Source of the DNA: Phocaeicola salanitronis DSM 18170
GTDB lineage: Bacteria > Bacteroidota > Bacteroidia > Bacteroidales > Bacteroidaceae
Assembly: GCF_000190575.1 (NCBI RefSeq)
Contig: NC_015164.1
Span: 558,001 to 622,000, forward strand
Direction: 5' to 3'
DNA length: 64,000 nucleotides
The stretch's first letter is position 1. Each line of letters opens with the position of its first letter. Made by a program: the position numbers and the translations under genes. Positions 1 through 64,000 of this stretch are shown piece by piece. The notes below the pieces were generated by a model. That model ran no database searches. It saw only the letters and a program-made list of their open reading frames with translations, and was not told where the DNA came from.

Positions 1-1290
1 CTCTTTCATCCCATAGCTTTCAGCAATGCCGATACCTTCTGCCGTTGTAAACCTCTGAGGCAGGTTCAGGTAGATGTTGCGGTGCAATTCGCTCAACTGT
101 TCCTGGCTGACGGCAGTCTGCACCTTTACAGCTGTAGTCCGAAAATATTCAGTCAGCAGGATGGCACGATTCACGCTTTCAAGGTCAATCGTAGTCTTAT
201 CGCGCTCTCCGCAAGTCCATCGGGCAAGCTGGATAATCAGACAAAACCGGATAATGTAGATTTCCAGTTTGCAGTAAATACCTACCAAAGCATCATTGGT
301 TTCCATATCACATTGGCGGGCATTTTCATGCTGCCAACCGTAAAGCCGTTGCTTGGCATCTTCATCGAATGGCAGGCATTGAGGCTGCAACTCATTATTC
401 TCGTCATGCGGACAATCCTGTGCGATCAGCTTATCGATAATCTGTTGCCACTGAGACTCCAGTTCTTCTGGAGTTTCCCGGTCGTTCCATCTGCTTTTCA
501 AGACAGATTCAGGCATCACGAAAAGAATACGGTCGATAAAACCGTTACTCGAACGCTCGCCCTTGACCAGTTCGCCCAGAATCTTCTTTTGGATAGTACC
601 GATAACAGAGATGTAAGGACGTCTGATAAAAATGGAACTTTGCGTACTCTTGCGGTCGGAAATTGTAGGCTTGGCATTGAACACCGAAAGCCAGAACTGT
701 TCTTCCGAACCGTTGTTGTAACGGTTGAAATTCTTGAACCAGGCCGACAGCTCGTCCGACCAAAGGCAGAGTCCTCTGGGATTCTGGGCATGTATCAGGC
801 TCAATCCTTCGGGAGTGATATCCGAAACAAGAAAGCGTCTGCGCACGGGAGCTTGCGGAAACTCATCCAAACCAGCTTCCATGCGTTCCCTTTTGCTCAT
901 GGACATAGTGCATTCATACTCGGCATACAACTTCTGATACTCCTGATTCTGACAATAGTCATGTTCAATAAACGGCTGGAAAGCGAAACTCAGCGGATGA
1001 CTCTTATTGGCTCCGGGGCGTCCAATCAGTGCCATGTACAGAATGGGACTTTCCAGCCAGTTGCGCTTTACCTGCACCAGATGGGAGTTTCCAATCCCCA
1101 CGGCAATGGCTGCAAGGATAGCCGCAGCGACATAATCCACGGGATAGCCCTGACAATCGTGCAAACTACTGATGATACGCTGAATCCTGATAGGAAAGAC
1201 CTCTATTGGGAATTCACCGCCGGACATCTTGGCTCCGATGCGCACAGCCTCGCCGATAATACCTTCTGCTGTTAATTTGGAGGTTTCCAT
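1..1290 (-). CDS. DUF3987 protein of a mobile element (3' part beyond window)
   Basis: A 430-codon open frame starts at the ATG complement of 1288-1290 and is still open at base 1, so the C-terminus is missing. A P-loop-like stretch, GRPGANKSHP, lies near residue 90, as expected of the DUF3987 primase/helicase-like proteins of Bacteroidales integrative elements. It begins 11 bp after the HTH gene at 1302-1670 on the same strand, so the two are probably cotranscribed. HTH followed by DUF3987 is a recurrent backbone of these elements, usually ahead of mobilization genes that would lie left of this window. A long open frame on the opposite strand (82-1275) is a shadow. The family call is fairly secure; a replication role in the excised element is inferred. 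Confidence 0.75.
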   Translation of the reverse strand, partial: METSKLTAEGIIGEAVRIGAKMSGGEFPIEVFPIRIQRIISSLHDCQGYPVDYVAAAILAAIAVGIGNSHLVQVKRNWLESPILYMALIGRPGANKSHPLSFAFQPFIEHDYCQNQEYQKLYAEYECTMSMSKRERMEAGLDEFPQAPVRRRFLVSDITPEGLSLIHAQNPRGLCLWSDELSAWFKNFNRYNNGSEEQFWLSVFNAKPTISDRKSTQSSIFIRRPYISVIGTIQKKILGELVKGERSSNGFIDRILFVMPESVLKSRWNDRETPEELESQWQQIIDKLIAQDCPHDENNELQPQCLPFDEDAKQRLYGWQHENARQCDMETNDALVGIYCKLEIYIIRFCLIIQLARWTCGERDKTTIDLESVNRAILLTEYFRTTAVKVQTAVSQEQLSELHRNIYLNLPQRFTTAEGIGIAESYGMKE

Positions 1291-1301
1291 AGCCGTGCAG
1301 A

Positions 1302-1670
1302 TCAAAAGTTATAGCCTCCCTTTGGTTTGCGCTTCGCTCCATATACTATCTCCGCTGCCTGTTCCTGGAGCGATATTGCCTGCATCTGCTTGCGGCCGGA
1401 CTCAATCCATTGCAGCAGCTCATCTTCATAGAAGTAGAGTTTTTTCCCTCGTTTGTAAGCCGGAATCAGTCCTTTACGCGCAAGCGTGTAAATGGTAGGC
1501 TTTGCCTTTCGTGTGATTTTACAGGCTTCGTCAATTTCAATAAGACGATGCTTGTCGGAAGAAGCCTGCGGTTGCAGTGCCGCTACCATTTGACGGATTT
1601 GTTCTATCTGCTCTGTGAGATAACCTACCGCCTGCGGCAGCTTATCAAAAGTGATTTGTTCGTTTGCCAT
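1302..1670 (-). CDS. Excisionase/MerR-like helix-turn-helix DNA-binding protein
   Basis: A 122-residue protein. Residues about 40-90 contain an HTH_17-type domain with the pattern LIEIDEACKITRKAKPTIYTL followed by ARKGLIPAYKRGKKLYF and a DELLQWI helix. The N-terminal 40 residues are predicted helical or coiled-coil. Proteins of this type act as excision factors or promoter regulators on Bacteroides mobile elements. The gene directly precedes the DUF3987 gene and has a 37-bp operator-like site upstream (1709-1745) that recurs upstream of the integrase gene, so autoregulation and co-regulation with the integrase are plausible. The DNA-binding call is confident; the precise role is inferred. Confidence 0.8.
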   Translation of the reverse strand: MANEQITFDKLPQAVGYLTEQIEQIRQMVAALQPQASSDKHRLIEIDEACKITRKAKPTIYTLARKGLIPAYKRGKKLYFYEDELLQWIESGRKQMQAISLQEQAAEIVYGAKRKPKGGYNF

Positions 1671-1708
1671 ACGTACTCGTTTTTAATTGTTCGCTGGCAA
1701 AGGAAATT

Positions 1709-1745
1709 GGTGTTTTGATGGTGGAAAACATCACCGGAATATAAC
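1709..1745 (-). promoter_or_regulatory. Operator-like site upstream of the HTH gene (copy 1)
   Basis: This 37-bp block matches the block at 6827-6863 at about 30 of 37 positions in the same orientation. Its core is GGTGG, an 8-base spacer, then ATCACCGG, giving a GGTG...CACC inverted repeat. In both copies the minus-strand sequence ACACC is followed after exactly seven bases by TTTGC, which resembles the 3' part of a Bacteroides -7 box. The site therefore probably overlaps the promoter upstream region and binds an element-encoded regulator. Confidence 0.55.
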
Positions 1746-1776
1746 TGTGAGATAACTTTTGGTGGTGATAAATTAG

Positions 1777-1784
1777 TATATTTG
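1777..1784 (+). promoter_or_regulatory. Bacteroides-type -7 promoter box
   Basis: TATATTTG is a perfect match to the TAnnTTTG -7 consensus of Bacteroidetes promoters and ends 13 bases before the ATG at 1798. No well-spaced -33 TTTG is visible; the nearest, at 1758-1761, is about 15 bases upstream. Confidence 0.6.
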
Positions 1785-1797
1785 CAAAAAACAGACT

Positions 1798-2355
1798 ATG
1801 AACAATACAGATAAAGTCTATCTAATAAAATGGGTTGGACCATTCTCATATGATGAGTTATATAATTGGGAAAAGAAATGGTTGGAGAATAATAATGAAA
1901 ATTTTAATTTGTACTTGTTGCAAGGAAAAAGAAAATACGCTAGAAAATTTTCTTATTATTGTGGACAAACTATTAGATGCGTATATAGAAGACTAAAAGA
2001 TAAGGATCATCATTTTAAAGAAATAGAACATAGCGATTATTCTATATGGATTGGTAAATTTTCCAATGTTGTACCGAATAAAACAGATATAAATGTAGTA
2101 GAGAAAATCATAACTTCAGAGCTAGCAGAATTGGAATTAGGATTTGAAAATATGATGAATGAAATAAATTTCCATCCACCAGTTTTCGATGTATATATTA
2201 TTAATCAGTGGTATCATCCTATAAAAAATAGCGAATGGAAGAGGATTCATTATAATTCACCTGCTAATTATATTCCAGATTTAATGATTTATGATTCAAA
2301 CTCAAAAGAAATGAAGGGAACTAGAAAAATAAGGAAATTAGGAATATTGGAATAA
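1798..2355 (+). CDS. Probable GIY-YIG-like endonuclease (island cargo)
   Basis: A 185-residue protein with strongly AT-rich codons. The segment around residues 37-75 reads NLYLLQG, then YYCGQTIRC, then YRRL and HHFKEI. This resembles a GIY-YIG nuclease core: GIY-like strand, YIG-like strand, conserved Arg on the following helix. The GIY and YIG tripeptides are degenerate and the catalytic Glu cannot be assigned with confidence. It sits divergent to the HTH gene in the cargo segment of the island and has its own TATATTTG box. Its stop codon lies at the edge of the IS256 insertion but the frame is intact. A defence or homing-type nuclease role is inference; the fold assignment is tentative. Confidence 0.5.
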   Translation: MNNTDKVYLIKWVGPFSYDELYNWEKKWLENNNENFNLYLLQGKRKYARKFSYYCGQTIRCVYRRLKDKDHHFKEIEHSDYSIWIGKFSNVVPNKTDINVVEKIITSELAELELGFENMMNEINFHPPVFDVYIINQWYHPIKNSEWKRIHYNSPANYIPDLMIYDSNSKEMKGTRKIRKLGILE

Positions 2356-2376
2356 GTTTCATGGAGGATGTAAATT

Positions 2377-2427
2377 AAACTGTGTCAGCAAAGAATAAAA
2401 TATTAACTTTGCTAACACAGTTTTTTT
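2377..2427 (+). terminator. Terminator-like hairpin just before the transposase start
   Basis: Arms at 2377-2393 and 2407-2423 pair at 16 of 17 positions and run into seven T residues, ending two or three bases before the ATG. On the plus strand this is a textbook intrinsic terminator. It would stop transcription entering from outside the IS, so it probably protects the transposase gene from read-through expression. Confidence 0.75.
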
Positions 2428-2429
2428 GT

Positions 2430-3644
2430 ATGAAAGAAGAATTTGATTTTGAGAGTATCAAGAACAAGGCAATTGAACAGCTGAAAGCAGGTAAACCCCT
2501 GTTAGGTAAAGACGGTGCTTTTGCTCCCTTATTGGAAAGTATCCTGAATGCAGCTCTGGAAGGTGAGATGGATGCACACCTTACAGAAGAAGAACGTCAG
2601 ATGGGTAACCGCCGTAACGGGAAAATGCAAAAGCAGGTTCAGACTCCATTAGGTGAGGTAACTGTATCCACTCCCCGCGACCGTAATTCAAGTTTTGATC
2701 CACAATTTATTAAGAAGCGTGAGACCATTCTGGCAGAAGGTGTTGCCGATCGTATAATCGGCCTGTATGCTCTTGGTAACAGCACACGTGAGATTAGTGA
2801 TTGGATGGAAGAGAATCTTGGTAATCGTGTATCGGCAGATACAATCAGCGCCATTACAGACCGTGTACTTCCGGAAATAAAGGCATGGAAATCACGTATG
2901 CTTGATTCTGTCTATCCTATAGTCTGGATGGATGCCATCCATTATAAGGTAACAGATGAACGTGGTTGTGCTGTTACACGTGCAATCTATAATGTGCTGG
3001 GTATTGACCGGGAAGGACATAAGGAACTACTCGGAATGTATATATCAAGAAATGAGGGAGCAAACTTCTGGCTCAATGTTCTGACAGACCTTCAGAACCG
3101 TGGAGTCGAAGACATTCTTATAGCCTGTATAGACGGCTTGAGAGGTTTTCCTGAAGCAATCCAAAGTGTTTATCCCAATACAGCCGTACAGCTTTGTGTC
3201 GTACATCAGATTCGTAATTCCATCAAATATGTAGGCTCCAAAAATCAAAAGGAATTCCTGAAGGATTTGAAATGCGTTTATCAGGCTGTAAATAAAGAAT
3301 CGGCAGAAAATGAACTTCTTAAGCTGGAAGATAAATGGGGCGAACAGTATCCTATTGTCATCAGGTCATGGCAGGAGAATTGGGATAAGCTGTCCGAATA
3401 TTTCCAGTACACTCCGGCTATCCGTAAGCTCATATATACGACAAATACTGTTGAAGGTTATCACCGTCAGATTCGTAAGGTAACAAAGAATAAGGGCGTG
3501 TTCCCATCGGATACAGCCCTTGAGAAACTGGTTTATCTTGCATACCGCAATATACGGAAGAAGTGGACCATGCCACTGGCTAACTGGGCTACAATCTCAC
3601 AACAATTAGCCATAAAGTTTGGAGAGCGATTTAAATTATTGTAA
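2430..3644 (+). CDS. IS256-family transposase
   Basis: A 404-residue DDE transposase of the MULE-related IS256 family. Recognizable parts are the N-terminal GEMDAHLTEEER region, the STREISDWMEENLG helix, VWMDAIHYKV with the first catalytic Asp, ACIDGLRGFPEAI with the second, and TTNTVEGYHRQIRK with the catalytic Glu. An upstream GTG at 2382 is in frame but lies inside the terminator hairpin; ATG 2430 gives the normal length and an N-terminus in MKEEFDFE. The gene looks intact, so the element is probably active. Confidence 0.93.
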   Translation: MKEEFDFESIKNKAIEQLKAGKPLLGKDGAFAPLLESILNAALEGEMDAHLTEEERQMGNRRNGKMQKQVQTPLGEVTVSTPRDRNSSFDPQFIKKRETILAEGVADRIIGLYALGNSTREISDWMEENLGNRVSADTISAITDRVLPEIKAWKSRMLDSVYPIVWMDAIHYKVTDERGCAVTRAIYNVLGIDREGHKELLGMYISRNEGANFWLNVLTDLQNRGVEDILIACIDGLRGFPEAIQSVYPNTAVQLCVVHQIRNSIKYVGSKNQKEFLKDLKCVYQAVNKESAENELLKLEDKWGEQYPIVIRSWQENWDKLSEYFQYTPAIRKLIYTTNTVEGYHRQIRKVTKNKGVFPSDTALEKLVYLAYRNIRKKWTMPLANWATISQQLAIKFGERFKLL

Positions 3645-3755
3645 TTTTACGCTCGTCGGGACGGGTGGTCCCGCCCCTTGGCGCTGGCCGTTCCCCGACC
3701 GATGAGTTTTCTAATAGGAAATAATGCGTGACACAGTTTATTTTACACTACCGTT

Positions 3756-4523
3756 TCATGTAATATTCAGATTTAGTCTGATTTTACATCCAGATTCTGT
3801 GTGTGACATTTTACGTTCAATAGTTGAGATTTCCAGGTCGCGAAGGGTATGGGCAAAGACATTCTTGATTAAGGTAGCAGTATGAATACGCTTTCTACCA
3901 AAAGCCTTGCCAATATTCCAACCAAAGTGCATAATATCAATGCTTTTAAGTTGTGAGTCAACCTTTACGGGCTATATCTTTTGTAAGGTATCACTTGTAC
4001 TATATTCTGCAACGTATGTACATAGACGGTTGAGATCTTCTTCACTCATATAGGCAACCATTGTTTGCTTCGTATAGCTAATGACCTTTTCTAATTTGGT
4101 TTGAATAGCATGATCCTGTTTTGCGATGGCGTTGGCTCGCATGACTTCATATTCTGAAGGTTCAGAGATTGCTTCTTCAGTGGTAGGAGCAGGCTCAATG
4201 ACATCAGGCATAGCCTGGTTTGAATCTTTGATTGTAGTGGCTGCCGGCTCAGAAACGGTTTCATTGTGATTTTTCATCGTTTGAAAAGCAGAGGAACGCA
4301 ATAGAAAGGCTTCTATGCGTGGTAGCAGAAACTGATTGAAAGTTGTCTGTAAACTGGCATAGATCGCCATCAAGACAATTACTGTTGCAAAAAATGCAAC
4401 ACTACTACTGAAATCGTCAACACCTTTGGATATAACAAACTGACGAGCTAAAACGCCAACAACAAGAGTACCCACCAATACAAAGGTATAGAGTGCTATA
4501 TGTTCTATATTTTTCTGGTTCAT
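3756..4523 (-). pseudogene. Two-TM membrane protein interrupted by an in-frame amber codon
   Basis: From ATG 4523 the frame encodes 183 residues: TM1 at about residues 9-29 (ALYTFVLVGTLVVGVLARQF), TM2 at about 41-58, then an acidic linker and helical region ending DTLQKI, followed by TAG at 3972-3974. The same frame continues without a further stop for about 71 codons, including VDSQLKSIDIMHFGWNIGKAF and a basic tail, to TGA at 3756-3758. From memory, related mobile-element proteins of Bacteroidales carry the DIMHFGWNI segment as their C-terminal domain, so this is most simply one gene with a nonsense mutation. A truncated functional protein, readthrough or a sequencing error are alternatives. 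Function unknown. Confidence 0.65.
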
Positions 4524-4744
4524 AGTGATATTTGCTAATTGTTTGTGCGCAAATATATGTCATTTAATAGATACCATGTTATAAATCCAAGAAAGTGGCA
4601 GCATTTGTCCTCGATATGTAGCTTTTTTCCTAGTTAAGAGTTTAATAACTATGAATTAAATTCGGCTTTATTATGTAATCTATTATTTTGAATTTAATCT
4701 TTTAGAAAATAATAAGATTGTAGTAGCTATCAATATTAAATGTG

Positions 4745-4752
4745 TATATTTG
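4745..4752 (+). promoter_or_regulatory. Bacteroides-type -7 promoter box
   Basis: TATATTTG matches TAnnTTTG exactly. It lies 21 bases before ATG 4774 and overlaps the in-frame upstream TTG codon, so that TTG cannot be the translation start. Confidence 0.6.
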
Positions 4753-4773
4753 CTTGTAAATCAATTTTGTAAT

Positions 4774-5619
4774 ATGCATATAGTCTATAAAAGTAAACCT
4801 ATGCCGATTCATATTGATAAATATGAGCATAATTCTTTTGAATATGATAAATGGATCATATCAGATGATTACAGGGAATTAAAATTTGGTTATGAATATC
4901 GTATTATAGTTTCTACAAAAGAAACTATCAAAGATTATAATGACTTAACATATGATTCAATTTTGACATCAGCTTTTGTGGAAAAGCTAACGATGTTGCT
5001 TAAATATGTCTTAGGAATATCTTTAAATTCCCCTCATAATCAGATATTTCACAAAAGGATTAGAGCTGTAGACTTTAGAGAGATACCTAAAGGTTGGGAT
5101 GCTAATATTGATGAAATTGATACATATTTAATGGAAACGCTTCCTTCATTTGCACGGGCTGTTCCTATTCCTACTAATGGAAATATGAAAACCTCTATTT
5201 TGGATGAATTACATATTGCTCTTAATAATTATGATTCTTTAGATGAAGAAATTAAAGATTTAATAGCAGTGCATAATAGTGCTGTTGAATCCGACGAAAG
5301 AGCGTGTTATCTAATTATGGGGAAACTAATTGACATGATTAATTGGTTATATCCATTAAAGCATAGACTTGATAGACGAATTAAAGAAACTTTTCCTGAG
5401 CTAATTCCTTTCTTTGGAGATACAACAATAAAAGATTTAATGGGAATTGCTAATTCAAGAAAAGAAACAAGGCATTATAATGCGTCACCTCAATCATCTC
5501 ATCCTGCATTAACAAATCAAGAGGCTGAATTATATTTTCAGCTTATAGATATTTTAGCTTTAAATATTGTTCGAATAAGACTTGGTTTACCTAAAATTAC
5601 TGTGGAAGATGAGAAATAA
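4774..5619 (+). CDS. Probable HEPN-like protein (island cargo)
   Basis: A 281-residue AT-rich gene. The C-terminal third has IANSRKETRHYNAS, an R-x4-H arrangement typical of HEPN ribonucleases, followed by a long helix with ELYFQLIDILALNIVRIRLG. This layout recalls the C-terminal HEPN domain of ApeA-like and related abortive-infection proteins. The N-terminal 150 residues have no recognizable motif. ATG 4774 was chosen over an upstream TTG because the -7 box covers the TTG. It is a lone gene between a degenerate membrane gene and the integrase, a usual cargo position. An anti-phage RNase role is inference from motif and context only. Confidence 0.5.
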   Translation: MHIVYKSKPMPIHIDKYEHNSFEYDKWIISDDYRELKFGYEYRIIVSTKETIKDYNDLTYDSILTSAFVEKLTMLLKYVLGISLNSPHNQIFHKRIRAVDFREIPKGWDANIDEIDTYLMETLPSFARAVPIPTNGNMKTSILDELHIALNNYDSLDEEIKDLIAVHNSAVESDERACYLIMGKLIDMINWLYPLKHRLDRRIKETFPELIPFFGDTTIKDLMGIANSRKETRHYNASPQSSHPALTNQEAELYFQLIDILALNIVRIRLGLPKITVEDEK

Positions 5620-5671
5620 TAAATGAATAGGGAACTCTGAGAAATCAGAATTCCCCATTGATAATATAGAA

Positions 5672-6778
5672 TTACTTCAACGAAATCTTATTAGCCGTCT
5701 CTCGCTTCTTGGAGTTAACCAAATCAGCATAGATTTGAGTGGTGGTGACATTCTTGTGTGTCAGCATCTTCGATACTGTGTAAATGTCTGTGCCTAAAGA
5801 GATTTGGATGACGGCGTATGAATGACGAAAGCAGTGGAAGGTTATGTGCTTTCTGATTCCGGCTTCGGCGATCCATTGTTTCAAGGGATGATGGGTCATG
5901 GAGCGAGTTAAGCCTTTGAAGACTTTTCCGGAGCCCCATTCGCCACACAACTCCAGTGCTTCCTGACTGATGGGGAGGGTAGCTTCTGTTTCCGTCTTTT
6001 CGGTGCAGATACGGATGTAATAGCCTTGGTCTGGCCCAACCTCAAAGTCTCGCCAGTCCAGCTTCAGAATATCACTGATACGGAGACCGGTCATGCAAGC
6101 AAATAGGGAGGCTTGTTTCAAGACTGGAATTTTGCATGGCGTAGCTGCCAGTTTCTTGACTTCATCAAGTGTCAGATACTCTTTCTTGACCTCTTTCCAT
6201 TCTATCTTTTCCAGAAAGTCGTTCAAGTTCTCACGCAGCATCTTCTCTTTATAGGCTATTTTCAATAAGGCACGGAACGTCGAATAATAACCGGCTGCCG
6301 AATTGCGTGAGATATAAGCATTGGGATGATTGATCTGTTTGCATTTGAGCAGGTAATCTTTGAACTTCTCGCACAGTTCCACAGTGACATCACCAAAGGT
6401 GCATTTGCCGCCGACAAATTTCTCAAAGTGGTTGTAAACACAATCCCATTTCTCATACTTCTCCCGTGCCTTTGTCCGGAAGTAGGCGAGGAAATCTACC
6501 TTTTGCTTGTTCTTGTCCAAGAACCCGAATTCTTCATTGATAAGCGATTGGACACGGATACAGCGGATTGCCTCTGCCTTGTTCAGCATATCCTGATTGA
6601 ACATTCTTTGCTGCTCGTTCTTGGGTTTGGCATAGATGTAGATGCCGAGGAATTCCCGGCGACTCATCTTCATCGTGTAAGGATTGCGGATGGCCGGATA
6701 ATAATCCAGATAAAGAGATATACGGTCGTTACGCAATGGCTTTTGTCTCAAAGTTACGTTGGTGCATGTAAGTGTCAT
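5672..6778 (-). CDS. Tyrosine recombinase/site-specific integrase
   Basis: A 368-residue phage-integrase-family protein of the Bacteroidetes type. The N-terminal half holds the core-binding helices (YFRTKAREKYEKWD, then LCEKFKDYLL). The catalytic domain shows the box I Arg in TGLRISDILKL, a Lys in TEKTETEATL, HCFRHSYAV (H-x-x-R), LTHKNVTTTQIY with the final His, and the nucleophilic Tyr in IYADLV. Length and all catalytic residues are complete, so it is probably active. The upstream region carries the operator-like copy 2. It should integrate and excise this island. The convergent HEPN-like gene ends 52 bp from its stop. Confidence 0.93.
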   Translation of the reverse strand: MTLTCTNVTLRQKPLRNDRISLYLDYYPAIRNPYTMKMSRREFLGIYIYAKPKNEQQRMFNQDMLNKAEAIRCIRVQSLINEEFGFLDKNKQKVDFLAYFRTKAREKYEKWDCVYNHFEKFVGGKCTFGDVTVELCEKFKDYLLKCKQINHPNAYISRNSAAGYYSTFRALLKIAYKEKMLRENLNDFLEKIEWKEVKKEYLTLDEVKKLAATPCKIPVLKQASLFACMTGLRISDILKLDWRDFEVGPDQGYYIRICTEKTETEATLPISQEALELCGEWGSGKVFKGLTRSMTHHPLKQWIAEAGIRKHITFHCFRHSYAVIQISLGTDIYTVSKMLTHKNVTTTQIYADLVNSKKRETANKISLK

Positions 6779-6826
6779 AGCTATATTGTTTCTTGATTAA
6801 TACTTGTTTTTGTTGCAAATAAAATA

Positions 6827-6863
6827 GGTGTTATAATGGTGGTATTTATCACCGGAAAATAAC
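6827..6863 (-). promoter_or_regulatory. Operator-like site upstream of the integrase (copy 2)
   Basis: Second copy of the 37-bp block at 1709-1745, about 30 of 37 identical, with the GGTG...CACC inverted repeat and the same seven-base spacing to TTTGC on the minus strand. It begins 49 bases upstream of the integrase ATG. The shared module implies common control of the integrase and of the HTH-DUF3987 unit. Confidence 0.55.
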
Positions 6864-6870
6864 TTTTGCT

Positions 6871-7782
6871 TCATTCTATCTTTGGAGGCTCAAAGAACTT
6901 GTCCAACTCTGCCCGCAGGATCTTGGTATATTTACCGACCTTGATACGGGGGATATTATGGTATTTCACATAATGGTAGAGTTGGTCCCGTGTCAGATTG
7001 AATCGCTCCATCGCTTCGGCAATAGTGTAGTATTTTGGTCCTTCGGGAGCTATGAGACCTTTGGCAATGTCCACATGCTTCTTGGAGTAGTACACCATGA
7101 TGCCGACTTTCTTTTTGGGAATGGCATTCTTTGATACAAAAGAATAAATTGCTGTTAGTGTCATACCGAACTTCTCTTGCATATCTTGCGTGCTGTACCA
7201 TTCCTTGATTTCAGGATCGGGAGCTTTCTTTGCAAAGTAGTCATCAATATGCTTTTTGCTCCAATAGGTTTTCCCACGATTAAAGGTTCGTGGAATATTA
7301 TGTTCCTTAGCGATGTGAAATATCCAGGAATCTTTGACACCGAATTTCTCTTTAATCTCATTTGTGGTATAGAAGTCTATGATAGGAAGAGTGTCTTTAG
7401 GTTGTCGTTTCTTGTATGGGTTTCTTTTAAGCATCTCTTCTATATCGCTCTGCCGAACAAATGAAAGCCTACTGCTCAACTTGTAAGCAACAAGATGTCC
7501 AGTATAAATCATTTTATAAACAGCTTGCAGTGAAAGCCCCAACAAAGTAGCAGCCTGAGCGATCGACAAATATTCCTTGTCTTTAATATCTATCAAAGGC
7601 TTTTCACTCTTAACGATTTGAATCCTTTGCTCTTCCTGCTGAATCCGTTTTGCTCGTATGGCTTGTTTATAAGCCAAATTCGCACACCTGTGTGAGCAGT
7701 ATTTCGTAGTTACTTTTTGTGCTACGAATTCTTGGCCACACCACTCACAAATCTTTTTAATTCTAATGTTGCTCTTTGCCAT
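6871..7782 (-). CDS. Multi-HTH DNA-binding protein with N-terminal zinc-ribbon-like motif
   Basis: A 303-residue protein. The N-terminus has CEWCGQEF and then KYCSHRC, four cysteines spaced like a small zinc finger. Repeated HTH_17/excisionase-type units follow: SIAQAATLLGLSLQAVYKMI, TTNEIKEKFGVKDSWIF, STQDMQEKFGMTLTAIYSF and TIAEAMERFNLTRDQLYHYV. Such tandem HTH proteins accompany integrases of Bacteroidales mobile elements. It lies upstream of the integrase on the same strand, 92 bp away, with the operator-like site in the gap. It is probably a recombination directionality or regulatory factor; that role is inferred. Confidence 0.78.
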   Translation of the reverse strand: MAKSNIRIKKICEWCGQEFVAQKVTTKYCSHRCANLAYKQAIRAKRIQQEEQRIQIVKSEKPLIDIKDKEYLSIAQAATLLGLSLQAVYKMIYTGHLVAYKLSSRLSFVRQSDIEEMLKRNPYKKRQPKDTLPIIDFYTTNEIKEKFGVKDSWIFHIAKEHNIPRTFNRGKTYWSKKHIDDYFAKKAPDPEIKEWYSTQDMQEKFGMTLTAIYSFVSKNAIPKKKVGIMVYYSKKHVDIAKGLIAPEGPKYYTIAEAMERFNLTRDQLYHYVKYHNIPRIKVGKYTKILRAELDKFFEPPKIE

Positions 7783-7977
7783 TTTACTTGAATTTTTAGG
7801 GTTTATTTCTCCTTGATTTCTCCAGTTTTATTCCCCCATCTTAAACTATATTCAACCATATTCAACTTTCTCCACGACCTTGCCAACGAAAATCCTCAGA
7901 TTTCGTGGTGAGGTACACAGGAGGTACAAAAAATGGCGTAAAAAGGCTTAGCAACGATTATCAACGATACTTGGCAA

Positions 7978-8004
7978 CAAAAAAGGCGCCCCGTAAAGAG
8001 CGCC
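7978..8004 (-). terminator. Intrinsic terminator downstream of mnmE
   Basis: On the minus strand GGCGCTC and GGGCGCC pair (one G-U) around a six-base loop, followed by TTTTTT. It lies about 45 bp after the mnmE stop. The remainder of 7783-8049 contains no gene and is where the island boundary is expected; no attachment core could be fixed from one end alone. Confidence 0.7.
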
Positions 8005-8049
8005 ATATTAATCGATTATAATCAATTTAACTATTTGATAATCAGATAC

Positions 8050-9426
8050 TTACTTGCCGATGCAAAAGTGCTCAAAAATAGAGCCAAGCACTTCATCTGT
8101 CGTTACATCTCCTACAATATCGCTCAGATGAAAGATGCATTCGCGCAAGTCTTGCGAGATGAAATCGCCGGAGAGGTTTGTGGACAATCCTTCTTGCACG
8201 CGCCGGATAGCCGCAAGGGCATGGATGAGGGCTTCATAGTGGCGGGCATTCGTTACGATGACATCGCCGGTCTGGATGTCTGGAAGAGCGGCAAGTTCCA
8301 CCAGCTTTTCTTGCAGGGCGATGATGTTTTGTCCTTTCTTGGCGGATATCTCAATGACTGTTCCTTGTGGAGAGAGGAAGGTGGGAGTGTCCGCTAAGTC
8401 ACATTTGTTAAGGGCTACGATGACTTGTTTGCCTTCAAGGCGACCGGCCACTTGCCGGTAGAATGCTTGAAAGGCTGATTCTCCTTGTGATTTGTCACAT
8501 ACGAGAATTACGATTTGTGCCCGGTCAATGGCTTGGAAGCTGCGCTCAATGCCTAATGCTTCTATCGTGTCTTGGGTCTGGCGGATGCCGGCAGTATCGA
8601 TGAAACGGAAAGTGATTCCGTTTAAGCTTATCGTATCTTCAATAATGTCGCGCGTGGTGCCGTGGATGTCACTTACTATGGCGCGTTCTTCTTTTACCAA
8701 GGCATTAAGCAATGTAGACTTGCCGGCATTGGTCTCGCCTATGATGGCTACAGGAATGCCATTCTTGATTGCGTTGCCCGCATGAAAAGAGTTAGCCAAA
8801 TGAGAGATGAGCTGTTCTATTTGTGCGGCAAGAGCCTGCAATTCTGTACGGTCGGCAAATTCCAGTTCCTCATGGTCGGAGAAATCCAGCTCCAGCTCCA
8901 TAAGCGAAGTGAGGTGAAGGAGCTGGTTGCGCAGCTTTGCCAGTTCTCGGCTGAAACCTCCGCGCATCTGATTCATGGCCAGGCGATGGGTAGCTTCAGA
9001 CGTAGAGGCGATAAGGTCTGCTACTGCCTCCGCCTGGCTCAAATCCATTTTCCCATTCAGGAAGGCGCGCTGGGTATATTCGCCGGGCATTGCCGTACGG
9101 CATCCTTGCCCGATGAGCAAATGCATCACTTGCTGGAGGATATACGCCGAGCCATGGCACGAAATTTCGGTGGCATCTTCGCCCGTATAGGAATGGGGGG
9201 CACGGAAGACAGAGACCAGCACTTCGTCGATAATTTCTCCTTTGCTGTTTTTGATATGCCCGAAGGCAAGGGTGTAGGGCTTGCGTTCCGTCAGAGGGAT
9301 GGTTGAGCCTATGGGGGTGAAAATGCGGCCGGTTAATGTCACGGCATCGGGACCGGACACGCGAACGATGCCTATCGCTCCTCCTTGGGCAGTGGCTATG
9401 GCACAAATGGTATCTTGTTGGTTCAT
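8050..9426 (-). CDS. mnmE: tRNA uridine-5-carboxymethylaminomethyl(34) synthesis GTPase MnmE
   Basis: A 458-residue GTPase that, with MnmG, modifies the wobble uridine of certain tRNAs. The N-terminal folate-binding domain (DTICAIATAQGGAIGIVRVSG) is followed by a helical domain carrying an inserted G domain: GETNAGKSTLLNAL (G1), DIHGTTRD (G2), DTAGIR (G3) and NKCDL (G4). The C-terminus CIGK includes the conserved catalytic Cys. Full length. It overlaps the fRMsr gene by four bases, so translation is probably coupled. The mobile island ends next to its 3' end, a position also used by Salmonella genomic island 1 in enterobacteria. Confidence 0.97.
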   Translation of the reverse strand: MNQQDTICAIATAQGGAIGIVRVSGPDAVTLTGRIFTPIGSTIPLTERKPYTLAFGHIKNSKGEIIDEVLVSVFRAPHSYTGEDATEISCHGSAYILQQVMHLLIGQGCRTAMPGEYTQRAFLNGKMDLSQAEAVADLIASTSEATHRLAMNQMRGGFSRELAKLRNQLLHLTSLMELELDFSDHEELEFADRTELQALAAQIEQLISHLANSFHAGNAIKNGIPVAIIGETNAGKSTLLNALVKEERAIVSDIHGTTRDIIEDTISLNGITFRFIDTAGIRQTQDTIEALGIERSFQAIDRAQIVILVCDKSQGESAFQAFYRQVAGRLEGKQVIVALNKCDLADTPTFLSPQGTVIEISAKKGQNIIALQEKLVELAALPDIQTGDVIVTNARHYEALIHALAAIRRVQEGLSTNLSGDFISQDLRECIFHLSDIVGDVTTDEVLGSIFEHFCIGK

Positions 9427-9929
9427 ATGGATGGTTTGCTATGATTATATAAGGTGCCGGCAAGTATCCGGACCGCTTGTTCAAGGTACAGCTTATCGGT
9501 TTCATCGAAAGCCGCCGGAAGGTCTGAATCAATGTCGAGCACGCCTTTTACTTCGCCTTGGACAATAAGAGGCACTACGATTTCCGAACGCGAGAGCGAA
9601 CTGCAGGCAATGTGTCCGGGGAATTGTTCCACGTCGGGCACAACCAATGTCTGCATCCGTTCCCAGGCGGTTCCGCACACGCCCCGTCCTTTCTTGATGC
9701 GATAGCACGCCACGCTTCCTTGGAAAGGCCCTAATACGAGTTCATCGTTTTCCGCTAAATAAAATCCTACCCAAAAGAAGCCGAAAGCTTCTTTTAGGGC
9801 GGCGCATGTATTGGCGAGTACGCTTATTTCATGTGTTTCACCCTCGATAAGGGGGGCAAACTGGCGGAGAAACGTTTTGTAGCGTTCCGCTTTGTCTGTA
9901 ATGTGGTCTTGTTTGAATTTAGCTTCCAT
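9423..9929 (-). CDS. GAF-domain free methionine-(R)-sulfoxide reductase
   Basis: A 168-residue single GAF domain. The cysteines expected for free-Met-R-sulfoxide reductase are present in GSVACYRIKKGRGVCGTAW and FPGHIACSSLSRSEIVVPL. It would reduce free methionine R-sulfoxide in the cytosol as part of oxidative stress repair. It lies upstream of mnmE with a four-base overlap and 20 bp downstream of the nucleoside phosphorylase gene, so the three genes likely form one operon. Family assignment is strong. Confidence 0.88.
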   Translation of the reverse strand: MEAKFKQDHITDKAERYKTFLRQFAPLIEGETHEISVLANTCAALKEAFGFFWVGFYLAENDELVLGPFQGSVACYRIKKGRGVCGTAWERMQTLVVPDVEQFPGHIACSSLSRSEIVVPLIVQGEVKGVLDIDSDLPAAFDETDKLYLEQAVRILAGTLYNHSKPSI

Positions 9930-9949
9930 TGTAATTTAAGGATAAAAAA

Positions 9950-10834
9950 TCAAATCCGTTCAAGCACGACACGGATAAGGTCGTCTATTTGGTTCTTGTA
10001 ACCCGTATTGGCTTCTTGCTTTACCCGGTTGGCTATGACCATGCATACCGTTGTGGCTTTGTGCCCAAGCAAAAGGGAGAGGCCGGCTATGGCGGAACTT
10101 TCCATTTCGTAGTTGGTAATATGCTGTCCTTTGTACTCAAAACTCTCTATTTTCTCGTTCTGGCGGGGGTCGGCAAGAGGGATGCGCAAGCGTCTGCCTT
10201 GAGGGCCGAAAAATCCGCCGCATGCCACGGTGATTCCTCTTACCATATCGTTTCTTGCGATGCGTTCCACTAATTCGTGATTGGCATGCACGGCGTATGG
10301 AGTGGGGGAGCAGAGGTTTCCTGTCCATCCCAGGTGGTTTAGCAAGGCGCGTTCCAGAGGAAGGTCGCTTACGGCATTCCGCCCCTCGTAAAAGTTGAGC
10401 AGCCCATCGAAGCCGATGGAGATTTCCGAGCAGACGAAAGTGCCTGCGGGCGTATAGGGTTGAAGCCCTCCGCACGTGCCGATACGTACCAGTTCCAGTT
10501 GGCGCAAGCTGTCTTTCTCTTCACGTGTCCCGAAGTCGATGTTGGCAAGTGCGTCCAGTTCGTTGAGCACGATGTCGATGTTGTCGCATCCGATACCCGT
10601 AGAGACCACGGTGATACGCTTGCCTTGGTATGTTCCGGTGATGGTATGAAACTCGCGGCTCTGGATGTCGCACTCTTTCGTGTCGAAGTGCGAAGCGACC
10701 AGGTTCACCCGTCCGGGATCGCCCACCAGTATCACCTTGTCGGCAAGCTGTTCGGGACGCACATGAAGATGAAACACCGAACCGTCTTCGTTGATGATGA
10801 GTTCGGATGGGGGAAAGTAAGTTTTCGTTTGCAT
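9950..10834 (-). CDS. Nucleoside phosphorylase (uridine phosphorylase-like)
   Basis: A 294-residue PNP/UDP-family enzyme. GDPGRV near residue 37, the phosphate-site STGIGCDN motif, RIGTCGGL and the ribose-binding NYEMESSAIAGL are all present. It probably cleaves uridine or a related nucleoside by phosphorolysis in pyrimidine salvage. Exact base specificity cannot be read from the sequence. It is the first gene of a likely operon with the fRMsr and mnmE genes. A nested palindrome (10853-11034) separates it from floA. Confidence 0.85.
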   Translation of the reverse strand: MQTKTYFPPSELIINEDGSVFHLHVRPEQLADKVILVGDPGRVNLVASHFDTKECDIQSREFHTITGTYQGKRITVVSTGIGCDNIDIVLNELDALANIDFGTREEKDSLRQLELVRIGTCGGLQPYTPAGTFVCSEISIGFDGLLNFYEGRNAVSDLPLERALLNHLGWTGNLCSPTPYAVHANHELVERIARNDMVRGITVACGGFFGPQGRRLRIPLADPRQNEKIESFEYKGQHITNYEMESSAIAGLSLLLGHKATTVCMVIANRVKQEANTGYKNQIDDLIRVVLERI

Positions 10835-10852
10835 AGTAGTCGTGTTTTTTTA

Positions 10853-11034
10853 CCACAGATTACACAGATTTTTCTTATTAATGAAATAGAACGCAGAGCT
10901 TTTATTTTTGAGAAGGGCAAAAAGCACAAAGGCTGGCATTTGGCTCTGCGGCCTTTAGCCTTCTCAAAATTTTTCTTTCGCGTTTTTGCGTCTCTGCGTT
11001 CCATTTATCAATTGAAAATCTGTGTAATCTGTGG
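10853..11034. repeat. Nested palindromic repeat (family B arms)
   Basis: Outer arms CCACAGATTACACAGATTTT and its complement near 11015-11034 are essentially perfect. Inside are weaker arms related to family A (GAACGCAGAG and CTCTGCGTTC) and a third pair around GAGAAGGGC and GCCTTCTC. The whole gap between the phosphorylase and floA genes is this structure. Single B arms also occur near 18722 and 23843. Confidence 0.8.
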
Positions 11035-11049
11035 TGAGAATGTGAGATT

Positions 11050-12060
11050 CTATTTTCCTATCGGATCGCCTCCCGCGGGATGCTGGTCGGGCTGGGCGAT
11101 GCTGTTCCGCATGTCGGTATCCGCCTGGATATTCTTCATGCGGTAATAGTCCATGATGCCGAGGTTCCCGCTCCGGAAAGCGTCTGCCATGGCTTTGGGC
11201 ACTTCGGCTTCTGCCTGAATCACGTTGGCACGGGCCTCTTCCGCCTTGGCTTTCATTTCTTGCTCCAGCGCGACCGCCATGGCACGCCGTTCTTCCGCTT
11301 TGGCCTGGGCGATGTTCTTGTCGGCGTTTGCCTGGTCCATTTGGAGGGCAGCCCCGATGTTACGGCCTATATCGATGTCGGCTATATCAATAGAGAGGAT
11401 TTCAAAAGCGGTACCGGCGTCCAGCCCTTTGCGGAGCACGAGCTTCGAGATAGAGTCGGGGTTTTCCAGTACCGACTTATGATTCTCGGACGAGCCGATG
11501 CTCGATACGATGCCTTCGCCTACGCGTGCCAAGACGGTATCTTCGCCTGCGCCTCCCACCAGCTGGCGGATGTTGGCGCGCACCGTTACGCGGGCTTTGG
11601 CGATGAGCTGGATGCCGTCTTTTGCCACGGCGGTCACAGGAGGCGTGTCAATCACCTTCGGGTTGACCGACATCTGTACCGCCTCGAACACGTCACGTCC
11701 GGCAAGGTCGATGCCCGTTGCCATCTGGAAGGAAAGCTCGATGTTGGCTTTCGATGCCGATACCAGCGCGTGCACCACTTTCTCTACGTGTCCGCCTGCC
11801 ATGTAGTGGGCTTCCAGTTCATCACGGGTGATGGTGTTCAGTCCTGCCTTGTGGGCTTCTATCATGGCGGGCACGATGACATGGGGAGGCACGTTACGGA
11901 TGCGCATCAGGAAAAGCTGTACCAATGATACGCGTACGCCTGATACTTTGGCGGAAAGCCAAAGGAAGAAGGGAACGTAATGAAAGAATACCGCCAAAAT
12001 GATGACAATTCCAATCACGGCAATAATCTGCAAGTAGAGGGGAGGGATAATCATAATCAT
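11050..12060 (-). CDS. floA: Flotillin-like protein FloA
   Basis: A 336-residue bacterial flotillin. The N-terminal membrane helix (residues about 5-30) is followed by a PHB/SPFH-like region ([22 protein letters not shown]) and a C-terminal Ala/Glu-rich coiled coil ([20 protein letters not shown]). FloA organizes membrane microdomains. The length matches the YqfA/FloA family. The NfeD-like gene lies 24 bp upstream on the same strand, the typical flotillin-NfeD pairing, so the two are probably cotranscribed and act together at the inner membrane. Confidence 0.95.
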
Positions 12061-12084
12061 AGATATTAAAAAGGTGAATAAAAA

Positions 12085-12555
12085 TCAGTTTCCGGCACGT
12101 TTTACATAAACCGTATTGTTACCGATACGGGTCACTTCGATGGAAGTGCCTTCATCGATGAACCCGTCGGCGGATTGTACCTCGATGAGATGCCCGTTGA
12201 TTTCCGCGTTCCCAATCAGCGTGAGGCGCGTGGCAGACGTCCCGCGGTCGCCCACGCGGATGTCAAGCCCTTTCAATGGCTCGGGGCGGAAGTCAAGCTC
12301 TTTCTTCAGCGAAAGCCGGTCTACCGTTTTCGAGCGCATTACCCATACGGTGATGCCGATGATGCCTGCCGCGGTACAGCCCAGGGTGATAAAGCCTGCC
12401 TGCATGCCCATGCCGCTAAATGCGTAATAAATGGCATAAAGCAGGCTGCACGCCGACGCGATGCCCGCGATGGTAATGCCCGGCACGAGGAACACTTCGA
12501 TAAGGAAGAGTATCAGTCCTGCCACGATAAGCGCGATGATGATAAGTATTTCCAT
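12085..12555 (-). CDS. NfeD-like membrane protein
   Basis: A 156-residue protein from ATG 12555. An upstream in-frame ATG would add 15 residues (MTREPVTLPTKKTTL) before the first membrane helix; the shorter start gives a typical NfeD N-terminus (MEILIIIALIVAG). Three membrane segments lie within residues about 3-80, followed by an OB-fold NfeD C-terminal domain (DRGTSATRLTLIGNAEING and IEVTRIGNNTVYV). It is the short form without a protease domain, the partner type found next to flotillins. Confidence 0.87.
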   Translation of the reverse strand: MEILIIIALIVAGLILFLIEVFLVPGITIAGIASACSLLYAIYYAFSGMGMQAGFITLGCTAAGIIGITVWVMRSKTVDRLSLKKELDFRPEPLKGLDIRVGDRGTSATRLTLIGNAEINGHLIEVQSADGFIDEGTSIEVTRIGNNTVYVKRAGN

Positions 12556-12596
12556 AAGTGTCGTTTTTTTAGTTGGCAAGGTGACGGGTTCTCTTG

Positions 12597-14024
12597 TCAC
12601 CTTATTTTCGTTTTCTCCAGTTCCGTATTCCGTATAGCCGTTTCCAGTTCCGCGATTTCATCCTGCAGCTCTTTCACGCGCCGCTCTTTGTCCAGGATGC
12701 CGGGGGCAAGCTGGTCTTTCCCCGCCTGGTTGCTTTCATGATATGCGGTGCGCAGGTTTTCGAGCGAGGCCTGAAGCTCATTCAGGTCTTTTTCCTTTTG
12801 GAGGTAAGAGCGGAATTGTTCGCGCGCTTCTTCCGAAACGAAGTCGGAAAGCCGGTGATAGACTGCATTGTCATCCACCACAAAGCGGAAATCGCCGTTC
12901 TTCTTCTTTTTCGTATCCTCGGCATACGTCACTTGTGCCAGGCGTTGTCTGGCGTTCCGCACCACATTGCCGCTGGTTTGTGTTTTCCTGATTTCCTTCA
13001 GGCTGGCAAGGGCAATGATGTCCTCAGGGTCGGAGGTCTCATAGTCGTACACTTCTTTCGATTCGTTGGGGACGAACACGTAGACGCATACCTTGCCTTC
13101 GGGCTGGTAGCGGTCGGACGCGAACCAGCCGAGGCGGTTCACTTCGTCGATGGCATACATATAGTCATTCGCCGGCGAGTTGAACGGCATGCCGATGTTA
13201 TCGGGGCGCAGGTACGTGTTCTCGTCCGAGTCGTAGCGCGTGATGAAAATGTCGTAGCCCCCCAGGCTTTCTTCGTCCTCTGCGGCATAATAAAGGGTGA
13301 TGCCGTCCGAATCGAGGAACGGGAAGTTCTGGCTGTACCCGCTCTGGCTTATCCCTTGCAAAGGCTGAGGGTCGCTCCAGCGGTCAATAAGTTTCATGCG
13401 TGAATAGAGGTGTGTTTTCCCCTCCTCATCGGTCTGCGGAAAGAGGGTCTTGTCTCCCCATTCATTGGTATAGACGGCGCCTTCTCCGTTATCGGTCATT
13501 TCGATGTTTCCCGAAGCTTTGCCCAGCTTGTAAGCGGAAAGGAACGAGGCTTTATCCACGACAAAACTATCGATTACGGTCACCCGTTCCGTCCCGCGCA
13601 GCATGCGTGCCGCCATCCTGCACCGCGAGAGCACCCGTTCCGCCTCTTCGGTATCCCGTTTTTTCTTTTCCAGCCACATGATGTGCTCTTCCAGGTTCTC
13701 TACCGCATCGTCAAAACGGTATTGGGTGTAGTAAAGCTTGCCTAAATAGAGGTAGGCGTTAATCACTTTCCGGGCTGCGCTTTTCTCAAGATAAGGTTGC
13801 GATTCCGCCAGTTCTCCGGTTTCGAAACAACATGCCCCGTACCAGAAGTTGTAATTGGCGTTCGAAGGGGCGCGTTTCACCAGTTTCTCGAATACAGGCT
13901 TGGCTTCGGCGAACTTGCCTTCGGTAAACCATTCTTTTGCCTGGTTTAACGTTTGGGCGTATGCCGTCCCTCCGCATGTCAGGGCAAGGAGCAGGGCGGC
14001 AAGGATATGTTTTTTCCTCTTCAT
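12597..14024 (-). CDS. Exported TPR and PD40 beta-propeller protein
   Basis: A 475-residue protein with a signal peptide (LAALLLALTCGGTAYA, cleavage before QTLNQ). Residues about 25-150 form TPR-like helices (AKEWFTEGKFAEAKPVFEKL, LYLGKLYYTQYRFDDAVENL). Residues about 210-310 resemble PD40 blades (SQNFPFLDSDGITLYYAAE, GGYDIFITRYD, RLGWFASDRY). A long C-terminal coiled coil runs from about 395 to the end. TPR/PD40 proteins occur in Bacteroidetes envelopes, often in OmpA-type complexes, but no OmpA domain is seen here. Periplasmic scaffold is a guess. Confidence 0.75.
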   Translation of the reverse strand: MKRKKHILAALLLALTCGGTAYAQTLNQAKEWFTEGKFAEAKPVFEKLVKRAPSNANYNFWYGACCFETGELAESQPYLEKSAARKVINAYLYLGKLYYTQYRFDDAVENLEEHIMWLEKKKRDTEEAERVLSRCRMAARMLRGTERVTVIDSFVVDKASFLSAYKLGKASGNIEMTDNGEGAVYTNEWGDKTLFPQTDEEGKTHLYSRMKLIDRWSDPQPLQGISQSGYSQNFPFLDSDGITLYYAAEDEESLGGYDIFITRYDSDENTYLRPDNIGMPFNSPANDYMYAIDEVNRLGWFASDRYQPEGKVCVYVFVPNESKEVYDYETSDPEDIIALASLKEIRKTQTSGNVVRNARQRLAQVTYAEDTKKKKNGDFRFVVDDNAVYHRLSDFVSEEAREQFRSYLQKEKDLNELQASLENLRTAYHESNQAGKDQLAPGILDKERRVKELQDEIAELETAIRNTELEKTKIR

Positions 14025-14138
14025 GTGTCTTTTCGTGTTGTTTTCTCCAAAAGTACAAACTTTCTTTCAAATCTGAAGCATATTTCCCATTTCTTTTTTC
14101 AGAGTCGCTAAATTTGATGTACTTTTGTGCCCGGATTT

Positions 14139-14408
14139 GAACACAGAGGCGCAGAGGCACGGAGATTTTATTTGCGGTTTTACCATTTTCGAGGTACTAT
14201 TTCATATCAAAATAGTAAATGGTACATTTAAAAATATTTGAATATCCGCAAACATCCCATGTAGGGGCGTATCGCATACGCCCTGAAGACACCCACGTGG
14301 ATTAGTTGACGTATTCGGGCGTATGCGATACGCCCCTACATGGCAATTGGGTGAAATGCGGATATTCAAAAATAAAATATCCCTCTGTGTCTCCGTGCCT
14401 CTGTGTTC
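14139..14408. repeat. Three nested palindromes: family A, ATATCCGCA arms, family E
   Basis: Outermost family A arms start GAACACAGAGGCGCAGAGG at 14139 and end CCTCTGTGTTC at 14408. Inside are TTGAATATCCGCA and TGCGGATATTCAA (about 14238-14250 and 14359-14371). Innermost is a family E hairpin (14258-14342) with arms CATGTAGGGGCGTATCGCAT and its complement. A further small palindrome, TACCATTT...AAATGGTA, lies at about 14180-14223. The structure fills the gap between the divergent TPR and TtcA-like genes; the right arm ends eight bases before the TtcA-like ATG. Confidence 0.88.
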
Positions 14409-14415
14409 ACAAAGA

Positions 14416-15195
14416 ATGAAAAAAAACATGGGAAAAGAAGAAAAACTGATACATACCATCAACCGGAGGTTTAATAAAGGAGTGGTGGAATATGGGCTGA
14501 TAGACGAAGGCGACAAGATACTGGTGGGGCTTTCGGGAGGGAAAGACTCGCTGGCCCTGCTGGAATTGTTGGCAAAGCGTTCGCGCATTTACAAGCCGCG
14601 CTTTTCGGTGGTGGCGGCGCATGTCGTAATGTCGAATATCGCGTACGAGTCGGATACGGGCTACCTCCGTACATTCTCCGAGGCGTTGGGCGTGCCGTTC
14701 GTAGGCTATGAGGCTTCCTTCGACCCCTCAACCGACACCCGCAAGTCGCCCTGCTTCCTCTGCTCGTGGAACCGGCGGAAAGCATTGTTCACCGTGGCGA
14801 AAGAGCAGGGGTGCAACAAGATAGCCCTGGGGCATCATCAGGACGACATACTGGAAACCCTCCTGATGAACATGACGTTCCAGGGCGCCATCAGCACGAT
14901 GCCCCCGCGCCTGGTGATGCGCAAGTTCGACATGACGATTATCCGTCCGTTATGCCTGGTACACGAAGCAGAGCTGTCGGAGCTGGCACGCATCCGCGGA
15001 TATCATAAGCAGTTGAAGAATTGTCCTTATGAGAAAGATTCATACCGCACCGATATGAAGGAAGTGTTGCGCACCCTGGAGCGTATGAACCCCGAAGCCC
15101 GTTACAGCCTTTGGAACAGCATGACGAATGTTCAAGCGGATTTGCTTCCGGCTTATGCCGAACGCAGAGGCGCAAAGACGCGGAGTAATAATTGA
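14416..15195 (+). CDS. TtcA-family tRNA thiolation-like ATPase
   Basis: A PP-loop ATPase of about 259 residues. SGGKDSLALLELL is the ATP pyrophosphatase loop, PCFLCSWNRR holds the CxxC pair expected to bind an Fe-S cluster, GHHQDDILET is the second conserved box, and KNCPYEKDS gives a third Cys. TtcA makes 2-thiocytidine in tRNA; a related substrate is possible. ATG 14416 (or 14428) was chosen because upstream in-frame residues are translated repeat. The last dozen residues (AERRGAKTRSNN) are also encoded by a family A-like arm, so the native C-terminus has been replaced or extended by repeat DNA. Confidence 0.85.
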   Translation: MKKNMGKEEKLIHTINRRFNKGVVEYGLIDEGDKILVGLSGGKDSLALLELLAKRSRIYKPRFSVVAAHVVMSNIAYESDTGYLRTFSEALGVPFVGYEASFDPSTDTRKSPCFLCSWNRRKALFTVAKEQGCNKIALGHHQDDILETLLMNMTFQGAISTMPPRLVMRKFDMTIIRPLCLVHEAELSELARIRGYHKQLKNCPYEKDSYRTDMKEVLRTLERMNPEARYSLWNSMTNVQADLLPAYAERRGAKTRSNN

Positions 15196-15200
15196 AATCT

Positions 15201-15324
15201 GAACACAGAGGCACGGAGATACAGAGATATTTTTATTGAATCCGCAAACAGCCAATGTAGTGGCAATCAGGCAAATGCGGATATTAATTGTTAATTATTA
15301 ATTGTTAATTATTAATTGTTCAAG
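15201..15324. repeat. Single family A arm, ATCCGCA arms and AT-rich tandem
   Basis: A family A left arm (GAACACAGAGGCACGGAG) begins at 15201 with no matching right arm. AATCCGCAAAC and its partner AAATGCGGATATT follow, as in the element at 14139-14408 but without the family E hairpin. The remainder is a tandem of TTAATTATTAATTG units reaching the DUF486 start. It looks like a decayed nested element. Confidence 0.7.
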
Positions 15325-15699
15325 ATGTTTACACAAGGAATTTATTCAGTCATTTTATTGGTTTTCTCCAACATCTTCATGACTTTCGCCTGGTACGGGC
15401 ATCTGAAGATGCGTGAAGAGTTCAGCTGGTTCGCGGCATTGCCCCTCATCGGGGTCATTGCCTTCAGTTGGGCGGTCGCTTTTTTCGAATATTGCCTTCA
15501 GGTGCCAGCCAACCGGCTGGGGTTCCGCGACAACGGCGGCCCCTTTGATATCATGCAGCTCAAGGTCATCCAGGAGGTGATTACGCTCACCGTATTTACC
15601 GTGTTCTCGATGATTGCCTTCAAAATGGAGTTGAAATGGAATCATTTCGCCGCCTTCGCCTGCCTCGTGCTGGCGGTCTATTTCGTATTTAAGAAATAA
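15325..15699 (+). CDS. DUF486 family small membrane protein
   Basis: A protein of about 124 residues with four predicted membrane helices: YSVILLVFSNIFMTFAWYGH, AALPLIGVIAFSWAVAFFEY, VIQEVITLTVFTVFSMI and FAAFACLVLAVYFVF. The motif VPANRLGF is typical of DUF486 and the fold resembles EamA/DMT half-transporters. The substrate is unknown. ATG 15325 is preferred to an upstream TTG that falls within the AT-rich repeat. Family A repeats lie directly after the stop. Confidence 0.85.
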   Translation: MFTQGIYSVILLVFSNIFMTFAWYGHLKMREEFSWFAALPLIGVIAFSWAVAFFEYCLQVPANRLGFRDNGGPFDIMQLKVIQEVITLTVFTVFSMIAFKMELKWNHFAAFACLVLAVYFVFKK

Positions 15700-15708
15700 A
15701 TGAAAATG

Positions 15709-15818
15709 GAACACAGAGGCACGGAGACACAGAGCTTTTAAATTGACAATGGACAATTGACAATTATTTCCTCATCGGCATCGAAAATATCTCTCTGTGT
15801 CTTCGTGCCTCTGTGTTC
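15709..15818. repeat. Family A palindrome
   Basis: A 110-bp copy with arms GAACACAGAGGCACGGAGAC and, at the right, its near complement ending CTCTGTGTTC. The loop contains several AATTGACAATT-type units, the same motif that forms outer arms at 26147-26310. It fills the gap between the convergent DUF486 and DUF4858 genes. Confidence 0.88.
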
Positions 15819-15844
15819 AAATTTCAATTTTGTTCCGTCAAGGC

Positions 15845-16732
15845 TCAGTTCCGCTCTTCCCGCATCCGCCGGATTTGCTTCTCCACATCATACGCATTCC
15901 CGCGCGACTTGTCTTTGCGGAAAAACTCCTGGCGGCGGATGGAATCTTCTGCCTGGCGCTGGCGGATAAGCTTGTAGAAACGGTCCTCGTCGGGCGCTGG
16001 GGCAGCCGGAGCCTTCGGGGCGGGCAGGGTGTCTTGCGCCGCGCCGGGAGATGCCGTGGCGGTATCAGCCGGGGCATAAACGGGAAGAAGGCGGTTGTAA
16101 GTGGGAAACTTCAGGCTGTCCTCCCGCGTAGGCAGGTAGTCTTTATAGATTTTCCAGGCGTTGGCATGCTTGCGGTTGTGCTGCAGCATCCGCCCGCGCG
16201 GGGTAAGGTTGTTGTAGATGAATCCGAGGAAATCCAATCCTCCGACAACGGCTCCTGCACCTGTAGAGCCTCCGATGCGCCCTGCCGCACGCTCATACAT
16301 CATCCCCCTTCCGGGGGCAAGGCTCCGCCCGTATTCTTCCGCAGAAACCGCATTGGGGTTGAGCGTCCAGTGCATTTCCCATTTCTCCGGGCGGCCCAGC
16401 ACCAGCACGTCGTAGACCGGGTCTTCGCCGAAACGGGTCCAGATAGTATAAGGCAGCATCCGCACGTATCCTGTAGGTTTCTTCACTCTTGCCGTGTCCG
16501 TAAGGCTCCGCGGAAGGCGCAAGTCTTTCTTGAAATCCATCCAAGGCTTGTCCAGCGTGACGGCTTTCATCTCCTCGCGGGGCGCTTCTTCCGTGCCGCT
16601 GAAGTCGAACTGAATCATCCGGACAGCCTCTTCGTTCAGGCGGATATCCTTCTCCTTCCCGTTCTGGGCGTATGCGGGCAAGGCGCCGGACAAGGCAGAC
16701 AATATGAATAATATACGGCGAAGTAAGCTCAT
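15845..16732 (-). CDS. DUF4858-type exported protein
   Basis: A 295-residue protein from ATG 16732 with a signal peptide (LLRRILFILSALSGALPAYA, cleavage before QNGKE). The central part (IRLNEEAVRMIQFDF, then TGYVRMLPYTIWTRFGEDPVYDV) matches my memory of the Bacteroidales DUF4858 family. A Pro/Ala-rich linker at about 225-255 leads to a charged helical tail. An upstream in-frame ATG would add seven residues before the signal peptide and is less likely. Function unknown; probably periplasmic. A repeat element begins 13 bp upstream of the start and may contain its promoter. Confidence 0.7.
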   Translation of the reverse strand: MSLLRRILFILSALSGALPAYAQNGKEKDIRLNEEAVRMIQFDFSGTEEAPREEMKAVTLDKPWMDFKKDLRLPRSLTDTARVKKPTGYVRMLPYTIWTRFGEDPVYDVLVLGRPEKWEMHWTLNPNAVSAEEYGRSLAPGRGMMYERAAGRIGGSTGAGAVVGGLDFLGFIYNNLTPRGRMLQHNRKHANAWKIYKDYLPTREDSLKFPTYNRLLPVYAPADTATASPGAAQDTLPAPKAPAAPAPDEDRFYKLIRQRQAEDSIRRQEFFRKDKSRGNAYDVEKQIRRMREERN

Positions 16733-16744
16733 TTCAGGTTCAAA

Positions 16745-16957
16745 TATAGTCATCAGAAATGGATTGCGAAAAATCCGTTAATCCTTTCTATTGAACACAG
16801 AGGCACAGAGGCACGGAGAAATAAATATATAGAGAAGTAAAGACCATAGAGCCAGACTTTTACTCTGTGAACTCTGTTCTCTCAAAAAATAAAGCTCTGT
16901 GTCTTTGTGTCTCTGTGTTCCATTCCATTTTTCGCAAACCAATTTTGTTTTACTATA
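16745..16957. repeat. MITE-like element with family A core (copy a)
   Basis: A 213-bp element. The left end starts TATAGT and includes ATTGCGAAAAA; the right end reads TTTTTCGCAAACCAATTTTG and then ACTATA, so the ends form an imperfect inverted repeat of about 30 bp. The core (16793-16920) is a family A palindrome with a distinctive loop containing GAACTCTGTTCTCTCAAA. The same layout and core recur at 28437-28651. Copies b and c share the ends but have a different core. Confidence 0.82.
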
Positions 16958-17048
16958 AATCATGCTTCATGCGAAAAACGGTGGCAAAAGTAGGCATAAA
17001 AAACGGGATTATTAACACGCCAATAGTTAATAATGCCGAAGGTTTTAT

Positions 17049-17056
17049 TACTTTTG
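17049..17056 (+). promoter_or_regulatory. Bacteroides-type -7 promoter box
   Basis: TACTTTTG matches TAnnTTTG and lies 52 bases before the ATG of the acetyltransferase gene. No clear -33 element is seen. Confidence 0.5.
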
Positions 17057-17108
17057 CAAGGCAAACGCCCCCGAAAGAGTTACGAATCCTAAAAAAAGAA
17101 AACAGAAC

Positions 17109-17765
17109 ATGAACACCCGCTTCCATCTGATAGACCGCTCCGCGTGGGAACGGAACGTCTACTTCGACTATTACTATCATCAAATCAAGTGCAAGTATAA
17201 TCTGAACGCCAACCTCGACATCACGCCTCTCGTGGAATGGCAAAAGGCGCGCGGGCTGCGCTTTTTCCCCGTGATGCTTTACGTCATCATGAAAGCCGTC
17301 AACCGGAACAAGGAGTTCCGGATGAGCTTCAACGCCGGCGGAGAGCTGGGATATTGGGAAGAAGTCGTGCCCAGCTACACCTTGTTCCATCCCGAGACCA
17401 AGACCTTTACGGATATCTGGAGCGAATACAGCGAGGATTTCGACACGTTCTATCAGACGGTCGTGGCAGACATGGAGCGCTACCGGAATGTAACGGGCGT
17501 CATCAAGGCGCGCCCATGCCAGCCAGCCAATTTCTGTCCCGTCTCGTGCCTGCCGTGGCTGAGCTATACGGCCTTTGCGCAGGACACCTATTCCGAGAGC
17601 ACGCTGCTCTTTCCCCTTATCAAGTTCGGGAAATATTTCGAGGCAGACGGAAGGACGCAAATACCCGTTTCGGTCTTTGTCAGCCATGCCGTAGCCGACG
17701 GGTATCATACGTGCAAGCTCATCAACGACATGCAGGAGATTGCGGAGCAGTTGTCCATTGCTTAG
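17109..17765 (+). CDS. CatA-like acyltransferase (chloramphenicol acetyltransferase family)
   Basis: A 218-residue protein matching type A chloramphenicol acetyltransferases over its whole length. The catalytic His lies in SHAVADGYH (the HxxxDG motif) near the C-terminus. The N-terminal R-x-x-YFDYYYHQIKCKYNL segment and FFPVMLYVIMKAVN are also characteristic. Many chromosomal members in Bacteroides have not been shown to act on chloramphenicol, so resistance is not implied. It is convergent with the smalltalk gene, the two stop codons overlapping. Confidence 0.85.
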   Translation: MNTRFHLIDRSAWERNVYFDYYYHQIKCKYNLNANLDITPLVEWQKARGLRFFPVMLYVIMKAVNRNKEFRMSFNAGGELGYWEEVVPSYTLFHPETKTFTDIWSEYSEDFDTFYQTVVADMERYRNVTGVIKARPCQPANFCPVSCLPWLSYTAFAQDTYSESTLLFPLIKFGKYFEADGRTQIPVSVFVSHAVADGYHTCKLINDMQEIAEQLSIA

Positions 17766-17863
17766 ATACAAGAAGTCACGCCCAAGGTCGTCCCGATAGC
17801 CGTCAGAATCGTAATCAATGTCTGGATAATAATCCCCCAAATGTTTTTCTTGTTGTTTTCCAT
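17762..17863 (-). CDS. Smalltalk micro-protein
   Basis: A 33-residue protein, MENNKKNIWGII then QTLITILTAIGTTLGVTSC and a final I. A basic N-terminus precedes one hydrophobic helix ending in the TTLGVTSC motif that marks the Bacteroidales family named smalltalk. Its stop overlaps the stop of the convergent CatA-like gene. In other Bacteroidales it accompanies an HU-like protein, as here (18181-18669, same strand), and often a peptidoglycan amidase and a VirE/DUF3987 protein. Probably a membrane peptide of unknown function. Confidence 0.85.
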   Translation of the reverse strand: MENNKKNIWGIIIQTLITILTAIGTTLGVTSCI

Positions 17864-17896
17864 AGTTTTTTAGTTTTTGAGTTTGTCAGTTTAATT

Positions 17897-18171
17897 GAAC
17901 ACAGAGACACAGAGACACAGAGGGATATTTTATGAATCAATGTAGGGGCGGGGTTCGCCCGCTCGTATGCGCTTTGTCACGCCGGCATGACAAGCAAATC
18001 TGTTTTATTAGTAGAGACGTCACATTGTGGCGTCTCTGAATACATCCACAAAATACATTCATATACAGAACCATACCGCGATCAACCCTGCGGACGGGGA
18101 GACGCCACAATGTGACGTCTCTACTAAAATACCTCTAAATAATTCCTCCGTGTCTCCGTGTCTCTGTGTTC
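17897..18171. repeat. Family A palindrome containing a family C palindrome
   Basis: Outer family A arms begin at 17897 (GAACACAGAGACACAGAG) and end at 18171 (CTCTGTGTTC). Inside, 18010-18125 is a family C hairpin with arms AGTAGAGACGTCACATTGTG and its perfect complement. A partial family E arm (TGTAGGGGCGGGGTTCGCCC) lies between them at about 17940. The nested unit fills the gap between smalltalk and the HU-like gene. Confidence 0.88.
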
Positions 18172-18180
18172 AAATATAAA

Positions 18181-18669
18181 TCACACGCCCGGCTCCGATG
18201 CGGCAGGCTTGCGTTTCGCCGCTTCGAGGTCCACGGTAGTCTCGCCGCTCTTCTCCGCCTTCAGCGTAGCCGCCTGCGCCAAACGGCTTGCCACGGGGTT
18301 GAACTGCGCCTTGCCGATAAGCCCCTCGAAGTCCGTACCGGGTGTGAAAATCACGTTGATGCCCGTGATGTTCGCCGCCGTAAACGCCTCCATCGTTTCC
18401 GCGCCCGCCGACGAGAGCGAAATCCAGAAGTCGCCCAGCGCGCCCAGCTGCACCTTGTTGCCGTTCAGGAGCATTTCCACCAGGCACTCGCACATGTCGA
18501 GCACCACGCCCTGCACCGTGCCGCGCGAATACACCCCGTTGTGGTCGGCAATGTGTTTCACAAACTTGTCAAAGGTCATCGACTCGCTCATCTGAGCACG
18601 CGCGTACGCTTTTTCGCTCGCTTCCTCGTCCAACGGGTTGCGCATCATGTAGACAGAATAGTTAATCAT
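18181..18669 (-). CDS. HU-like (histone family) DNA-binding protein
   Basis: A 162-residue protein of the divergent HU family found in Bacteroides accessory loci. The core has MTFDKFVKHIADHNGVYSRG, then GVVLDMCECLVEMLLNGNKVQLGALGDF, which is HU-like, and a C-terminal extension ending in KRKPAASEPGV. It probably binds DNA as a dimer. It pairs with smalltalk and, further on, with a VirE-like protein, a linkage seen repeatedly in this order. Repeats flank it on both sides. Confidence 0.8.
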   Translation of the reverse strand: MINYSVYMMRNPLDEEASEKAYARAQMSESMTFDKFVKHIADHNGVYSRGTVQGVVLDMCECLVEMLLNGNKVQLGALGDFWISLSSAGAETMEAFTAANITGINVIFTPGTDFEGLIGKAQFNPVASRLAQAATLKAEKSGETTVDLEAAKRKPAASEPGV

Positions 18670-19362
18670 AGTAGTTTAGTTTTAAGTTGGTTAGTTTTAA
18701 GTTTTTAAGTTTGTTAGTTTTTACCACAGATTACACCGATTTAATTAATAATTAATAATTAATAATGAATAACGGCGGATGTTCCGTAGCCAATTATTAA
18801 TTATTATAGTCAATCAGAAATGAATTGCGAAAAACTATAGCCTGTTTTTTTAGTAGAGACGTCACATTGTGGCGTCTCTGAATGCATCCGCAAGACATTC
18901 ACATACAAAAACATATAGCATCCCTTCGGTTGGGGAGACGCCACAATGTGACGTCTCTACTGCATTCCGTATTTTTCGCAAACCAATTTTGTTCTACTAT
19001 AATTATTAATTATTAATTGTTAATTATTAATTGTTCATTGCAAAGGTACGCCATCTTCTCCCGTCCGCCAAAAATCGGGCACCGCTAATGTGTAAAAATC
19101 TGTTAACAAAAGGAGCTTTTTGTGTTAAATCGAATTCACCTGTTGATTATCAGCCGTTTATGGGTTGCAATCGTCAACTGTATCTTGTCTGCTATCTCCA
19201 GACGGACTATCAACTGTCTGTGTCCGCACCACACATAAATCATTGCGCGCCGTGCATATCGATGAAAATTTATTGACAAACGCTTGGATATGTCAAAAAA
19301 AATCCCGAATATTGCATGTAAACATAATTTATTAACGTACAAACCTTAAAAGCATCTTAGCC
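18670..19362. other. Gene-free 690-bp region made largely of repeats
   Basis: It holds a single family B arm (about 18722-18740), AT-rich TTAATTATTAATTG tandems (about 18743-18804 and 19002-19035), MITE-like copy b (18805-19001) and about 325 bp of unique sequence before the lipoprotein gene that should contain its promoter. Short open frames here, for example 19136-19342 minus, have no recognizable features. Confidence 0.7.
18805..19001. repeat. MITE-like element with family C core (copy b)
   Basis: A 197-bp element with the same TATAGT and ACTATA ends and GCGAAAAA/TTTTTCGC arms as copies a and d, but with a family C core (GTAGAGACGTCACATTGTGG and complement). Copy c at 21857-22053 is almost identical apart from its outer left end and lies in the same orientation, so the two are direct repeats flanking the large lipoprotein gene. 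Confidence 0.85.
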
Positions 19363-21630
19363 ATGAAACGTTTTTTTACCCGTACCGTGCTCTTTACAGC
19401 ACTTCTTTTCCTTGCCGGATGCGGCGGAGAAGATCCCGTAGTCCCCGAACCCGAGCAGCCTGGCCAGCCGGTGCAACCCGAAAATCCCGATACGCCGCCT
19501 CCGTCCGAAGAGGAAGTGTCCGCTTTCGTCCCTATCGATTGGGAGCAGACGGAGCTTCGCGGCTTCGATGCGGGGACCGGCGAAGTGACTTTAACGTTTC
19601 AGGGAGGCGGGACGCTGCCCGAGTTCGACGACGGGCATTCGGTGATGGTCATCGAGACCGACACCTCGGCACACATCCGCCGGGTGATGCGGAGCGAGGC
19701 AGACGGCGCCACGGTACGCTTGCAGACGGTGCAAGCCAACATGACGGAACTTTTCGCCGACACCGAGTTCGCCGTCTCGCTCACGCCTTCCGCCGCGCGC
19801 ACCCGCACCCGCACGGGCGGCGTCACGTCTATCGACGAGGCGGGGGTGCTTCATCCCGTGAAGATTGTCGAACTGAACGGCGACGGCACTTACCGGAAGC
19901 TCTACGACGCCAAGGGGCAAAGCCGTGTGGACATCGGGGCAGAGAGCCGGATAGACCTCTATAATATAAATTTGAATGGGGTGGTCATCGCTTCGTCTGA
20001 TGACGGCAATATGGCTCTTTCATGGGAATCCCTCAAGCAGCGTTTCTCGCTAAAGGCAGACGGCTATTTAAAGTTCACCAAGCCTGTCCGCGAAGAAGAA
20101 GTCACGGAAGGTCTTAAAGTCAAGCTCAGCGAGCTGGAAGCATGTCGCTTTGTATTCGGGGCGGAGGTGTTGAGCGAGTTGATTTTGCGGGCTGACATGA
20201 AAGGCGAGTTCTCGTTCGCGTTGAAGGACCCTGTCGAATTGGCTCAATTCAAACCGCAGGTATACAAATTCATTACCCCTTCGGGCATTCCTGTTTTCTT
20301 TACCTTGACAAGCGGTTTGTTCGCCGACTTTACGGCGGAAGGCAGCACGGAAAACACGGCAAGGACAGGAGTCAGTGCCGAGGGAAAATTCAACTTAGGC
20401 TTTGAGTACACCGGCAACTGGAAACCCATTCATGAGTTCTTCTACGATTATGACGTATATCCGTTTGAAATATCGGGCAAGGCAGAAGCCGGGCTGAAAG
20501 CTTGGGTATACCCCCAATTGCAACTGAAAATGTACGATTTCCTGGGACCGTCAGTCGAACCCAGCCTTTACGTGCGCGATGAGTTCAAGTCGGGTTATTT
20601 CGACCAATTCGGAACGGTAGAGCAGGATTACTATACATGGAACGAGAAAATGTTTGCGGGCGTTGACTTGCAAATCGCTTTAGGGCTTGATTTCTTAGGG
20701 CTTGAACAAACCCTTACGCTGGTTAACGAGAACATTGTCGACAAACAGTTCTACAATGCGCCCGACGCCATCAAGCTGGTGTATCCCGATACCGGCGCGA
20801 ACGTGACGGTAGGCGAAGCGGTGCCCGTACGCTTCAATGTCACACGCAAAATGTTGGTAGCCGACCTCCCGCTTGCGCTGCTTCCCGTCAAGTTCGTTTC
20901 CGAGAAAGGCACGGTCAGCCAAGACTTCGCCATAACCGGCCCGCTGGGCAACGCCGACGTAGAGTGGACACCCGAAGCCGAAGGAGCCACCCTGACCGCC
21001 CAAATCTTCGATGCCGACGGCGAAGTGCTGCTGGAAGAAGTGTTCGCGCCGGAAGTGGAAGCAGCATATGAAAAATGGGTTACGGGTTCGGGAAAGATTG
21101 TAGAAGATTTAAACGGAAATGTTGTAGTCGAAGTTTATTGGGAGGATGTGCTTCGGCTTTACAAAAACGGGACCTACCTTTATACGCATAATCCTGACAA
21201 AATACCGCTTGAATGGATGCATGACGGGCTCCCCTACAACTCGTTGTCCCATGGGTATTGCACAGGGAAATATTGGTTTCTGGAGAATCCTTCGCGGTTG
21301 GTCTTAGAATTGGGGCAGAGTGTTGACTTGTCAACAAGTAACGGCAATCCGATACCCGGGCATATTTTCAGTATAAAATATATATTCGGGAAAAACGGTG
21401 CTTATGATATTATTTGGGGAGGAAATGATGATGGAAGCGTCAACAAAGATGTGATGGGAATACACTTTAAAGATGAGCAAGGGCAAACATCTGCTATTGT
21501 TTTTACGAAAGCTTCCGATTCAGCTCGAAATATGTCTCGCTCTACGGAAAAACGAATTCCGGTAACGCTACTTACAGTGGACGATGTAGGTAATGTGCTC
21601 GAACGTTCCGTTGAATGGCGTTCCCGATGA
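19363..21630 (+). CDS. Large cell-surface or periplasmic lipoprotein
   Basis: A 755-residue protein with a lipoprotein signal peptide: basic start MKRFFTR, hydrophobic core, and lipobox LAGC with Cys near residue 20. A Pro/Glu-rich linker follows (residues about 28-52, with repeated PEPEQP/PEN). The rest is predicted beta-rich, with no enzyme motif recognized. A Thr/Arg stretch near residue 145 (RTRTRTGG) may be a processing or flexible site. G+C is visibly higher than in the flanking repeats. It stands alone between direct repeats b and c. Function unknown. Confidence 0.75.
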   Translation: MKRFFTRTVLFTALLFLAGCGGEDPVVPEPEQPGQPVQPENPDTPPPSEEEVSAFVPIDWEQTELRGFDAGTGEVTLTFQGGGTLPEFDDGHSVMVIETDTSAHIRRVMRSEADGATVRLQTVQANMTELFADTEFAVSLTPSAARTRTRTGGVTSIDEAGVLHPVKIVELNGDGTYRKLYDAKGQSRVDIGAESRIDLYNINLNGVVIASSDDGNMALSWESLKQRFSLKADGYLKFTKPVREEEVTEGLKVKLSELEACRFVFGAEVLSELILRADMKGEFSFALKDPVELAQFKPQVYKFITPSGIPVFFTLTSGLFADFTAEGSTENTARTGVSAEGKFNLGFEYTGNWKPIHEFFYDYDVYPFEISGKAEAGLKAWVYPQLQLKMYDFLGPSVEPSLYVRDEFKSGYFDQFGTVEQDYYTWNEKMFAGVDLQIALGLDFLGLEQTLTLVNENIVDKQFYNAPDAIKLVYPDTGANVTVGEAVPVRFNVTRKMLVADLPLALLPVKFVSEKGTVSQDFAITGPLGNADVEWTPEAEGATLTAQIFDADGEVLLEEVFAPEVEAAYEKWVTGSGKIVEDLNGNVVVEVYWEDVLRLYKNGTYLYTHNPDKIPLEWMHDGLPYNSLSHGYCTGKYWFLENPSRLVLELGQSVDLSTSNGNPIPGHIFSIKYIFGKNGAYDIIWGGNDDGSVNKDVMGIHFKDEQGQTSAIVFTKASDSARNMSRSTEKRIPVTLLTVDDVGNVLERSVEWRSR

Positions 21631-21640
21631 ATTGTATTTT

Positions 21641-21841
21641 GTGACAGTGTGACAATTGTGACAAATGACAATAACTGAAAATGATTTTCCATCCGCCAAG
21701 GAAAAAGTGTGACTAAAATTTATATATATTATATATATAAATATATATAATATATATAATATAAATATATAACTTTTCTCTTCTTTCTTCCGTTTTCTGA
21801 AAAACATTATTGTCATTTGTCACAATTGTCACAATTGTCAC
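21641..21841. repeat. Palindrome with TGACAATTGTGACAAATGAC arms and AT-dinucleotide loop
   Basis: Left arm (21641-21674) and right arm (about 21807-21841) are near-perfect complements built from GTGACAATTGTGACA and AAATGACAATAA. The loop includes a 50-bp TA-rich dinucleotide tract (about 21720-21771). The TGACAAATGACAA motif also occurs in tandem at the end of the VirE-like gene (27889-27922). Confidence 0.8.
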
Positions 21842-21856
21842 GCCTTACCCCTGTGA

Positions 21857-22053
21857 TATATGGCCGAACAAAATGAATTGCGAAAAACTATAGCCTGTTT
21901 TTTAGTAGAGACGTCACATTGTGGCGTCTCTGAATGCATCCGCAAGACATTCACATACAAAAACATATAGCATCCCTGCGGTTGGGGAGACGCCACAATG
22001 TGACGTCTCTACTGCATTCCGTATTTTTCGCAAACCAATTTTGTTCCACTATA
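21857..22053. repeat. MITE-like element with family C core (copy c)
   Basis: Nearly identical to copy b across core and right end. The outermost left bases differ (TATATGGCCGAACAAAATGA in place of TATAGTCAATCAGAAATGA), which suggests left-end replacement. The remainder of the gap up to 22326 holds a GC-rich stretch (about 22117-22170) and the promoter of the coiled-coil gene. Confidence 0.83.
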
Positions 22054-22242
22054 AAAACACAAAAACGCATATATATGCATAATTCATTCTATCTGACTGC
22101 ATGCGCACACGGATATAGCCGCGCCGCGCCGGGCAAACAGGAGCCTTCGCACGGGCGCGCGCGGACTTCTCTATCTGCCCTTGTGTTTTTCTTACAATAT
22201 TTTTAAAATCCTTGATTGACAACAACTTTTTCATTATAAATT

Positions 22243-22274
22243 CTTGTTTTTTCGAAATATTTGTTTTATATTTG
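22243..22274 (+). promoter_or_regulatory. Bacteroides promoter with -33 and -7 boxes
   Basis: CTTG at 22243-22246 is followed after 20 bases by TATATTTG at 22267-22274. Spacing and -7 box fit the Bacteroidetes sigma consensus. The ATG of the coiled-coil gene is 52 bases downstream. Confidence 0.65.
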
Positions 22275-22326
22275 TAATTATCAACCAAGTAAAACGAACA
22301 AACCGTTAACTTTAAAACAACAATAT

Positions 22327-23067
22327 ATGAAAAAGCAAATGAAGAACATGCCCGCAATTCAGGAGGATGCCGAAGCAGAGCAGACAGCTCCGAAAGCCGG
22401 AGACATATTAAACGAACAAGACGCCTTCCTCCTGAAAAACAGCCGGAACATCATCGAGGGGCTGGGCAGGCACCTGATAGAAGAACGCCGCCTGAAAGAG
22501 CAAGCCCTGCAGGAAAGCGACCGCCACAAGCAGCGGGCGGACGACATGGCGGAAGAAGTCAAGCAAGCACATGCGGACGCCAGGCGGAAAGACGAGATAA
22601 TCAACCGCAAAGACGAGGAAATCAGCCGGATGCGCGCCGAGAGCGAGCGCAAGGACGCTGCCCATGCCGAAGAAATCAGCCGGATGCGTGCCGAAAACCT
22701 TGCCATCCGCAAAGCCGCGGTCACCTACCTGCACGAAACTTCCGCCGCCCGTAACGGGAAAAACACCTCCGCACCCCCCGCAATCCCCGAAATACTGAAT
22801 ACTCCCAAAGCCCGCTCCCTGCTCGGGAAACTGAGAGAAGGGCAAATCCTTGACGAACACTGGCAACCCCTCGGGCTCTCGAACGCCGAAAGGGGAATCG
22901 TGGCGCAATACATCTCCGGACAGCTGGGCATCGCCGCACAATGGCAGACGTTCGGCTCCTTGTGGAACATGAAGCCCGAAACGCTGCGCCGTGCCGCGGC
23001 AAAAGCGCTTGACCAACGGAAAACGCTCGACTTCCAAGAATTGCTGAAAGGCCTGCTGAGGGCGTAA
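22327..23067 (+). CDS. Coiled-coil protein of unknown function
   Basis: A 246-residue protein from ATG 22327; the open frame extends upstream but the promoter covers that part. Residues about 45-135 form a charged coiled coil with near-repeats EEISRMRAE(S/N). A linker with a Pro-rich stretch follows (SAPPAIPEILNTPKA), then a compact C-terminal domain (LLGKLREGQILDEHWQPLGLS, GIVAQYISGQLGIAAQWQTFGSLW). No family recognized. It lies in the phage-like accessory block. Confidence 0.65.
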   Translation: MKKQMKNMPAIQEDAEAEQTAPKAGDILNEQDAFLLKNSRNIIEGLGRHLIEERRLKEQALQESDRHKQRADDMAEEVKQAHADARRKDEIINRKDEEISRMRAESERKDAAHAEEISRMRAENLAIRKAAVTYLHETSAARNGKNTSAPPAIPEILNTPKARSLLGKLREGQILDEHWQPLGLSNAERGIVAQYISGQLGIAAQWQTFGSLWNMKPETLRRAAAKALDQRKTLDFQELLKGLLRA

Positions 23068-23069
23068 GC

Positions 23070-23195
23070 ATCAATGTGGCAATGTGATAATGTGCCAATG
23101 TGAAATGAAGTAATGAGCACATTAGCACATTATTTATTAGCACATTATTTATTAGCACATTGTTTATTAGCACATTGTTAATTAGCACATTGTGT
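23070..23195. repeat. Palindrome plus 15-bp tandem repeat
   Basis: After AATGTGCCAATGTGAAATG a complementary CACATTAGCACATTATT forms a hairpin, then the 15-base unit AGCACATTATTTATT is repeated about four times with single-base changes up to 23195. This lies between the coiled-coil gene and the convergent 34-residue gene. Spacers are absent, so it is not a CRISPR. Confidence 0.8.
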
Positions 23196-23204
23196 TTGCC
23201 CGTC

Positions 23205-23309
23205 TTATAGATTTGCAAGCCATTTCTTGCCTTTCGGCGTCCTGAACCAAATCAATATGCCGATGCCTATAACGAGGCATATCGAAAATAGAATGATTAA
23301 AAAATCCAT
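23205..23309 (-). CDS. 34-residue single-TM micro-protein
   Basis: The frame from ATG 23309 encodes MDFLIILFSICLVIGIGILI followed by WFRTPKGKKWLANL. One membrane helix is followed by a basic, amphipathic tail. It begins six bases after the stop of the DUF6722 gene on the same strand, which supports a two-gene operon. The size and layout would fit a small phage- or toxin-like membrane peptide, but no homology was recognized, so function is open. Confidence 0.6.
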   Translation of the reverse strand: MDFLIILFSICLVIGIGILIWFRTPKGKKWLANL

Positions 23310-23315
23310 ACTTAT

Positions 23316-23561
23316 CTATCGTTTTAGAATTTTATAACCTATTGCTGCAAACGTATATGTCAATGACACTCCTATTGTTGCCAATATGCCCTGTTGTATC
23401 CGGGCCTCATTCACTATAAGTGAAACTCCTCCTACCAAAGCCATTGACGTAAATACGAGCTTAGCCAAGTCAAAGAAAAATTTTCCAAGGTTTTCCCGGC
23501 TTAACTTTTCTTTTTCTTTTATTTCTTTTCGTTCCTCCTGTTGCCTTACAAAGTTGCTCAT
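23316..23561 (-). CDS. DUF6722-family small membrane protein
   Basis: An 81-residue protein. The charged N-terminal helix (QQEERKEIKEKEKLSRE) is followed by NLGKFFFDLAKLVFTSMALVGG and a second hydrophobic helix (ATIGVSLTYTFAAIGYKIL). The LGKFF-D-AKL motif is typical of DUF6722, small Bacteroidales proteins of mobile or phage-like loci. Probably two membrane helices. It is the first gene of a likely operon with the 34-residue gene. Confidence 0.72.
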   Translation of the reverse strand: MSNFVRQQEERKEIKEKEKLSRENLGKFFFDLAKLVFTSMALVGGVSLIVNEARIQQGILATIGVSLTYTFAAIGYKILKR

Positions 23562-23903
23562 AATGAATACAAAGATATAAAATTTTGCCCGATAAAAAAG
23601 ATTATTGAGGCAATAAATTTATCGTTCAAAAAATGGTTTAATCATATACTCTTATAAACGCATAAATTCTGAAAAGTACACGGATAAAATGTTAAAAATG
23701 CTTGTTGTGTATTCTTTTTGTCCGATTAGAAATGCGGTGGTACGCCTGCCCGTGCCAGCCACGCCGTGCCTGCCACGTGGCAGTTTTTTCCCAATCCATA
23801 CGCTTACCTTTGCTTCCGTAATCAAGGCGCCCGTGGTTTTTCACCACAGATTACACGGATTCAATTAACAATTAATAATTCATTACAGAGAAAGCAGAAG
23901 ACC
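23562..23903. other. Intergenic region with promoter and a family B arm
   Basis: It contains TACCTTTG at 23805-23812, a good -7 box for the following plus-strand genes, a TGCCACGTGGCA palindrome (23771-23782), and a single family B arm (ACCACAGATTACACGGATTC at about 23842). No further gene is seen. Confidence 0.55.
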
Positions 23904-24191
23904 ATGAAAGCATTTTTGAAAATCGAGCGTTGCGGCGAGGTGTTCAGCGTGCGCAGCGAGAAGGCGGAACAGGGAACGATAAGCAAACGGGTGGTGACAT
24001 TGAGCGACTGGTGCGGGCGGTACCCCGACCGCTACGTGGCGGTAATGCTGGGAGCGGTGGCAGAGGCGGACATCCATCCCGAAGACATCATCTACGGCGA
24101 ACTGCGCTTCCAGACGCACGACCACAACGAGCAGACCTATCAGGACATCACGCTGGTGAACTTCGTCAAGCTGGGAAACGAGGAAAACTGA
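23904..24191 (+). CDS. Small OB-fold-like protein (DUF3127/SSB-like)
   Basis: A 95-residue protein from ATG 23904, MKAFLKIERCGEVFSVRSEK. The pattern of short strands, with RVVTLSDWCGRYPDRYVAVMLG, then IIYGELRFQTHDHNEQTYQDI and TLVNFVKLG, resembles DUF3127 or other small single-strand-binding OB folds. The similarity is judged by eye only. It lies first in a plus-strand series with the antirepressor and VirE-like genes, which fits a nucleic-acid role. Confidence 0.5.
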   Translation: MKAFLKIERCGEVFSVRSEKAEQGTISKRVVTLSDWCGRYPDRYVAVMLGAVAEADIHPEDIIYGELRFQTHDHNEQTYQDITLVNFVKLGNEEN

Positions 24192-24205
24192 TTTGATTGA
24201 TAATC

Positions 24206-24293
24206 GAACACAGAGACACGGAGGCACAGAGGGATATTTTTATTCTTTGTCCTCTCAAAAAATAAAACTCTGTGCCTTTGTGCCTCTGTGTTC
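24206..24293. repeat. Family A palindrome
   Basis: An 88-bp copy starting GAACACAGAGACACGGAGGC and ending CTCTGTGTTC, with the loop element TTGTCCTCTCAAAAAATAAA shared with other copies. The plus strand is open in the antirepressor frame across the whole repeat, but the start codon lies after it. Confidence 0.9.
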
Positions 24294-24309
24294 AAATTTA
24301 AAAAGCATT

Positions 24310-25059
24310 ATGGAAAACATGATATTCAAAAGCAAGGAGTTCGGCGAAATCCGGACAATGACTGACGAACAGGGCGAGCCTTGGTTCTGTTTGGCGGATG
24401 TATGCCGGATATTGGAAATAAAGAGGGTAAGTGTTTGTAAATCAAGATTAAAAAGAGACGGTGTCTGTTTGGCAGAGGGGGTCTCAAATACCACCAACCA
24501 ATACGGTGCAACTACAGGGCAAAAGCTTATGCTTACCTTTATCAATGAGCAAAATCTTTACAAAGTCATCATGCGGTCGGACAAGCCGCAAGCGGAAGGT
24601 TTTCAGGATTGGGTATGCGGCGAGGTGCTCCCCGCCATCCGCAAGCACGGGGGCTACATGGCGGTGCGGGCGGACGAGCCGGACGAGGTAATCCTCTCGC
24701 GTGCGCTGCTCATCATGCAGAAGGCATTGGAGCGCAGGGACAAGCGGATTGCGGAACTGGAGCCGAGGGCGGCGTATGCGGACGAGGTGATAGACTCGGT
24801 GTCGTGCATGACCACCACGCAGGTAGCCAAGGGCTTGGGCATGACCGCCATTGAGCTGAACCGCCGCCTGTGCCGGCTGGGCATCCAGTATTGCCAAAGC
24901 GGACAATACCTGCTCTACGCTGGCTATGCCCGGCAGGGGTATGCGCAGAACCGCACGTACATGTACCGCGACGCGGAGGGCGAAACGCATACACGGGCGT
25001 ACCTGGTGTGGACGGAACGCGGACGGGAATTCATTCATCAATTAATAATTAATAATTAA
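24310..25059 (+). CDS. Phage antirepressor (BRO-N plus KilA-C-type domains)
   Basis: A protein of about 249 residues. The N-terminal BRO domain shows GEPWFCLADVCRILEI, then NEQNLYKVIMRSDKPQAEGFQDWVCGEVLPAIRKHGGYM. The C-terminal KilA-C (ANT) domain shows MTTTQVAKGLGMTAIELNRRL and TRAYLVWTERGREFIHQL. Such proteins control phage induction in temperate phages. ATG 24310 was chosen because the residues upstream are translated repeat. The last residues (IINN) and the stop come from an AT-rich intergenic tandem. It marks this block as phage-derived. Confidence 0.9.
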   Translation: MENMIFKSKEFGEIRTMTDEQGEPWFCLADVCRILEIKRVSVCKSRLKRDGVCLAEGVSNTTNQYGATTGQKLMLTFINEQNLYKVIMRSDKPQAEGFQDWVCGEVLPAIRKHGGYMAVRADEPDEVILSRALLIMQKALERRDKRIAELEPRAAYADEVIDSVSCMTTTQVAKGLGMTAIELNRRLCRLGIQYCQSGQYLLYAGYARQGYAQNRTYMYRDAEGETHTRAYLVWTERGREFIHQLIINN

Positions 25060-25153
25060 TAATTAACAATGAATAACGCAAGCGTGATAAACGACAAGGA
25101 AAAAACGGAACAACTAACTATTAATTATTAACTATTAATTATTCATTAAAACC

Positions 25154-25471
25154 ATGAACATTACATTACAATTAAGTGATACCGCATACCAGCGGCTGGT
25201 TTCCACGGGAAGCCGAATCCAAGGGACTATCGGGCTGATTAACCCGATGGAAGGTAATTTTTCGGAACACAAGAAAGGCGTTTCAAAGCCGGGCACACGA
25301 AGCATCAAGTTGCGCCACGGAAGGGCTTCGGTGGGCGACACGCAGGTACGCCTGACGCTCCGCATCGGGCTGGACGAAGTGGACGTAATCCCTTCGCAGG
25401 TGATTGAGGACGAAAGCAAGGAGGCTTCGGCGTTCATCGAAGGGATGTATGACAATGTTTTCGGATATTAA
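25154..25471 (+). CDS. Small protein of unknown function
   Basis: A 105-residue protein, MNITLQLSDTAYQRLV..., predicted alpha/beta with a charged middle region (KLRHGRASVGDTQVRLTLRI). No family recognized. ATG lies after an AT-rich TTAATTATTAATTA tandem (about 25036-25146) and the gene is followed by another (about 25472-25575). It sits between the antirepressor and the VirE-like gene in the same direction. The open frame and codon pattern look real. Confidence 0.55.
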   Translation: MNITLQLSDTAYQRLVSTGSRIQGTIGLINPMEGNFSEHKKGVSKPGTRSIKLRHGRASVGDTQVRLTLRIGLDEVDVIPSQVIEDESKEASAFIEGMYDNVFGY

Positions 25472-25584
25472 ACAATTAATAATTAACAATTAATAGTTAA
25501 TAACGGTGGGTGTAAACATACGCCGTTATTGATTATTGATTGTCAATTATTAATTGTTAATTATTAATTATTAACTAAAAACTT

Positions 25585-27984
25585 ATGTTCGGAATATCAA
25601 ATAACGTCAGATGCCGGGAGGTGCGCGAGTGCACGCCCGAGCTGTTTTGGAAGGCGGTCAGGTCGCCTTTGGTCGCTGATATCTGTGCGCAGATAGCGGA
25701 CGGACTGGAGAAAGTTCGTCGGGGAGAAATGGTAAAAGAAGATTACGAGACCTTGAAGGCGGGACTGAAGAAAAGGCTTCCGATTTTTACGCCGCATGCC
25801 ACGTTTAGGAACGGGCGGAGGCTGAATGCGGATGCGGTGCCTTCGGGGCTTTCGATGTACGATATCGACCATTTGCCCAATCCGCGCGAGTATTGGGTGG
25901 ATAAAAGTCAGGAACTTGCCGTAAAGGATGTGCTTCGGTTTGTAGTGCTGGCGCACATTACGCCCAGTACCGAGGGGCTGCGGTTGTTCTTCATTATCCC
26001 CGATGGGATGGACTTGGCAGGTGCGCAAAAGTGGATGTCGGAGCAGCTGGGGGACGCGAATTATGACCAGAGCGTGAAGGACTTGGCACGGTCTTCGTTC
26101 GTGGTGCCGGAGGATTATATTATTTATGTGGACGAGGATAGGCTTTTTTCAATTGACAATTGCCCTGCGGAAGACGGGACTGAAACAACCCATGTAGGGG
26201 CGTATCGCATACGCCCCGAAAACACCCACGTGGATGAGTTGGCGCATTCGGGCGTATGCGATACGCCCCTACAGGCGAAAAATGATAGTAAAGATAATTG
26301 TCAATTGAAATTCAAGGGCATCCCGTATGCCGACATCATCGCCCGTTGGTTTGCGCTTACGGGCGGCGAACCGGTGCAGGGAGAGCGCAACGACAAGTTG
26401 CATCGGCTGGCTTCGCACCTGCGGTATATCACGGATAATAACGAAGAAATTCTTTTACAGATTATGCCGAGGTATGGGCTGGGCGAAGAAGAAATGAAGG
26501 GGCTGATTCATTCGGCTTGTTCGGCGAAATGGTATTCGATGCCGAAGCTGATGAAAGAGGCATTGGATGGGGCGAAAATGAACACAGAGGCACAGAGCCA
26601 CGGAGATTCTTTTTCGGAGGACTCAACTAAAAAACTCTGTGCCTCTGCGTCTCTGTGTTCGATTCCTCCCGAATTGCCTTCCCGTCTGCCCAAACTCATT
26701 TCCTTGTTGGTCAAGAACACCCCCGACGTGTACAAGCCTGCCGTGGCTCATGCGGTGTTTCCACCGCTCGCAACACACCTGCATAAGGTAAGATTCCGTT
26801 ACATCGACAATGTGGAGCATGAAGCCACGCTGATGAACGTGCTTATGGCAGGTACGGGTGCCGGAAAAGATTGCATCTCGGAGCCGATAAACCGCATCAT
26901 GGCGGACATCCGGCGCAGGGACGAAGAAAACTTGCGTAGGGAAAGGGAATGGAAGAACGAGGTGAACTCGAAAGGCTCGAACAAGGACAAGAGGCAGCGT
27001 CCCGAGGGGCTTGTGATTCAGGAAATTGATGCGGATATGACCAATCCGGCGTTTGTACTCCGTACCGCCGAGGCGGAGGGGCATTTCCTGTACACGAAAC
27101 TGAACGAGATAGACCAGTTTGATGCCTTGCGCGGGTCGGGACGGGGAAACCAGCAGTTCCAGATTATGTGCCTGGCTTTCGACCCGGGGAACCGCTACGG
27201 GCAGACCCGTGTGGGGACGCAATCCATCACGGAGAAAGTCACGATTCGTTTCAACTGGAATGCCGCTACAACTATCCTGAAAGGGAAACGGTATTTCTCG
27301 CGTGTGCTGACGGACGGACCTATCTCGCGCATCAATTTCTGTACGATTCCGGAGCGTGAGATTGGGGCGGACATGCCGGTGTATGGCACGTATGATGCGG
27401 CGTTCGATGAAGAGTTGAGACCTTACATCGAGAACCTGAACCGTGCCACGGGGCTGGTGGATTGCCCGCAGGCTTTCCGGCTGGCGGAAAAGATGCGGAA
27501 GGAGAATGCCGAGTTCGCCACGCTCTCGCAAAGCCGTGTGTATGAGAACCTTTCGTTCCGCGCCAATGTAATTGCGTATCTCAAGGCTTGTGTGCTTTAT
27601 GTGGCAAACGGGGAGAAATGGGACAAGACGATAGAGGAGTTCGTGCGCTGGAGTTTCCAGTACGACATGTGGTGCAAGATGGAGTTTTTCGGGGAGGCGA
27701 TAGAGGAAGCAATGAAAGTAACAAACAGTTCTGATTCGAGGCATGGGCGGCATAACTTATTGGAGTTTTTGCCCGATGAATTTACCTTGCAAGACGCTAT
27801 CCGGTTACGGCAAAGCGTGGGGATGAATGCCGAGGGAACAAGACCCATGATTAACCAATGGATATGCAGGGGGTATATCACCCGAAACAAAATGACAAAT
27901 GACAAAATGACAAATGACAATTACAAGAAACTAAAATTCAGAAGCGATGGAATTGACATTAAAGCGAATCGCCAGGCGCGATAA
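25585..27984 (+). CDS. VirE_N/DUF3987-type protein with repeats inserted in frame
   Basis: A 799-residue protein. The N-terminal 200 residues match the BT4734-like VirE_N domain (MYDIDHLPNP, TPSTEGLRLFFIIPDG). A primase C-terminal-like stretch follows (GIPYADIIARWFALTGGEPVQGERNDKLH), then a DUF3987 ATPase part (MAGTGAGKDCI, FLYTKLNEIDQFDALRGSGRG). The Walker A-like motif ends in GKD rather than GKS/T. Two palindromic repeats are translated within it (26147-26310 and 26580-26660), and a tandem repeat (27889-27922) forms KMTNDKMTND near the C-terminus. The reading frame survives all three. The gene overlaps the DUF5675 start by 38 bp. Confidence 0.82.
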   Translation: MFGISNNVRCREVRECTPELFWKAVRSPLVADICAQIADGLEKVRRGEMVKEDYETLKAGLKKRLPIFTPHATFRNGRRLNADAVPSGLSMYDIDHLPNPREYWVDKSQELAVKDVLRFVVLAHITPSTEGLRLFFIIPDGMDLAGAQKWMSEQLGDANYDQSVKDLARSSFVVPEDYIIYVDEDRLFSIDNCPAEDGTETTHVGAYRIRPENTHVDELAHSGVCDTPLQAKNDSKDNCQLKFKGIPYADIIARWFALTGGEPVQGERNDKLHRLASHLRYITDNNEEILLQIMPRYGLGEEEMKGLIHSACSAKWYSMPKLMKEALDGAKMNTEAQSHGDSFSEDSTKKLCASASLCSIPPELPSRLPKLISLLVKNTPDVYKPAVAHAVFPPLATHLHKVRFRYIDNVEHEATLMNVLMAGTGAGKDCISEPINRIMADIRRRDEENLRREREWKNEVNSKGSNKDKRQRPEGLVIQEIDADMTNPAFVLRTAEAEGHFLYTKLNEIDQFDALRGSGRGNQQFQIMCLAFDPGNRYGQTRVGTQSITEKVTIRFNWNAATTILKGKRYFSRVLTDGPISRINFCTIPEREIGADMPVYGTYDAAFDEELRPYIENLNRATGLVDCPQAFRLAEKMRKENAEFATLSQSRVYENLSFRANVIAYLKACVLYVANGEKWDKTIEEFVRWSFQYDMWCKMEFFGEAIEEAMKVTNSSDSRHGRHNLLEFLPDEFTLQDAIRLRQSVGMNAEGTRPMINQWICRGYITRNKMTNDKMTNDNYKKLKFRSDGIDIKANRQAR
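26147..26310. repeat. Nested palindrome within the VirE-like gene (AATTGACAATT arms, family E core)
   Basis: Outer arms TTTCAATTGACAATT and AATTGTCAATTGAAA are complementary. The inner family E hairpin spans 26191-26273 with CATGTAGGGGCGTATCGCAT arms, nearly identical to the intergenic copy at 14258-14342. The translation reads through as an acidic linker followed by HVGAYRIRPENTH... between the VirE_N part and the next conserved block. Confidence 0.88.
26580..26660. repeat. Family A palindrome within the VirE-like gene
   Basis: An 81-bp copy starting GAACACAGAGGCACAGAGCC and ending CTCTGTGTTC. Its length is exactly 27 codons, and it encodes TEAQSHGDSFSEDS and KKLCASASLCS between two conserved blocks of the protein (KEALDGAKM before, PSRLPKLISLL after). 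Confidence 0.9.
27889..27922 (+). repeat. AAAATGACAAATGAC tandem in coding sequence
   Basis: Two 15-base units encode KMTND twice and run into a third partial unit. The motif is the same as in the palindrome arms at 21641-21841. It changes the C-terminal end of the VirE-like protein. Confidence 0.75.
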
Positions 27985-28369
27985 CTATACGATAGGCAGG
28001 CTGGAGGCGGATGGAGAATACGTGTGTGATACGTTGGAGCCTACGTGGCGCGACATCGGGCGCGGGCGTCCGGGCAGGAAGGTGCCGGGGCGCACAGCCA
28101 TCCCCGAAGGACGCTACCCCGTGGTTATCACTTACTCGCCCCGCTTCAAGAAATGGCTGCCCCTGCTGCTCCACGTGCCGATGTTCGAGGGCATCCGCAT
28201 CCATGCGGGGAACACCGCGGAAGATACCGCTGGGTGTATCCTGGTGGGCGAGAACCTGAAGCCGGGCATGGTGCTGAACTCGAACGCCTGGGTGCACCGG
28301 CTGAAGCAGAAGATTGTAGCCGCCAAGGAACGGGGCGAGGGGGTGTGGATTTCAATTGACAATGGATAA
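27947..28369 (+). CDS. DUF5675-family protein
   Basis: A 140-residue protein with the DUF5675 pattern: RLEADGEYVCDTLEPTWRD, IPEGRYPVVITYSPRF, and FEGIRIHAGNTAEDTAGCILVGE. The last part, with its His and GCI motif, recalls the active-site region of YkuD-type L,D-transpeptidases, so a peptidoglycan-directed activity is possible but unproven. Such genes occur in phages and in the place where related loci carry an amidase. It overlaps the end of the VirE-like gene and is probably cotranscribed. Confidence 0.75.
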   Translation: MELTLKRIARRDNYTIGRLEADGEYVCDTLEPTWRDIGRGRPGRKVPGRTAIPEGRYPVVITYSPRFKKWLPLLLHVPMFEGIRIHAGNTAEDTAGCILVGENLKPGMVLNSNAWVHRLKQKIVAAKERGEGVWISIDNG

Positions 28370-28388
28370 TTGACAAAAGTGCTGATTG

Positions 28389-28681
28389 ATTGAAACGCGG
28401 ATTAACGCGGATTTTCGCGGAAAATAATTTATAAAATATAGTTAATCGGAAATGGATTGCGAAAAATCAGTGTGATTCTTTATCGAACACAGAGACGCAG
28501 AGACACGGAGAAATAATTATATAGAAAAAGCAAAGATCATAAAGCCAGCACTTTGCACCGTGAACTCTGTTCTCTCAAAGAAATAAAACTCTGTGCCTTT
28601 GTGTCTCTGTGTTCCAATCCATTTTTCGCAAACCAATTTTGTTCTACTATAATCTGCGTTAATCTGCGGAAATCCGCGTTT
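28389..28681. repeat. MITE-like copy d nested within a family D palindrome
   Basis: The outer family D arms are GAAACGCGGATTAACGCGGA (about 28391) and, at 28652-28681, CTGCGTTAATCTGCGG...CGCGTTTC. Inside them is MITE-like copy d (28437-28651, TATAGT...ACTATA ends), which in turn holds a family A core (28485-28614) closely matching that of copy a. Three levels of nesting are present. Confidence 0.85.
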
Positions 28682-28710
28682 CAAAAAATCATCCTTGTCA
28701 CGCACGAAAA

Positions 28711-28737
28711 GCTCTGTGCCTCCGTGTCTCTGTGTTC
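28711..28737. repeat. Single family A right arm next to mutB
   Basis: GCTCTGTGCCTCCGTGTCTC and the following TGTGTTC form a right arm without a left partner. It ends eight bases from the mutB stop codon, so mutB is bordered by family A arms on both sides. Confidence 0.75.
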
Positions 28738-28744
28738 AATCTCT

Positions 28745-30895
28745 TCACTCTTCGTTCTCAAGCAACAGTTCCATGACCTGGCATGCCGATTTTGCGACCG
28801 ATGTGCCCGGTCCGAAGATTGCCATTACGCCTGCCTGATAGAGGAAGTCGTAATCTTGCGGGGGGATGACTCCTCCGGCGAATACGAGGATGTCGTCGCG
28901 TCCCATCTTCTTCAGCTCGGCGATGATTTGCGGGATGAGGGTTTTGTGTCCTGCCGCGAGCGATGATACGCCTACCGCATGCACGTCGTTCTCTACCGCT
29001 TCGCGCGCCGCTTCCTCGGGCGTCTGGAACAGGGGTCCCATATCCACGTCGAACCCGCAATCGGCAAATCCGGTTGCTACCACTTTGGCTCCGCGGTCGT
29101 GTCCGTCCTGCCCCATTTTGGCAATCATGACACGCGGGCGCCGTCCTTCTCTCTTTGCAAACTCTTCGGTCAGTCCGCACGCCCGTGCGAAATCCGCATC
29201 CTTTTTACTTTCTGATGAATACACGCCTGAAATGGTTCTGATTACTGCTTTATATCTTCCTACTACTTTTTCGCACGCATCGGATATTTCGCCCAATGTG
29301 GCACGTACGCGGGCGGCTTCTACCGCCAGCTCCAGCAGGTTCCCCTTGCCGGTACGCACGCATTCGGTGATGGCTTCCAACGCTTTGCTGACTTCTGCCT
29401 GGTTTCGCCCTTCGCGCAGGCGGCGCAGGTTTTCTATCTGTTCCTGACGCACGGCGGTATTGTCCACTTCCAGGATGTCGATAGGGTCTTCTTTTTCCAG
29501 GCGGTATTTGTTGGTGCCCACGATAGTCTGTTCGCCTGAGTCGATGCGCGCCTGCGTGCGTGCGGCGGCTTCTTCGATGCGCATCTTGGGGATGCCGGTC
29601 TCGATGGCTTTTGCCATGCCGCCCAGTTTCTCTATTTCCTGAATGTGTTCCCAAGCCCGGTGCGCCAGTTCGTTGGTGAGCGATTCCACGTAGTAAGAGC
29701 CTGCCCACGGGTCGATTCCGCGGCAGATTTGTGTTTCTTCCTGGATGTAAATCTGTGTGTTGCGGGCGATACGTGCCGAGAAGTCGGTAGGCAAGGCAAT
29801 GGCTTCGTCCAAGGCGTTGGTGTGGAGGGACTGGGTGTGTCCGAGCGCCGCCGCCATGGCTTCGATGCAGGTACGGCCTACGTTATTGAACGGGTCTTGT
29901 TCGGTGAGCGACCAGCCCGAGGTTTGCGAGTGGGTTCGCAGGGCAAGCGACTTGGGGTTCTTCGGGTTGAATTGTTTTACAATCTTCGCCCAAAGCATGC
30001 GTGCGGCACGCATCTTGGCAATTTCCATGAAGTGGTTCATGCCGATGGCCCAGAAGAAGGAGAGGCGGGGAGCAAAGGCGTCGATATCGATTCCGGCGGC
30101 GATTCCGGCGCGGAGGTATTCCAGTCCGTCGGCAAGCGTGTATGCCAATTCGATATCTGCGGTGGCTCCGGCTTCCTGCATGTGGTATCCCGAGATGGAA
30201 ATAGAATTGAATTTCGGCATCTTTTGTGACGTATATTCGAAGATGTCCGAAATAATCTTCATGGAGAAGGCAGGCGGGTAAATGTAGGTGTTTCGCACCA
30301 TGAATTCTTTCAGGATGTCGTTCTGAATGGTGCCTGCCATTTCTTCCAGCTTGGCTCCCTGCTCCAGCCCCGCGTTGATGTAGAACGCCATAATGGGCAA
30401 TACGGCGCCGTTCATCGTCATGGAGACGGACATTTTATTCAAAGGGATGCCGTCGAACAGCACTTTCATGTTTTCGAGCGAGCAGATGGATACGCCCGCC
30501 TTGCCTACGTCTCCCACTACGCGCGGGTGGTCGGGGTCGTAGCCGCGGTGGGTCGGGAGGTCGAAGGCTACGGAAAGGCCTTTCTGTCCCGATGCCAGGT
30601 TCCGCCGGTAGAAGGCGTTCGACTCTTCGGCGGTGGAGAATCCGGCATACTGGCGGATGGTCCACGGCCGGAAGGCATACATCATCGAGTAGGGGCCCCG
30701 CAGGTAGGGAGGGATGCCTGCCGCATAGTTCAGGTGTTCCATTCCTTCGAGGTCTTCTTTGGTGTAGACCGGTTTCACTTGTATCTGTTCGGGGGTTTTC
30801 CAATTGGCGGCGATGCCATTGGCTTTTTGCCATTCCATTCCGTTTTGGGGATGGAATCCGGCATATATGTCTATGTTTCTAAAATTCGGTTTCAT
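28745..30895 (-). CDS. mutB: Methylmalonyl-CoA mutase large (catalytic) subunit
   Basis: A protein of about 716 residues. It interconverts succinyl-CoA and (R)-methylmalonyl-CoA with adenosylcobalamin, the step that leads to propionate in Bacteroides. The N-terminal TIM-barrel part shows [28 protein letters not shown] and [11 protein letters not shown]. The C-terminal B12 domain has the DxHxxG ligand motif in [14 protein letters not shown] and [12 protein letters not shown] 30895 was chosen because the upstream in-frame residues are translated repeat. It is downstream of mutA but separated from it by the GxxExxY element. Confidence 0.97.
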
Positions 30896-30915
30896 GGTTT
30901 TGCGTATTATTAATG

Positions 30916-31377
30916 GAACACAGAGGCGCAGAGACACAGAGTTTTATATTTCCCCGTTAATCTTCCGGCGTATCCCGTCTTTTAATACAGGGACATTGAA
31001 GTTGATGAGCAAGCCCAATTTCTTGTTGGCAAGTTTCAAATAAGTGACAAGCTGTACTTCATGTATGTCTTTCAGTTCCTCTACTGCTTTTAATTCTACT
31101 ATCACGATGTCTTCTACCAATAAGTCTATGCGGAACTCTTTGTCAAGTTTTTCTCCTTTATAATAAAGAGGCAATGCAATTTGGCTTTCAACGTGATATC
31201 CTCTATTTTCTAATTCTGTAATAAGACACGCTTCGTAGACACATTCCAATAAGCCGGGACCAAGCTCTCTGTGTACTTCAATGGCTGCGCCGATAATGGC
31301 CCGGCTTAGCATATTATATATATTGTAATCGGATAAACTCATAAAATAGACCTTTGTGCCTCCGTGTCTCTGTGTTC
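30916..31377. mobile_element. Family A repeat carrying a GxxExxY gene between its arms
   Basis: The left arm GAACACAGAGGCGCAGAGAC begins at 30916 and runs to the gene stop codon at 30944. The right arm lies from just upstream of the start codon (31342) to CTCTGTGTTC at 31377. The gene therefore fills the position occupied by a short loop in all other copies. The 462-bp unit separates mutA from mutB, which in other Bacteroides are normally neighbours. No target duplication is obvious. Confidence 0.75.
30944..31342 (-). CDS. GxxExxY protein (PDDEXK_3 nuclease-like family)
   Basis: A 132-residue protein. The family motif appears as LGPGLLECVYEACL. A PD-(D/E)xK-like core is visible in FRIDLLVEDIVIVELKAVEEL (Asp, then E-x-K), and HEVQLVTYLKL fits the QxxxY helix. 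All motif residues look intact, so nuclease activity is conceivable, though no function is firmly known for the family. Stop and start codons abut the two family A arms, and the gene lies in the mutA-mutB gap on the same strand. From memory, GxxExxY proteins in databases often carry N-terminal residues that look like translated family A arms. Confidence 0.9.
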   Translation of the reverse strand: MSLSDYNIYNMLSRAIIGAAIEVHRELGPGLLECVYEACLITELENRGYHVESQIALPLYYKGEKLDKEFRIDLLVEDIVIVELKAVEELKDIHEVQLVTYLKLANKKLGLLINFNVPVLKDGIRRKINGEI

Positions 31378-31382
31378 AAAAA

Positions 31383-33248
31383 TTATAATAATTGTTTGTT
31401 AAACTCGCGCAAGGTTTCCAAGACGTTGCAACGGACGTGGATGAAGTGTCCGATGCCGGCGGCTTTCAGCTCTTCCATGCATGCGGGGGCACCTGCCACG
31501 ATGAACATGGCGCGGCCTGCCAACGCCCGGAAAGCCGGGACGGCATATTGCGCGTATTCGTCATCGCTGGAGCAGAGCACTACGATGTCTGCCTTTGCTT
31601 TCATGGCTGCATCAATGCCTTCTTCTACCGTTGCGAAGCCCAGGTTGTCGATGACTTCGTATCCGGCACATGCCAGGAAATTGCACGAGAATTGGGCGCG
31701 TGCCTGGCGCATGGCAAGGTTGCCGATAGTGAGCATGAATGCTTTCGGGCGTTTCCCGGAATGTTCCGTTTCGAGGCGGAGCGCTTCGAATTCGCTTGCG
31801 GCGCGGGCGGTCTCTAATTTGGCGAACGACGCTTCCTCTTCGTGCGGATGGTCCTTGCCTCCGCATCCGCATACATGTTCTAACGGGGCTTTATCGCCTG
31901 CCCGTTCGGTGAAATTGGGGTATTGGTTGGTTCCTAACAGGATTTCCTTGCGGCGTGATACGGCTTCACGGCGTGCCTTGTTGCTTTGGTTGACGGCATT
32001 TTGCACGCTTTCGTTCTGAATGGCTTTTACCATACCGCCTTCGTCTTCGGTCTGCAGGAAAAGGTTCCATGCTTCCTTGGCGATGGATACGGTAAGGTTT
32101 TCTATGTAATACGAACCTCCGGCGGGGTCAACGATGCGGTTGAAATGCGATTCCTCCTTTAATAATAATTGCTGGTTGCGTGCCAGGCGTTCCGAGAACT
32201 CATTGGGCGTTTCGTATACCGAATCGAAGGGGGTGACGGTCATGGAGTCTACTCCGGCAATAGCGGCGCTCATCGCTTCGGTTTGCGAGCGGAGCAGGTT
32301 GACGTATGAGTCGAATAAAGTCATGTTGAATGTAGAAGTGGTGGCGTGTACGTGCATCTGGCACGCATTGTCCTCTTCCGGCTGGTAAGCTTTCACGATG
32401 TCTGCCCATAGCATGCGTGCGGCACGGAACTTGGCGATTTCCATGAAATAGTTGGAGCTGATGCCGAAATTGAACTTGATTTTCCGGGCGGCAAGGCCGG
32501 CGGGGATGCCGGCTTCTGCCAGGCGGCTCAGGTATTCGTTCCCCCATGCCAGGGCGTATCCCAGCTCCTGGTAGATATAGGCTCCCGAGTTGTTCAGGCG
32601 GAGCGCGTCAACGCCGATGCAGCGGAAGTGGGGCCACTCTGCCAGTGCGTTTACCACTTCTGAAGCCAAACCGATAATCGGGCTCAGGTCTTTCCCTTTC
32701 TGGAGCATCTTGCTGATAGGGTCGAAGTTGACCGAACCGTGTATGTCCTGAGGGCCGTATCCTTTTTCTTTGAAATAGGCGGATAATAATTGTGCCAGTT
32801 GTACGGTATGCCGTTGGCATGTGGTAAAGTTCAGTTCGATGCAATCGCAATGGATGTCTTTCAGCAGTGTGTCGAGGACTTCCCGGCTGACATCCTTTCC
32901 TTTTATGTGGAAACCTAACGAGTCTATTCCTTTATTCAGGAGGCCGAGGGCTTTGCGGTTGGCTTCCTCGGGATTTTCCACCCGGATGTCCTGGCGGATG
33001 TACCAAGTGTTGTCATCCTTTTTGTTGCCTCTCAGATAGGGGAACTCTCCGGGAAGGGTTTCGATGGTTTTCAGCCCTTTTAAATCTTCTTGGCGGTAGA
33101 AAGGGTTTACCTTGAACCCTTCGTTGGTTTTCCATACTAATTTCTTTTCATAATCAGCTCCTTTCAAGTCGGCCTGGATTTTGTCCATCCATTCTTGCGC
33201 CGATACTTCCGGAAAATCAGAAAAGAGTTTTTCTTTTTTATCTGCCAT
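31383..33248 (-). CDS. mutA: Methylmalonyl-CoA mutase small subunit
   Basis: A 621-residue partner subunit of MutB. It has the mutase fold ([46 protein letters not shown]) and a degenerate C-terminal B12-like domain (LTIGNLAMRQARAQFSCNFL) in which the DxHxxG cobalamin motif is absent, as expected for the non-catalytic subunit. It lies upstream of mutB on the same strand. The GxxExxY element between them may affect cotranscription. Confidence 0.96.
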   Translation of the reverse strand: MADKKEKLFSDFPEVSAQEWMDKIQADLKGADYEKKLVWKTNEGFKVNPFYRQEDLKGLKTIETLPGEFPYLRGNKKDDNTWYIRQDIRVENPEEANRKALGLLNKGIDSLGFHIKGKDVSREVLDTLLKDIHCDCIELNFTTCQRHTVQLAQLLSAYFKEKGYGPQDIHGSVNFDPISKMLQKGKDLSPIIGLASEVVNALAEWPHFRCIGVDALRLNNSGAYIYQELGYALAWGNEYLSRLAEAGIPAGLAARKIKFNFGISSNYFMEIAKFRAARMLWADIVKAYQPEEDNACQMHVHATTSTFNMTLFDSYVNLLRSQTEAMSAAIAGVDSMTVTPFDSVYETPNEFSERLARNQQLLLKEESHFNRIVDPAGGSYYIENLTVSIAKEAWNLFLQTEDEGGMVKAIQNESVQNAVNQSNKARREAVSRRKEILLGTNQYPNFTERAGDKAPLEHVCGCGGKDHPHEEEASFAKLETARAASEFEALRLETEHSGKRPKAFMLTIGNLAMRQARAQFSCNFLACAGYEVIDNLGFATVEEGIDAAMKAKADIVVLCSSDDEYAQYAVPAFRALAGRAMFIVAGAPACMEELKAAGIGHFIHVRCNVLETLREFNKQLL

Positions 33249-33416
33249 ACTTTGTGCTTTTAATGATTATGATTCAAGTTTATTTGCATGCCGGTTGGAA
33301 ACGCATGCAGGGGCAAATATACAAATAAATTGCACATAACGGGCAAAAGTGTGACATTTTTCTTCAGGCATTTCCATACCGTTTCCTCATATTCTTCTAT
33401 TTTGGTTTGTAAAAGT

Positions 33417-33447
33417 TTTGACTTCTTGTTTGATTTGCTTACATTTG
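33417..33447 (+). promoter_or_regulatory. Bacteroides promoter with -33 and -7 boxes
   Basis: TTTG at 33417-33420 and TACATTTG at 33440-33447 are separated by 19 bases, a perfect fit to the Bacteroidetes consensus. The transporter ATG is 23 bases downstream. Confidence 0.8.
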
Positions 33448-33469
33448 CGCAACTTAAAATTATAATATC

Positions 33470-35146
33470 ATGAATTGGTTACAAGATTTATTGACGAATC
33501 CTAACTCTATAGCGCATATTGTGGCGTTATATGCCTTTGTGATTTCGGGCGGAGTGTTATTAGGGAAAATCAAGGTCTTCGGCATTTCGCTGGGGGTTAC
33601 TTTCGTCTTGTTCGTGGGAATCTTGGTGGGACACTTTGGATTTACGGGTAATCCTGCCATTCTTTCTTTCTTGCAAGACTTCGGACTGATATTGTTTGTC
33701 TTCTGCATCGGTTTGCAGGTGGGACCGTCGTTTTTCTCTTCTTTCAAGGAGGGAGGAATCCGGCTCAACTTGCTGGCGACGGGCATTGTGGCATTCAATA
33801 TCATTGTCGCACTCATTATTTATTATGCGTTGCAGGGGCGTATCGAGGTGCCGATGATAGTCGGTATCCTTTGCGGTGCCGTGACGAACACGCCGGGGCT
33901 TGGTGCCGCCAACGAGGCATTGCAGCAGTTGAACTACGACGGTCCGGAAATCGCAATGGGATATGCCTGCGCCTATCCGTTGGGTGTCATCGGCATCATC
34001 CTTTCGATGATTCTCATCCGCTACATCTGCCGGGTAGACTTAGACAAAGAGTCGGAAGCTATCCAGCAGGCTGAAGAAGCCAATCCGCACCTGAAACCTT
34101 TCCGCATCCAGTTGCGGGTGGAGAATCCGGCATTGAACGGGAAGACCATCTTGCAGTTGCAGAATTTTCTGGCACGTAACTTGGTGTGCTCCCGCATCCT
34201 TCAGAACGGGGAAGTGAACATCCCCACTTCGAAGACGGTGCTTCACACGGGCGACGAGATGAACATTGTGTGCGCGGAAGATGATGCGGAAGCCATCGAG
34301 GCGTTTATCGGTTCGAAGATTGAAGTCGATTGGGAACACCAGAATACGGAAAACAAGCCGATGGTGTCGCGCCGTATCTTGGTGACGCAGCCTTCTATTA
34401 ACGGCAAGACGGTGGGTGAGTTGCATTTCAGCAGCATGTATGGCGTGAACGTGACGCGTGTCAACCGTTCGGGTATGGACTTGTTTGCGGCACGTAGCTT
34501 GACCTTGCAGGTGGGCGACCGTGTGATGGTGGTAGGTCCGCAGGATGCCATCGAGCGTGTGGCAAACATGCTGGGTAACCAGTTGAAACGTCTGGACCAT
34601 CCGAATATCGTGACTATCTTTGTCGGCATTCTGTGCGGTATCTTGTTCGGAAGTATTCCTATTGCTTTCCCGGGCATCCCGACGCCGGTGAAGTTAGGTC
34701 TTGCAGGCGGTCCGTTGATTATCGCCATCTTAATCGGACGTTTCGGCTATAAGGTACGTCTGGTGACTTATACCACGATGAGTGCCAACCTGATGCTGCG
34801 CGAAGTGGGGCTTGTGCTTTTCTTGGCGAGTGTCGGCATCAAGGCGGGCGAGAACTTCGTGCAGACGGTAGTCGAAGGAGACGGTTTGCTTTATGTCGGC
34901 ATGGGATTCTTGATAACGCTGCTCCCGCTGATGATTATCGGCTTGATAGCGCGGTTGTATTACAAGATTAATTATTATACGCTGATAGGCTTGATTGCCG
35001 GTAGTACGACCGACCCTCCCGCATTGGCATATTCAAACCAGGTTTCGGGCAACGATGCGCCGGCTGTAGGTTATTCTACGGTATATCCGTTGGTGATGTT
35101 CCTGCGTATCCTGACGGCTCAGCTGTTCATCTTGTTTATGGCTTAG
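33470..35146 (+). CDS. YidE/AspT-type transporter with two RCK_C domains
   Basis: A 558-residue inner-membrane protein. N- and C-terminal sets of about five membrane helices ([32 protein letters not shown]) flank a cytosolic centre with two TrkA-C (RCK_C) units ([40 protein letters not shown]). The [16 protein letters not shown] and [13 protein letters not shown] segments are signature half-repeats of the aspartate:alanine exchanger family. Substrate unknown. It is a single gene with its own strong promoter. Confidence 0.9.
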
Positions 35147-35170
35147 AGTTTCACCACACATTGAAATAAA

Positions 35171-35251
35171 AAGCGCAGATTAGCGCGGATTGATGCAGAA
35201 AAAGAATGAAAGATATTCTCTAATCTGCGAAAATCCGCGTTAATCTGCGTT
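35171..35251. repeat. Family D palindrome
   Basis: The left arm AGCGCAGATTAGCGCGGATT and the right arm AATCCGCGTTAATCTGCGTT are complementary apart from a few bases. It lies between the convergent transporter and HAD genes, where it may also act as a terminator. Confidence 0.8.
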
Positions 35252-35255
35252 TCTT

Positions 35256-35888
35256 TTACTTCGCTCTTTCCAATAGAGTTTCCACTTGCGCACGCCAGTC
35301 GGAAGCGTTTTCGGGTTGGAACGTTTGCAGCCCTGCGTTTTTCCCTGCGGCGATGTTCGATGTGCTATCGTCGATGAAAAGCGTCTCCTCGGGGCGGATT
35401 TGCGCATCTTTTATCATCTGGCGGAAGATTTCCGGTTCCGGTTTCATGCAGCCCATTTCGAATGAAAGATACAGCTTGTCGAAATATGCGTCTATGCTGT
35501 TTCCCTGCGGAGTGAATTGTGGCGTGCGTGCCCAGTAGTCCATTAAGTAGGGATTGGTGTTGCTGAGCAAGAAGGTGCGGTAGCCCCTTTGGCGTAATTG
35601 GGCGATGTAGTCCAGCTTACGGATGTCCATTCCGCTTACGAATCCCATCCACGCTTGCCGCACTTCTTCGCGTTCCAGCGGCTTGCCGCACAATATGCCC
35701 AGCTTTTCCCGGAAGGATTCTTCACTGAGCTTCCCTTCTTCCAATTCCTGGAATATTCCTGTCTGATGATATTTGTCGAGGATGCGGCCGGCATTTTCCA
35801 GTCCTAACCGGATAAATGCCTGTACCGCTTCTTCACGGTCGAGGTCTACGATGACCCCGCCGAAATCGAATGCAATGTTTCTTATCAT
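35256..35888 (-). CDS. HAD-family phosphatase/hydrolase (YihX-like)
   Basis: A 210-residue HAD IA-type protein. Motif I is AFDFGGVIVDLD, with Gly at the second acidic position as in YihX-like and epoxide-hydrolase N-terminal phosphatases. Motif II is LLSNTN, motif III is MKPEPEIF, and motif IV is FIDDSTSNI. Probably a cytosolic phosphatase of small phosphorylated metabolites. It lies downstream of no obvious partner; repeats border it on both sides. Confidence 0.88.
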   Translation of the reverse strand: MIRNIAFDFGGVIVDLDREEAVQAFIRLGLENAGRILDKYHQTGIFQELEEGKLSEESFREKLGILCGKPLEREEVRQAWMGFVSGMDIRKLDYIAQLRQRGYRTFLLSNTNPYLMDYWARTPQFTPQGNSIDAYFDKLYLSFEMGCMKPEPEIFRQMIKDAQIRPEETLFIDDSTSNIAAGKNAGLQTFQPENASDWRAQVETLLERAK

Positions 35889-35908
35889 GTTTTATTAAAG
35901 GGAAAAAA

Positions 35909-35977
35909 GAACACAGAGGCACAGAGACACAGAGAATTTCTTTAAATAATACTCTGTGTCTTTGTGTCTCTGTGTTC
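35909..35977. repeat. Family A palindrome (short loop)
   Basis: A 69-bp copy with nearly complete arm pairing: GAACACAGAGGCACAGAGAC...CTCTGTGTTC. It fills the gap between the HAD gene and the peptidase gene downstream end. Confidence 0.9.
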
Positions 35978-35986
35978 AATTAAAAA

Positions 35987-38095
35987 TCAGTTTTTCAACC
36001 ATTTGTCCAGCCAGCGGAAGAAAGTGCGTTGCCACAAGATGCCGTTCTGAGGCTTCAGTACCCAATGGTTTTCGTCGGGGAAGACGAGCAGCTCGGCGGG
36101 TATTCCCCTTAATATGGCTGCATTAAAGGCCGCCATGCCTTGCGAGGCGAGGATGCGGAAATCCTTTTCGCCGTGGATGCAGAGGATGGGCGTATCCCAT
36201 TTGTCAACGAAGAGGTGGGGCGAGTTGGCATAACTGCGCTGCACGGCAGGGTCGTCTTTCTCCCAGTACGGGCCGCCTAAGTCCCAGTTGGTAAACCAAA
36301 GTTCTTCGGTTTCCAGGTATTGTTGTTCCATATTGAAGAATCCGTCGTGCGCAATGAAGGCTTTGAAACGTTTATTGTGGTGTCCGGCAAGCCAATACAC
36401 CGAGTATCCTCCGAAGCTGGCTCCGACGCATCCCAATCGGTCTTTGTCTACGTAAGGCTCTTTTGCGATGTCGTCTATGGCGCTCAGATAATCGTCCATG
36501 CAATGTCCGCCGTAGTTGGTGCTGATTTCTTCCAGCCATTCCATGCCGAAGCCCGGAAGCCCGCGGCGGTTCGGAGCGATGATGATGTAATCGTTAGCTG
36601 CCATAATCTGCAGGTTCCAGCGATAGCTCCAGAATTGGCTGACGGGGCTTTGCGGGCCTCCTTCGCAGAAAAGCAGGGTGGGGTATTTCTTGTTCGGGTC
36701 GAAATCAACGGGATAAACCACCCACGAGAGCATATCCTTTCCGTCTACCGTCTTTGTCCAGCGCGGCTCTACCTTTCCCTTTTTCAGTTGGTTGAAGATA
36801 TGGTCGTTTTCCGAAGTGATACGGGTCACCTTATGGTCTTTCTTCAAGCCGACCGTGAAGAGCTCATCGGCTTCGCTAAGCGAATGGCGCATCGTGAGCA
36901 ACTGTTTGTCGTTCAGCATTTTCACAGATGCATAGTCGTACATTCCTTCGGTGAGTTGCTCCACTTCGCCTTTCAGGTTTGTGCTGTGAATCATGCTGGT
37001 GGCGTGCCATACGCCTGTGAAATAAAGTGTTTCGCTATCGGGTGCCCAGCAATAATCGTCCACGCCCGACTGGAAGGCTTCGGTGACGTATGTCTTTTCG
37101 CCGGTACTCAGATTCATCACACACAGGCGGTTACGGTCGCTCTCGTATCCGTCCCGCTCCATGCTTTGCCAAGCGATGCGTGTTCCGTCGGGCGAGAACT
37201 TCGGGTTGGTATCATAACCTTTATTCTGGTCGTTGGCGTCCTCTTTGCATAGGTTCCGGGTCTGTCGGGTCTCTATATCATAAAGGTATATATCCGAGTC
37301 GGTCGATTGCGAATACGCCACGCCCGTTTTCTTGCGGCAAGTGTAAGCGATTTGTTTTGAGTCGTTGCTCCATGCCAGCTGTTCGATGCCTCCGAAAGGT
37401 TTCATGGGGGATTCGTAAGGCTCGCCTGCCAAGATGTCGGCGGCTTCTCCTACCTTGTTTCCGTCAAAATCGGCGATGAACGGATGTGGAACCGTTTCTA
37501 CCCATTCGTCCCAATGTTTGTACATCAGGTCGTTTATTACCCGTCCGCTTGCCTTGTCAAGGTCTGGATAGAGGTCGGAAGTGCGTTTGCCGTATTTCAC
37601 TTGCGCGATGAAAAGCACTTTGGTTTCATCGGGCGAGAACTTGAAGCCTTCGATGTCGCCTTTGTATTCCGAGAGTTGTTTGCGTCCGGTTCCGTCGGGA
37701 TTCATTTCCCAAAGCTGGTAGCTTCCGCCTTGTGGGGTGAGAAAAGCGATTTTCGTGCCTCCCTTTATCCATGCAGGGCTGCTTTCGTTTTCGGGAGTAG
37801 CGGTGAGCATCCGGTTGTTGCTTCCGTCGGCATTCATTGTGTAGATGACCGTGTGGCTGGCATTGTCTTTCACGCTGTAATACGATACGGTGTAAGCTAT
37901 TTGTTTTCCATCGGGCGATACGCTTGTCTCTCCGATGCGCCCCATCGCCCAAAGCGCTTCGGGGGTCATCCGTCCGTCTTGAATGCTTATTTCTTGTTTC
38001 CCGATGAAGGGTTTCCCGCTGGGGGTGCCGGCATTGGCTTGTCCGCTTGCGGCAAGCAGCATGGCGGCGGTCATGGTCATTAAGTTTGATTTCAT
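35987..38095 (-). CDS. S9-family prolyl oligopeptidase-like peptidase, exported
   Basis: A 702-residue protein with an N-terminal signal peptide (MTAAMLLAASGQANA). A beta-propeller of PD40/TolB-like blades occupies residues about 50-430 (SPDGKQIAYTV, SPAWIKGGTKIAFL, SPDGTRIAWQS). The C-terminal alpha/beta hydrolase domain contains the catalytic triad: Ser in GASFGGYS, Asp in HGEKDFRI and His in DENHWV. It resembles dipeptidyl/acylaminoacyl peptidases of the Bacteroidetes periplasm, which trim peptides after proteolysis. Confidence 0.93.
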   Translation of the reverse strand: MKSNLMTMTAAMLLAASGQANAGTPSGKPFIGKQEISIQDGRMTPEALWAMGRIGETSVSPDGKQIAYTVSYYSVKDNASHTVIYTMNADGSNNRMLTATPENESSPAWIKGGTKIAFLTPQGGSYQLWEMNPDGTGRKQLSEYKGDIEGFKFSPDETKVLFIAQVKYGKRTSDLYPDLDKASGRVINDLMYKHWDEWVETVPHPFIADFDGNKVGEAADILAGEPYESPMKPFGGIEQLAWSNDSKQIAYTCRKKTGVAYSQSTDSDIYLYDIETRQTRNLCKEDANDQNKGYDTNPKFSPDGTRIAWQSMERDGYESDRNRLCVMNLSTGEKTYVTEAFQSGVDDYCWAPDSETLYFTGVWHATSMIHSTNLKGEVEQLTEGMYDYASVKMLNDKQLLTMRHSLSEADELFTVGLKKDHKVTRITSENDHIFNQLKKGKVEPRWTKTVDGKDMLSWVVYPVDFDPNKKYPTLLFCEGGPQSPVSQFWSYRWNLQIMAANDYIIIAPNRRGLPGFGMEWLEEISTNYGGHCMDDYLSAIDDIAKEPYVDKDRLGCVGASFGGYSVYWLAGHHNKRFKAFIAHDGFFNMEQQYLETEELWFTNWDLGGPYWEKDDPAVQRSYANSPHLFVDKWDTPILCIHGEKDFRILASQGMAAFNAAILRGIPAELLVFPDENHWVLKPQNGILWQRTFFRWLDKWLKN

Positions 38096-38125
38096 TGTTA
38101 TGTGTTATTTATTTGATGTTCGTTT

Positions 38126-38191
38126 GAACACAATGGCACAGAGACGCAGAGGAAAAAATAACAAACTCTGTGTCTCCGTGTCCCTGTGTTC
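38126..38191. repeat. Family A palindrome, last copy in the window
   Basis: A 66-bp copy with arms GAACACAATGGCACAGAGAC and GTCTCCGTGTCCCTGTGTTC. It lies in the 106-bp gap between the peptidase and lipoprotein genes. No family A copy is seen to the right of it. Confidence 0.88.
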
Positions 38192-38201
38192 GATAAAATT
38201 T

Positions 38202-38633
38202 TCATTTTCCGGTAAAATAAGCCGGGTAATTGTCGAACAGGCAGTTCAGCTGGTTGCCTCCCATTTGGATGTTATCCATGTACGAGTATCCGTCCCGGTA
38301 AGTAAGACGGAGGCTTGTATAGGATACGTTCCACCAGTCCCAAGCGAACCTTAGGCTTGACTCTTCCCGATTCCCGTACCGGTCTTGCTTGTAAAGGTAG
38401 TCCTCGCCCGTATTGTCCGGATAGAAACGCAGTTCTTGGTAATAATAGGTATCGTAATCGTCATACCATTCGTCCGTCCAGATTCGGCTGCACAAGTAAT
38501 CGGTCCGTTCCCGGTAATTGTTTGTCCCGTTTCCAAATTCGACTCCCAATCCTACGTATTCGCAAGACGTGAATGCCAATGTCATTGCCAATAGGAAAAA
38601 TATGCGGTACAATGCCTTCTTTTTAGTTTTCAT
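38202..38633 (-). CDS. Small lipoprotein of unknown function
   Basis: A 143-residue protein with a lipoprotein signal: basic MKTKKKALYR, a hydrophobic stretch, and FTSC giving the lipidated Cys near residue 24. The mature part is rich in aromatic and acidic residues (YDDYDTYYYQELRFYPDN) and predicted beta-sheet, similar to lipocalin-like Bacteroides lipoproteins. No specific family recognized. Likely in the outer membrane facing the periplasm or surface. Confidence 0.72.
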   Translation of the reverse strand: MKTKKKALYRIFFLLAMTLAFTSCEYVGLGVEFGNGTNNYRERTDYLCSRIWTDEWYDDYDTYYYQELRFYPDNTGEDYLYKQDRYGNREESSLRFAWDWWNVSYTSLRLTYRDGYSYMDNIQMGGNQLNCLFDNYPAYFTGK

Positions 38634-38754
38634 AATTGCCTCCTTTTTGCTTTGATTTCGTAGGGCAAAGATAAAAAATCAACTTCGTTCAGGCAAGTTG
38701 TTTTTCCTAAATCGGGCAGGGGAGATTCCTATTTGTGATAGGGATTTCCCCTTT

Positions 38755-39243
38755 TCAGAACGCTTTTTTGCTTTTGGCGCTTATGGTCTCGATGTCCAGC
38801 CGGATGATTTCCGTACGGTGGAATGACTTTTGGGCATAATCGATGCCGCGCATTTTATCGTTGGGGCAATATTTGCTTAATAGAAGCGAAAGTGCGGACA
38901 TACGTTCGGCTTCATGCAGGCTGTGATGCGCAGAGCATTGCAGCACAACGCTCTCGTATGCAGTGGTAAATTGTTCCGGCTTTACTTTGGTCCGCCCTGT
39001 CACGCAAAAGGAAACTTGCGGGCAGGCATCGATGCATTTCAGCTTCCGTCCTGCGGGCGCGCAATGAATGTAGATGGAGTTCCCCCGGTCCCATACATAG
39101 CTGAGCGGAATGCCGTATGCTCCGTTCCCGTCTTCAGCACGCATCGAAAGAATGCCGAATTCACCCTCTTTCAGTATTTCGAAAGCCCGTTCTTGCTCCA
39201 ATGTCCGGTCTTGCCGGCGGATTGTTGAATTGTCGAATTTCAT
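38755..39243 (-). CDS. Pyridoxamine 5'-phosphate oxidase-like flavoprotein (Nim-like)
   Basis: A 162-residue split-barrel flavin-binding protein. RAFEILKEGEFGILSM, YGIPLSYVWDRGNSIYIHCAPAGRKL and QVSFCVTGRTKV match the PNPOx-like group that includes Nim nitroimidazole reductases. A C-terminal RGIDYAQKSFHRTEIIRLDIETISAK segment is typical. Most chromosomal members have unknown substrates, so drug resistance is not implied. Cytosolic. Confidence 0.82.
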   Translation of the reverse strand: MKFDNSTIRRQDRTLEQERAFEILKEGEFGILSMRAEDGNGAYGIPLSYVWDRGNSIYIHCAPAGRKLKCIDACPQVSFCVTGRTKVKPEQFTTAYESVVLQCSAHHSLHEAERMSALSLLLSKYCPNDKMRGIDYAQKSFHRTEIIRLDIETISAKSKKAF

Positions 39244-39270
39244 GTTCCATTAAGAATTAAACGCTGCAAA

Positions 39271-40446
39271 TTAACGGTTGGCTATCTCATAAATTTCCCG
39301 GCTTGCCTGACGGTCGAGGCGGACATAGCTTCCTATCTGTTCGCCTTTGTTTTCGTGCAGGTGGGCTACCAGCAGGCCGATGTCGGGATGCTCAATGCCT
39401 AATTCCCCAAAAGTGGTGGGCATGCCTATTTCATGTAAAAATGTTTTAAAGCGGGCAATGCCTTCCAGCGCTACGGCTTTTAAGTCGGCCGAGGCGGGAA
39501 CATCCCATACCCGTTCAGCGAATTGTGCTATTTTGCCTACATTATGGTCTGCCATATAAGTCAGCCATGCAGGGAAAATGACGGCAAGTCCTGCTCCGTG
39601 AGTCACGTCATAGAGTGCGCTCATTTCGTGTTCCATAAAGTGTGAAGCCCAGTCCTCTTCACGTCCGGTTCCGCAAATGCCATTGTGTGCGACGGTGCCT
39701 GCCCACATGATATTGGCACGTGCGCCGTAGTTGTATGGTTCTTTTATTACAGTCCGGGCTTCTTTTATGATGGCTTTCAATGTGCCTTCACATAAGCGGT
39801 CTGTCACTTCCGTATCAGGCGTGTTGGTAAAATAGCGTTCCATGATATGTGCCATCATGTCGGTAATGCCGCTTGCCGTTTGCCAAGCGGGAAGCGTATA
39901 AGTCACTTCGGGATTCATTACGGCAAACGCCGGACGGAGCACTTCGGGTGTGCGCAGGCTGAGTTTCTTCAATCCGTCCGCTTTCGTAATCACTGAATTT
40001 CCCGAGCCTTCGCTTCCGGCGGCAGGAATGGTTAGTACCACACCGAGGCGCAAGGCCGTTTGCGGTATGGCTTTTCCTGTAAAGAAGTCCCAAAAATCAC
40101 CTTGATAAGGGATTCCGGCCGCAATGGCTTTGGCTGTATCGATTACGGAGCCTCCGCCTACGGGCAGAAGGAAATCCACGTTTTCACGCCTTCCTAATTC
40201 GATGCCTTCGTATACTTTCGGGTCGGTAGGGTTGGGCTGGACACCTCCCAATTCGATGTGGGCAATATGGGCTTCATCCAGCGATTTCTTTACCCGGTCC
40301 AACAAGCCGCTTCGTATGACCGAACCTCCGCCATACACAATCAAGGCTTTGCTTCCACGATATTTTTTCACCAATGTCCCTGTCTGCAGTTCTGTCTCTT
40401 TTCCGAAGACAAATTCCGTCGGGCTATAAAAAATGAAGTTGTTCAT
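39271..40446 (-). CDS. Iron-containing alcohol dehydrogenase
   Basis: A 391-residue type III alcohol dehydrogenase from ATG 40446; longer in-frame starts add unrelated residues. The NAD(P)-binding stretch GGGSVIRSG and then LPVGGGSVIDTAKAIA is present, as are metal-binding histidines in DMMAHIMERYF, HNGICGTGREEDWASHFMEHEMSALYDVTHG. It most resembles butanol/long-chain alcohol dehydrogenases (BDH group). It probably reduces aldehydes in fermentation or detoxification. Confidence 0.92.
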   Translation of the reverse strand: MNNFIFYSPTEFVFGKETELQTGTLVKKYRGSKALIVYGGGSVIRSGLLDRVKKSLDEAHIAHIELGGVQPNPTDPKVYEGIELGRRENVDFLLPVGGGSVIDTAKAIAAGIPYQGDFWDFFTGKAIPQTALRLGVVLTIPAAGSEGSGNSVITKADGLKKLSLRTPEVLRPAFAVMNPEVTYTLPAWQTASGITDMMAHIMERYFTNTPDTEVTDRLCEGTLKAIIKEARTVIKEPYNYGARANIMWAGTVAHNGICGTGREEDWASHFMEHEMSALYDVTHGAGLAVIFPAWLTYMADHNVGKIAQFAERVWDVPASADLKAVALEGIARFKTFLHEIGMPTTFGELGIEHPDIGLLVAHLHENKGEQIGSYVRLDRQASREIYEIANR

Positions 40447-40614
40447 ATCCTTTATGGTTTTAATGGTTATAACGTAAAGCAAAGGTACAATAAATATCGG
40501 AATATTGCTTGTAATGGGTTTTGAAAATGGTCTGATAAGTTTTATCTCCTTCAGTCGGAGGGCGTAAAACTTATTCTGCTGCTTGCAGGTTTCCATCCTA
40601 TTGAAATTTTATAT

Positions 40615-40622
40615 TAATTTTG
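40615..40622 (+). promoter_or_regulatory. Bacteroides-type -7 promoter box
   Basis: TAATTTTG fits TAnnTTTG and lies 22 bases before the ATG of the CbiA-like gene. No clear -33 box is found. Confidence 0.5.
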
Positions 40623-40644
40623 CAGGCAAAAACGGCAGATTGAT

Positions 40645-41973
40645 ATGAAACCACAATTTTTAATAGGTTCTCCCACTTCCGGATGCGGGAAGACAACTTT
40701 TATGTTAGGAATGTTGCGGGTCTTGCAGCGGAGAGGAATGAAAGTGCAGCCATTCAAGTGTGGTCCTGATTTTATCGACCCGCAATATCATGCGATAGCT
40801 TGTAATTGTGAATCTGTCAACTTGGATGCCTGGCTGGCTTCGCGCACTCATATCCAATCCGTTTATAATCATTACGCGGAGCCGGCTGATGTGTGCATTA
40901 TCGAAGGGAACAGGGGATTGTATGACGGGTATAACCGGATGGAGAACAGTAGTGCGGCTTTGTCACGGATGCTGAATGTCCCGGTCATATTGGTCATAAA
41001 TGCGCGTGCCATAGGCTATGCCATTGCTCCGGTTTTGTATGGGATGAAACGGTTTAATGCCTCGGTCCGGATAGTTGGGGTTGTCTTTACCCAGGTCGCC
41101 TCTCAGTCTCACGAAATCTCTTTGCGCGAGGCTTGTATCGATGTCGGGATAGAATGCTTAGGATATTTGCCGGTAGAGGAAGATATCCGTTTGCCGCAGC
41201 GTCATCAAGGGTTAACCCTTTCCGTCAAGCGTTCTTTCAGTAAGCTGATAGACCGGATTGCGGATTTGGTAGAAAAGCATGTTGACATAGAGAAACTATT
41301 GAATCTGTGCACCCGCATTTTCCCTTGTCCTTATACATTGCCTTATACGTCCGAGGTCGGCATAGACATGTTGCACCGTCCAGACAGGCGCCTGCGGATA
41401 GCTGTGGCCCGTGACCCGGCTTTTTGTTTCTTGTATCGGGAAAATGTAGACCGATTGGCCGAAGCGGGCAGAATTACATATTTTAGCCCAGTATATGGAA
41501 GCGATTTGCCGGAAGCGGATTATGTGTATATCCCCGGCGGATGTCCGGAGTTGTTTGTCCGCCAGCTTCATCGGAGGAAACGTTTGATGAGCCAATTGCG
41601 TGAATACGTAGAAGCGGGCGGCCGTTTATGGGCGGAAGGAGAGGGGATGACATTCCTTTCGCGTTCATTGACGGTACGTCAGGGAGGCACGGCCTATGAA
41701 ATGGCGGGGATTCTGCCTTTTGACTGTACATTGGTAGACGCTAATCCGAGCAATGGCTATCGTTTGACCCGATGTGGGAATAATACATTCAAAGGTTATG
41801 AGAGCCATTATTCGGTGTTGGCTTCGTCATCGGATATACGGATTTCCGCAACGTCCTTATATGGATTGAGAGGCACGGAAACGGCAGCCCGCTTGTTTAG
41901 ATATAAGAACCTGATTGCAGGATATGCGCACTGGTATTGGGGAGAAAACGATATTTTTTCGTTATGGAATTAA
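40645..41973 (+). CDS. Cobyrinate a,c-diamide synthase-like protein lacking the catalytic Cys
   Basis: A 442-residue CbiA/CobB-family protein. The ATP-binding half has GSPTSGCGKTTFMLGML, KCGPDFIDPQYH and EGNRGLYDGYN. The C-terminal amidotransferase half has YVYIPGGCPELF, but the expected AECGG nucleophile segment reads WAEGEGMTFL, with Gly where the catalytic Cys should be. The protein would have to use free ammonia, or has diverged in function. It is a lone gene beside an insertion sequence, not in a cobalamin operon. Confidence 0.85.
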   Translation: MKPQFLIGSPTSGCGKTTFMLGMLRVLQRRGMKVQPFKCGPDFIDPQYHAIACNCESVNLDAWLASRTHIQSVYNHYAEPADVCIIEGNRGLYDGYNRMENSSAALSRMLNVPVILVINARAIGYAIAPVLYGMKRFNASVRIVGVVFTQVASQSHEISLREACIDVGIECLGYLPVEEDIRLPQRHQGLTLSVKRSFSKLIDRIADLVEKHVDIEKLLNLCTRIFPCPYTLPYTSEVGIDMLHRPDRRLRIAVARDPAFCFLYRENVDRLAEAGRITYFSPVYGSDLPEADYVYIPGGCPELFVRQLHRRKRLMSQLREYVEAGGRLWAEGEGMTFLSRSLTVRQGGTAYEMAGILPFDCTLVDANPSNGYRLTRCGNNTFKGYESHYSVLASSSDIRISATSLYGLRGTETAARLFRYKNLIAGYAHWYWGENDIFSLWN

Positions 41974-42296
41974 AAAATCCTTTTTGAGAATATCCACATA
42001 GAGGGGATTATTTGTGTCCTCCGTATAGTTTCTTTGCTGTATAAGCCATAAAGGTAAAGAGCCTTTAAGGGAACCGTTCTGCGATTGCCGTCTCCATTCT
42101 ATTCGTGCGCATTACTAGGGATATTCAGTAAATGTCCCTAAAAAGTAAGATGGCATATAAAGTCGATAGAGTATAATCACTTTATATGCCATTATTATTG
42201 CCCTTTTTCTGTGTTTTTTCATATAATCCTATCTGTTGGACATGATGTTCCGGAAGAAGTCTGATGACCTCTTCTGCTCCTGTCTGTAAATTCATG

Positions 42297-43655
42297 TCAT
42301 GCCGCTTTAGCTGTTCTGCTCGTGACCTTGTCTATCATCAGTACGGCATTTGCCGTATGTATTCCGAAGAAAATCCAAAGGATTTCAGTCTTCCTGTTCC
42401 TGGCCTTTATTCTTGCGAGTGAGTAGTGTTGCTTTTGAGTACCGAAGCTTCCTTCAAGCCGGGTGGCCCTTTCTTTGGAGAGTTCACTTCTGAGAACCTT
42501 TCTCAAGGGTTCATCCTTTGCCGCCCTTCCCTTGCGTACAAAGGAAGTGGATATACCATATTTTGTACAGAACCTTCTATTTGCATTGTTGGCATATATG
42601 GAATCTCCAGCCGCACATCTAACCCTGACATTCATGAGTTTCTGTTGCATACGGATACAGCCCTTCAGCCGTATTCCCTCATTGAATGCCTTGAACGAGA
42701 GGTGTTCGATAAACGATATACCGTCTATCTGTATGTTGTTAACCTTTGCACCGAATTCAACAGACTTTGTTTCCTTGCCTCTTACGATAGGACGTACGTA
42801 ATGACGGTCGATGCTGACGATGCGGTCATTGACCTTCCTGCCTTCAAACAGTTCCTTCTCCTGTACAAGAACCTTTCTGATTATGGAAAGGCGTTTCTGA
42901 TAATCCTGTGTATATCTGAGTGATCTCCCGTACTCCTTATGAATCTCATCCCTCTGTACGATGAGCTTTTCAAGGAGTCTGATCATACGGCGCTTGAGCA
43001 TCCGTGTTCTTGAAGCTTTCCTCTTTCTTTTCTTGCAGTATGAAAGATAGGACTCTGACACATCCGCATATTTGTTACGGGGACGCCTTATCCCAAGATC
43101 CATACAATGCCGGCAGATATGCCTGTAAAGCCATTCAATACTTTCCCAAAGCAGTTTCATGTCTGTTGGAAAACGCATGTGACTTTCATAACACGTGGCA
43201 TCAGTCATGCACACGTGAAGGTTCTCAAGATATGGTTTCCAGTGGGAGGCCAGTATCTCCTGAAGGGAGTCAATATCAAGACGGGATGCTATCTCATTGC
43301 GGATGGCACTGACTATCTTGTAGTTGGTTATGGGAAAGGCCGGATCTATCATGATTCCGCAGAACATCTGGTAGTGGAGGTTGCCGTTGAGATGTTCCAC
43401 CAGCTGTCTGTCGGAGAATCCGGTGTAGGCTTTCAGGACCATAAGGGCAATCTTTGCCAGAGGGCTAAAAATGTTCCTGCGTCCAAGACGATGTTCCGAC
43501 AAGCCTATGGCTTTTGCCATACGGTCAAACGGGAAAACTGAGTGAAGCCTGCCCAGTTCACTCTCATGAAAACTCTTGCGATATTTTTCCAGAACATCAA
43601 ATTCTGTAAAGCCCAAAGTGGGCTGTATTTCCGAAATATTTTGTATCTTAGCCAT
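42297..43655 (-). CDS. DDE transposase (IS5/IS1182-like, DUF772 N-terminus)
   Basis: A 452-residue protein from ATG 43655. The N-terminal DUF772-like part shows FSPLAKIALMVLKAYTGFSDRQLVEHLNGNL. Catalytic residues are likely Asp in CMTDATCYES, Asp in AAGDSIYANNANRR and Glu in RLEGSFGTQKQHYSLARIKARN. The middle carries a basic stretch (YCKKRKRKASRTRMLKRRM). Length and frame are intact. An in-frame upstream ATG (43745) lies inside the terminator hairpin and is unlikely to be used. Confidence 0.9.
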   Translation of the reverse strand: MAKIQNISEIQPTLGFTEFDVLEKYRKSFHESELGRLHSVFPFDRMAKAIGLSEHRLGRRNIFSPLAKIALMVLKAYTGFSDRQLVEHLNGNLHYQMFCGIMIDPAFPITNYKIVSAIRNEIASRLDIDSLQEILASHWKPYLENLHVCMTDATCYESHMRFPTDMKLLWESIEWLYRHICRHCMDLGIRRPRNKYADVSESYLSYCKKRKRKASRTRMLKRRMIRLLEKLIVQRDEIHKEYGRSLRYTQDYQKRLSIIRKVLVQEKELFEGRKVNDRIVSIDRHYVRPIVRGKETKSVEFGAKVNNIQIDGISFIEHLSFKAFNEGIRLKGCIRMQQKLMNVRVRCAAGDSIYANNANRRFCTKYGISTSFVRKGRAAKDEPLRKVLRSELSKERATRLEGSFGTQKQHYSLARIKARNRKTEILWIFFGIHTANAVLMIDKVTSRTAKAA

Positions 43656-43721
43656 ATCTTTGTTGGGGTATTTCCCCCGTTTTGGCTGCCAAACCTTATT
43701 TTCGGGGGAATATCTAAAGAT

Positions 43722-43770
43722 ACAAAAAAGCCAACTAATTCGCAATACATTGTGTATGAATTAGTTGGCT
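43722..43770 (-). terminator. Terminator-like hairpin between IS end and transposase start
   Basis: A perfect 13-bp stem (AGCCAACTAATTC at 43729-43741 and complement at 43758-43770) is followed on the minus strand by six T residues. It lies about 67 bp before the transposase ATG and would terminate transcripts entering from outside, the same arrangement as in the IS256 element. Confidence 0.75.
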
Positions 43771-43887
43771 AATTTTGTTATATTTACTGAATATCCCATT
43801 ACTACTAAACTATACTTTGTTATACTCAGATTTTAAATGGTTGTTGTTATTATCTTCTCGCATCAACGCAGATAACTTCGTTTGGTG

Positions 43888-43950
43888 TAAGATTAATAAT
43901 CTTCCGCTTGTAAGATTAATAATCTTGCAGCCTGAAGATTAATAATCTTA
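43888..43950. repeat. Three tandem AAGATTAATAATCTT palindromes
   Basis: The palindromic unit AAGATTAATAATCTT occurs at about 43889, 43912 and 43935 with a 23-24 bp period. The spacers CCGCTTG and GCAGCCTG differ. It lies in the gene-free stretch between the insertion sequence and tRNA-Gly. It could be a multi-copy protein-binding site or a small tandem repeat. Confidence 0.7.
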
Positions 43951-44051
43951 CAGCGGATGAACCTATATGCGTTTGCCGCCACACCTATATCCGCAGGCTT
44001 CCGCAACCGGCTGCGTTTATGTACAATGATAGCTCCCATACCATATATAGC

Positions 44052-44090
44052 AAAAAAAAGAGGAAATCTGTCATCAGAAATCCTCTTTTC
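44052..44090 (-). terminator. Intrinsic terminator after tRNA-Gly
   Basis: On the minus strand AAGAGGATTTCTG pairs with CAGATTTCCTCTT (one mismatch) around a four-base loop, followed by eight or more T residues. It begins five bases after the tRNA 3' end. Confidence 0.8.
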
Positions 44091-44094
44091 TAAG

Positions 44095-44167
44095 AGCGGA
44101 AAACGGGACTCGAACCCGCGACCCTCAGCTTGGGAAGCTGATGCTCTACCAACTGAGCTACTTCCGC
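44095..44167 (-). tRNA. tRNA-Gly (anticodon CCC)
   Basis: The cloverleaf folds fully on the minus strand. The acceptor stem starts GCGGAAG, the D arm is GCTCAGTTGGTAGAGC, the anticodon stem-loop is TCAGC-TTCCCAA-GCTGA, which places CCC in the anticodon, and the T arm is CGGG-TTCGAGT-CCCG. The 3' CCA is not encoded. A strong terminator follows directly. Confidence 0.93.
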
Positions 44168-44425
44168 ATTTGCTTTTGTTTTCGGTGCACAAAGGTAAAT
44201 CTTATTTCTGAATTAATCAAATAAAACCGGACTAAAAATTTGACACTGACATAAAATTCTTATGAATTCTTATGAGAATACTACTTCTGCTGCGCTAACA
44301 TCTAAAGTTGACGGATGCCTTCATGGAATCCGTTTAAGCACGGAGGTGCGTGACAGGGTTTCATGCATTGGGCTATGCACTTAGATGAATTGCATCAGTC
44401 GTCTTTATAATAAATAGCAAAATAC

Positions 44426-44463
44426 TCGGTTGAGGGTCGGCGGGTTCGAGTCCCGCTTGCCGT
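44426..44463 (+). pseudogene. 3' fragment of a tRNA gene
   Basis: The stretch contains an intact T arm (GCGGGTTCGAGTCCCGC) followed by an acceptor 3' strand CTTGCCG and a discriminator T. No matching CGGCAAG acceptor 5' strand or D arm is found upstream. It is followed by a good terminator (44478-44507), so it looks like the tail of a former or displaced tRNA gene, perhaps left by an integrase. About 160 bp upstream of it hold no recognizable gene. Confidence 0.6.
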
Positions 44464-44477
44464 TCAATTTGATGAAA

Positions 44478-44507
44478 AGGAGTTACGGTAAAGTAACTCC
44501 TCTTTTT
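44478..44507 (+). terminator. Intrinsic terminator
   Basis: AGGAGTTAC and GTAACTCCT form a perfect 9-bp stem with a six-base loop and are followed by CTTTTT. It would end plus-strand transcription through the tRNA fragment and overlaps the stop of the convergent LptF/G gene. Confidence 0.78.
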
Positions 44508-45678
44508 ATTTCGGTGCTTTGTGATATAAGTAGATGGCAATAAACAAATAGAGGATATTTGGAATCCAAATAGCAAGAGCCGGAGGCATGTTTCCGTTGA
44601 TGGCAAAAGTGGCTGAGATGGTTTGGAATAAGATATAAGAGAAACTTAATGCCAAACCGATACCTAAATGAAGTCCCATACCTCCCTTCACTTTTCGGGA
44701 AGAAAGCGAAAGTCCGATAGCCGTTAGAATAAATGCGGCAAAAGACATGGCTATGCGCCGATGGTATTCTACTTCAAACTCCTTAATGTTGGCGAATCCG
44801 CGTTGTTTCTGTTTTTGAATATATTCACGCAGTTGCGGGCTGGTCATGGTTTCTTGCTGGCCACGTGTAATCAGAAAGTCTTGCGGTTCCATCTTAATGA
44901 TGGAGTCGATGCGTTCTCCCCGGGTAATTACTTCTTTCATGCCACGCATTTCCCGAATCATATAGTCACGGATAATCCATTTATGATAAGAGGCTGTATC
45001 GTACGTAATGCGTCGTGCGGTCAGGTGAGACACCAGTTTGTGGTCTTCAAATTTATCCAATGAAAATCGGTATCCGGTTTTATTGTAATTTTCGTAACGC
45101 TCCATGTAGGCGACTACCCCGCTATCTACTTCCAGCTGGATGTTACGGGCATAATCTGCAGATTTCTTTTTCTTGTATTTTTCCTCGAATTTCAATCGTG
45201 TAACGCTTCCTTTGGGAATAACCTCTGTCCCTAGCATAAAAGTCACAGCCGAAATAATGGCCGCCGATATCATGTAAGGGACCATCAGCCGCTTAAAGCT
45301 CATGCCTGTAGAGAACATCGCGATGATTTCGGAATTCTCCGCAAGCTTTGAGGTAAAGAATATCACCGCAATAAAGACGAACAACGGACTGAACAAATTG
45401 GTGTAGTAGGGGATGAAGTTCAGGTAGTAATCAAAAACAATGGCTTCGAGCGGCGCTTTATTATTAATGAAACGGTCGATGTTCTCATTGATGTCAAATA
45501 CTACAGAAATGGAAATAATCAAAGCGATAGCAAAGAAGTATGTTCCCAGAAACTTGACGATAATGTACCGGTCAAGCCGTTTCAGCCATTTCTGTTTGAA
45601 AATGCTTTTCAGAAAAGGCATGAACTTAGCTGTTTTAGGTAACGTAACTTTCTGTTTAAGTTGTTCCAGTTTCATCAT
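44506..45678 (-). CDS. LptF/LptG-family permease
   Basis: A 390-residue inner-membrane protein of the YjgP/YjgQ family, part of the ABC machine that moves lipopolysaccharide to the outer membrane. Six membrane helices are apparent: three N-terminal (YFFAIALIISISVVFDI, LFSPLFVFIAVIFFTSKLA, YMISAAIISAVTFML) and three C-terminal (SFAAFILTAIGLSLSSRK and two more before the end). A periplasmic jellyroll domain lies between. The start at 45678 has a second Met next to it. It follows tgt by 10 bp on the same strand, suggesting cotranscription. Confidence 0.9.
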   Translation of the reverse strand: MMKLEQLKQKVTLPKTAKFMPFLKSIFKQKWLKRLDRYIIVKFLGTYFFAIALIISISVVFDINENIDRFINNKAPLEAIVFDYYLNFIPYYTNLFSPLFVFIAVIFFTSKLAENSEIIAMFSTGMSFKRLMVPYMISAAIISAVTFMLGTEVIPKGSVTRLKFEEKYKKKKSADYARNIQLEVDSGVVAYMERYENYNKTGYRFSLDKFEDHKLVSHLTARRITYDTASYHKWIIRDYMIREMRGMKEVITRGERIDSIIKMEPQDFLITRGQQETMTSPQLREYIQKQKQRGFANIKEFEVEYHRRIAMSFAAFILTAIGLSLSSRKVKGGMGLHLGIGLALSFSYILFQTISATFAINGNMPPALAIWIPNILYLFIAIYLYHKAPK

Positions 45679-45688
45679 CTATATAATA

Positions 45689-46819
45689 TTACAAACGCGT
45701 GGAAATTCGTTTTACCATAGCCGGTTTCCATGTAGTGAAATCTCCGGCGATAATGTGTTTGCGTGCTTCGCCTACTAGCCATAAGTAGAAAGCCAGGTTG
45801 TGGATAGAAGCAATTTGCAGTGCCAACAATTCTTGGGCATGGAACAGATGGCGCAGGTAAGCACGGCTATACATCGTGTCTACATAGGAGGCTCCGTCCG
45901 CTTCAATGGGGGAATAATCTTTTTCCCATTTCTTGTTACGCATATTCATGATGCCGTCTTTGGTGAAGAGCATCCCGTTTCGCCCGTTTCGGGTAGGCAT
46001 GACACAATCGAACATGTCTACTCCCCGTTCGATGCCTTCTAGAATATTGACCGGAGTTCCTACCCCCATTAAATAACGGGGCTTATCGGCGGGCAAGATT
46101 TCGTTGACCACTTCAATCATTTCGTACATCTTTTCCGTAGGTTCGCCTACTGCCAATCCTCCAATCGCATTTCCGTCCGCATTTTTTGAAGCGATATATT
46201 CAGCCGAACGTTTCCGCAAATCCGGATACACACAACCTTGAACGATAGGGAAAAGCGACTGGTTATATCCGTATTTGGGCTCTGTCTCGTTGAAACGTGC
46301 CATGCAACGGTCTAACCAGCGATGGGTGAGTTCCATGGATTTTTTTGCATAGTCATATTCTGCCGTACCCGGAGTGCACTCATCGAATGCCATGATTATG
46401 TCGGCTCCGATTGTCCGCTCGATATCCATGACCCGTTCGGGCGTGAACAGGTGTTTGGAGCCGTCGATATGGGAGCGGAATTCTACGCCTTCTTCTTTCA
46501 GCTTGCGTATGCCCGAAAGCGAAAACACTTGAAAACCGCCGCTATCGGTCAGCATCGGACGGTCAAACCCGTTGAATTTATGCAGCCCTCCGGCAGCTTC
46601 AAGCACTTCAAGACCTGGACGAAGGTACAAATGATAGGTATTCCCTAAAATGATTTGTGCCTTGATATCCTCTTTCAATTCATGCAGATGAACCGCTTTT
46701 ACACTGCCCAGTGTACCTACTGGCATGAAAATAGGCGTCTCGATTTGCCCGTGGTCTGTCGTAATCAGACCGGCACGGGCATTTGATTTCGGATCAGTAT
46801 GTTGTAATTCAAATTTCAT
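45689..46819 (-). CDS. tgt: tRNA-guanine transglycosylase
   Basis: A 376-residue enzyme that exchanges the wobble guanine for a queuosine precursor. The catalytic and substrate motifs are present: TDSGGFQVFSL, AFDECTPG, GGLAVGEP, DCVMPTRNGRNGMLF. In the usual zinc-site region, where CxCxxC is expected before YSRAYLRHL, the sequence reads DGASYVDTMYSRAYLRHL, with no cysteines; the following IHNLAFY His is kept. This may be normal for Bacteroidetes. It lies between lon and the LptF/G gene, all on the minus strand with 9-10 bp gaps. Confidence 0.95.
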   Translation of the reverse strand: MKFELQHTDPKSNARAGLITTDHGQIETPIFMPVGTLGSVKAVHLHELKEDIKAQIILGNTYHLYLRPGLEVLEAAGGLHKFNGFDRPMLTDSGGFQVFSLSGIRKLKEEGVEFRSHIDGSKHLFTPERVMDIERTIGADIIMAFDECTPGTAEYDYAKKSMELTHRWLDRCMARFNETEPKYGYNQSLFPIVQGCVYPDLRKRSAEYIASKNADGNAIGGLAVGEPTEKMYEMIEVVNEILPADKPRYLMGVGTPVNILEGIERGVDMFDCVMPTRNGRNGMLFTKDGIMNMRNKKWEKDYSPIEADGASYVDTMYSRAYLRHLFHAQELLALQIASIHNLAFYLWLVGEARKHIIAGDFTTWKPAMVKRISTRL

Positions 46820-46828
46820 TCAAAACAA

Positions 46829-49348
46829 TCAGATAATTGGTGTTTTCTCCTCTTTGGAACGCATTGCTTCCTGTTCTTTCTCTTTTTTCAGAATCGCTTC
46901 AAAGTCAATGGCATCCGCTACTTTTTCATCCGTTAAAGCCAATTGAAGCACTTCCTTAATGTCTTTTACATAATGGAATTCCAGTCCTTTCAGGTAAAGC
47001 GGTTGGATTTCTTCAATGTCTTTCCGGTTTTCTTCGCACAAGATAATGTCGGTAATGCCGGCGCGCTTTGCCGCTAAGATTTTTTCACGGATTCCACCTA
47101 CGGGAAGTACTTTCCCGCGTAATGTGATTTCGCCCGTCATAGCCAGGTTTGGCTTTACTTTACGTTGGGTCAAAGCTGATGCCAATGAAGTTACCATGGT
47201 GATACCTGCCGAAGGTCCGTCTTTCGGAATGGCTCCTTCCGGCACGTGGATATGGATATTCCAGTTCTCAAAAATGCCTTCCGGCAGGTTGAGCAGGAAA
47301 GAATGCGCTTTCAGATACTCCAAAGCCAGCATGGCTGATTCTTTCATGACATCTCCCAGGTTTCCGGTTAAAGTCAGACGTTCTCCCTTTCCTTTGCTCA
47401 AGCTGGTTTCCACGAATAAGATTTCGCCTCCTACCGCGGTCCACGCCAACCCTGTAACGACTCCGGCATATCCATTCCCCTGGTATTTGTCGCGCGAGTA
47501 TTCAGGCGTTCCTAAATATTGCTTGATGTCATCCGCTTTCAGTTCATGCAGGCCGGTGAATTTATCGCTGGCAATTTCCAAAGCAATCTTACGCATGACC
47601 TTCCCGATTTTCTTTTCCAATTCGCGTACGCCGCTTTCCCGTGTATAGTTTTCGATGATGTACTCGATAGCCGGCTTGGTGAACTTGACATGTGCTTTTG
47701 TCAATCCGTTTGCCAGCATTTCTTTCGGAATCAGGTGACGCCGTGCGATTTCTATTTTTTCTTCGGTAATGTATCCGCTTACCTCAATCAGTTCCATACG
47801 GTCTAACAAAGGAGTCGGAATCGTGCTCAGGTTGTTTGCCGTAGCTATAAACATCACTTTTGACAGGTCATAGTCCAAATCAATATAGTTGTCGTGGAAC
47901 GTGTTGTTCTGTTCCGGGTCGAGCACTTCCAGCATGGCCGAAGCCGGGTCTCCCTGACGGTCATTGCCCAGTTTGTCTATCTCGTCCAGGATGATGACCG
48001 GGTTGGACGATTCCGCTTTCATCAGGCTCTTGATGATACGCCCCGGCATGGCGCCGATATAGGTTTTACGGTGTCCGCGGATTTCGGCTTCGTCGTGCAC
48101 GCCTCCCAATGACATGCGGATGTATTTCCGTTTCAAGGCAGACGCGATGGATCTGCCCAATGAGGTTTTTCCTACGCCCGGAGGACCGTATAAGCAAAGA
48201 ATCGGTGATTTCAAATCCCCTTTCAGCTTCAGTACGGCAAGATGTTCCAAGATACGTTCTTTCACCTTTTCCAGTCCGTAGTGGTCTTTGTTCAATATTT
48301 TTTCGGCATTCGGGATGTTTAACGAGTCGGTCGTGAAAACATTCCACGGAAGTGAAAGCAGTGTCTGAAGGTAAGTGAGCTGCACATTGTAATCGGGCGA
48401 TTGCGGGTTGATGCGCTCCAGCTTCTGCAATTCGCGCTCAAATGTAGCCGCAACTTCCTTGCTCCATTTTTTTGCATTCCCTTTATTGCGCAGTTCGTCT
48501 ATTTCGTCTTCCTGTCCGTTCCCTAATTCGTCTTGAATGTTTTTGATTTGCTGTTGCAGGAAATATTCCCGTTGTTGGCGGTCCAGGTCTTCCCGCGTGC
48601 GCATCTGGATGTCATGCTTCAGCTCAGCCAGCTTGGTTTCCCGGTTCAGCACTTGTATCAGGTTATACAGCCGGTCTTTTAATGTATCTTTCGACATCAA
48701 TTCAAACTTTTCATCCAGGCTGAACGGAAAGTTTGTACAGATATAGTTCACCATGATATGGTCTTTGGGCAGGTTTTTCAATGCAAAAGTCACGTCCGGG
48801 CTTAACCTGTCACTGGCATCCACATATTGGTTGGCAAGGTCGGTGCACATATCCATCAATGCCATAAACTCGTCATTGTCCTTGACGCTCATGTCTTCGG
48901 GCTCGATTTGCACTCTTCCTTTCAAATAGGGAAGGGAGGAGGTTATTTCTTCCAGCCGGACTTTCACATTGCTGGCTTGCAAGATGACGGTAGTCGTTCC
49001 GCCGGGAAGTTCGAAAATCCGGAGTATCCTGCCGATTACAGCAAGTGGATATAAATCGTTGATGCCAGGCTCTTCGACTTCTGCCATTTTTTGAGTGGCT
49101 ATGATGATATGTTGCTTGTTCTTTAATGCCGAGCGGACCAACTTCAGCGTACTTTGCCTGCCTACGGTTACGGGCATGACGATGCTTGTAAACATCAGCA
49201 TGTTGCGTAAAGTCATGATGGGCAGTTCCCCGGTCAGTTCGTCGGCTGAAGGAGATTCGGCATCGGCCTTTATCTCGGTGACCATCGATACTTCATCTGT
49301 AGTTGATTGCATTTCGAAATCGTTTTCGTTTCTCTTTCTTCTTACCAT
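46829..49348 (-). CDS. lon: ATP-dependent protease La (Lon)
   Basis: An 839-residue LonA protease. The N-terminal substrate domain begins LPIMTLRNMLMFTSIVMPVTVGR. The AAA+ module has Walker A GPPGVGKTSLGRSI and Walker B VIILDEID. The proteolytic domain has the catalytic Ser in PKDGPSAGITM and Lys in GGIREKILAAKRAGI. Full length, with a Bacteroidetes-type charged C-terminal tail. It degrades misfolded and regulatory proteins in the cytosol. First gene of the likely lon-tgt-LptF/G operon. Confidence 0.97.
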   Translation of the reverse strand: MVRRKRNENDFEMQSTTDEVSMVTEIKADAESPSADELTGELPIMTLRNMLMFTSIVMPVTVGRQSTLKLVRSALKNKQHIIIATQKMAEVEEPGINDLYPLAVIGRILRIFELPGGTTTVILQASNVKVRLEEITSSLPYLKGRVQIEPEDMSVKDNDEFMALMDMCTDLANQYVDASDRLSPDVTFALKNLPKDHIMVNYICTNFPFSLDEKFELMSKDTLKDRLYNLIQVLNRETKLAELKHDIQMRTREDLDRQQREYFLQQQIKNIQDELGNGQEDEIDELRNKGNAKKWSKEVAATFERELQKLERINPQSPDYNVQLTYLQTLLSLPWNVFTTDSLNIPNAEKILNKDHYGLEKVKERILEHLAVLKLKGDLKSPILCLYGPPGVGKTSLGRSIASALKRKYIRMSLGGVHDEAEIRGHRKTYIGAMPGRIIKSLMKAESSNPVIILDEIDKLGNDRQGDPASAMLEVLDPEQNNTFHDNYIDLDYDLSKVMFIATANNLSTIPTPLLDRMELIEVSGYITEEKIEIARRHLIPKEMLANGLTKAHVKFTKPAIEYIIENYTRESGVRELEKKIGKVMRKIALEIASDKFTGLHELKADDIKQYLGTPEYSRDKYQGNGYAGVVTGLAWTAVGGEILFVETSLSKGKGERLTLTGNLGDVMKESAMLALEYLKAHSFLLNLPEGIFENWNIHIHVPEGAIPKDGPSAGITMVTSLASALTQRKVKPNLAMTGEITLRGKVLPVGGIREKILAAKRAGITDIILCEENRKDIEEIQPLYLKGLEFHYVKDIKEVLQLALTDEKVADAIDFEAILKKEKEQEAMRSKEEKTPII

Positions 49349-49410
49349 AATTTGCGGTTAGTCTACTTTATAGTTTGGTCTATTCAATTTCTTTGTTCTC
49401 AAAACGGGTA

Positions 49411-49418
49411 CAAAGTTA
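49411..49418 (-). promoter_or_regulatory. -7 promoter box upstream of lon
   Basis: The minus strand reads TAACTTTG, a match to TAnnTTTG, 62 bases before the lon ATG. No -33 box with good spacing was identified. Confidence 0.5.
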
Positions 49419-49545
49419 AGAAATCTGCTTCGAATACGGAAGTAGAAAAGTTGTAAAAGCATTGTCCGGAAGAAAATAATTTGTGATTTTATACATGGAT
49501 ATGGAGCGTTTTACTTATTTTTGGCGAAAAATAAGAGACAAAGGT

Positions 49546-50253
49546 ATGAGAAGCCCCTTTTTCAGATTCAAGCAATTCACGATATGGCATGACCGGTGTG
49601 CGATGAAAGTTGGCACGGACGGCGTCTTGTTAGGCGCGTGGGTTTCATTGCGCCAGGCCCGGAACGTATTGGACATCGGGACGGGGAGCGGGCTGATTGC
49701 GTTGATGATAGCCCAGCGTTGTCAGGCGCAAGTGACGGGCATTGATATCGATTCGGACGCGATAGGGCAGGCGGGCGAAAACGCCTTGGCTTCGCCGTGG
49801 AGCGGACGCATCCGGTTTTGCCAGGCAGATGCGGGAGCATTCCAAGGCGGCGTGTATGATACGATTGTTTCCAATCCTCCTTATTTCAGGGAGCGGGTGC
49901 ATTGTCCGGACGGGCAACGCAACGCCGCACGCCATACCGAGAGCCTGACATTCGAATGCCTGCTGGACGCGGTGGCGCGTTTAATGTCGGAAGACGGAAG
50001 CTTTTCGGTTATCCTGCCGGCAGAGGCGGGGGAACGTTTTATTACGTTAGCCGCCGAACGGCATTTGTATCTGTTGCGCCGGACGTATGTTCATACAAAG
50101 CCTTCGGCATCTCCCAAACGGGTCTTGATGGCATTTGTGCGCACGATACAGGCTTGTGAGACTACTCATTTGACCCTTGAGGAATCTCCCAACGTATATA
50201 GCCGGGAATACATCGGCCTGGTCGGTGATTTTTATTTGAATATAAACGCATGA
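49546..50253 (+). CDS. tRNA1(Val) (adenine(37)-N6)-methyltransferase-like protein
   Basis: A 235-residue SAM-dependent methyltransferase. The YfiC/TrmN6 signature FRFKQFTIWHDRCAMKVGTDGVLLGAW is at the N-terminus, VLDIGTGSGLIALMIAQR is the SAM motif I, and SNPPYF is the catalytic NPPY-type motif. The more upstream ATG (49483) would add 21 residues not seen in the family, so 49546 is preferred. It modifies A37 of tRNA-Val. Divergent from lon. Confidence 0.88.
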   Translation: MRSPFFRFKQFTIWHDRCAMKVGTDGVLLGAWVSLRQARNVLDIGTGSGLIALMIAQRCQAQVTGIDIDSDAIGQAGENALASPWSGRIRFCQADAGAFQGGVYDTIVSNPPYFRERVHCPDGQRNAARHTESLTFECLLDAVARLMSEDGSFSVILPAEAGERFITLAAERHLYLLRRTYVHTKPSASPKRVLMAFVRTIQACETTHLTLEESPNVYSREYIGLVGDFYLNINA

Positions 50254-50256
50254 AAA

Positions 50257-50336
50257 CGCATGCGGCTGCGTTGGCCTACGTGACTATATGCGTTGGCTTG
50301 CGAAGCCTGTCTCGTTAGCCAACGCAGCCGTATGTG
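50257..50336. repeat. Palindrome between convergent genes
   Basis: Arms CGCATGCGGCTGCGTTGGC and GCCAACGCAGCCGTATGTG pair over about 18 bases; an internal ATGCGTTGGCTTGCG repeats part of the arm. It may act as a bidirectional terminator. The sequence is unrelated to families A-E. Confidence 0.7.
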
Positions 50337-50359
50337 TTTCGGGCGGCGGCAAGACCGGT

Positions 50360-51391
50360 TTACCGCTTCGATAATCTTCTGAGCAGGTTTTGGTTTAATT
50401 GTAACAGTTTTTTATGCTTTTCCGCAATGCTGTAAGCCAAAGGGCGTGTGCCGATGAAATCGGTGAAGTGCTGCAATATGCTGAATGGCTCTACCGATGT
50501 TTTCCCCCGTTCAGGAGCAATCACTCTTAACCCCCGGTGCACGACCTCTACGGTTAAGTCCTTACCGCCCATCATGGGGTCTCCGTCGAAATGGAATACG
50601 CCCTCCTGATGGCGGTGGATTGTAATCTTTTTTTCTTTCATGATTTTGATTCGGCTGTTCTGATCCAATGTCTTGTTGAACAGCTGGAACGAAAGGGCAG
50701 GCACGTCGAGCACCGTAAAAGGTTCTAAGATGGTGATATCCATCATTCCGTCGGTGAGCGATGCCTGAGGGGCGATGTAGGCATTGTTCCCGTATTGCGA
50801 AGCGTTGGCGCAAGCGATAAGGAAGGCCTTGTGGCGCACGGTTCCCAATTCGTTCTCTATTTCATAGGTTTCCGGCTGGTATTTCAAGCTTTCGTGTAAC
50901 GTATTTTCCAGGTATGTAAGCAGCCCTCTCTTTCCGGAATCGGCAAACTTCAAGCTGACGAATGCATCGAATCCCACCCCGCACGTGCAGAAGAAGGGGT
51001 GATTGTCGATGATGCCGTAATCAATGTCTTTAATAAATCCGCGGTTCAATGTTTCGATGGCTCCCCACACATTTATCGGAATATGCAGGTGGCGTGCCAG
51101 CCCGTTCCCCGAGCCGCAAGGGATAATTCCTAACGCCGTGTCGGTATGGATGAGTGAGCGCCCTATTTCGTTAATGGTTCCGTCTCCGCCGATAGCGGTT
51201 ACGATGTCGATTCCTTTTTCCGCTGCATCCCGGGCGATTTCGCTTGCATGTCCTGCATATTCGGTTTTGCAAATGGTATAATCATATTGGTTTCGGTCGA
51301 TATGCTTGTTTATCAGGTGCAGGATAAATTCTTTTCCATGCACACCCGATATGGGATTGACGATAAATGTGATGCTTTTTTTTGAGCTCAT
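50360..51391 (-). CDS. Diacylglycerol kinase-like lipid kinase (YegS/LCB5 family)
   Basis: A 343-residue lipid kinase. The catalytic domain starts ITFIVNPISGVHGKEF and has the nucleotide-binding motif TAIGGDGTINEIGRSL and GIIPCGSGNGLARHL. The C-terminal beta-sandwich has SLTDGMMDITIL and FHFDGDPMMGG. The family phosphorylates diacylglycerol, sphingoid bases or related lipids. It is divergent from the serine palmitoyltransferase gene, so a sphingolipid substrate is a reasonable guess. Confidence 0.88.
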   Translation of the reverse strand: MSSKKSITFIVNPISGVHGKEFILHLINKHIDRNQYDYTICKTEYAGHASEIARDAAEKGIDIVTAIGGDGTINEIGRSLIHTDTALGIIPCGSGNGLARHLHIPINVWGAIETLNRGFIKDIDYGIIDNHPFFCTCGVGFDAFVSLKFADSGKRGLLTYLENTLHESLKYQPETYEIENELGTVRHKAFLIACANASQYGNNAYIAPQASLTDGMMDITILEPFTVLDVPALSFQLFNKTLDQNSRIKIMKEKKITIHRHQEGVFHFDGDPMMGGKDLTVEVVHRGLRVIAPERGKTSVEPFSILQHFTDFIGTRPLAYSIAEKHKKLLQLNQNLLRRLSKR

Positions 51392-51565
51392 GTTAGTTAA
51401 GAGTCTTAGTTGTTAAATCCGCATCTCTGGCAAAGAGCATGGCAGAGGTCTTTTATTTGAAAACAAAAATAAGACTATTTTGTTTATAAACCGTATATTT
51501 TTGTAGAGAATTGACAGATAAAATATTTTTTTGCCACAATAGCTGATTTAGATTGCTAAAATTAT

Positions 51566-51573
51566 TATCTTTG
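51566..51573 (+). promoter_or_regulatory. -7 promoter box upstream of spt
   Basis: TATCTTTG matches TAnnTTTG. It lies 100 bases before the spt ATG, leaving a 5' leader of about 95 bases that contains a small hairpin (GCCGG-TGATGTT-CCGGC at about 51602-51618). Confidence 0.55.
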
Positions 51574-51673
51574 CACGTTCTTTTATTAAATAATGAAATC
51601 CGCCGGTGATGTTCCGGCTAATGTAAATAACATAATGTAAGTCGTTAGGATTTACCAAACAGAGTAAGAATAT

Positions 51674-52861
51674 ATGGGACTATTGCAAGACAAGCTGGGG
51701 AAATACAGAATCCCCCAAATGTATATGGAGCGGGGTGTTTATCCTTATTTCCGTGAAATAGACAGTGCCCAAGACACTGAAGTGATGATGGACGGAAGAA
51801 AAGTCTTAATGTTTGGCTCCAATTCATATATGGGGCTGACTTATGACGAGCGTATCATCAATGCAGCGATTGCCGCGACCCGCAAATATGGTACAGGATG
51901 CGCGGGATCCCGTCTGTTGAACGGTACGTTGGATATTCATGTGAAATTAGAAAAAGAACTGGCTGAATTTGTCGGGAAAGACGAAGCCTTGTGTTTCTCT
52001 ACGGGATTTACCGTAAACGAAGGCGTGATTCCGCAACTAGTAGGGCGGGGTGACTATATTATATGTGATGACCGCGACCATGCTTCGATTGTAGACGGAC
52101 GCCGCCTCTCATTCGCTACCCAGTTAAAGTACAAGCATAATGACATGGATGCGTTGGAGAAAGAACTTCAGAAATGCGAGCCGGATGCCATTAAGCTGAT
52201 TGTGGTGGACAGTGTTTTCTCGATGGAAGGTGATTTGGCGAATTTGCCTGAAATAGTCCGTCTGAAGAAAAAATACAATGCGACTGTTTATGTAGACGAA
52301 GCTCATGGTCTTGGCGTGTTCGGGAGAAACGGACGAGGTGTATGCGACCACTTTGGCGTGACAAAGGACATTGATTTGATTATGGGTACCTTTAGCAAGT
52401 CGTTGGCGTCGATAGGCGGATTCGTTGCGGCAGATAAAGACATCATCAACTGGTTGCGCCATAACGCGCGCTCGTATATTTTCCAGGCCAGCAACACGCC
52501 GGCTGCTACGGCGGCTGCTATCGAAGCGCTTCATATCTTTCAGGAAGAGCCGGAACGTCAGGAAAACCTGTGGAAGATAACCAACTATGCGCTGAAGAGT
52601 TTCCGTGAGGCAGGTTTTGAGATAGGCGATACGGCGAGCCCGATTATTCCGTTGTATGTGCGTGACACCGACAAGACATTCGAAGTGACCAAGCTGGCGT
52701 TCGATGAAGGTGTGTTTATCAATCCGGTTATTCCGCCGGCATGTGCACCTCAAGATACGTTGGTCCGTTTTGCCTTGATGGCTACCCATACGAAGGAACA
52801 GGTAGACTTTGCTATCGATAAATTGATAAAATGCTTTAAACAATTGCATATTTTAAAATGA
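51674..52861 (+). CDS. spt: Serine palmitoyltransferase (alpha-oxoamine synthase family)
   Basis: A 395-residue PLP enzyme that condenses serine with an acyl-CoA, the first step of the sphingolipids made by Bacteroides. Motifs: FGSNSYMGLTYDERI, GTGCAGSRLLNGT, DRDHASIVDGRRL, VDEAHGLGVFG and the PLP-Lys region GTFSKSLASIGGF. The protein resembles the Bacteroides Spt more than 8-amino-7-oxononanoate synthase, and no biotin genes are near. A terminator follows the gene. Confidence 0.93.
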   Translation: MGLLQDKLGKYRIPQMYMERGVYPYFREIDSAQDTEVMMDGRKVLMFGSNSYMGLTYDERIINAAIAATRKYGTGCAGSRLLNGTLDIHVKLEKELAEFVGKDEALCFSTGFTVNEGVIPQLVGRGDYIICDDRDHASIVDGRRLSFATQLKYKHNDMDALEKELQKCEPDAIKLIVVDSVFSMEGDLANLPEIVRLKKKYNATVYVDEAHGLGVFGRNGRGVCDHFGVTKDIDLIMGTFSKSLASIGGFVAADKDIINWLRHNARSYIFQASNTPAATAAAIEALHIFQEEPERQENLWKITNYALKSFREAGFEIGDTASPIIPLYVRDTDKTFEVTKLAFDEGVFINPVIPPACAPQDTLVRFALMATHTKEQVDFAIDKLIKCFKQLHILK

Positions 52862-52886
52862 CGGGAAAATCCCGTTGTCTTTTAAG
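52861..52886 (+). terminator. Intrinsic terminator after spt
   Basis: ACGGGA and TCCCGT form a short stem with a three-base loop, followed by TGTCTTTT. It begins at the spt stop codon. Confidence 0.6.
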
Positions 52887-52915
52887 GACATTTTTATAAA
52901 AAAGGAGGATTCATT

Positions 52916-53029
52916 ATGGGAGCTGCCGGTAATAAAAAACCGAAGGGCATGCATAAAAAACATGCTCCGGCTTATCAGGTAGAAGAGGCCATGCATGAGA
53001 ATGACCTTAAAAAAGGAAAGAAGAAATAG
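52916..53029 (+). CDS. 37-residue basic micro-protein
   Basis: ATG 52916 is preceded by a strong AAAGGAGGA ribosome binding site, unusual in this genome. The product is MGAAGNKKPKGMHKKHAPAY followed by QVEEAMHENDLKKGKKK. It is rich in Lys and His and has no membrane helix. The DUF2148 gene downstream has an equally strong AAAGGAGGG site. No family recognized with certainty. The good initiation site and clean frame make it likely to be translated. Confidence 0.6.
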   Translation: MGAAGNKKPKGMHKKHAPAYQVEEAMHENDLKKGKKK

Positions 53030-53061
53030 GCAAGAGCTTGTTTCTGAAATGTATTGAAGAT

Positions 53062-53130
53062 GAACCGCAGATTAACAGGGATAGAGGGAGTCGGCAGGAC
53101 TTGACGGAAATCAATGTTAGTCTGCGGTTC
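53062..53130. repeat. Palindrome related to family D
   Basis: GAACCGCAGATTAAC (53062-53076) and GTTAGTCTGCGGTTC (53116-53130) are nearly complementary, followed by TTTAATAAAAA. The core CGCAGATTAAC is shared with family D at 35171-35251. It separates the micro-protein from the DUF2148 gene and may terminate or attenuate transcription. Confidence 0.7.
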
Positions 53131-53151
53131 TTTAATAAAAAAGGAGGGCTT

Positions 53152-53682
53152 ATGATACTGAATGAAAGAGACAGCCGGCACGAACAAGTGCTGCAGATTG
53201 CCCAGCAGATGATGATTGCCGCACGTACGGCGCCGAAAGGGAAAGGAGTGGATATCATTGAGGTGGCAATGGTGACTGAAAGCAATATCCGTATCTTGTC
53301 GGATACCATGAAGCAGATGTACGAAGAAAACGGCTTTAAGTTTTTCTTGCGTGACGCCGAAAACATACTGAATGCAGAGTGTATTATATTAATAGGTACG
53401 CGCGAGCAGCCTCAAGGGTTGAATTGCGGACATTGCGGTTTCGAAACTTGTGATGCCCGTGAAGAAGGAGTGCCTTGTGCGATTAATAGCGTAGATGTAG
53501 GGATTGCAATAGGTTCCGCCTGTTCGGTGGCTGCCGATCATCGGGTAGATACTCGTGTGATGTTCTCGGCGGGCTTGGCGGCACAACAACTTGATTGGCT
53601 GGACGGATGTAAACAGGTTTACGCGATTCCGGTAAGTGCTTCCTCTAAAAATCCGTTTTTCGACCGTAAGCCCAAGGACTGA
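53152..53682 (+). CDS. DUF2148 ferredoxin-like domain protein
   Basis: A 176-residue protein from ATG 53152, which has an AAAGGAGGG ribosome binding site. The upstream open frame is translated palindrome. Conserved cysteines occur in NCGHCGFETCDAREEGVPC, a possible iron-sulfur ligand set, and SACSVAADHRVDTRVMFSAG is typical of the family. The N-terminal part (VLQIAQQMMIAARTAPKGKG) resembles nitroreductase-like segments. Role unknown; redox function inferred. Confidence 0.85.
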   Translation: MILNERDSRHEQVLQIAQQMMIAARTAPKGKGVDIIEVAMVTESNIRILSDTMKQMYEENGFKFFLRDAENILNAECIILIGTREQPQGLNCGHCGFETCDAREEGVPCAINSVDVGIAIGSACSVAADHRVDTRVMFSAGLAAQQLDWLDGCKQVYAIPVSASSKNPFFDRKPKD

Positions 53683-53697
53683 TTTCTTGTAGAAAAG

Positions 53698-53777
53698 GAA
53701 TATATACTGCGTTGCCCAATAAAGATATCTGCATCGGCCTACGAAGTTATATTAATCGGCATGCGCAGTATATATTC
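53698..53777. terminator. Long palindrome between convergent genes
   Basis: GAATATATACTGCG and CGCAGTATATATTC are perfect 14-base complements with a 52-base loop. It separates the DUF2148 gene from the convergent Cof hydrolase gene and probably works as a bidirectional transcription end. No strong T tract is present. Confidence 0.55.
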
Positions 53778-53791
53778 ATTTGCGAAACTTG

Positions 53792-54595
53792 TCAAATGAA
53801 CTTTTCTACGGCATAAGCCACACCGTCTTCATCGTTTGACAGGGTGATGAAATCGGCGTTTTCACGTACTATCGGCTGGGCATTTGCCATGGCAATCCCT
53901 AAGCCTGCATACTGAATCATAGACAAGTCGTTGAAACCATCGCCTATGGCTATCATTTCTTCTTTAGCCAGTCCGATTTCTTTTAATAAAACAGATAAGG
54001 ACTGGGCTTTGTCTATGCCTTTAGGGACAAGTTCAAGAAAATAAGGTTCCGAACGGAACACGCCCATTTTGTCTTTTAATTGTCCGTACATTTCTTTCTC
54101 TAAGATTTCCAGCCTTTTGGGCTCACCCACTATCAGACATTTGGTTATGGGGCGGGGGATGGCCTCCAGAAAGTTGTCCACCTTCTTTATTTTCATTACG
54201 TTCAGCAAGGCTTCTTTTAAGACATATTCGTCATCGGGCGATTCGGTTAATACAAATTCGTGGTCATACGTTACAATGGCGAATCCATTTTCTTTAGCAC
54301 ACTTATATAAATAAGGCAGGATGTCGTTTTCCAGCCATTTCTTGTACATCAGTTCTCCAGTCTTCCAGTCAATGATTTCACCTCCATTGTATGAAAGGAT
54401 ATATCCTTCGTAACGGTTTAATTCCAGCGCATTGGCTAATGGCGCCACTCCATAAGTCGGCCTGCCTGATGCAAGTACGATTTTCACACCTCGTTTTTGT
54501 GCTTCTATCAACGTATTCCGTGTGCGGTCGGTTATCTTTTTCTTCGAGTTCGTTAATGTACCGTCCAAGTCAAGTACGAGTAGTTTATATTTCAT
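53792..54595 (-). CDS. Cof-type HAD-IIB hydrolase
   Basis: A 267-residue sugar-phosphate or flavin-phosphate phosphatase of the HAD-IIB (Cof) family. Motif I is LLVLDLDGTLTNSKK, motif II is VLASGRP, and motifs III/IV are GLAKEEMIAIGDGFNDLSMI and GIAMANA. ATG 54595 gives the usual N-terminus; an upstream Met would add 12 residues. Cytosolic, substrate unknown. Confidence 0.9.
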   Translation of the reverse strand: MKYKLLVLDLDGTLTNSKKKITDRTRNTLIEAQKRGVKIVLASGRPTYGVAPLANALELNRYEGYILSYNGGEIIDWKTGELMYKKWLENDILPYLYKCAKENGFAIVTYDHEFVLTESPDDEYVLKEALLNVMKIKKVDNFLEAIPRPITKCLIVGEPKRLEILEKEMYGQLKDKMGVFRSEPYFLELVPKGIDKAQSLSVLLKEIGLAKEEMIAIGDGFNDLSMIQYAGLGIAMANAQPIVRENADFITLSNDEDGVAYAVEKFI

Positions 54596-54803
54596 ATTCA
54601 GAGAATTAAATTGAGCCGCAAAGATACACAAATCTTCTTACAATTACAATCTCCGGGCATGAGCGTATGTTTTTTCTGTCACATATCATGATGTTTTTCC
54701 GGCATTCGTTTCGTTTCAATGTTTATTTTTTGTAATTTAGTCCCAAGCTCCATTCAAAATGGAACAATAAGTGAATTTGTAAACCGAATTAAACTGGAAG
54801 AAT

Positions 54804-55472
54804 ATGGATATGGTATGGGATTTTGCCTTGCGCTTGTTCTTGGCTGGTGTAATGGGAATATTAATAGGATTGGAGCGTGAGTATCGGGCAAAAGAAGCGG
54901 GATACCGCACGCATTTTTTAGTGGCATTGGGCAGTGCGCTGATGATGATTGTTTCGCAATACGGGTTTACCGAAGTGTTGAAGGCTGATTTAGTCCGGTT
55001 GGACCCTAGCCGTATTGCGGCTCAAGTAGTAAGCGGAATCGGTTTTATTGGTGCCGGAACCATTATTCTGCAGAAGCAGATAGTCAGAGGCTTGACCACC
55101 GCTGCAGGCATTTGGGCGACTTCTGGCATCGGGCTAGCCATTGGGGCGGGTATGTATGGTATCGGAATAACGGCTACGGTTCTGGTCTTGCTGGGGTTGG
55201 AAGCATTAAGTTTCTTTTTTAAAAGCATTGGTCTGCGCAACCTGATGGTGGAATTTTCTGCGCACGATAAAGAAACGATAAAGCGCGTGTCGGCTAAATT
55301 CCATTCGAAAAATTACATTGTTGTGTCTTACGAAATGTCTGAAACCTATAGTGAAGGCACAGCTATTTATCATGTAAGCATGGTTATCAAAGCCAAGCGT
55401 ATGAACGAAGAAGGGTTGCTTCTGATGTTTATGCAGGAATTTCCCGACATTACGGTGACTAAAGTGATTTGA
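54804..55472 (+). CDS. MgtC/SapB family membrane protein
   Basis: A 222-residue protein. Four to five membrane helices span residues about 5-135, with the family motifs GILIGLEREYRAKEAGYRTHFLVALGSALMM, AAQVVSGIGFIGAGTII and VRGLTTAAGIWATSGIGLAIGAG. The C-terminal cytosolic part is ACT-like (KRVSAKFHSKNYIVVSYEM). Members are linked to magnesium homeostasis and membrane potential. No partner gene nearby. Confidence 0.9.
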   Translation: MDMVWDFALRLFLAGVMGILIGLEREYRAKEAGYRTHFLVALGSALMMIVSQYGFTEVLKADLVRLDPSRIAAQVVSGIGFIGAGTIILQKQIVRGLTTAAGIWATSGIGLAIGAGMYGIGITATVLVLLGLEALSFFFKSIGLRNLMVEFSAHDKETIKRVSAKFHSKNYIVVSYEMSETYSEGTAIYHVSMVIKAKRMNEEGLLLMFMQEFPDITVTKVI

Positions 55473-55479
55473 GTTTTTT

Positions 55480-55571
55480 AGTTCGTAAGTTTTCGAGTCT
55501 GTTATAAGAGCTTTTTATAGCCGGGCTATTAAAAGGGCTTACAAACATAAAAACTCAAAAACTTGCGAACT
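55480..55571. repeat. Nested palindrome between convergent genes
   Basis: Outer arms AGTTCGTAAGTTTTCGAG and CTCAAAAACTTGCGAACT surround an inner hairpin (CTTTTTATAGC and GGCTATTAAAAG). The nesting resembles the structures in the 10.8-38.2 kb region, but the sequences are different. Confidence 0.65.
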
Positions 55572-55577
55572 GCCATG

Positions 55578-55796
55578 TTATCCGATAAAGATATTGACTG
55601 TCAAGAAGATTCTGTCGCCGTGTTCATTCACATCGAAATCAATTTTGTCTTCCCGGGCAAGCCATCCTATGGCTGCGTTTAAATCCCTGTCTGTTAGTCC
55701 TGTGGCTGATTTTAAATCTTCATACTCCCAGTGCCTGTTGTCTTTTAGCTTGTTCCAGACAATGCCTGCATTTTCTCCGATTTGAATTTTGTTCAT
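55578..55796 (-). CDS. Small winged-helix protein
   Basis: A 72-residue protein from ATG 55796, MNKIQIGENAGIVWNKLKD followed by WEYEDLKSATGLTDRDLNAAIGWLAREDKIDF and a short wing. It matches the small winged-HTH proteins common in Bacteroidetes. The upstream open frame adds a hydrophobic stretch that is unlikely to be translated. Probably DNA-binding; target unknown. Confidence 0.8.
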   Translation of the reverse strand: MNKIQIGENAGIVWNKLKDNRHWEYEDLKSATGLTDRDLNAAIGWLAREDKIDFDVNEHGDRIFLTVNIFIG

Positions 55797-56024
55797 TTTG
55801 TACTTAGTTTTAGGATTAATACTAAAGGTTTTTAAAGTGTATAAGGCAAAGTAAACAAAAATAATGCAGAAAATCAACTTTTTCTTTCGTTTTTTATCAT
55901 TGCGGATGTATTTCCTGCGATTTGTGGAATTTAGTTCTTTCCAAATTACAATACCGTTTCCAGATATATTTCGATGCGCATTTCAAAAGCGTGAAATTTA
56001 TTCGTTTATTCCGGCGATTTTATA

Positions 56025-56032
56025 TACCTTTG
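56025..56032 (+). promoter_or_regulatory. -7 promoter box upstream of map
   Basis: TACCTTTG matches TAnnTTTG and ends 26 bases before the map ATG at 56059. Confidence 0.55.
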
Positions 56033-56058
56033 CCTATGTTTTTTAAGAGAATCGAAAG

Positions 56059-56916
56059 ATGATTAGAAGAAAAAAGGTAAATTGGAAGATTCCGAAAGGG
56101 GCTGAATTGACCGAATTGGACAAGAAAGTACTTTATTTTCAGAATAAGGGATGTCTGGTTCCGACCCGCGAGCTGATAAAGACTCCGGAACAAATAGAAG
56201 GCATCCGCCGAAGTGGTTTGTTGAATACGGCTGTGTTGGATAAAGTGGCGGAAAGCATAAAAGAAGGCATGAGTACCGCTGATATAGATAAGATTGTTTA
56301 TGATTATACTACCAGCCATGGCGGAATTCCTGCTTGTTTGGGTTATGAAGGTTTCCCTAAGAGCGTGTGCACTTCTATCAATGAAGTGGTATGTCACGGC
56401 ATTCCCTCGGAAGAAGAAATACTGGAAGAAGGCGACATTATCAATGTAGACTGCACAACGATATTGGATGGATATTATGCCGACGCATCGCGCATGTTTA
56501 TCATTGGGAAAACCACTCCCGAAAAGGAAAAGCTGGTACAGGTGGCGCGGGAATGTATGGATATCGGTGCCGAAGCCGCTCATCCTTTTGGATTTGTGGG
56601 AGATATCGGCCATGCTGTCGAAAAACATGCCAAGAAGAATGGTTTTTCGGTGGTGCGTGATTTATGCGGGCACGGAGTCGGATTGGAATTTCATGAAGAA
56701 CCGGATGTATTGCATTACGGGCGGAAAGGAACGGGGATGTTGCTGGTGCCGGGTATGGTATTCACCATTGAGCCGATGATAAATATGGGTACGTGGGAAG
56801 TGTTTATTGATGAAGAAGACGGCTGGACGGTTGTAACAGAAGATGAATTGCCTTCCGCACAATGGGAGCACACGTATGTGATGACTGAAAACGGTTTGGA
56901 AATATTGACATATTGA
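56059..56916 (+). CDS. map: Type I methionine aminopeptidase
   Basis: A 285-residue M24 metallopeptidase that removes the initiator Met. Metal ligands are visible in INVDCTTILDGYYADASRMF (two Asp), DLCGHGVG (His), FTIEPMI (Glu) and SAQWEHTYV (Glu). An N-terminal extension of about 30 residues (RRKKVNWKIPKGAELTELDK) makes it slightly longer than the minimal enzyme, as in several Bacteroidetes. tsaD follows nine bases later. Confidence 0.96.
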   Translation: MIRRKKVNWKIPKGAELTELDKKVLYFQNKGCLVPTRELIKTPEQIEGIRRSGLLNTAVLDKVAESIKEGMSTADIDKIVYDYTTSHGGIPACLGYEGFPKSVCTSINEVVCHGIPSEEEILEEGDIINVDCTTILDGYYADASRMFIIGKTTPEKEKLVQVARECMDIGAEAAHPFGFVGDIGHAVEKHAKKNGFSVVRDLCGHGVGLEFHEEPDVLHYGRKGTGMLLVPGMVFTIEPMINMGTWEVFIDEEDGWTVVTEDELPSAQWEHTYVMTENGLEILTY

Positions 56917-56925
56917 GTAGAAAGT

Positions 56926-57954
56926 ATGGAAGCAAAAGACATAATTATATTAGGTATAGAGTCTTCGTGCGATGATACCTCGGCGGCTGTCATCCGGAAT
57001 GGCGTATTGCTTTCGAGTGTGATAGCCAGTCAGGCTGTCCATGAAGCTTACGGAGGCGTTGTGCCCGAGTTGGCTTCGCGGGCACATCAGCAAAATATAG
57101 TTCCGGTAGTTCATGAGGCGCTGAAGCGCGCGGGGGTAACGAAAGAGCAGTTAAGTGCAGTCGCTTTTACCCGCGGTCCGGGATTAATGGGTTCGTTATT
57201 GGTCGGAGTCTCGTTTGCCAAGGGATTCGCGCGCGCATTAGGCATCCCGATGATTGATGTTAATCACCTGCAAGGGCATGTGTTAGCTCATTTTATTAAA
57301 GAATCGGATGAAGATGCCAGCCAGCCTGCATTCCCCTTTATCTGTCTGTTGGTGTCGGGCGGAAATTCTCAGATTATCCGCGTAAACGCATACAATGATA
57401 TGCAGGTGTTGGGGCAAACGATAGACGATGCGGCCGGCGAGGCAATTGACAAATGTTCGAAAGTGATGGGGCTGGGTTATCCGGGCGGACCGATTATCGA
57501 TAAACTGGCACGGACGGGAAATCCGAATGCGTATACGTTTAGCAAACCTCATATTTCAGGCTATGACTATAGTTTCAGCGGACTGAAAACCTCTTTTCTT
57601 TATTCGTTGCGTGACTGGTTGAAAGAAGACGCAGACTTTATCGAACATCATAAAGCAGACCTTGCCGCTTCGTTGGAAAAGACCATCGTGGATATTTTAA
57701 TGGATAAGCTTCGTAAGGTGGTAAAGGACACAGGTATCAACGAAGTAGCTGTGGCAGGAGGGGTTTCAGCCAATAACGGTTTGCGGAATGCTTTTCGTGA
57801 ACATGCAGCCAGATACGGTTGGAACATCTATATACCGAAATTTGGCTATACGACCGACAATGCGGCAATGATTGCCATAACGGGTTATTATAAGTATCAA
57901 GATAAAGATTTTTGCAGCATAGACAAACCTGCTTATTCGCGGGTAACTATATAG
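56926..57954 (+). CDS. tsaD: tRNA N6-adenosine threonylcarbamoyltransferase TsaD
   Basis: A 342-residue ASKHA-fold enzyme that completes the t6A modification at A37 of ANN-decoding tRNAs with TsaB and TsaE. GIESSCDDTSAAVI is at the N-terminus, metal-binding histidines lie in VNHLQGHVLAHF, and FSFSGLKTS and VAGGVSANNGLR are family motifs. Full length. It lies between map and the CinA-C gene on the same strand. Confidence 0.97.
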   Translation: MEAKDIIILGIESSCDDTSAAVIRNGVLLSSVIASQAVHEAYGGVVPELASRAHQQNIVPVVHEALKRAGVTKEQLSAVAFTRGPGLMGSLLVGVSFAKGFARALGIPMIDVNHLQGHVLAHFIKESDEDASQPAFPFICLLVSGGNSQIIRVNAYNDMQVLGQTIDDAAGEAIDKCSKVMGLGYPGGPIIDKLARTGNPNAYTFSKPHISGYDYSFSGLKTSFLYSLRDWLKEDADFIEHHKADLAASLEKTIVDILMDKLRKVVKDTGINEVAVAGGVSANNGLRNAFREHAARYGWNIYIPKFGYTTDNAAMIAITGYYKYQDKDFCSIDKPAYSRVTI

Positions 57955-57986
57955 GTATCAAAAGTATTAATTAAAAGGAAAATAGT

Positions 57987-58487
57987 ATGTCAGTAGAAAC
58001 TAAAAAACTAAGTAAGGAAATAAGTGAAATTTTCTGGAGAGAGAATTTCACCTTGGCTACGGCTGAAAGTTGTACGGCTGGCAATGTAGCGGCAATCATT
58101 ACAGCAATCCCGGGAAGTTCTCGTTTCTATAAAGGCGGAGTAGTGGCATATGCGGATGAAGTGAAACAGAATTTGTTGCATGTAAAGTCGGAAACACTGG
58201 AAACATACGGAGCCGTAAGTGAGGAAACAGTAATTGAAATGGTAAAAGGTGCTATTGAAACCTTTAATACGGATTATGCAATGGCTACTTCGGGAATAGC
58301 AGGTCCTGGCGGAGGAACTCATGAAAAGCCTGTAGGTACGATTTGGCTTGCTGCCGGAAGTAAAGATAAAATCATTACAGAAAAACTGACGGAAGACGAA
58401 GGACGCGAGAAAAATGTCCAATCTGCCACTAAAAATGTGCTCCAATTATTGCTTGAAGCATGCCAAAATCAAGAAAATGAGCAATAA
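57987..58487 (+). CDS. CinA C-terminal domain protein (nicotinamide-nucleotide amidohydrolase family)
   Basis: A 166-residue protein equal to the C-terminal domain of Cin[37 protein letters not shown] and [21 protein letters not shown] are diagnostic; the Ser in ESCTAG is the likely nucleophile. It would deamidate NMN to NaMN in pyridine nucleotide recycling. A spacing of 32 bp after tsaD suggests the same transcript. Confidence 0.9.
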
Positions 58488-58511
58488 ATTGCTAATTAGT
58501 TGCAGAAAAAC

Positions 58512-58542
58512 TTGCATATATAAAATAAAAGCGCTTACTTTG
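58512..58542 (+). promoter_or_regulatory. Promoter of the rpmB cluster
   Basis: TTG at 58512-58514 and TTACTTTG at 58535-58542 are 20 bases apart, close to the Bacteroidetes consensus. The rpmB ATG is about 50 bases downstream. Confidence 0.6.
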
Positions 58543-58591
58543 CACTCCGTTTTAAAGAGCATAGGAATAAAACTATAAAAACTAGATAGAA

Positions 58592-58852
58592 ATGTCGAAA
58601 ATTTGTCAAATTACCGGAAAGAAAGCCATGATTGGCAACAATGTTTCACACTCAAAAAGAAGAACGAAAAGAACGTTCGATGTGAACTTGTTTACAAAGA
58701 AATTCTACTATGTAGAACAAGATTGCTGGATTAGCCTGAAAATCTGTGCTAACGGCTTGAGAGTTATTAATAAGAAAGGCTTGGATGCTGCACTGACAGA
58801 AGCTGTAGCTAAGGGCTATTGTGATTGGAAATCTATCAAAATCATTGGTTAA
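58592..58852 (+). CDS. rpmB: Large ribosomal subunit protein bL28
   Basis: An 86-residue protein, [21 protein letters not shown] followed by [13 protein letters not shown], the standard L28 start. The C-terminal [18 protein letters not shown] is also typical. It is the first gene of a three-gene ribosomal cluster with its own promoter. Confidence 0.97.
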
Positions 58853-58872
58853 TTAAAAGGAGAGAATAAACT

Positions 58873-59061
58873 ATGGCTAAGAAAGCTAAAGGCAATAGAG
58901 TACAGGTGATCCTTGAATGCACAGAAATGAAGGATAGTGGTATGCCGGGAACTTCTCGTTACATTACCACAAAGAACAGAAAAAATACACCTGAAAGATT
59001 GGAGTTGAAGAAATACAATCCGATTTTGAAAAGAGTAACAGTACATAAAGAAATTAAATAA
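58873..59061 (+). CDS. rpmG: Large ribosomal subunit protein bL33
   Basis: A 62-residue protein with [21 protein letters not shown] and [22 protein letters not shown], clear L33 features. Only one Cys is present, so this is the zinc-free (C-minus) form. It follows rpmB by 20 bp. Confidence 0.96.
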
Positions 59062-59070
59062 TAAGATACC

Positions 59071-59226
59071 ATGGCAAAGAAAACAGTCGCAACCCTTCAG
59101 ACAGGAAAAGAAGGCCGTTCTTATACTAAGGTTATCAAAATGGTCAAGTCTCCGAAAACAGGTGCTTACATTTTTGACGAACAAATGGTTCCTAACGAAA
59201 AAGTTCAGGACTTCTTTAAGAAATAA
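59071..59226 (+). CDS. DUF4295 ribosome-associated small protein
   Basis: A 51-residue basic protein, MAKKTVATLQTGKEGRSYTK followed by a MVKSPKTGAYIFDEQMVP segment. It is the DUF4295 family found next to rpmG across Bacteroidetes. From memory, structural work on a Bacteroidetes ribosome placed a protein of this kind in the large subunit; that should be checked before use. It follows rpmG by nine bases and closes the cluster ahead of a terminator. Confidence 0.9.
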   Translation: MAKKTVATLQTGKEGRSYTKVIKMVKSPKTGAYIFDEQMVPNEKVQDFFKK

Positions 59227-59251
59227 AGAGTTTGTCTCTATTCGATAAATG

Positions 59252-59291
59252 AAAAAGGTTCCTTTCATAACAGATGAGAGGGACCTTTTTT
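59252..59291 (+). terminator. Intrinsic terminator after the ribosomal protein cluster
   Basis: AAAGGTTCCTTTCAT and ATGAGAGGGACCTTT pair with two wobbles around a five-base loop and run into TTTTTT. Confidence 0.8.
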
Positions 59292-59503
59292 GTTGACGTC
59301 TAAATTTTGTTCGTAGATTATTCTTCGGTCTCTGTATTTTCAGTATATTTGCAGGAAAGAATAGGAACAGTCCGAAAGTCCGGTCATATATGTGCTTTTT
59401 AGAGGCTCATCTTTTTAGAAAGAGGACAATCCTATATTGGGAAAGGGATAATCTAACGGTTATCCGGATAGCATAAAAAATAGTTGAACCTAAAAGATAA
59501 CGT

Positions 59504-60466
59504 ATGGGAATTTTTAGTTTTTTCTCTAAGGAAAAGAAAGAAACATTGGATAAAGGATTATCGAAAACCAAAGAAAGTGTATTCGGTAAGATTGCACGGG
59601 CTATAGCCGGCAAATCCAAGGTGGATGACGAGGTGCTCGACAATTTGGAAGAAGTGCTGATTACTTCAGATGTAGGTGTAGAGACTACGCTGAAAATCAT
59701 TAAGCGTATTGAAAAGAGAGTGGCTCAAGACAAATATGTCAATACAGATGAACTGAATGGCATCTTGCGGGAAGAAATCGCTGCGTTACTAACGGAAAAC
59801 AATACTGTAGATGCGGAAAGTTTCAATATACCCGAAGGAAAAGCGCCATACGTCATTATGGTTGTAGGTGTAAATGGAGTAGGCAAGACTACGACAATCG
59901 GCAAATTGGCATATCAGTTCAAGAAGGCAGGAAAGTCTGTTTATTTAGGTGCTGCCGATACGTTCCGTGCCGCAGCTGTAGAGCAATTGATGATATGGGG
60001 TGAACGTGTAGGAGTTCCAGTCATTAAGCAAAAGATGGGGTCTGATCCAGCTTCTGTGGCGTTTGACACATTAAGTTCTGCCGTTGCCAATCATGCGGAT
60101 GTCGTTATTATTGATACGGCAGGTCGTTTGCATAATAAGATAGGCTTGATGAATGAGTTGACAAAAATCAAGAACGTGATGCAAAAAGTGGTGCCTGATG
60201 CACCTCATGAAGTCTTGTTGGTGCTCGACGGTTCTACCGGACAGAATGCTTTTGAACAGGCTAAACAATTTACGTTGGCTACAGAAGTCAATGCCATGGC
60301 TATTACGAAATTAGACGGAACGGCAAAAGGTGGAGTCGTAATAGGTATTTCAGATCAATTTAAAATACCGGTGAAATATATCGGTTTAGGCGAAGGCATG
60401 GAAGACTTGCAGATTTTCCGCCGTCGCGAATTTGTGGATTCACTGTTTGGAACAACGGATAAATGA
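59504..60466 (+). CDS. ftsY: Signal recognition particle receptor FtsY
   Basis: A 320-residue SRP GTPase with only a short N-terminal region before the NG domain. The NG domain has VGVNGVGKTTTIGKLAYQFK (G1), DTFRAAAVEQL (G2 region), IIDTAGRLHNK (G3) and TKLDGTAKGG (G4). It receives ribosomes carrying membrane-protein signals at the inner membrane. A TATATTTG box at 59344-59351 may be its promoter. Its stop overlaps the rimO start by four bases. Confidence 0.97.
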   Translation: MGIFSFFSKEKKETLDKGLSKTKESVFGKIARAIAGKSKVDDEVLDNLEEVLITSDVGVETTLKIIKRIEKRVAQDKYVNTDELNGILREEIAALLTENNTVDAESFNIPEGKAPYVIMVVGVNGVGKTTTIGKLAYQFKKAGKSVYLGAADTFRAAAVEQLMIWGERVGVPVIKQKMGSDPASVAFDTLSSAVANHADVVIIDTAGRLHNKIGLMNELTKIKNVMQKVVPDAPHEVLLVLDGSTGQNAFEQAKQFTLATEVNAMAITKLDGTAKGGVVIGISDQFKIPVKYIGLGEGMEDLQIFRRREFVDSLFGTTDK

Positions 60467-61764
60467 AAAAAAACACGATAGATATTATTACCTTAGGCTG
60501 CTCGAAGAATTTAGTTGACTCGGAAAAGTTGATGAAACAGCTTGAGGCGAACGGTTATAAAGTCACACATGACAGCGGGAATCCTCAAGGTGAGATTGCG
60601 GTAATCAATACTTGTGGATTTATCGGTGATGCGAAAGAGGAATCAATCAATACAATTCTGGAGTTTTGTCAGGCGAAGGAAGAAGGGAAATTAAAAAAAC
60701 TTTTTGTGATGGGGTGCCTTTCGGAGCGTTATCTGAAAGATTTGCAAGATGAGATACCGCAGGTTGATAAATATTATGGAAAATTCAACTGGAATGAGCT
60801 GTTGGCAGATTTAGGAAAGCCTTATCATCCGGACTTAGCCATCGAGCGTCACTTGACAACTCCTAAACATTACGCGTATTTGAAAATATCGGAAGGATGT
60901 GACCGGAAATGTGCATATTGCGCCATTCCTATTATAACAGGCAGGCATGTGTCACGTCCTATGGACGAGATTTTGGATGAAGTCCGATTGCTGGTGTCGC
61001 AAGGAGTGAAAGAATTTCAGGTTATTGCGCAGGAACTGACTTATTACGGCGTTGACTTGTATAAAAAGCAGATGCTTCCGGAACTTATCGAAAAGATGGC
61101 AGCTATTCCGGGTGTGAAATGGATTCGGTTGCATTATGCTTATCCGGCACGTTTCCCCAAAGACTTGTTCCGTGTCATGCGTGAAAATGATAATGTATGC
61201 AAGTACATGGATATAGCGTTGCAACACATAAGCGACAATATGTTGCAACGCATGAACCGTCATGTGACAAAGGCGGAAACTTATGAATTGATTGAGCAGT
61301 TCAGAAAGGAAGTGCCTGGCATTCATTTGAGGACCACGCTTATGGTAGGATTTCCCGGGGAAACGGAGCAGGATTTTGAAGAATTAAAAGAGTTTGTCCG
61401 CAAGGTCCGTTTCGATCGCATGGGGGCTTTTGCATATTCAGAAGAAGAAGGCACTTATTCTGCTAAGCATTATAAAGACGATGTGCCGCAAACCGTAAAG
61501 CAACAACGTTTGGACGAACTGATGGAAATGCAGCAGGAAATATCAAACGAACTGAGCCATTCAAAAATCGGTAAGATATTTCAAGTCGTTATTGACCGTA
61601 AAGAAGGTGAATATTACATCGGCCGTACCGAATTTGACTCACCTGAGGTTGATCCTGAAGTGTTGATTAAAGATGAAGGGAAATTGCTGCACATCGGCTC
61701 GTTTCATCGGGCAAAAGTGTATGATGCGGATGATTTTGATTTGTATGCAACTTTATTGTCGTAA
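60463..61764 (+). CDS. rimO: Ribosomal protein uS12 methylthiotransferase RimO
   Basis: A 433-residue radical-SAM enzyme. The N-terminal UPF0004 domain has LGCSKNLVDSEKLM and the cysteines of INTCGF and MGCLSER. The radical SAM CxxxCxxC motif is EGCDRKCAYCAIP. A C-terminal TRAM-like domain follows (KIGKIFQVVIDRKEGEYYIGR). It methylthiolates Asp88 of S12. Translationally coupled to ftsY by overlap. Confidence 0.96.
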   Translation: MKKNTIDIITLGCSKNLVDSEKLMKQLEANGYKVTHDSGNPQGEIAVINTCGFIGDAKEESINTILEFCQAKEEGKLKKLFVMGCLSERYLKDLQDEIPQVDKYYGKFNWNELLADLGKPYHPDLAIERHLTTPKHYAYLKISEGCDRKCAYCAIPIITGRHVSRPMDEILDEVRLLVSQGVKEFQVIAQELTYYGVDLYKKQMLPELIEKMAAIPGVKWIRLHYAYPARFPKDLFRVMRENDNVCKYMDIALQHISDNMLQRMNRHVTKAETYELIEQFRKEVPGIHLRTTLMVGFPGETEQDFEELKEFVRKVRFDRMGAFAYSEEEGTYSAKHYKDDVPQTVKQQRLDELMEMQQEISNELSHSKIGKIFQVVIDRKEGEYYIGRTEFDSPEVDPEVLIKDEGKLLHIGSFHRAKVYDADDFDLYATLLS

Positions 61765-61772
61765 ATGCCTCC

Positions 61773-62066
61773 ATGAATAATAAAGAATTAACAAATGAAT
61801 TAGCCCGGCGTTTAGGATATGAAAATCAAGATGCGGCGCAGCTTGTCAATTCAATGGTTACGATGATGAGCGAACAACTGCAAGAAGGGAAAACATTGGT
61901 TCTTGCCGATTTCGGAACATTTGAGGTAAAAAAGGAATTAGAGCGCATAGAAGTCAATCCATTGACAAAACAACGGTTCTTGGTTCCCCCCAAATTAGTT
62001 TTAACCTTTAAACCTGCTGCTGCATTTAAGGAAAAATTAAAAAATACACGCGCTATCCATGAATGA
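61773..62066 (+). CDS. HU-family DNA-binding protein
   Basis: A 97-residue protein of standard HU size, MNNKELTNELARRLGYENQDAAQLV and TLVLADFGTFEVKKELERIEVNPLTKQRFLVPPKLVLTFKPA. Residues of the HU beta-arm are present although the RNP-type tip is modified. It overlaps the next gene by eight bases, so the pair is translationally coupled. Confidence 0.9.
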   Translation: MNNKELTNELARRLGYENQDAAQLVNSMVTMMSEQLQEGKTLVLADFGTFEVKKELERIEVNPLTKQRFLVPPKLVLTFKPAAAFKEKLKNTRAIHE

Positions 62067-63012
62067 CCAGATTACTTTACAAGAATTAATCGAGTTGTTG
62101 GCACAGCATCATCAAATAGAACATACAGATGCAGAAAAATTTGGCCGGACTTTCTTTGCCTTGATTGGAGAAGCGCTTGCAACTGACAAATATGTAAAAG
62201 TCAAAGGGCTAGGAACTTTTAAGCTTATTGATGCAGATGTTTGCGAAAATATGGGCACTGATGCGGAAGAACGCATTGGGATGCAAAATCATTTGCGGAT
62301 TTCGTTTACTCCTGACGCAACTATACGCGACGCAGTGAATAAGCCATTCAATCATTTTGAAACAGTTTTGCTGAATGAATCAACGTGTTATGATGATATG
62401 CAAGAAGCGCCTGCCCCACAAGATTCTTTTACGGAAGACACTTCGGACGAAGAGTTAGGAATGCAATCTGATATAGCTGCCAGACATGAAGCTTTCATAA
62501 AAGAAGAGCCGTCGGTAAATAAAGGAACGATTTTAGAAAGTAATCAAGAAAAGAAAAATGTGTATTTGCATTTGCCTTGGTGCTTGATAACTTTTGTGTT
62601 GTTAGCAGGTATATTGATTGGTATAGGAGTCGCATGGATTATACTATCCGGTAGGCAATATGTACCGGAATCGGTTGTTCGGACTATAATAGAACAAGAA
62701 AAGAGTGCGGGAGCCGATACGTTATCGGCCGTTGCAATAACAGATACCCTTCAAGTGTCATCTACGGGACAAGAAGGGGAAACCGCTTTACCTGTCATTC
62801 TGTCTGATACGGTTCGTTATGACATGCAGGGAACGCTTACTACACATGTGCTTCGGCGTGGGGAAAGCCTGGCACGTTTGGCTGAACACTATTATGGGAA
62901 TCGAAATTTGTGGACTTATTTGGCGCGTTATAACCGAAATAGAATAAAAGATGCGAACGATATACCAATAGGAACGTTGATATGCATTCCGAAACTGGTT
63001 CCAAAAGAATAG
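62059..63012 (+). CDS. HU-domain protein with transmembrane helix and LysM domain
   Basis: A 317-residue fusion. Residues about 5-95 are HU-like (LQELIELLAQHHQIEHTDAEKF, KYVKVKGLGTFKLIDAD). An acidic linker follows, then one membrane helix (WCLITFVLLAGILIGIGVAWIIL, about 175-197). The C-terminal LysM-like domain reads THVLRRGESLARLAEHYYGN and IPIGTLICIPK. This topology would put a DNA-binding domain in the cytosol and a peptidoglycan-binding domain in the periplasm. Coupled to the HU gene upstream. Confidence 0.85.
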   Translation: MNDQITLQELIELLAQHHQIEHTDAEKFGRTFFALIGEALATDKYVKVKGLGTFKLIDADVCENMGTDAEERIGMQNHLRISFTPDATIRDAVNKPFNHFETVLLNESTCYDDMQEAPAPQDSFTEDTSDEELGMQSDIAARHEAFIKEEPSVNKGTILESNQEKKNVYLHLPWCLITFVLLAGILIGIGVAWIILSGRQYVPESVVRTIIEQEKSAGADTLSAVAITDTLQVSSTGQEGETALPVILSDTVRYDMQGTLTTHVLRRGESLARLAEHYYGNRNLWTYLARYNRNRIKDANDIPIGTLICIPKLVPKE

Positions 63013-63122
63013 AGTTTGAACGTGGATATGTAATTCGTCTTTGGGTTTACGCCATTTTAAAAAACTTTAGCCCAATAAGATTTAAATGGAACGAGGCTGC
63101 TACTTTTTTTAATAAAAATTAG

Positions 63123-63153
63123 TTGTGCCTGTTAATATAATGCCGTACTTTTG
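63123..63153 (+). promoter_or_regulatory. Promoter of the moxR-type gene
   Basis: TTG at 63123-63125 and TACTTTTG at 63146-63153 are 20 bases apart, a good Bacteroidetes promoter. ATG 63226 is 72 bases downstream. Confidence 0.65.
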
Positions 63154-63225
63154 GAATCGATATAAAAATGCGCAGGAAGCGCATGGAAGTTTAGATATTT
63201 GAAACATAAAAAATAAAGAGAAACT

Positions 63226-64000
63226 ATGGCTGAAGCTATTGACATTCGTGCATTGAATGAACAAATTGAACGTGAAAGTGCGTTTGTAACAAACCTGATG
63301 ACGGGGATGGATCAGGTAATTGTTGGACAGAAACATCTGGTAGAATCATTATTAATCGGTTTGTTGTCGGACGGGCATATTTTATTGGAAGGTGTACCCG
63401 GATTGGCAAAGACTTTAGCAATAAAAACACTTGCTTCGCTGATTGACTCCAAATATAGCCGTGTCCAATTTACTCCGGACTTGTTGCCTGCCGATATTCT
63501 CGGAACGATGATTTATAGTCAGAAAGAAGAACGGTTTGTGACAAATAAAGGACCTATTTTCGCTAATTTTATTTTGGCTGATGAAATAAACCGTGCACCG
63601 GCAAAAGTGCAGAGTGCTTTGCTGGAAGCAATGCAAGAGCGCCAGGTGACGTTGGGTAAAGAAACATTCGACCTCCCTTCTCCTTTTCTGGTTATGGCAA
63701 CACAGAACCCTATCGAACAAGAAGGAACTTATCCGCTTCCGGAGGCGCAAGTGGACCGTTTTATGTTAAAGGTCATTATTGATTATCCGAAGCTGGAAGA
63801 AGAAAAGAAGATTATCCGTCAGAACATCTCAGGCGAAAAAACAGAAGTTCGTCCCATCCTTCGTGCAGAAGATATTATTGAAGCTCGGAAAGTAGTGCGT
63901 CAGGTATATTTGGATGAGAAAATTGAACAATATATAGCCGATATCGTTTTTGCGACCCGTTACCCGGAAAAATACGATTTAAAAGACTTGAAAGGGTTGA
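63226..64000 (+). CDS. MoxR-family AAA+ ATPase (3' end beyond window)
   Basis: 258 codons are visible from ATG 63226 and the frame is open at the window end. The AAA+ motifs are GQKHLVESLLIGLLSDGHILLEGVPGLAKT (Walker A), FILADEINRAPAKVQSALLEAMQE (Walker B and following helix) and MATQNPIEQEGTYPLPEAQVDRF (sensor 1 and Arg finger region). MoxR ATPases act with VWA-domain and DUF58 proteins, usually encoded directly downstream (in Bacteroides as part of the aerotolerance cluster). Confidence 0.94.
   Translation, partial: MAEAIDIRALNEQIERESAFVTNLMTGMDQVIVGQKHLVESLLIGLLSDGHILLEGVPGLAKTLAIKTLASLIDSKYSRVQFTPDLLPADILGTMIYSQKEERFVTNKGPIFANFILADEINRAPAKVQSALLEAMQERQVTLGKETFDLPSPFLVMATQNPIEQEGTYPLPEAQVDRFMLKVIIDYPKLEEEKKIIRQNISGEKTEVRPILRAEDIIEARKVVRQVYLDEKIEQYIADIVFATRYPEKYDLKDLKGL

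Follow-up and report, generated by a model that had tools for sequence, protein, structure and literature searches.

A GxxExxY nuclease-like gene encoded between the arms of a dispersed palindromic repeat and its probable role as the resident enzyme of that repeat

In the genome of Phocaeicola salanitronis DSM 18170 (G000), a gene encoding a nuclease-like protein of the GxxExxY family lies between two inverted copies of a short repeat arm that is dispersed over the chromosome (family A). Our analysis shows that inverted arms frame GxxExxY genes in many other bacteria and in archaea, that the arms follow the lineage of the protein, and that genomes with a given GxxExxY gene tend to be the richest in repeats whose arms match it. 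Selection on the gene is purifying; the gene has resided vertically at an old site and has been lost, with scars, in some relatives. We consider it probable that a low-activity, REPIN-like family of palindromes has GxxExxY as its resident nuclease, which would bind and cut the arms of these palindromes and support their copying.

The window analyzed here is a stretch of 64,000 nucleotides (Table 1). As the original prediction stated, a complete GxxExxY gene of 132 codons is encoded between inverted arms; the left arm is 2 bp from its stop codon, and the start codon is 9 bp from the right arm. The two arms are mutually inverted copies of GAACACAGAG-RCRCRRAG-RCRCRGAG, each consisting of three 8-nt units (the motif CRCNRAG plus a spacer). 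The gene and its arms are flanked on both sides by methylmalonyl-CoA mutase subunit genes, which, by the usual naming, we take to be mutB (large subunit) and mutA (small subunit). The large-subunit frame extends without a stop codon beyond its ATG, reaching upstream to the left arm (30895-30937), and automatic start calls may add an arm-derived N terminus there.

Table 1. Repeat arms, repeat units, and neighboring genes in the window (window positions)
Feature	Position	Strand	Remark
Gene-free unit, 270 bp	14139..14408	.	
Unpaired arm	15160..15185	+	
Unpaired arm	15201..15226	+	
Gene-free unit, 110 bp	15709..15818	.	
Gene-free unit, 128 bp	16793..16920	.	Within TATAGT...ACTATA element
Gene-free unit, 275 bp	17897..18171	.	
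Gene-free unit, 88 bp	24206..24293	.	
Gene-free unit, 81 bp	26580..26660	.	In frame in BT4734-like gene
Gene-free unit, 130 bp	28485..28614	.	Within TATAGT...ACTATA element
Unpaired arm	28712..28737	-	
Methylmalonyl-CoA mutase large-subunit gene	28745..30894	-	Source of species tree
Left arm	30916..30941	+	Three units, GAA-CACAGAG-G-CGCAGAG-A-CACAGAG; sequence GAACACAGAGGCGCAGAGACACAGAG
GxxExxY/PDDEXK_3 nuclease-like gene, 132 aa	30944..31342	-	Profile matches; model pLDDT 96
Right arm, inverted copy of left arm	31352..31377	-	Reverse complement GAACACAGAGACACGGAGGCACAAAG
Methylmalonyl-CoA mutase small-subunit gene	31383..33248	-	
Gene-free unit, 69 bp	35909..35977	.	
Gene-free unit, 66 bp	38126..38191	.	

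The window protein belongs to the family by both of its profiles, scoring 155.2 bits against TIGR04256 (GxxExxY; cutoff, 35) and 152 bits against PF13366 (PDDEXK_3; cutoff, 22). In an alignment of 70 proteins (the window protein and those of 69 of the 80 loci described below), D73, E83, K85, Q97, and Y101 are invariant, the first three being the catalytic D and ExK; in 16 more diverse proteins D73 and E83 are again invariant, while K85 is nearly, not fully, conserved. These residues lie in a predicted PD-(D/E)XK fold (pLDDT 96), to which Cas4 appears to be nearest and restriction enzymes and Holliday-junction resolvases also seem close; a sequence search for a relative with a solved structure found none. 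Cas4 profiles stay below their cutoffs (PF01930, 14.9 versus 22.7 bits; TIGR00372, 12.9 versus 65 bits), and the profile search of the window protein, which gave PDDEXK_3 and this sub-cutoff Cas4 match only, found no Y1 HUH transposase domain. GxxExxY differs from Cas4 and the RecB-type nucleases in being a single domain of about 125 aa. Whereas Cas4 has four cysteines for an iron-sulfur cluster, GxxExxY has one nearly invariant cysteine (C39) only, and no cas gene recurs among the ORF families within 4 kb of the 80 loci. Purifying selection on the gene is evident from dN/dS values of 0, 0.05, 0.06, 0.07, and 0.10 in five of nine gene pairs, two of these values being rough (dS above 1); the other four pairs are saturated in dS.

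To survey the family, we used the best 80 of at least 567 confirmed GxxExxY matches, a set that leans to GPGLLE-type proteins and covers Bacteroidota, Planctomycetota, Verrucomicrobiota, Acidobacteriota, Chloroflexota, Proteobacteria, Methanosarcinales, Methanophagales, and others; arm tests used 79 loci, the sole cyanobacterium being left out for its short flank. At a threshold of at least 14 for the best inverted match across the gene (250 bp on each side), inverted arms were found at 60 of the 79 loci, including all three archaeal ones, but at only 26 of 3,160 random positions in the same loci and at 24 of 1,474 other mechanically called ORFs of 90 to 180 aa. The predicted enrichment of arms around GxxExxY genes elsewhere is thus confirmed against controls below 2%. 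Inward-pointing tandem units on both sides (two CRCNRAG units 1 to 2 nt apart on each side) were found at 48 of the 79 loci versus 3 of 7,900 random positions, and outward-pointing ones at 3 of the 79 versus 0 of 7,900. The threshold is also reached by 22 of 27 framed loci from relatives in the window's own group and by 14 of 21 further genes of multicopy genomes; across these sets, a fifth to a third of the genes (19 of the 79) remain below it.

Other than the mutase genes, no ORF family recurs in five or more of the 80 loci within 4 kb (blastp, 1e-8), a screen in which families confined to mutase-bearing loci would merge with the mutase genes. GxxExxY had no match in 50,697 phage records and 8 matches in 72,556 plasmid records. 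Published work reports an expansion of PF13366 in Arctic microalgae (PMC9756366) and lists a GxxExxY gene in an algal virus (PMC12085832). In the open-access literature, PF13366/TIGR04256 is mentioned few times, with no assigned function found; the sole bacterial occurrence of the arm strings is an uncommented primer, and on palindromes with nucleases nothing was found beyond REP/HUH work.

Arm similarity follows protein similarity across the 80 loci (best of at least 567; Spearman 0.32, 0 of 2,000 Mantel permutations), and also for pairs with a relative protein score below 0.55 (0.21; 6 of 2,000). At 42 named loci, the own arm recurs in the own flanks better than do the arms of other loci (mean, 12.58 versus 10.23; 0 of 5,000), and a close gene-free copy of it is present in the fetched flanks of 8 of the 42, versus 3.4% for other loci's arms.

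The same specificity is seen at the level of genomes. The four genomes in which GxxExxY separates the mutase genes contain 218, 189, 40, and 50 arms of the first type (type A), where the reversed control gave 24, 6, 2, and 2 matches; elsewhere among 60 relatives, such arms number 13 in G033 and at most 3 in each of the other 55. A second GxxExxY in G000 (51% identical) has type B arms, AACGCAGATT-TTCGCAGATT-AACGCAAATT; there are 146 such arms in G000 and 114 in G001, whose second GxxExxY has them as well, and at most 5 in each of the 58 others. Type C arms, ACCACAGATT-N-CACAGATT, occur in 15 of the 60 genomes, including G008 (19 arms), G003 (11), G033 (40), and G029 (22), where the gene carries type C arms. 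As exceptions, G000 and G001 hold 89 and 107 type C arms although the homologous gene has related type B arms, and type C arms exist without a detected GxxExxY gene, e.g., in G030 (16) and G019 (12). Because 30 of the 48 GxxExxY matches among the relatives were fetched and 27 framed, the lack of a matching gene elsewhere is not strict.

A wider survey covered 392 Bacteroidota genomes, each at least 90% complete, with a pattern that finds CACAGAG-led arms only. GxxExxY is present in 194 of these genomes and the CACAGAG-led triple in 39 (reversed control, 4 matches in 3 genomes). The gene is found in 37 of the 39 arm-bearing genomes and in 157 of the 353 others (Fisher P of about 2e-10), so the repeats are not equally common without GxxExxY, and their predicted tie to the family is upheld. 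Within taxonomic families, using lists compiled by hand for the 17 families with arms, the 37 co-occurrences compare with 29.1 expected, and 1 of 20,000 permutations reaches 37. The two arm-bearing genomes without a detected gene are G215 (5 arms) and G419 (2 arms).

In the 4.31-Mb genome of G000, arms with at most two mismatches occur 105 times on the forward and 106 times on the reverse strand, and the reversed control pattern is absent; a pattern one base shorter gave 218 arms versus 24 control matches. Units were surveyed in 464 kb, i.e., the window and 20 stretches of 20 kb picked around listed arms. This sample holds 50 convergent paired units of 65 to 1,814 bp, as well as 16 further arm-like matches, some of which are shifted matches of paired arms. 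Unrelated flanks surround 33 of the 50 pairs (median unit, 96 bp), whereas the other 17 are carried within a larger dispersed element that has TATAGT...ACTATA ends (e.g., window positions 16793-16920; L174, L176, and L180); the copy number in G000 is partly due to this element, not to the nuclease. In the original prediction, the gene-free copies would be derivatives of the gene-bearing unit, but 17 of the 50 sampled ones ride inside another element. The arms are AT-flanked and mostly intergenic, and only 6 of the 50 units lie mostly within an ORF of at least 150 aa, versus 801 of 1,000 random placements. Among about 100 units in G000, one has GxxExxY between these arms. A 1.8-kb unit (L188 5195-7008; G000:C1:3890195) was rejected as a second gene-bearing unit, as its loop holds a 453-aa ORF that is transposase-like by eye and apparently represents an insertion sequence that landed between the arms.

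Of 160 extracted arms, 93 conform to the strict CRCNRAG pattern, others carrying variants such as CACAGATT or ACATAAG. In the 93 strict-motif arms, mostly with three units each, units are spaced by 8 nt (72 cases), 9 nt (84), or 10 nt (13), and the T content of the inward-reading strand is 2.5%. Because they are almost T-free on one strand, the arms are nearly stop-free in all six frames (a stop triplet is present in 8 of 100 arms of G000), and this composition accounts for arm-like protein ends and for in-frame units inside genes. GxxExxY proteins with arm-like N termini, mentioned in the original prediction, were indeed seen (e.g., L095, L101, L134, and L154). In L057 and L058, the GxxExxY frames have C-terminal tails that resemble a translated arm.

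Single arms hardly fold (mean minimum free energy, -0.63 kcal/mol; lowest, -6.5 kcal/mol; RNA parameters), and the letters GTAG or CGTC occur in 8 of 66 arms on either strand. Within a gene-free unit, the two arms match each other no more closely than randomly chosen arms do (3.54 versus 3.45 mismatches; 28 units), which speaks against a strict hairpin requirement, and no covariation between them was found. At the 33 units with unrelated flanks, direct repeats of 2 to 9 bp are no commoner than in shuffled flank pairs, giving no sign of target duplication.

The gene has a long history at its site. In 11 of the 80 loci (best of at least 567), GxxExxY lies between the small- and large-subunit mutase genes; these loci belong to Phocaeicola, Bacteroides, Prevotella, Tannerella, Alkalitalea, Sunxiuqinia, and other Bacteroidota metagenome-assembled genomes, and their mutase large subunits are 31 to 60% identical to that of the window. 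By eye, each of the 11 has clear arms on either side, and 7 of them reach the threshold. When three relatives are added (14 loci, not fully independent, as L091 and G008 are apparently one organism), the two arms are seen to change together, with a within-locus identity of 0.813 versus 0.737 in shuffled pairs (0 of 5,000). Within the window's genus, G000, G001, G003, and G008 carry the unit at this site, and the other 15 of the 19 readable junctions lack it; by eye, G018 retains one decayed arm at the site and G014 a weaker trace. The large-subunit tree places {G000, G001}, {G003, G008} with G012, and {G018, G014, G013} within one group of 11 species (88/99) without settling their inner order. 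The scars and the placement of carriers and noncarriers are most simply read as loss from an ancestral state. Three members of those clades in which no GxxExxY gene was detected, G012, G013, and G018, retain just 3, 1, and 2 arms in their whole genomes, in keeping with a decay of the repeats once the gene is gone. A recent insertion between the mutase genes, as the prediction of a unit splitting the pair implied, is ruled out by the same arrangement across Bacteroidota: the site is old and vertically kept, and the empty junctions among close relatives are best read as losses.

Paralogues within one genome, compared in 20 stretches that represent part of the matches in multicopy genomes, are 39 to 70% identical, and the arms found beside them differ from one paralogue to another. 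This divergence suggests that the gene-bearing unit does not move about, and the gene itself seems not to be spreading. The near-identical pairs, L286 (G257) and L287 (G151), are adjacent tandem duplicates (97 and 99%); arm-like repeats surround each pair and also separate its two copies. For the gene-free units, we infer spread at present or in the past. The number of type A arms varies within a single genus, some species having more than 200 and others none. Insertion polymorphism was sought between G003 and G008, which are 98% identical over the stretch compared (40 of 63 candidates scored). Of 17 G008 units tested, 10 were not placeable, and the 7 with both flanks placed are all occupied in G003. 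Of the predicted role as mobilizing or maintaining enzyme of family A, the association with the arms stands, through arm enrichment and co-occurrence; the gene unit seems immobile, and mobilization of the gene-free units is what we infer.

These observations are consistent with the following scheme. One gene-carrying palindrome would be kept vertically at a fixed site, with its GxxExxY protein as the resident enzyme of a REPIN-like system and the many gene-free copies as its satellites. The nuclease may recognize the tandem CRCNRAG units of an arm and cut or nick there, perhaps when both arms extrude as a hairpin or cruciform. Such a cut could allow very rare copying of short units into new intergenic sites by host replication or repair; alternatively, nuclease action might keep existing units in place. 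Arms and enzyme would coevolve, giving each GxxExxY lineage its own repeat family, and repeats would decay once the gene is lost. Several results count against this resident-nuclease scheme: (i) no movement was caught, the seven placeable units all being occupied in the sister genome; (ii) the 33 units show no target duplication, and 19 of the 79 loci (best 80 of at least 567) lie below the arm threshold; (iii) arms occur without a detected gene in G215 and G419 and, for type C, in G030 and G019, and G000 and G001 are rich in type C arms while their gene has type B arms; and (iv) K85 is not fully conserved among the more diverse proteins.

Several of the same facts bear on a host-serving role, in which the nuclease would read the dispersed arms as chromosomal sites (for stalled forks, recombination, regulation, or immunity) without copying them, the gene-near arms being its own control sites. 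Purifying selection in all five measurable pairs, retention at one site across Bacteroidota, the units common to sister genomes, the avoidance of long ORFs, and a predicted fold apparently near Cas4, restriction enzymes, and Holliday-junction resolvases would all suit such a role. However, arm numbers that run from more than 200 to none within a genus, and the many species that have neither gene nor repeats, are odd for a host function, and gene-free copies of the own arm in the flanks of 8 of the 42 named loci also count against it; we regard this alternative as possible but unlikely. Quite improbable, in our judgment, is a homing-type selfish gene, whose nuclease would cut gene-free palindromes so that repair between homologous arms copies the gene in. 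The gene does sit exactly where gene-free copies have their loop, and its predicted fold is that of a nuclease, but among the genes read there are no dispersed near-identical copies, the only close pairs being the adjacent duplicates of G257 and G151, and a single one of the roughly 100 G000 units holds the gene with these arms. A passenger scenario, with the repeats moved by another transposase and GxxExxY trapped between arms as cargo, would agree with the units riding in the TATAGT...ACTATA element and with the insertion sequence-like gene in one unit; we hold this to be highly improbable, given that the gene and lineage-specific arms stay together across phyla and archaea and that, besides the mutase genes, no other ORF family recurs within 4 kb in five or more of the 80 loci. 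Ordinary terminators or chance repeats, to which the mostly intergenic, AT-flanked position of the arms might point, can practically be dismissed, being contradicted by the controls and by a motif common across phyla, convergent orientation, wide spacing over a gene, and hundreds of copies.

Taking GxxExxY as the resident nuclease, the system appears to work most like RAYT-REPIN, with cutting and copying assumed by analogy. For RAYT-REPIN, published work describes an enzyme gene beside the repeat, lineage-specific repeats, distinct enzyme copies, long vertical inheritance, rarity on mobile vectors, single arms as remnants, and fewer repeats where the gene is missing (PMC3116915, PMC8049555). 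GxxExxY is like RAYT (TnpA-REP) in all of these: its gene is flanked by a dispersed repeat, the repeats are lineage specific, several enzymes in one genome are distinct, the genes are single copy and vertically inherited (among the genes read, with the two tandem duplicates as exceptions) and rare or absent on plasmids, repeats are fewer without the gene, and single arms occur as remnants. The two differ in that the GxxExxY gene is inside one unit, between its two arms; in the enzyme, which is a Y1 HUH transposase in RAYT and a predicted PD-(D/E)XK protein here; and in the repeat. REPs are palindromes tagged with GTAG or CGTC (PMC3733652), whereas GxxExxY arms are nearly T-free tandem CRCNRAG-type units that hardly fold singly. 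Since enzyme fold and repeat design differ, the system is not a member of RAYT-REPIN, and neither its enzyme nor its repeat has a homologue in a known enzyme-repeat pair; judged by life style alone, it may be classed with RAYT-REPIN. Like miniature inverted-repeat transposable elements (MITEs), the gene-free units are short, noncoding inverted-repeat elements in many copies; unlike MITEs, they show no target duplication (33 units), have an internal tandem structure, and are associated with an enzyme outside the known transposase families. With somewhat less confidence than for the resident role itself, we lean toward a pan-prokaryotic class of enzyme and palindrome that does not share descent with RAYT-REPIN. 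In this class, a minimal Cas4-like nuclease would replicate or maintain dispersed repeats of tandem CRCNRAG-type units, each nuclease lineage reading a unit of its own.

If so, PF13366 would gain a function, and a share of the unannotated palindromes found in Bacteroidota, Planctomycetota, Verrucomicrobiota, Acidobacteriota, and certain archaea would be explained. About half of the Bacteroidota genomes sampled (194 of 392) contain PF13366/TIGR04256, and the link provides both enzyme and repeats with a testable role. It also suggests that the life style known from RAYT-REPIN has more than one origin, here with an unrelated enzyme. The arm beside each gene would be a natural prediction of the recognition sequence of that nuclease. 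Recognizing arms would also help to correct gene models, in which they can be read as spurious protein ends.

A few further observations concern individual units. The 81-bp unit at 26580-26660 adds 27 codons to a variable linker of the BT4734-like ORF 25585-27984. No clean empty site was found for it: the linker of homologues in relatives is too variable for alignment, and viral contigs gave no relative, with one weak phage match. At this point, the paralogue L256 has no such unit but carries another palindromic insert; residues 199 to 232 match many other places in G000, G001, G003, and G008, looking like another dispersed repeat. The unit motif also occurs in longer tandem arrays, with 14 same-strand matches at G250:C1:3186762 (the listed ones overlapping) and 3 overlapping matches at G097:C1:134725. 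Finally, one unit is nested between the arms of another family A unit (L190 10082-10567; G000:C1:155082-155567).
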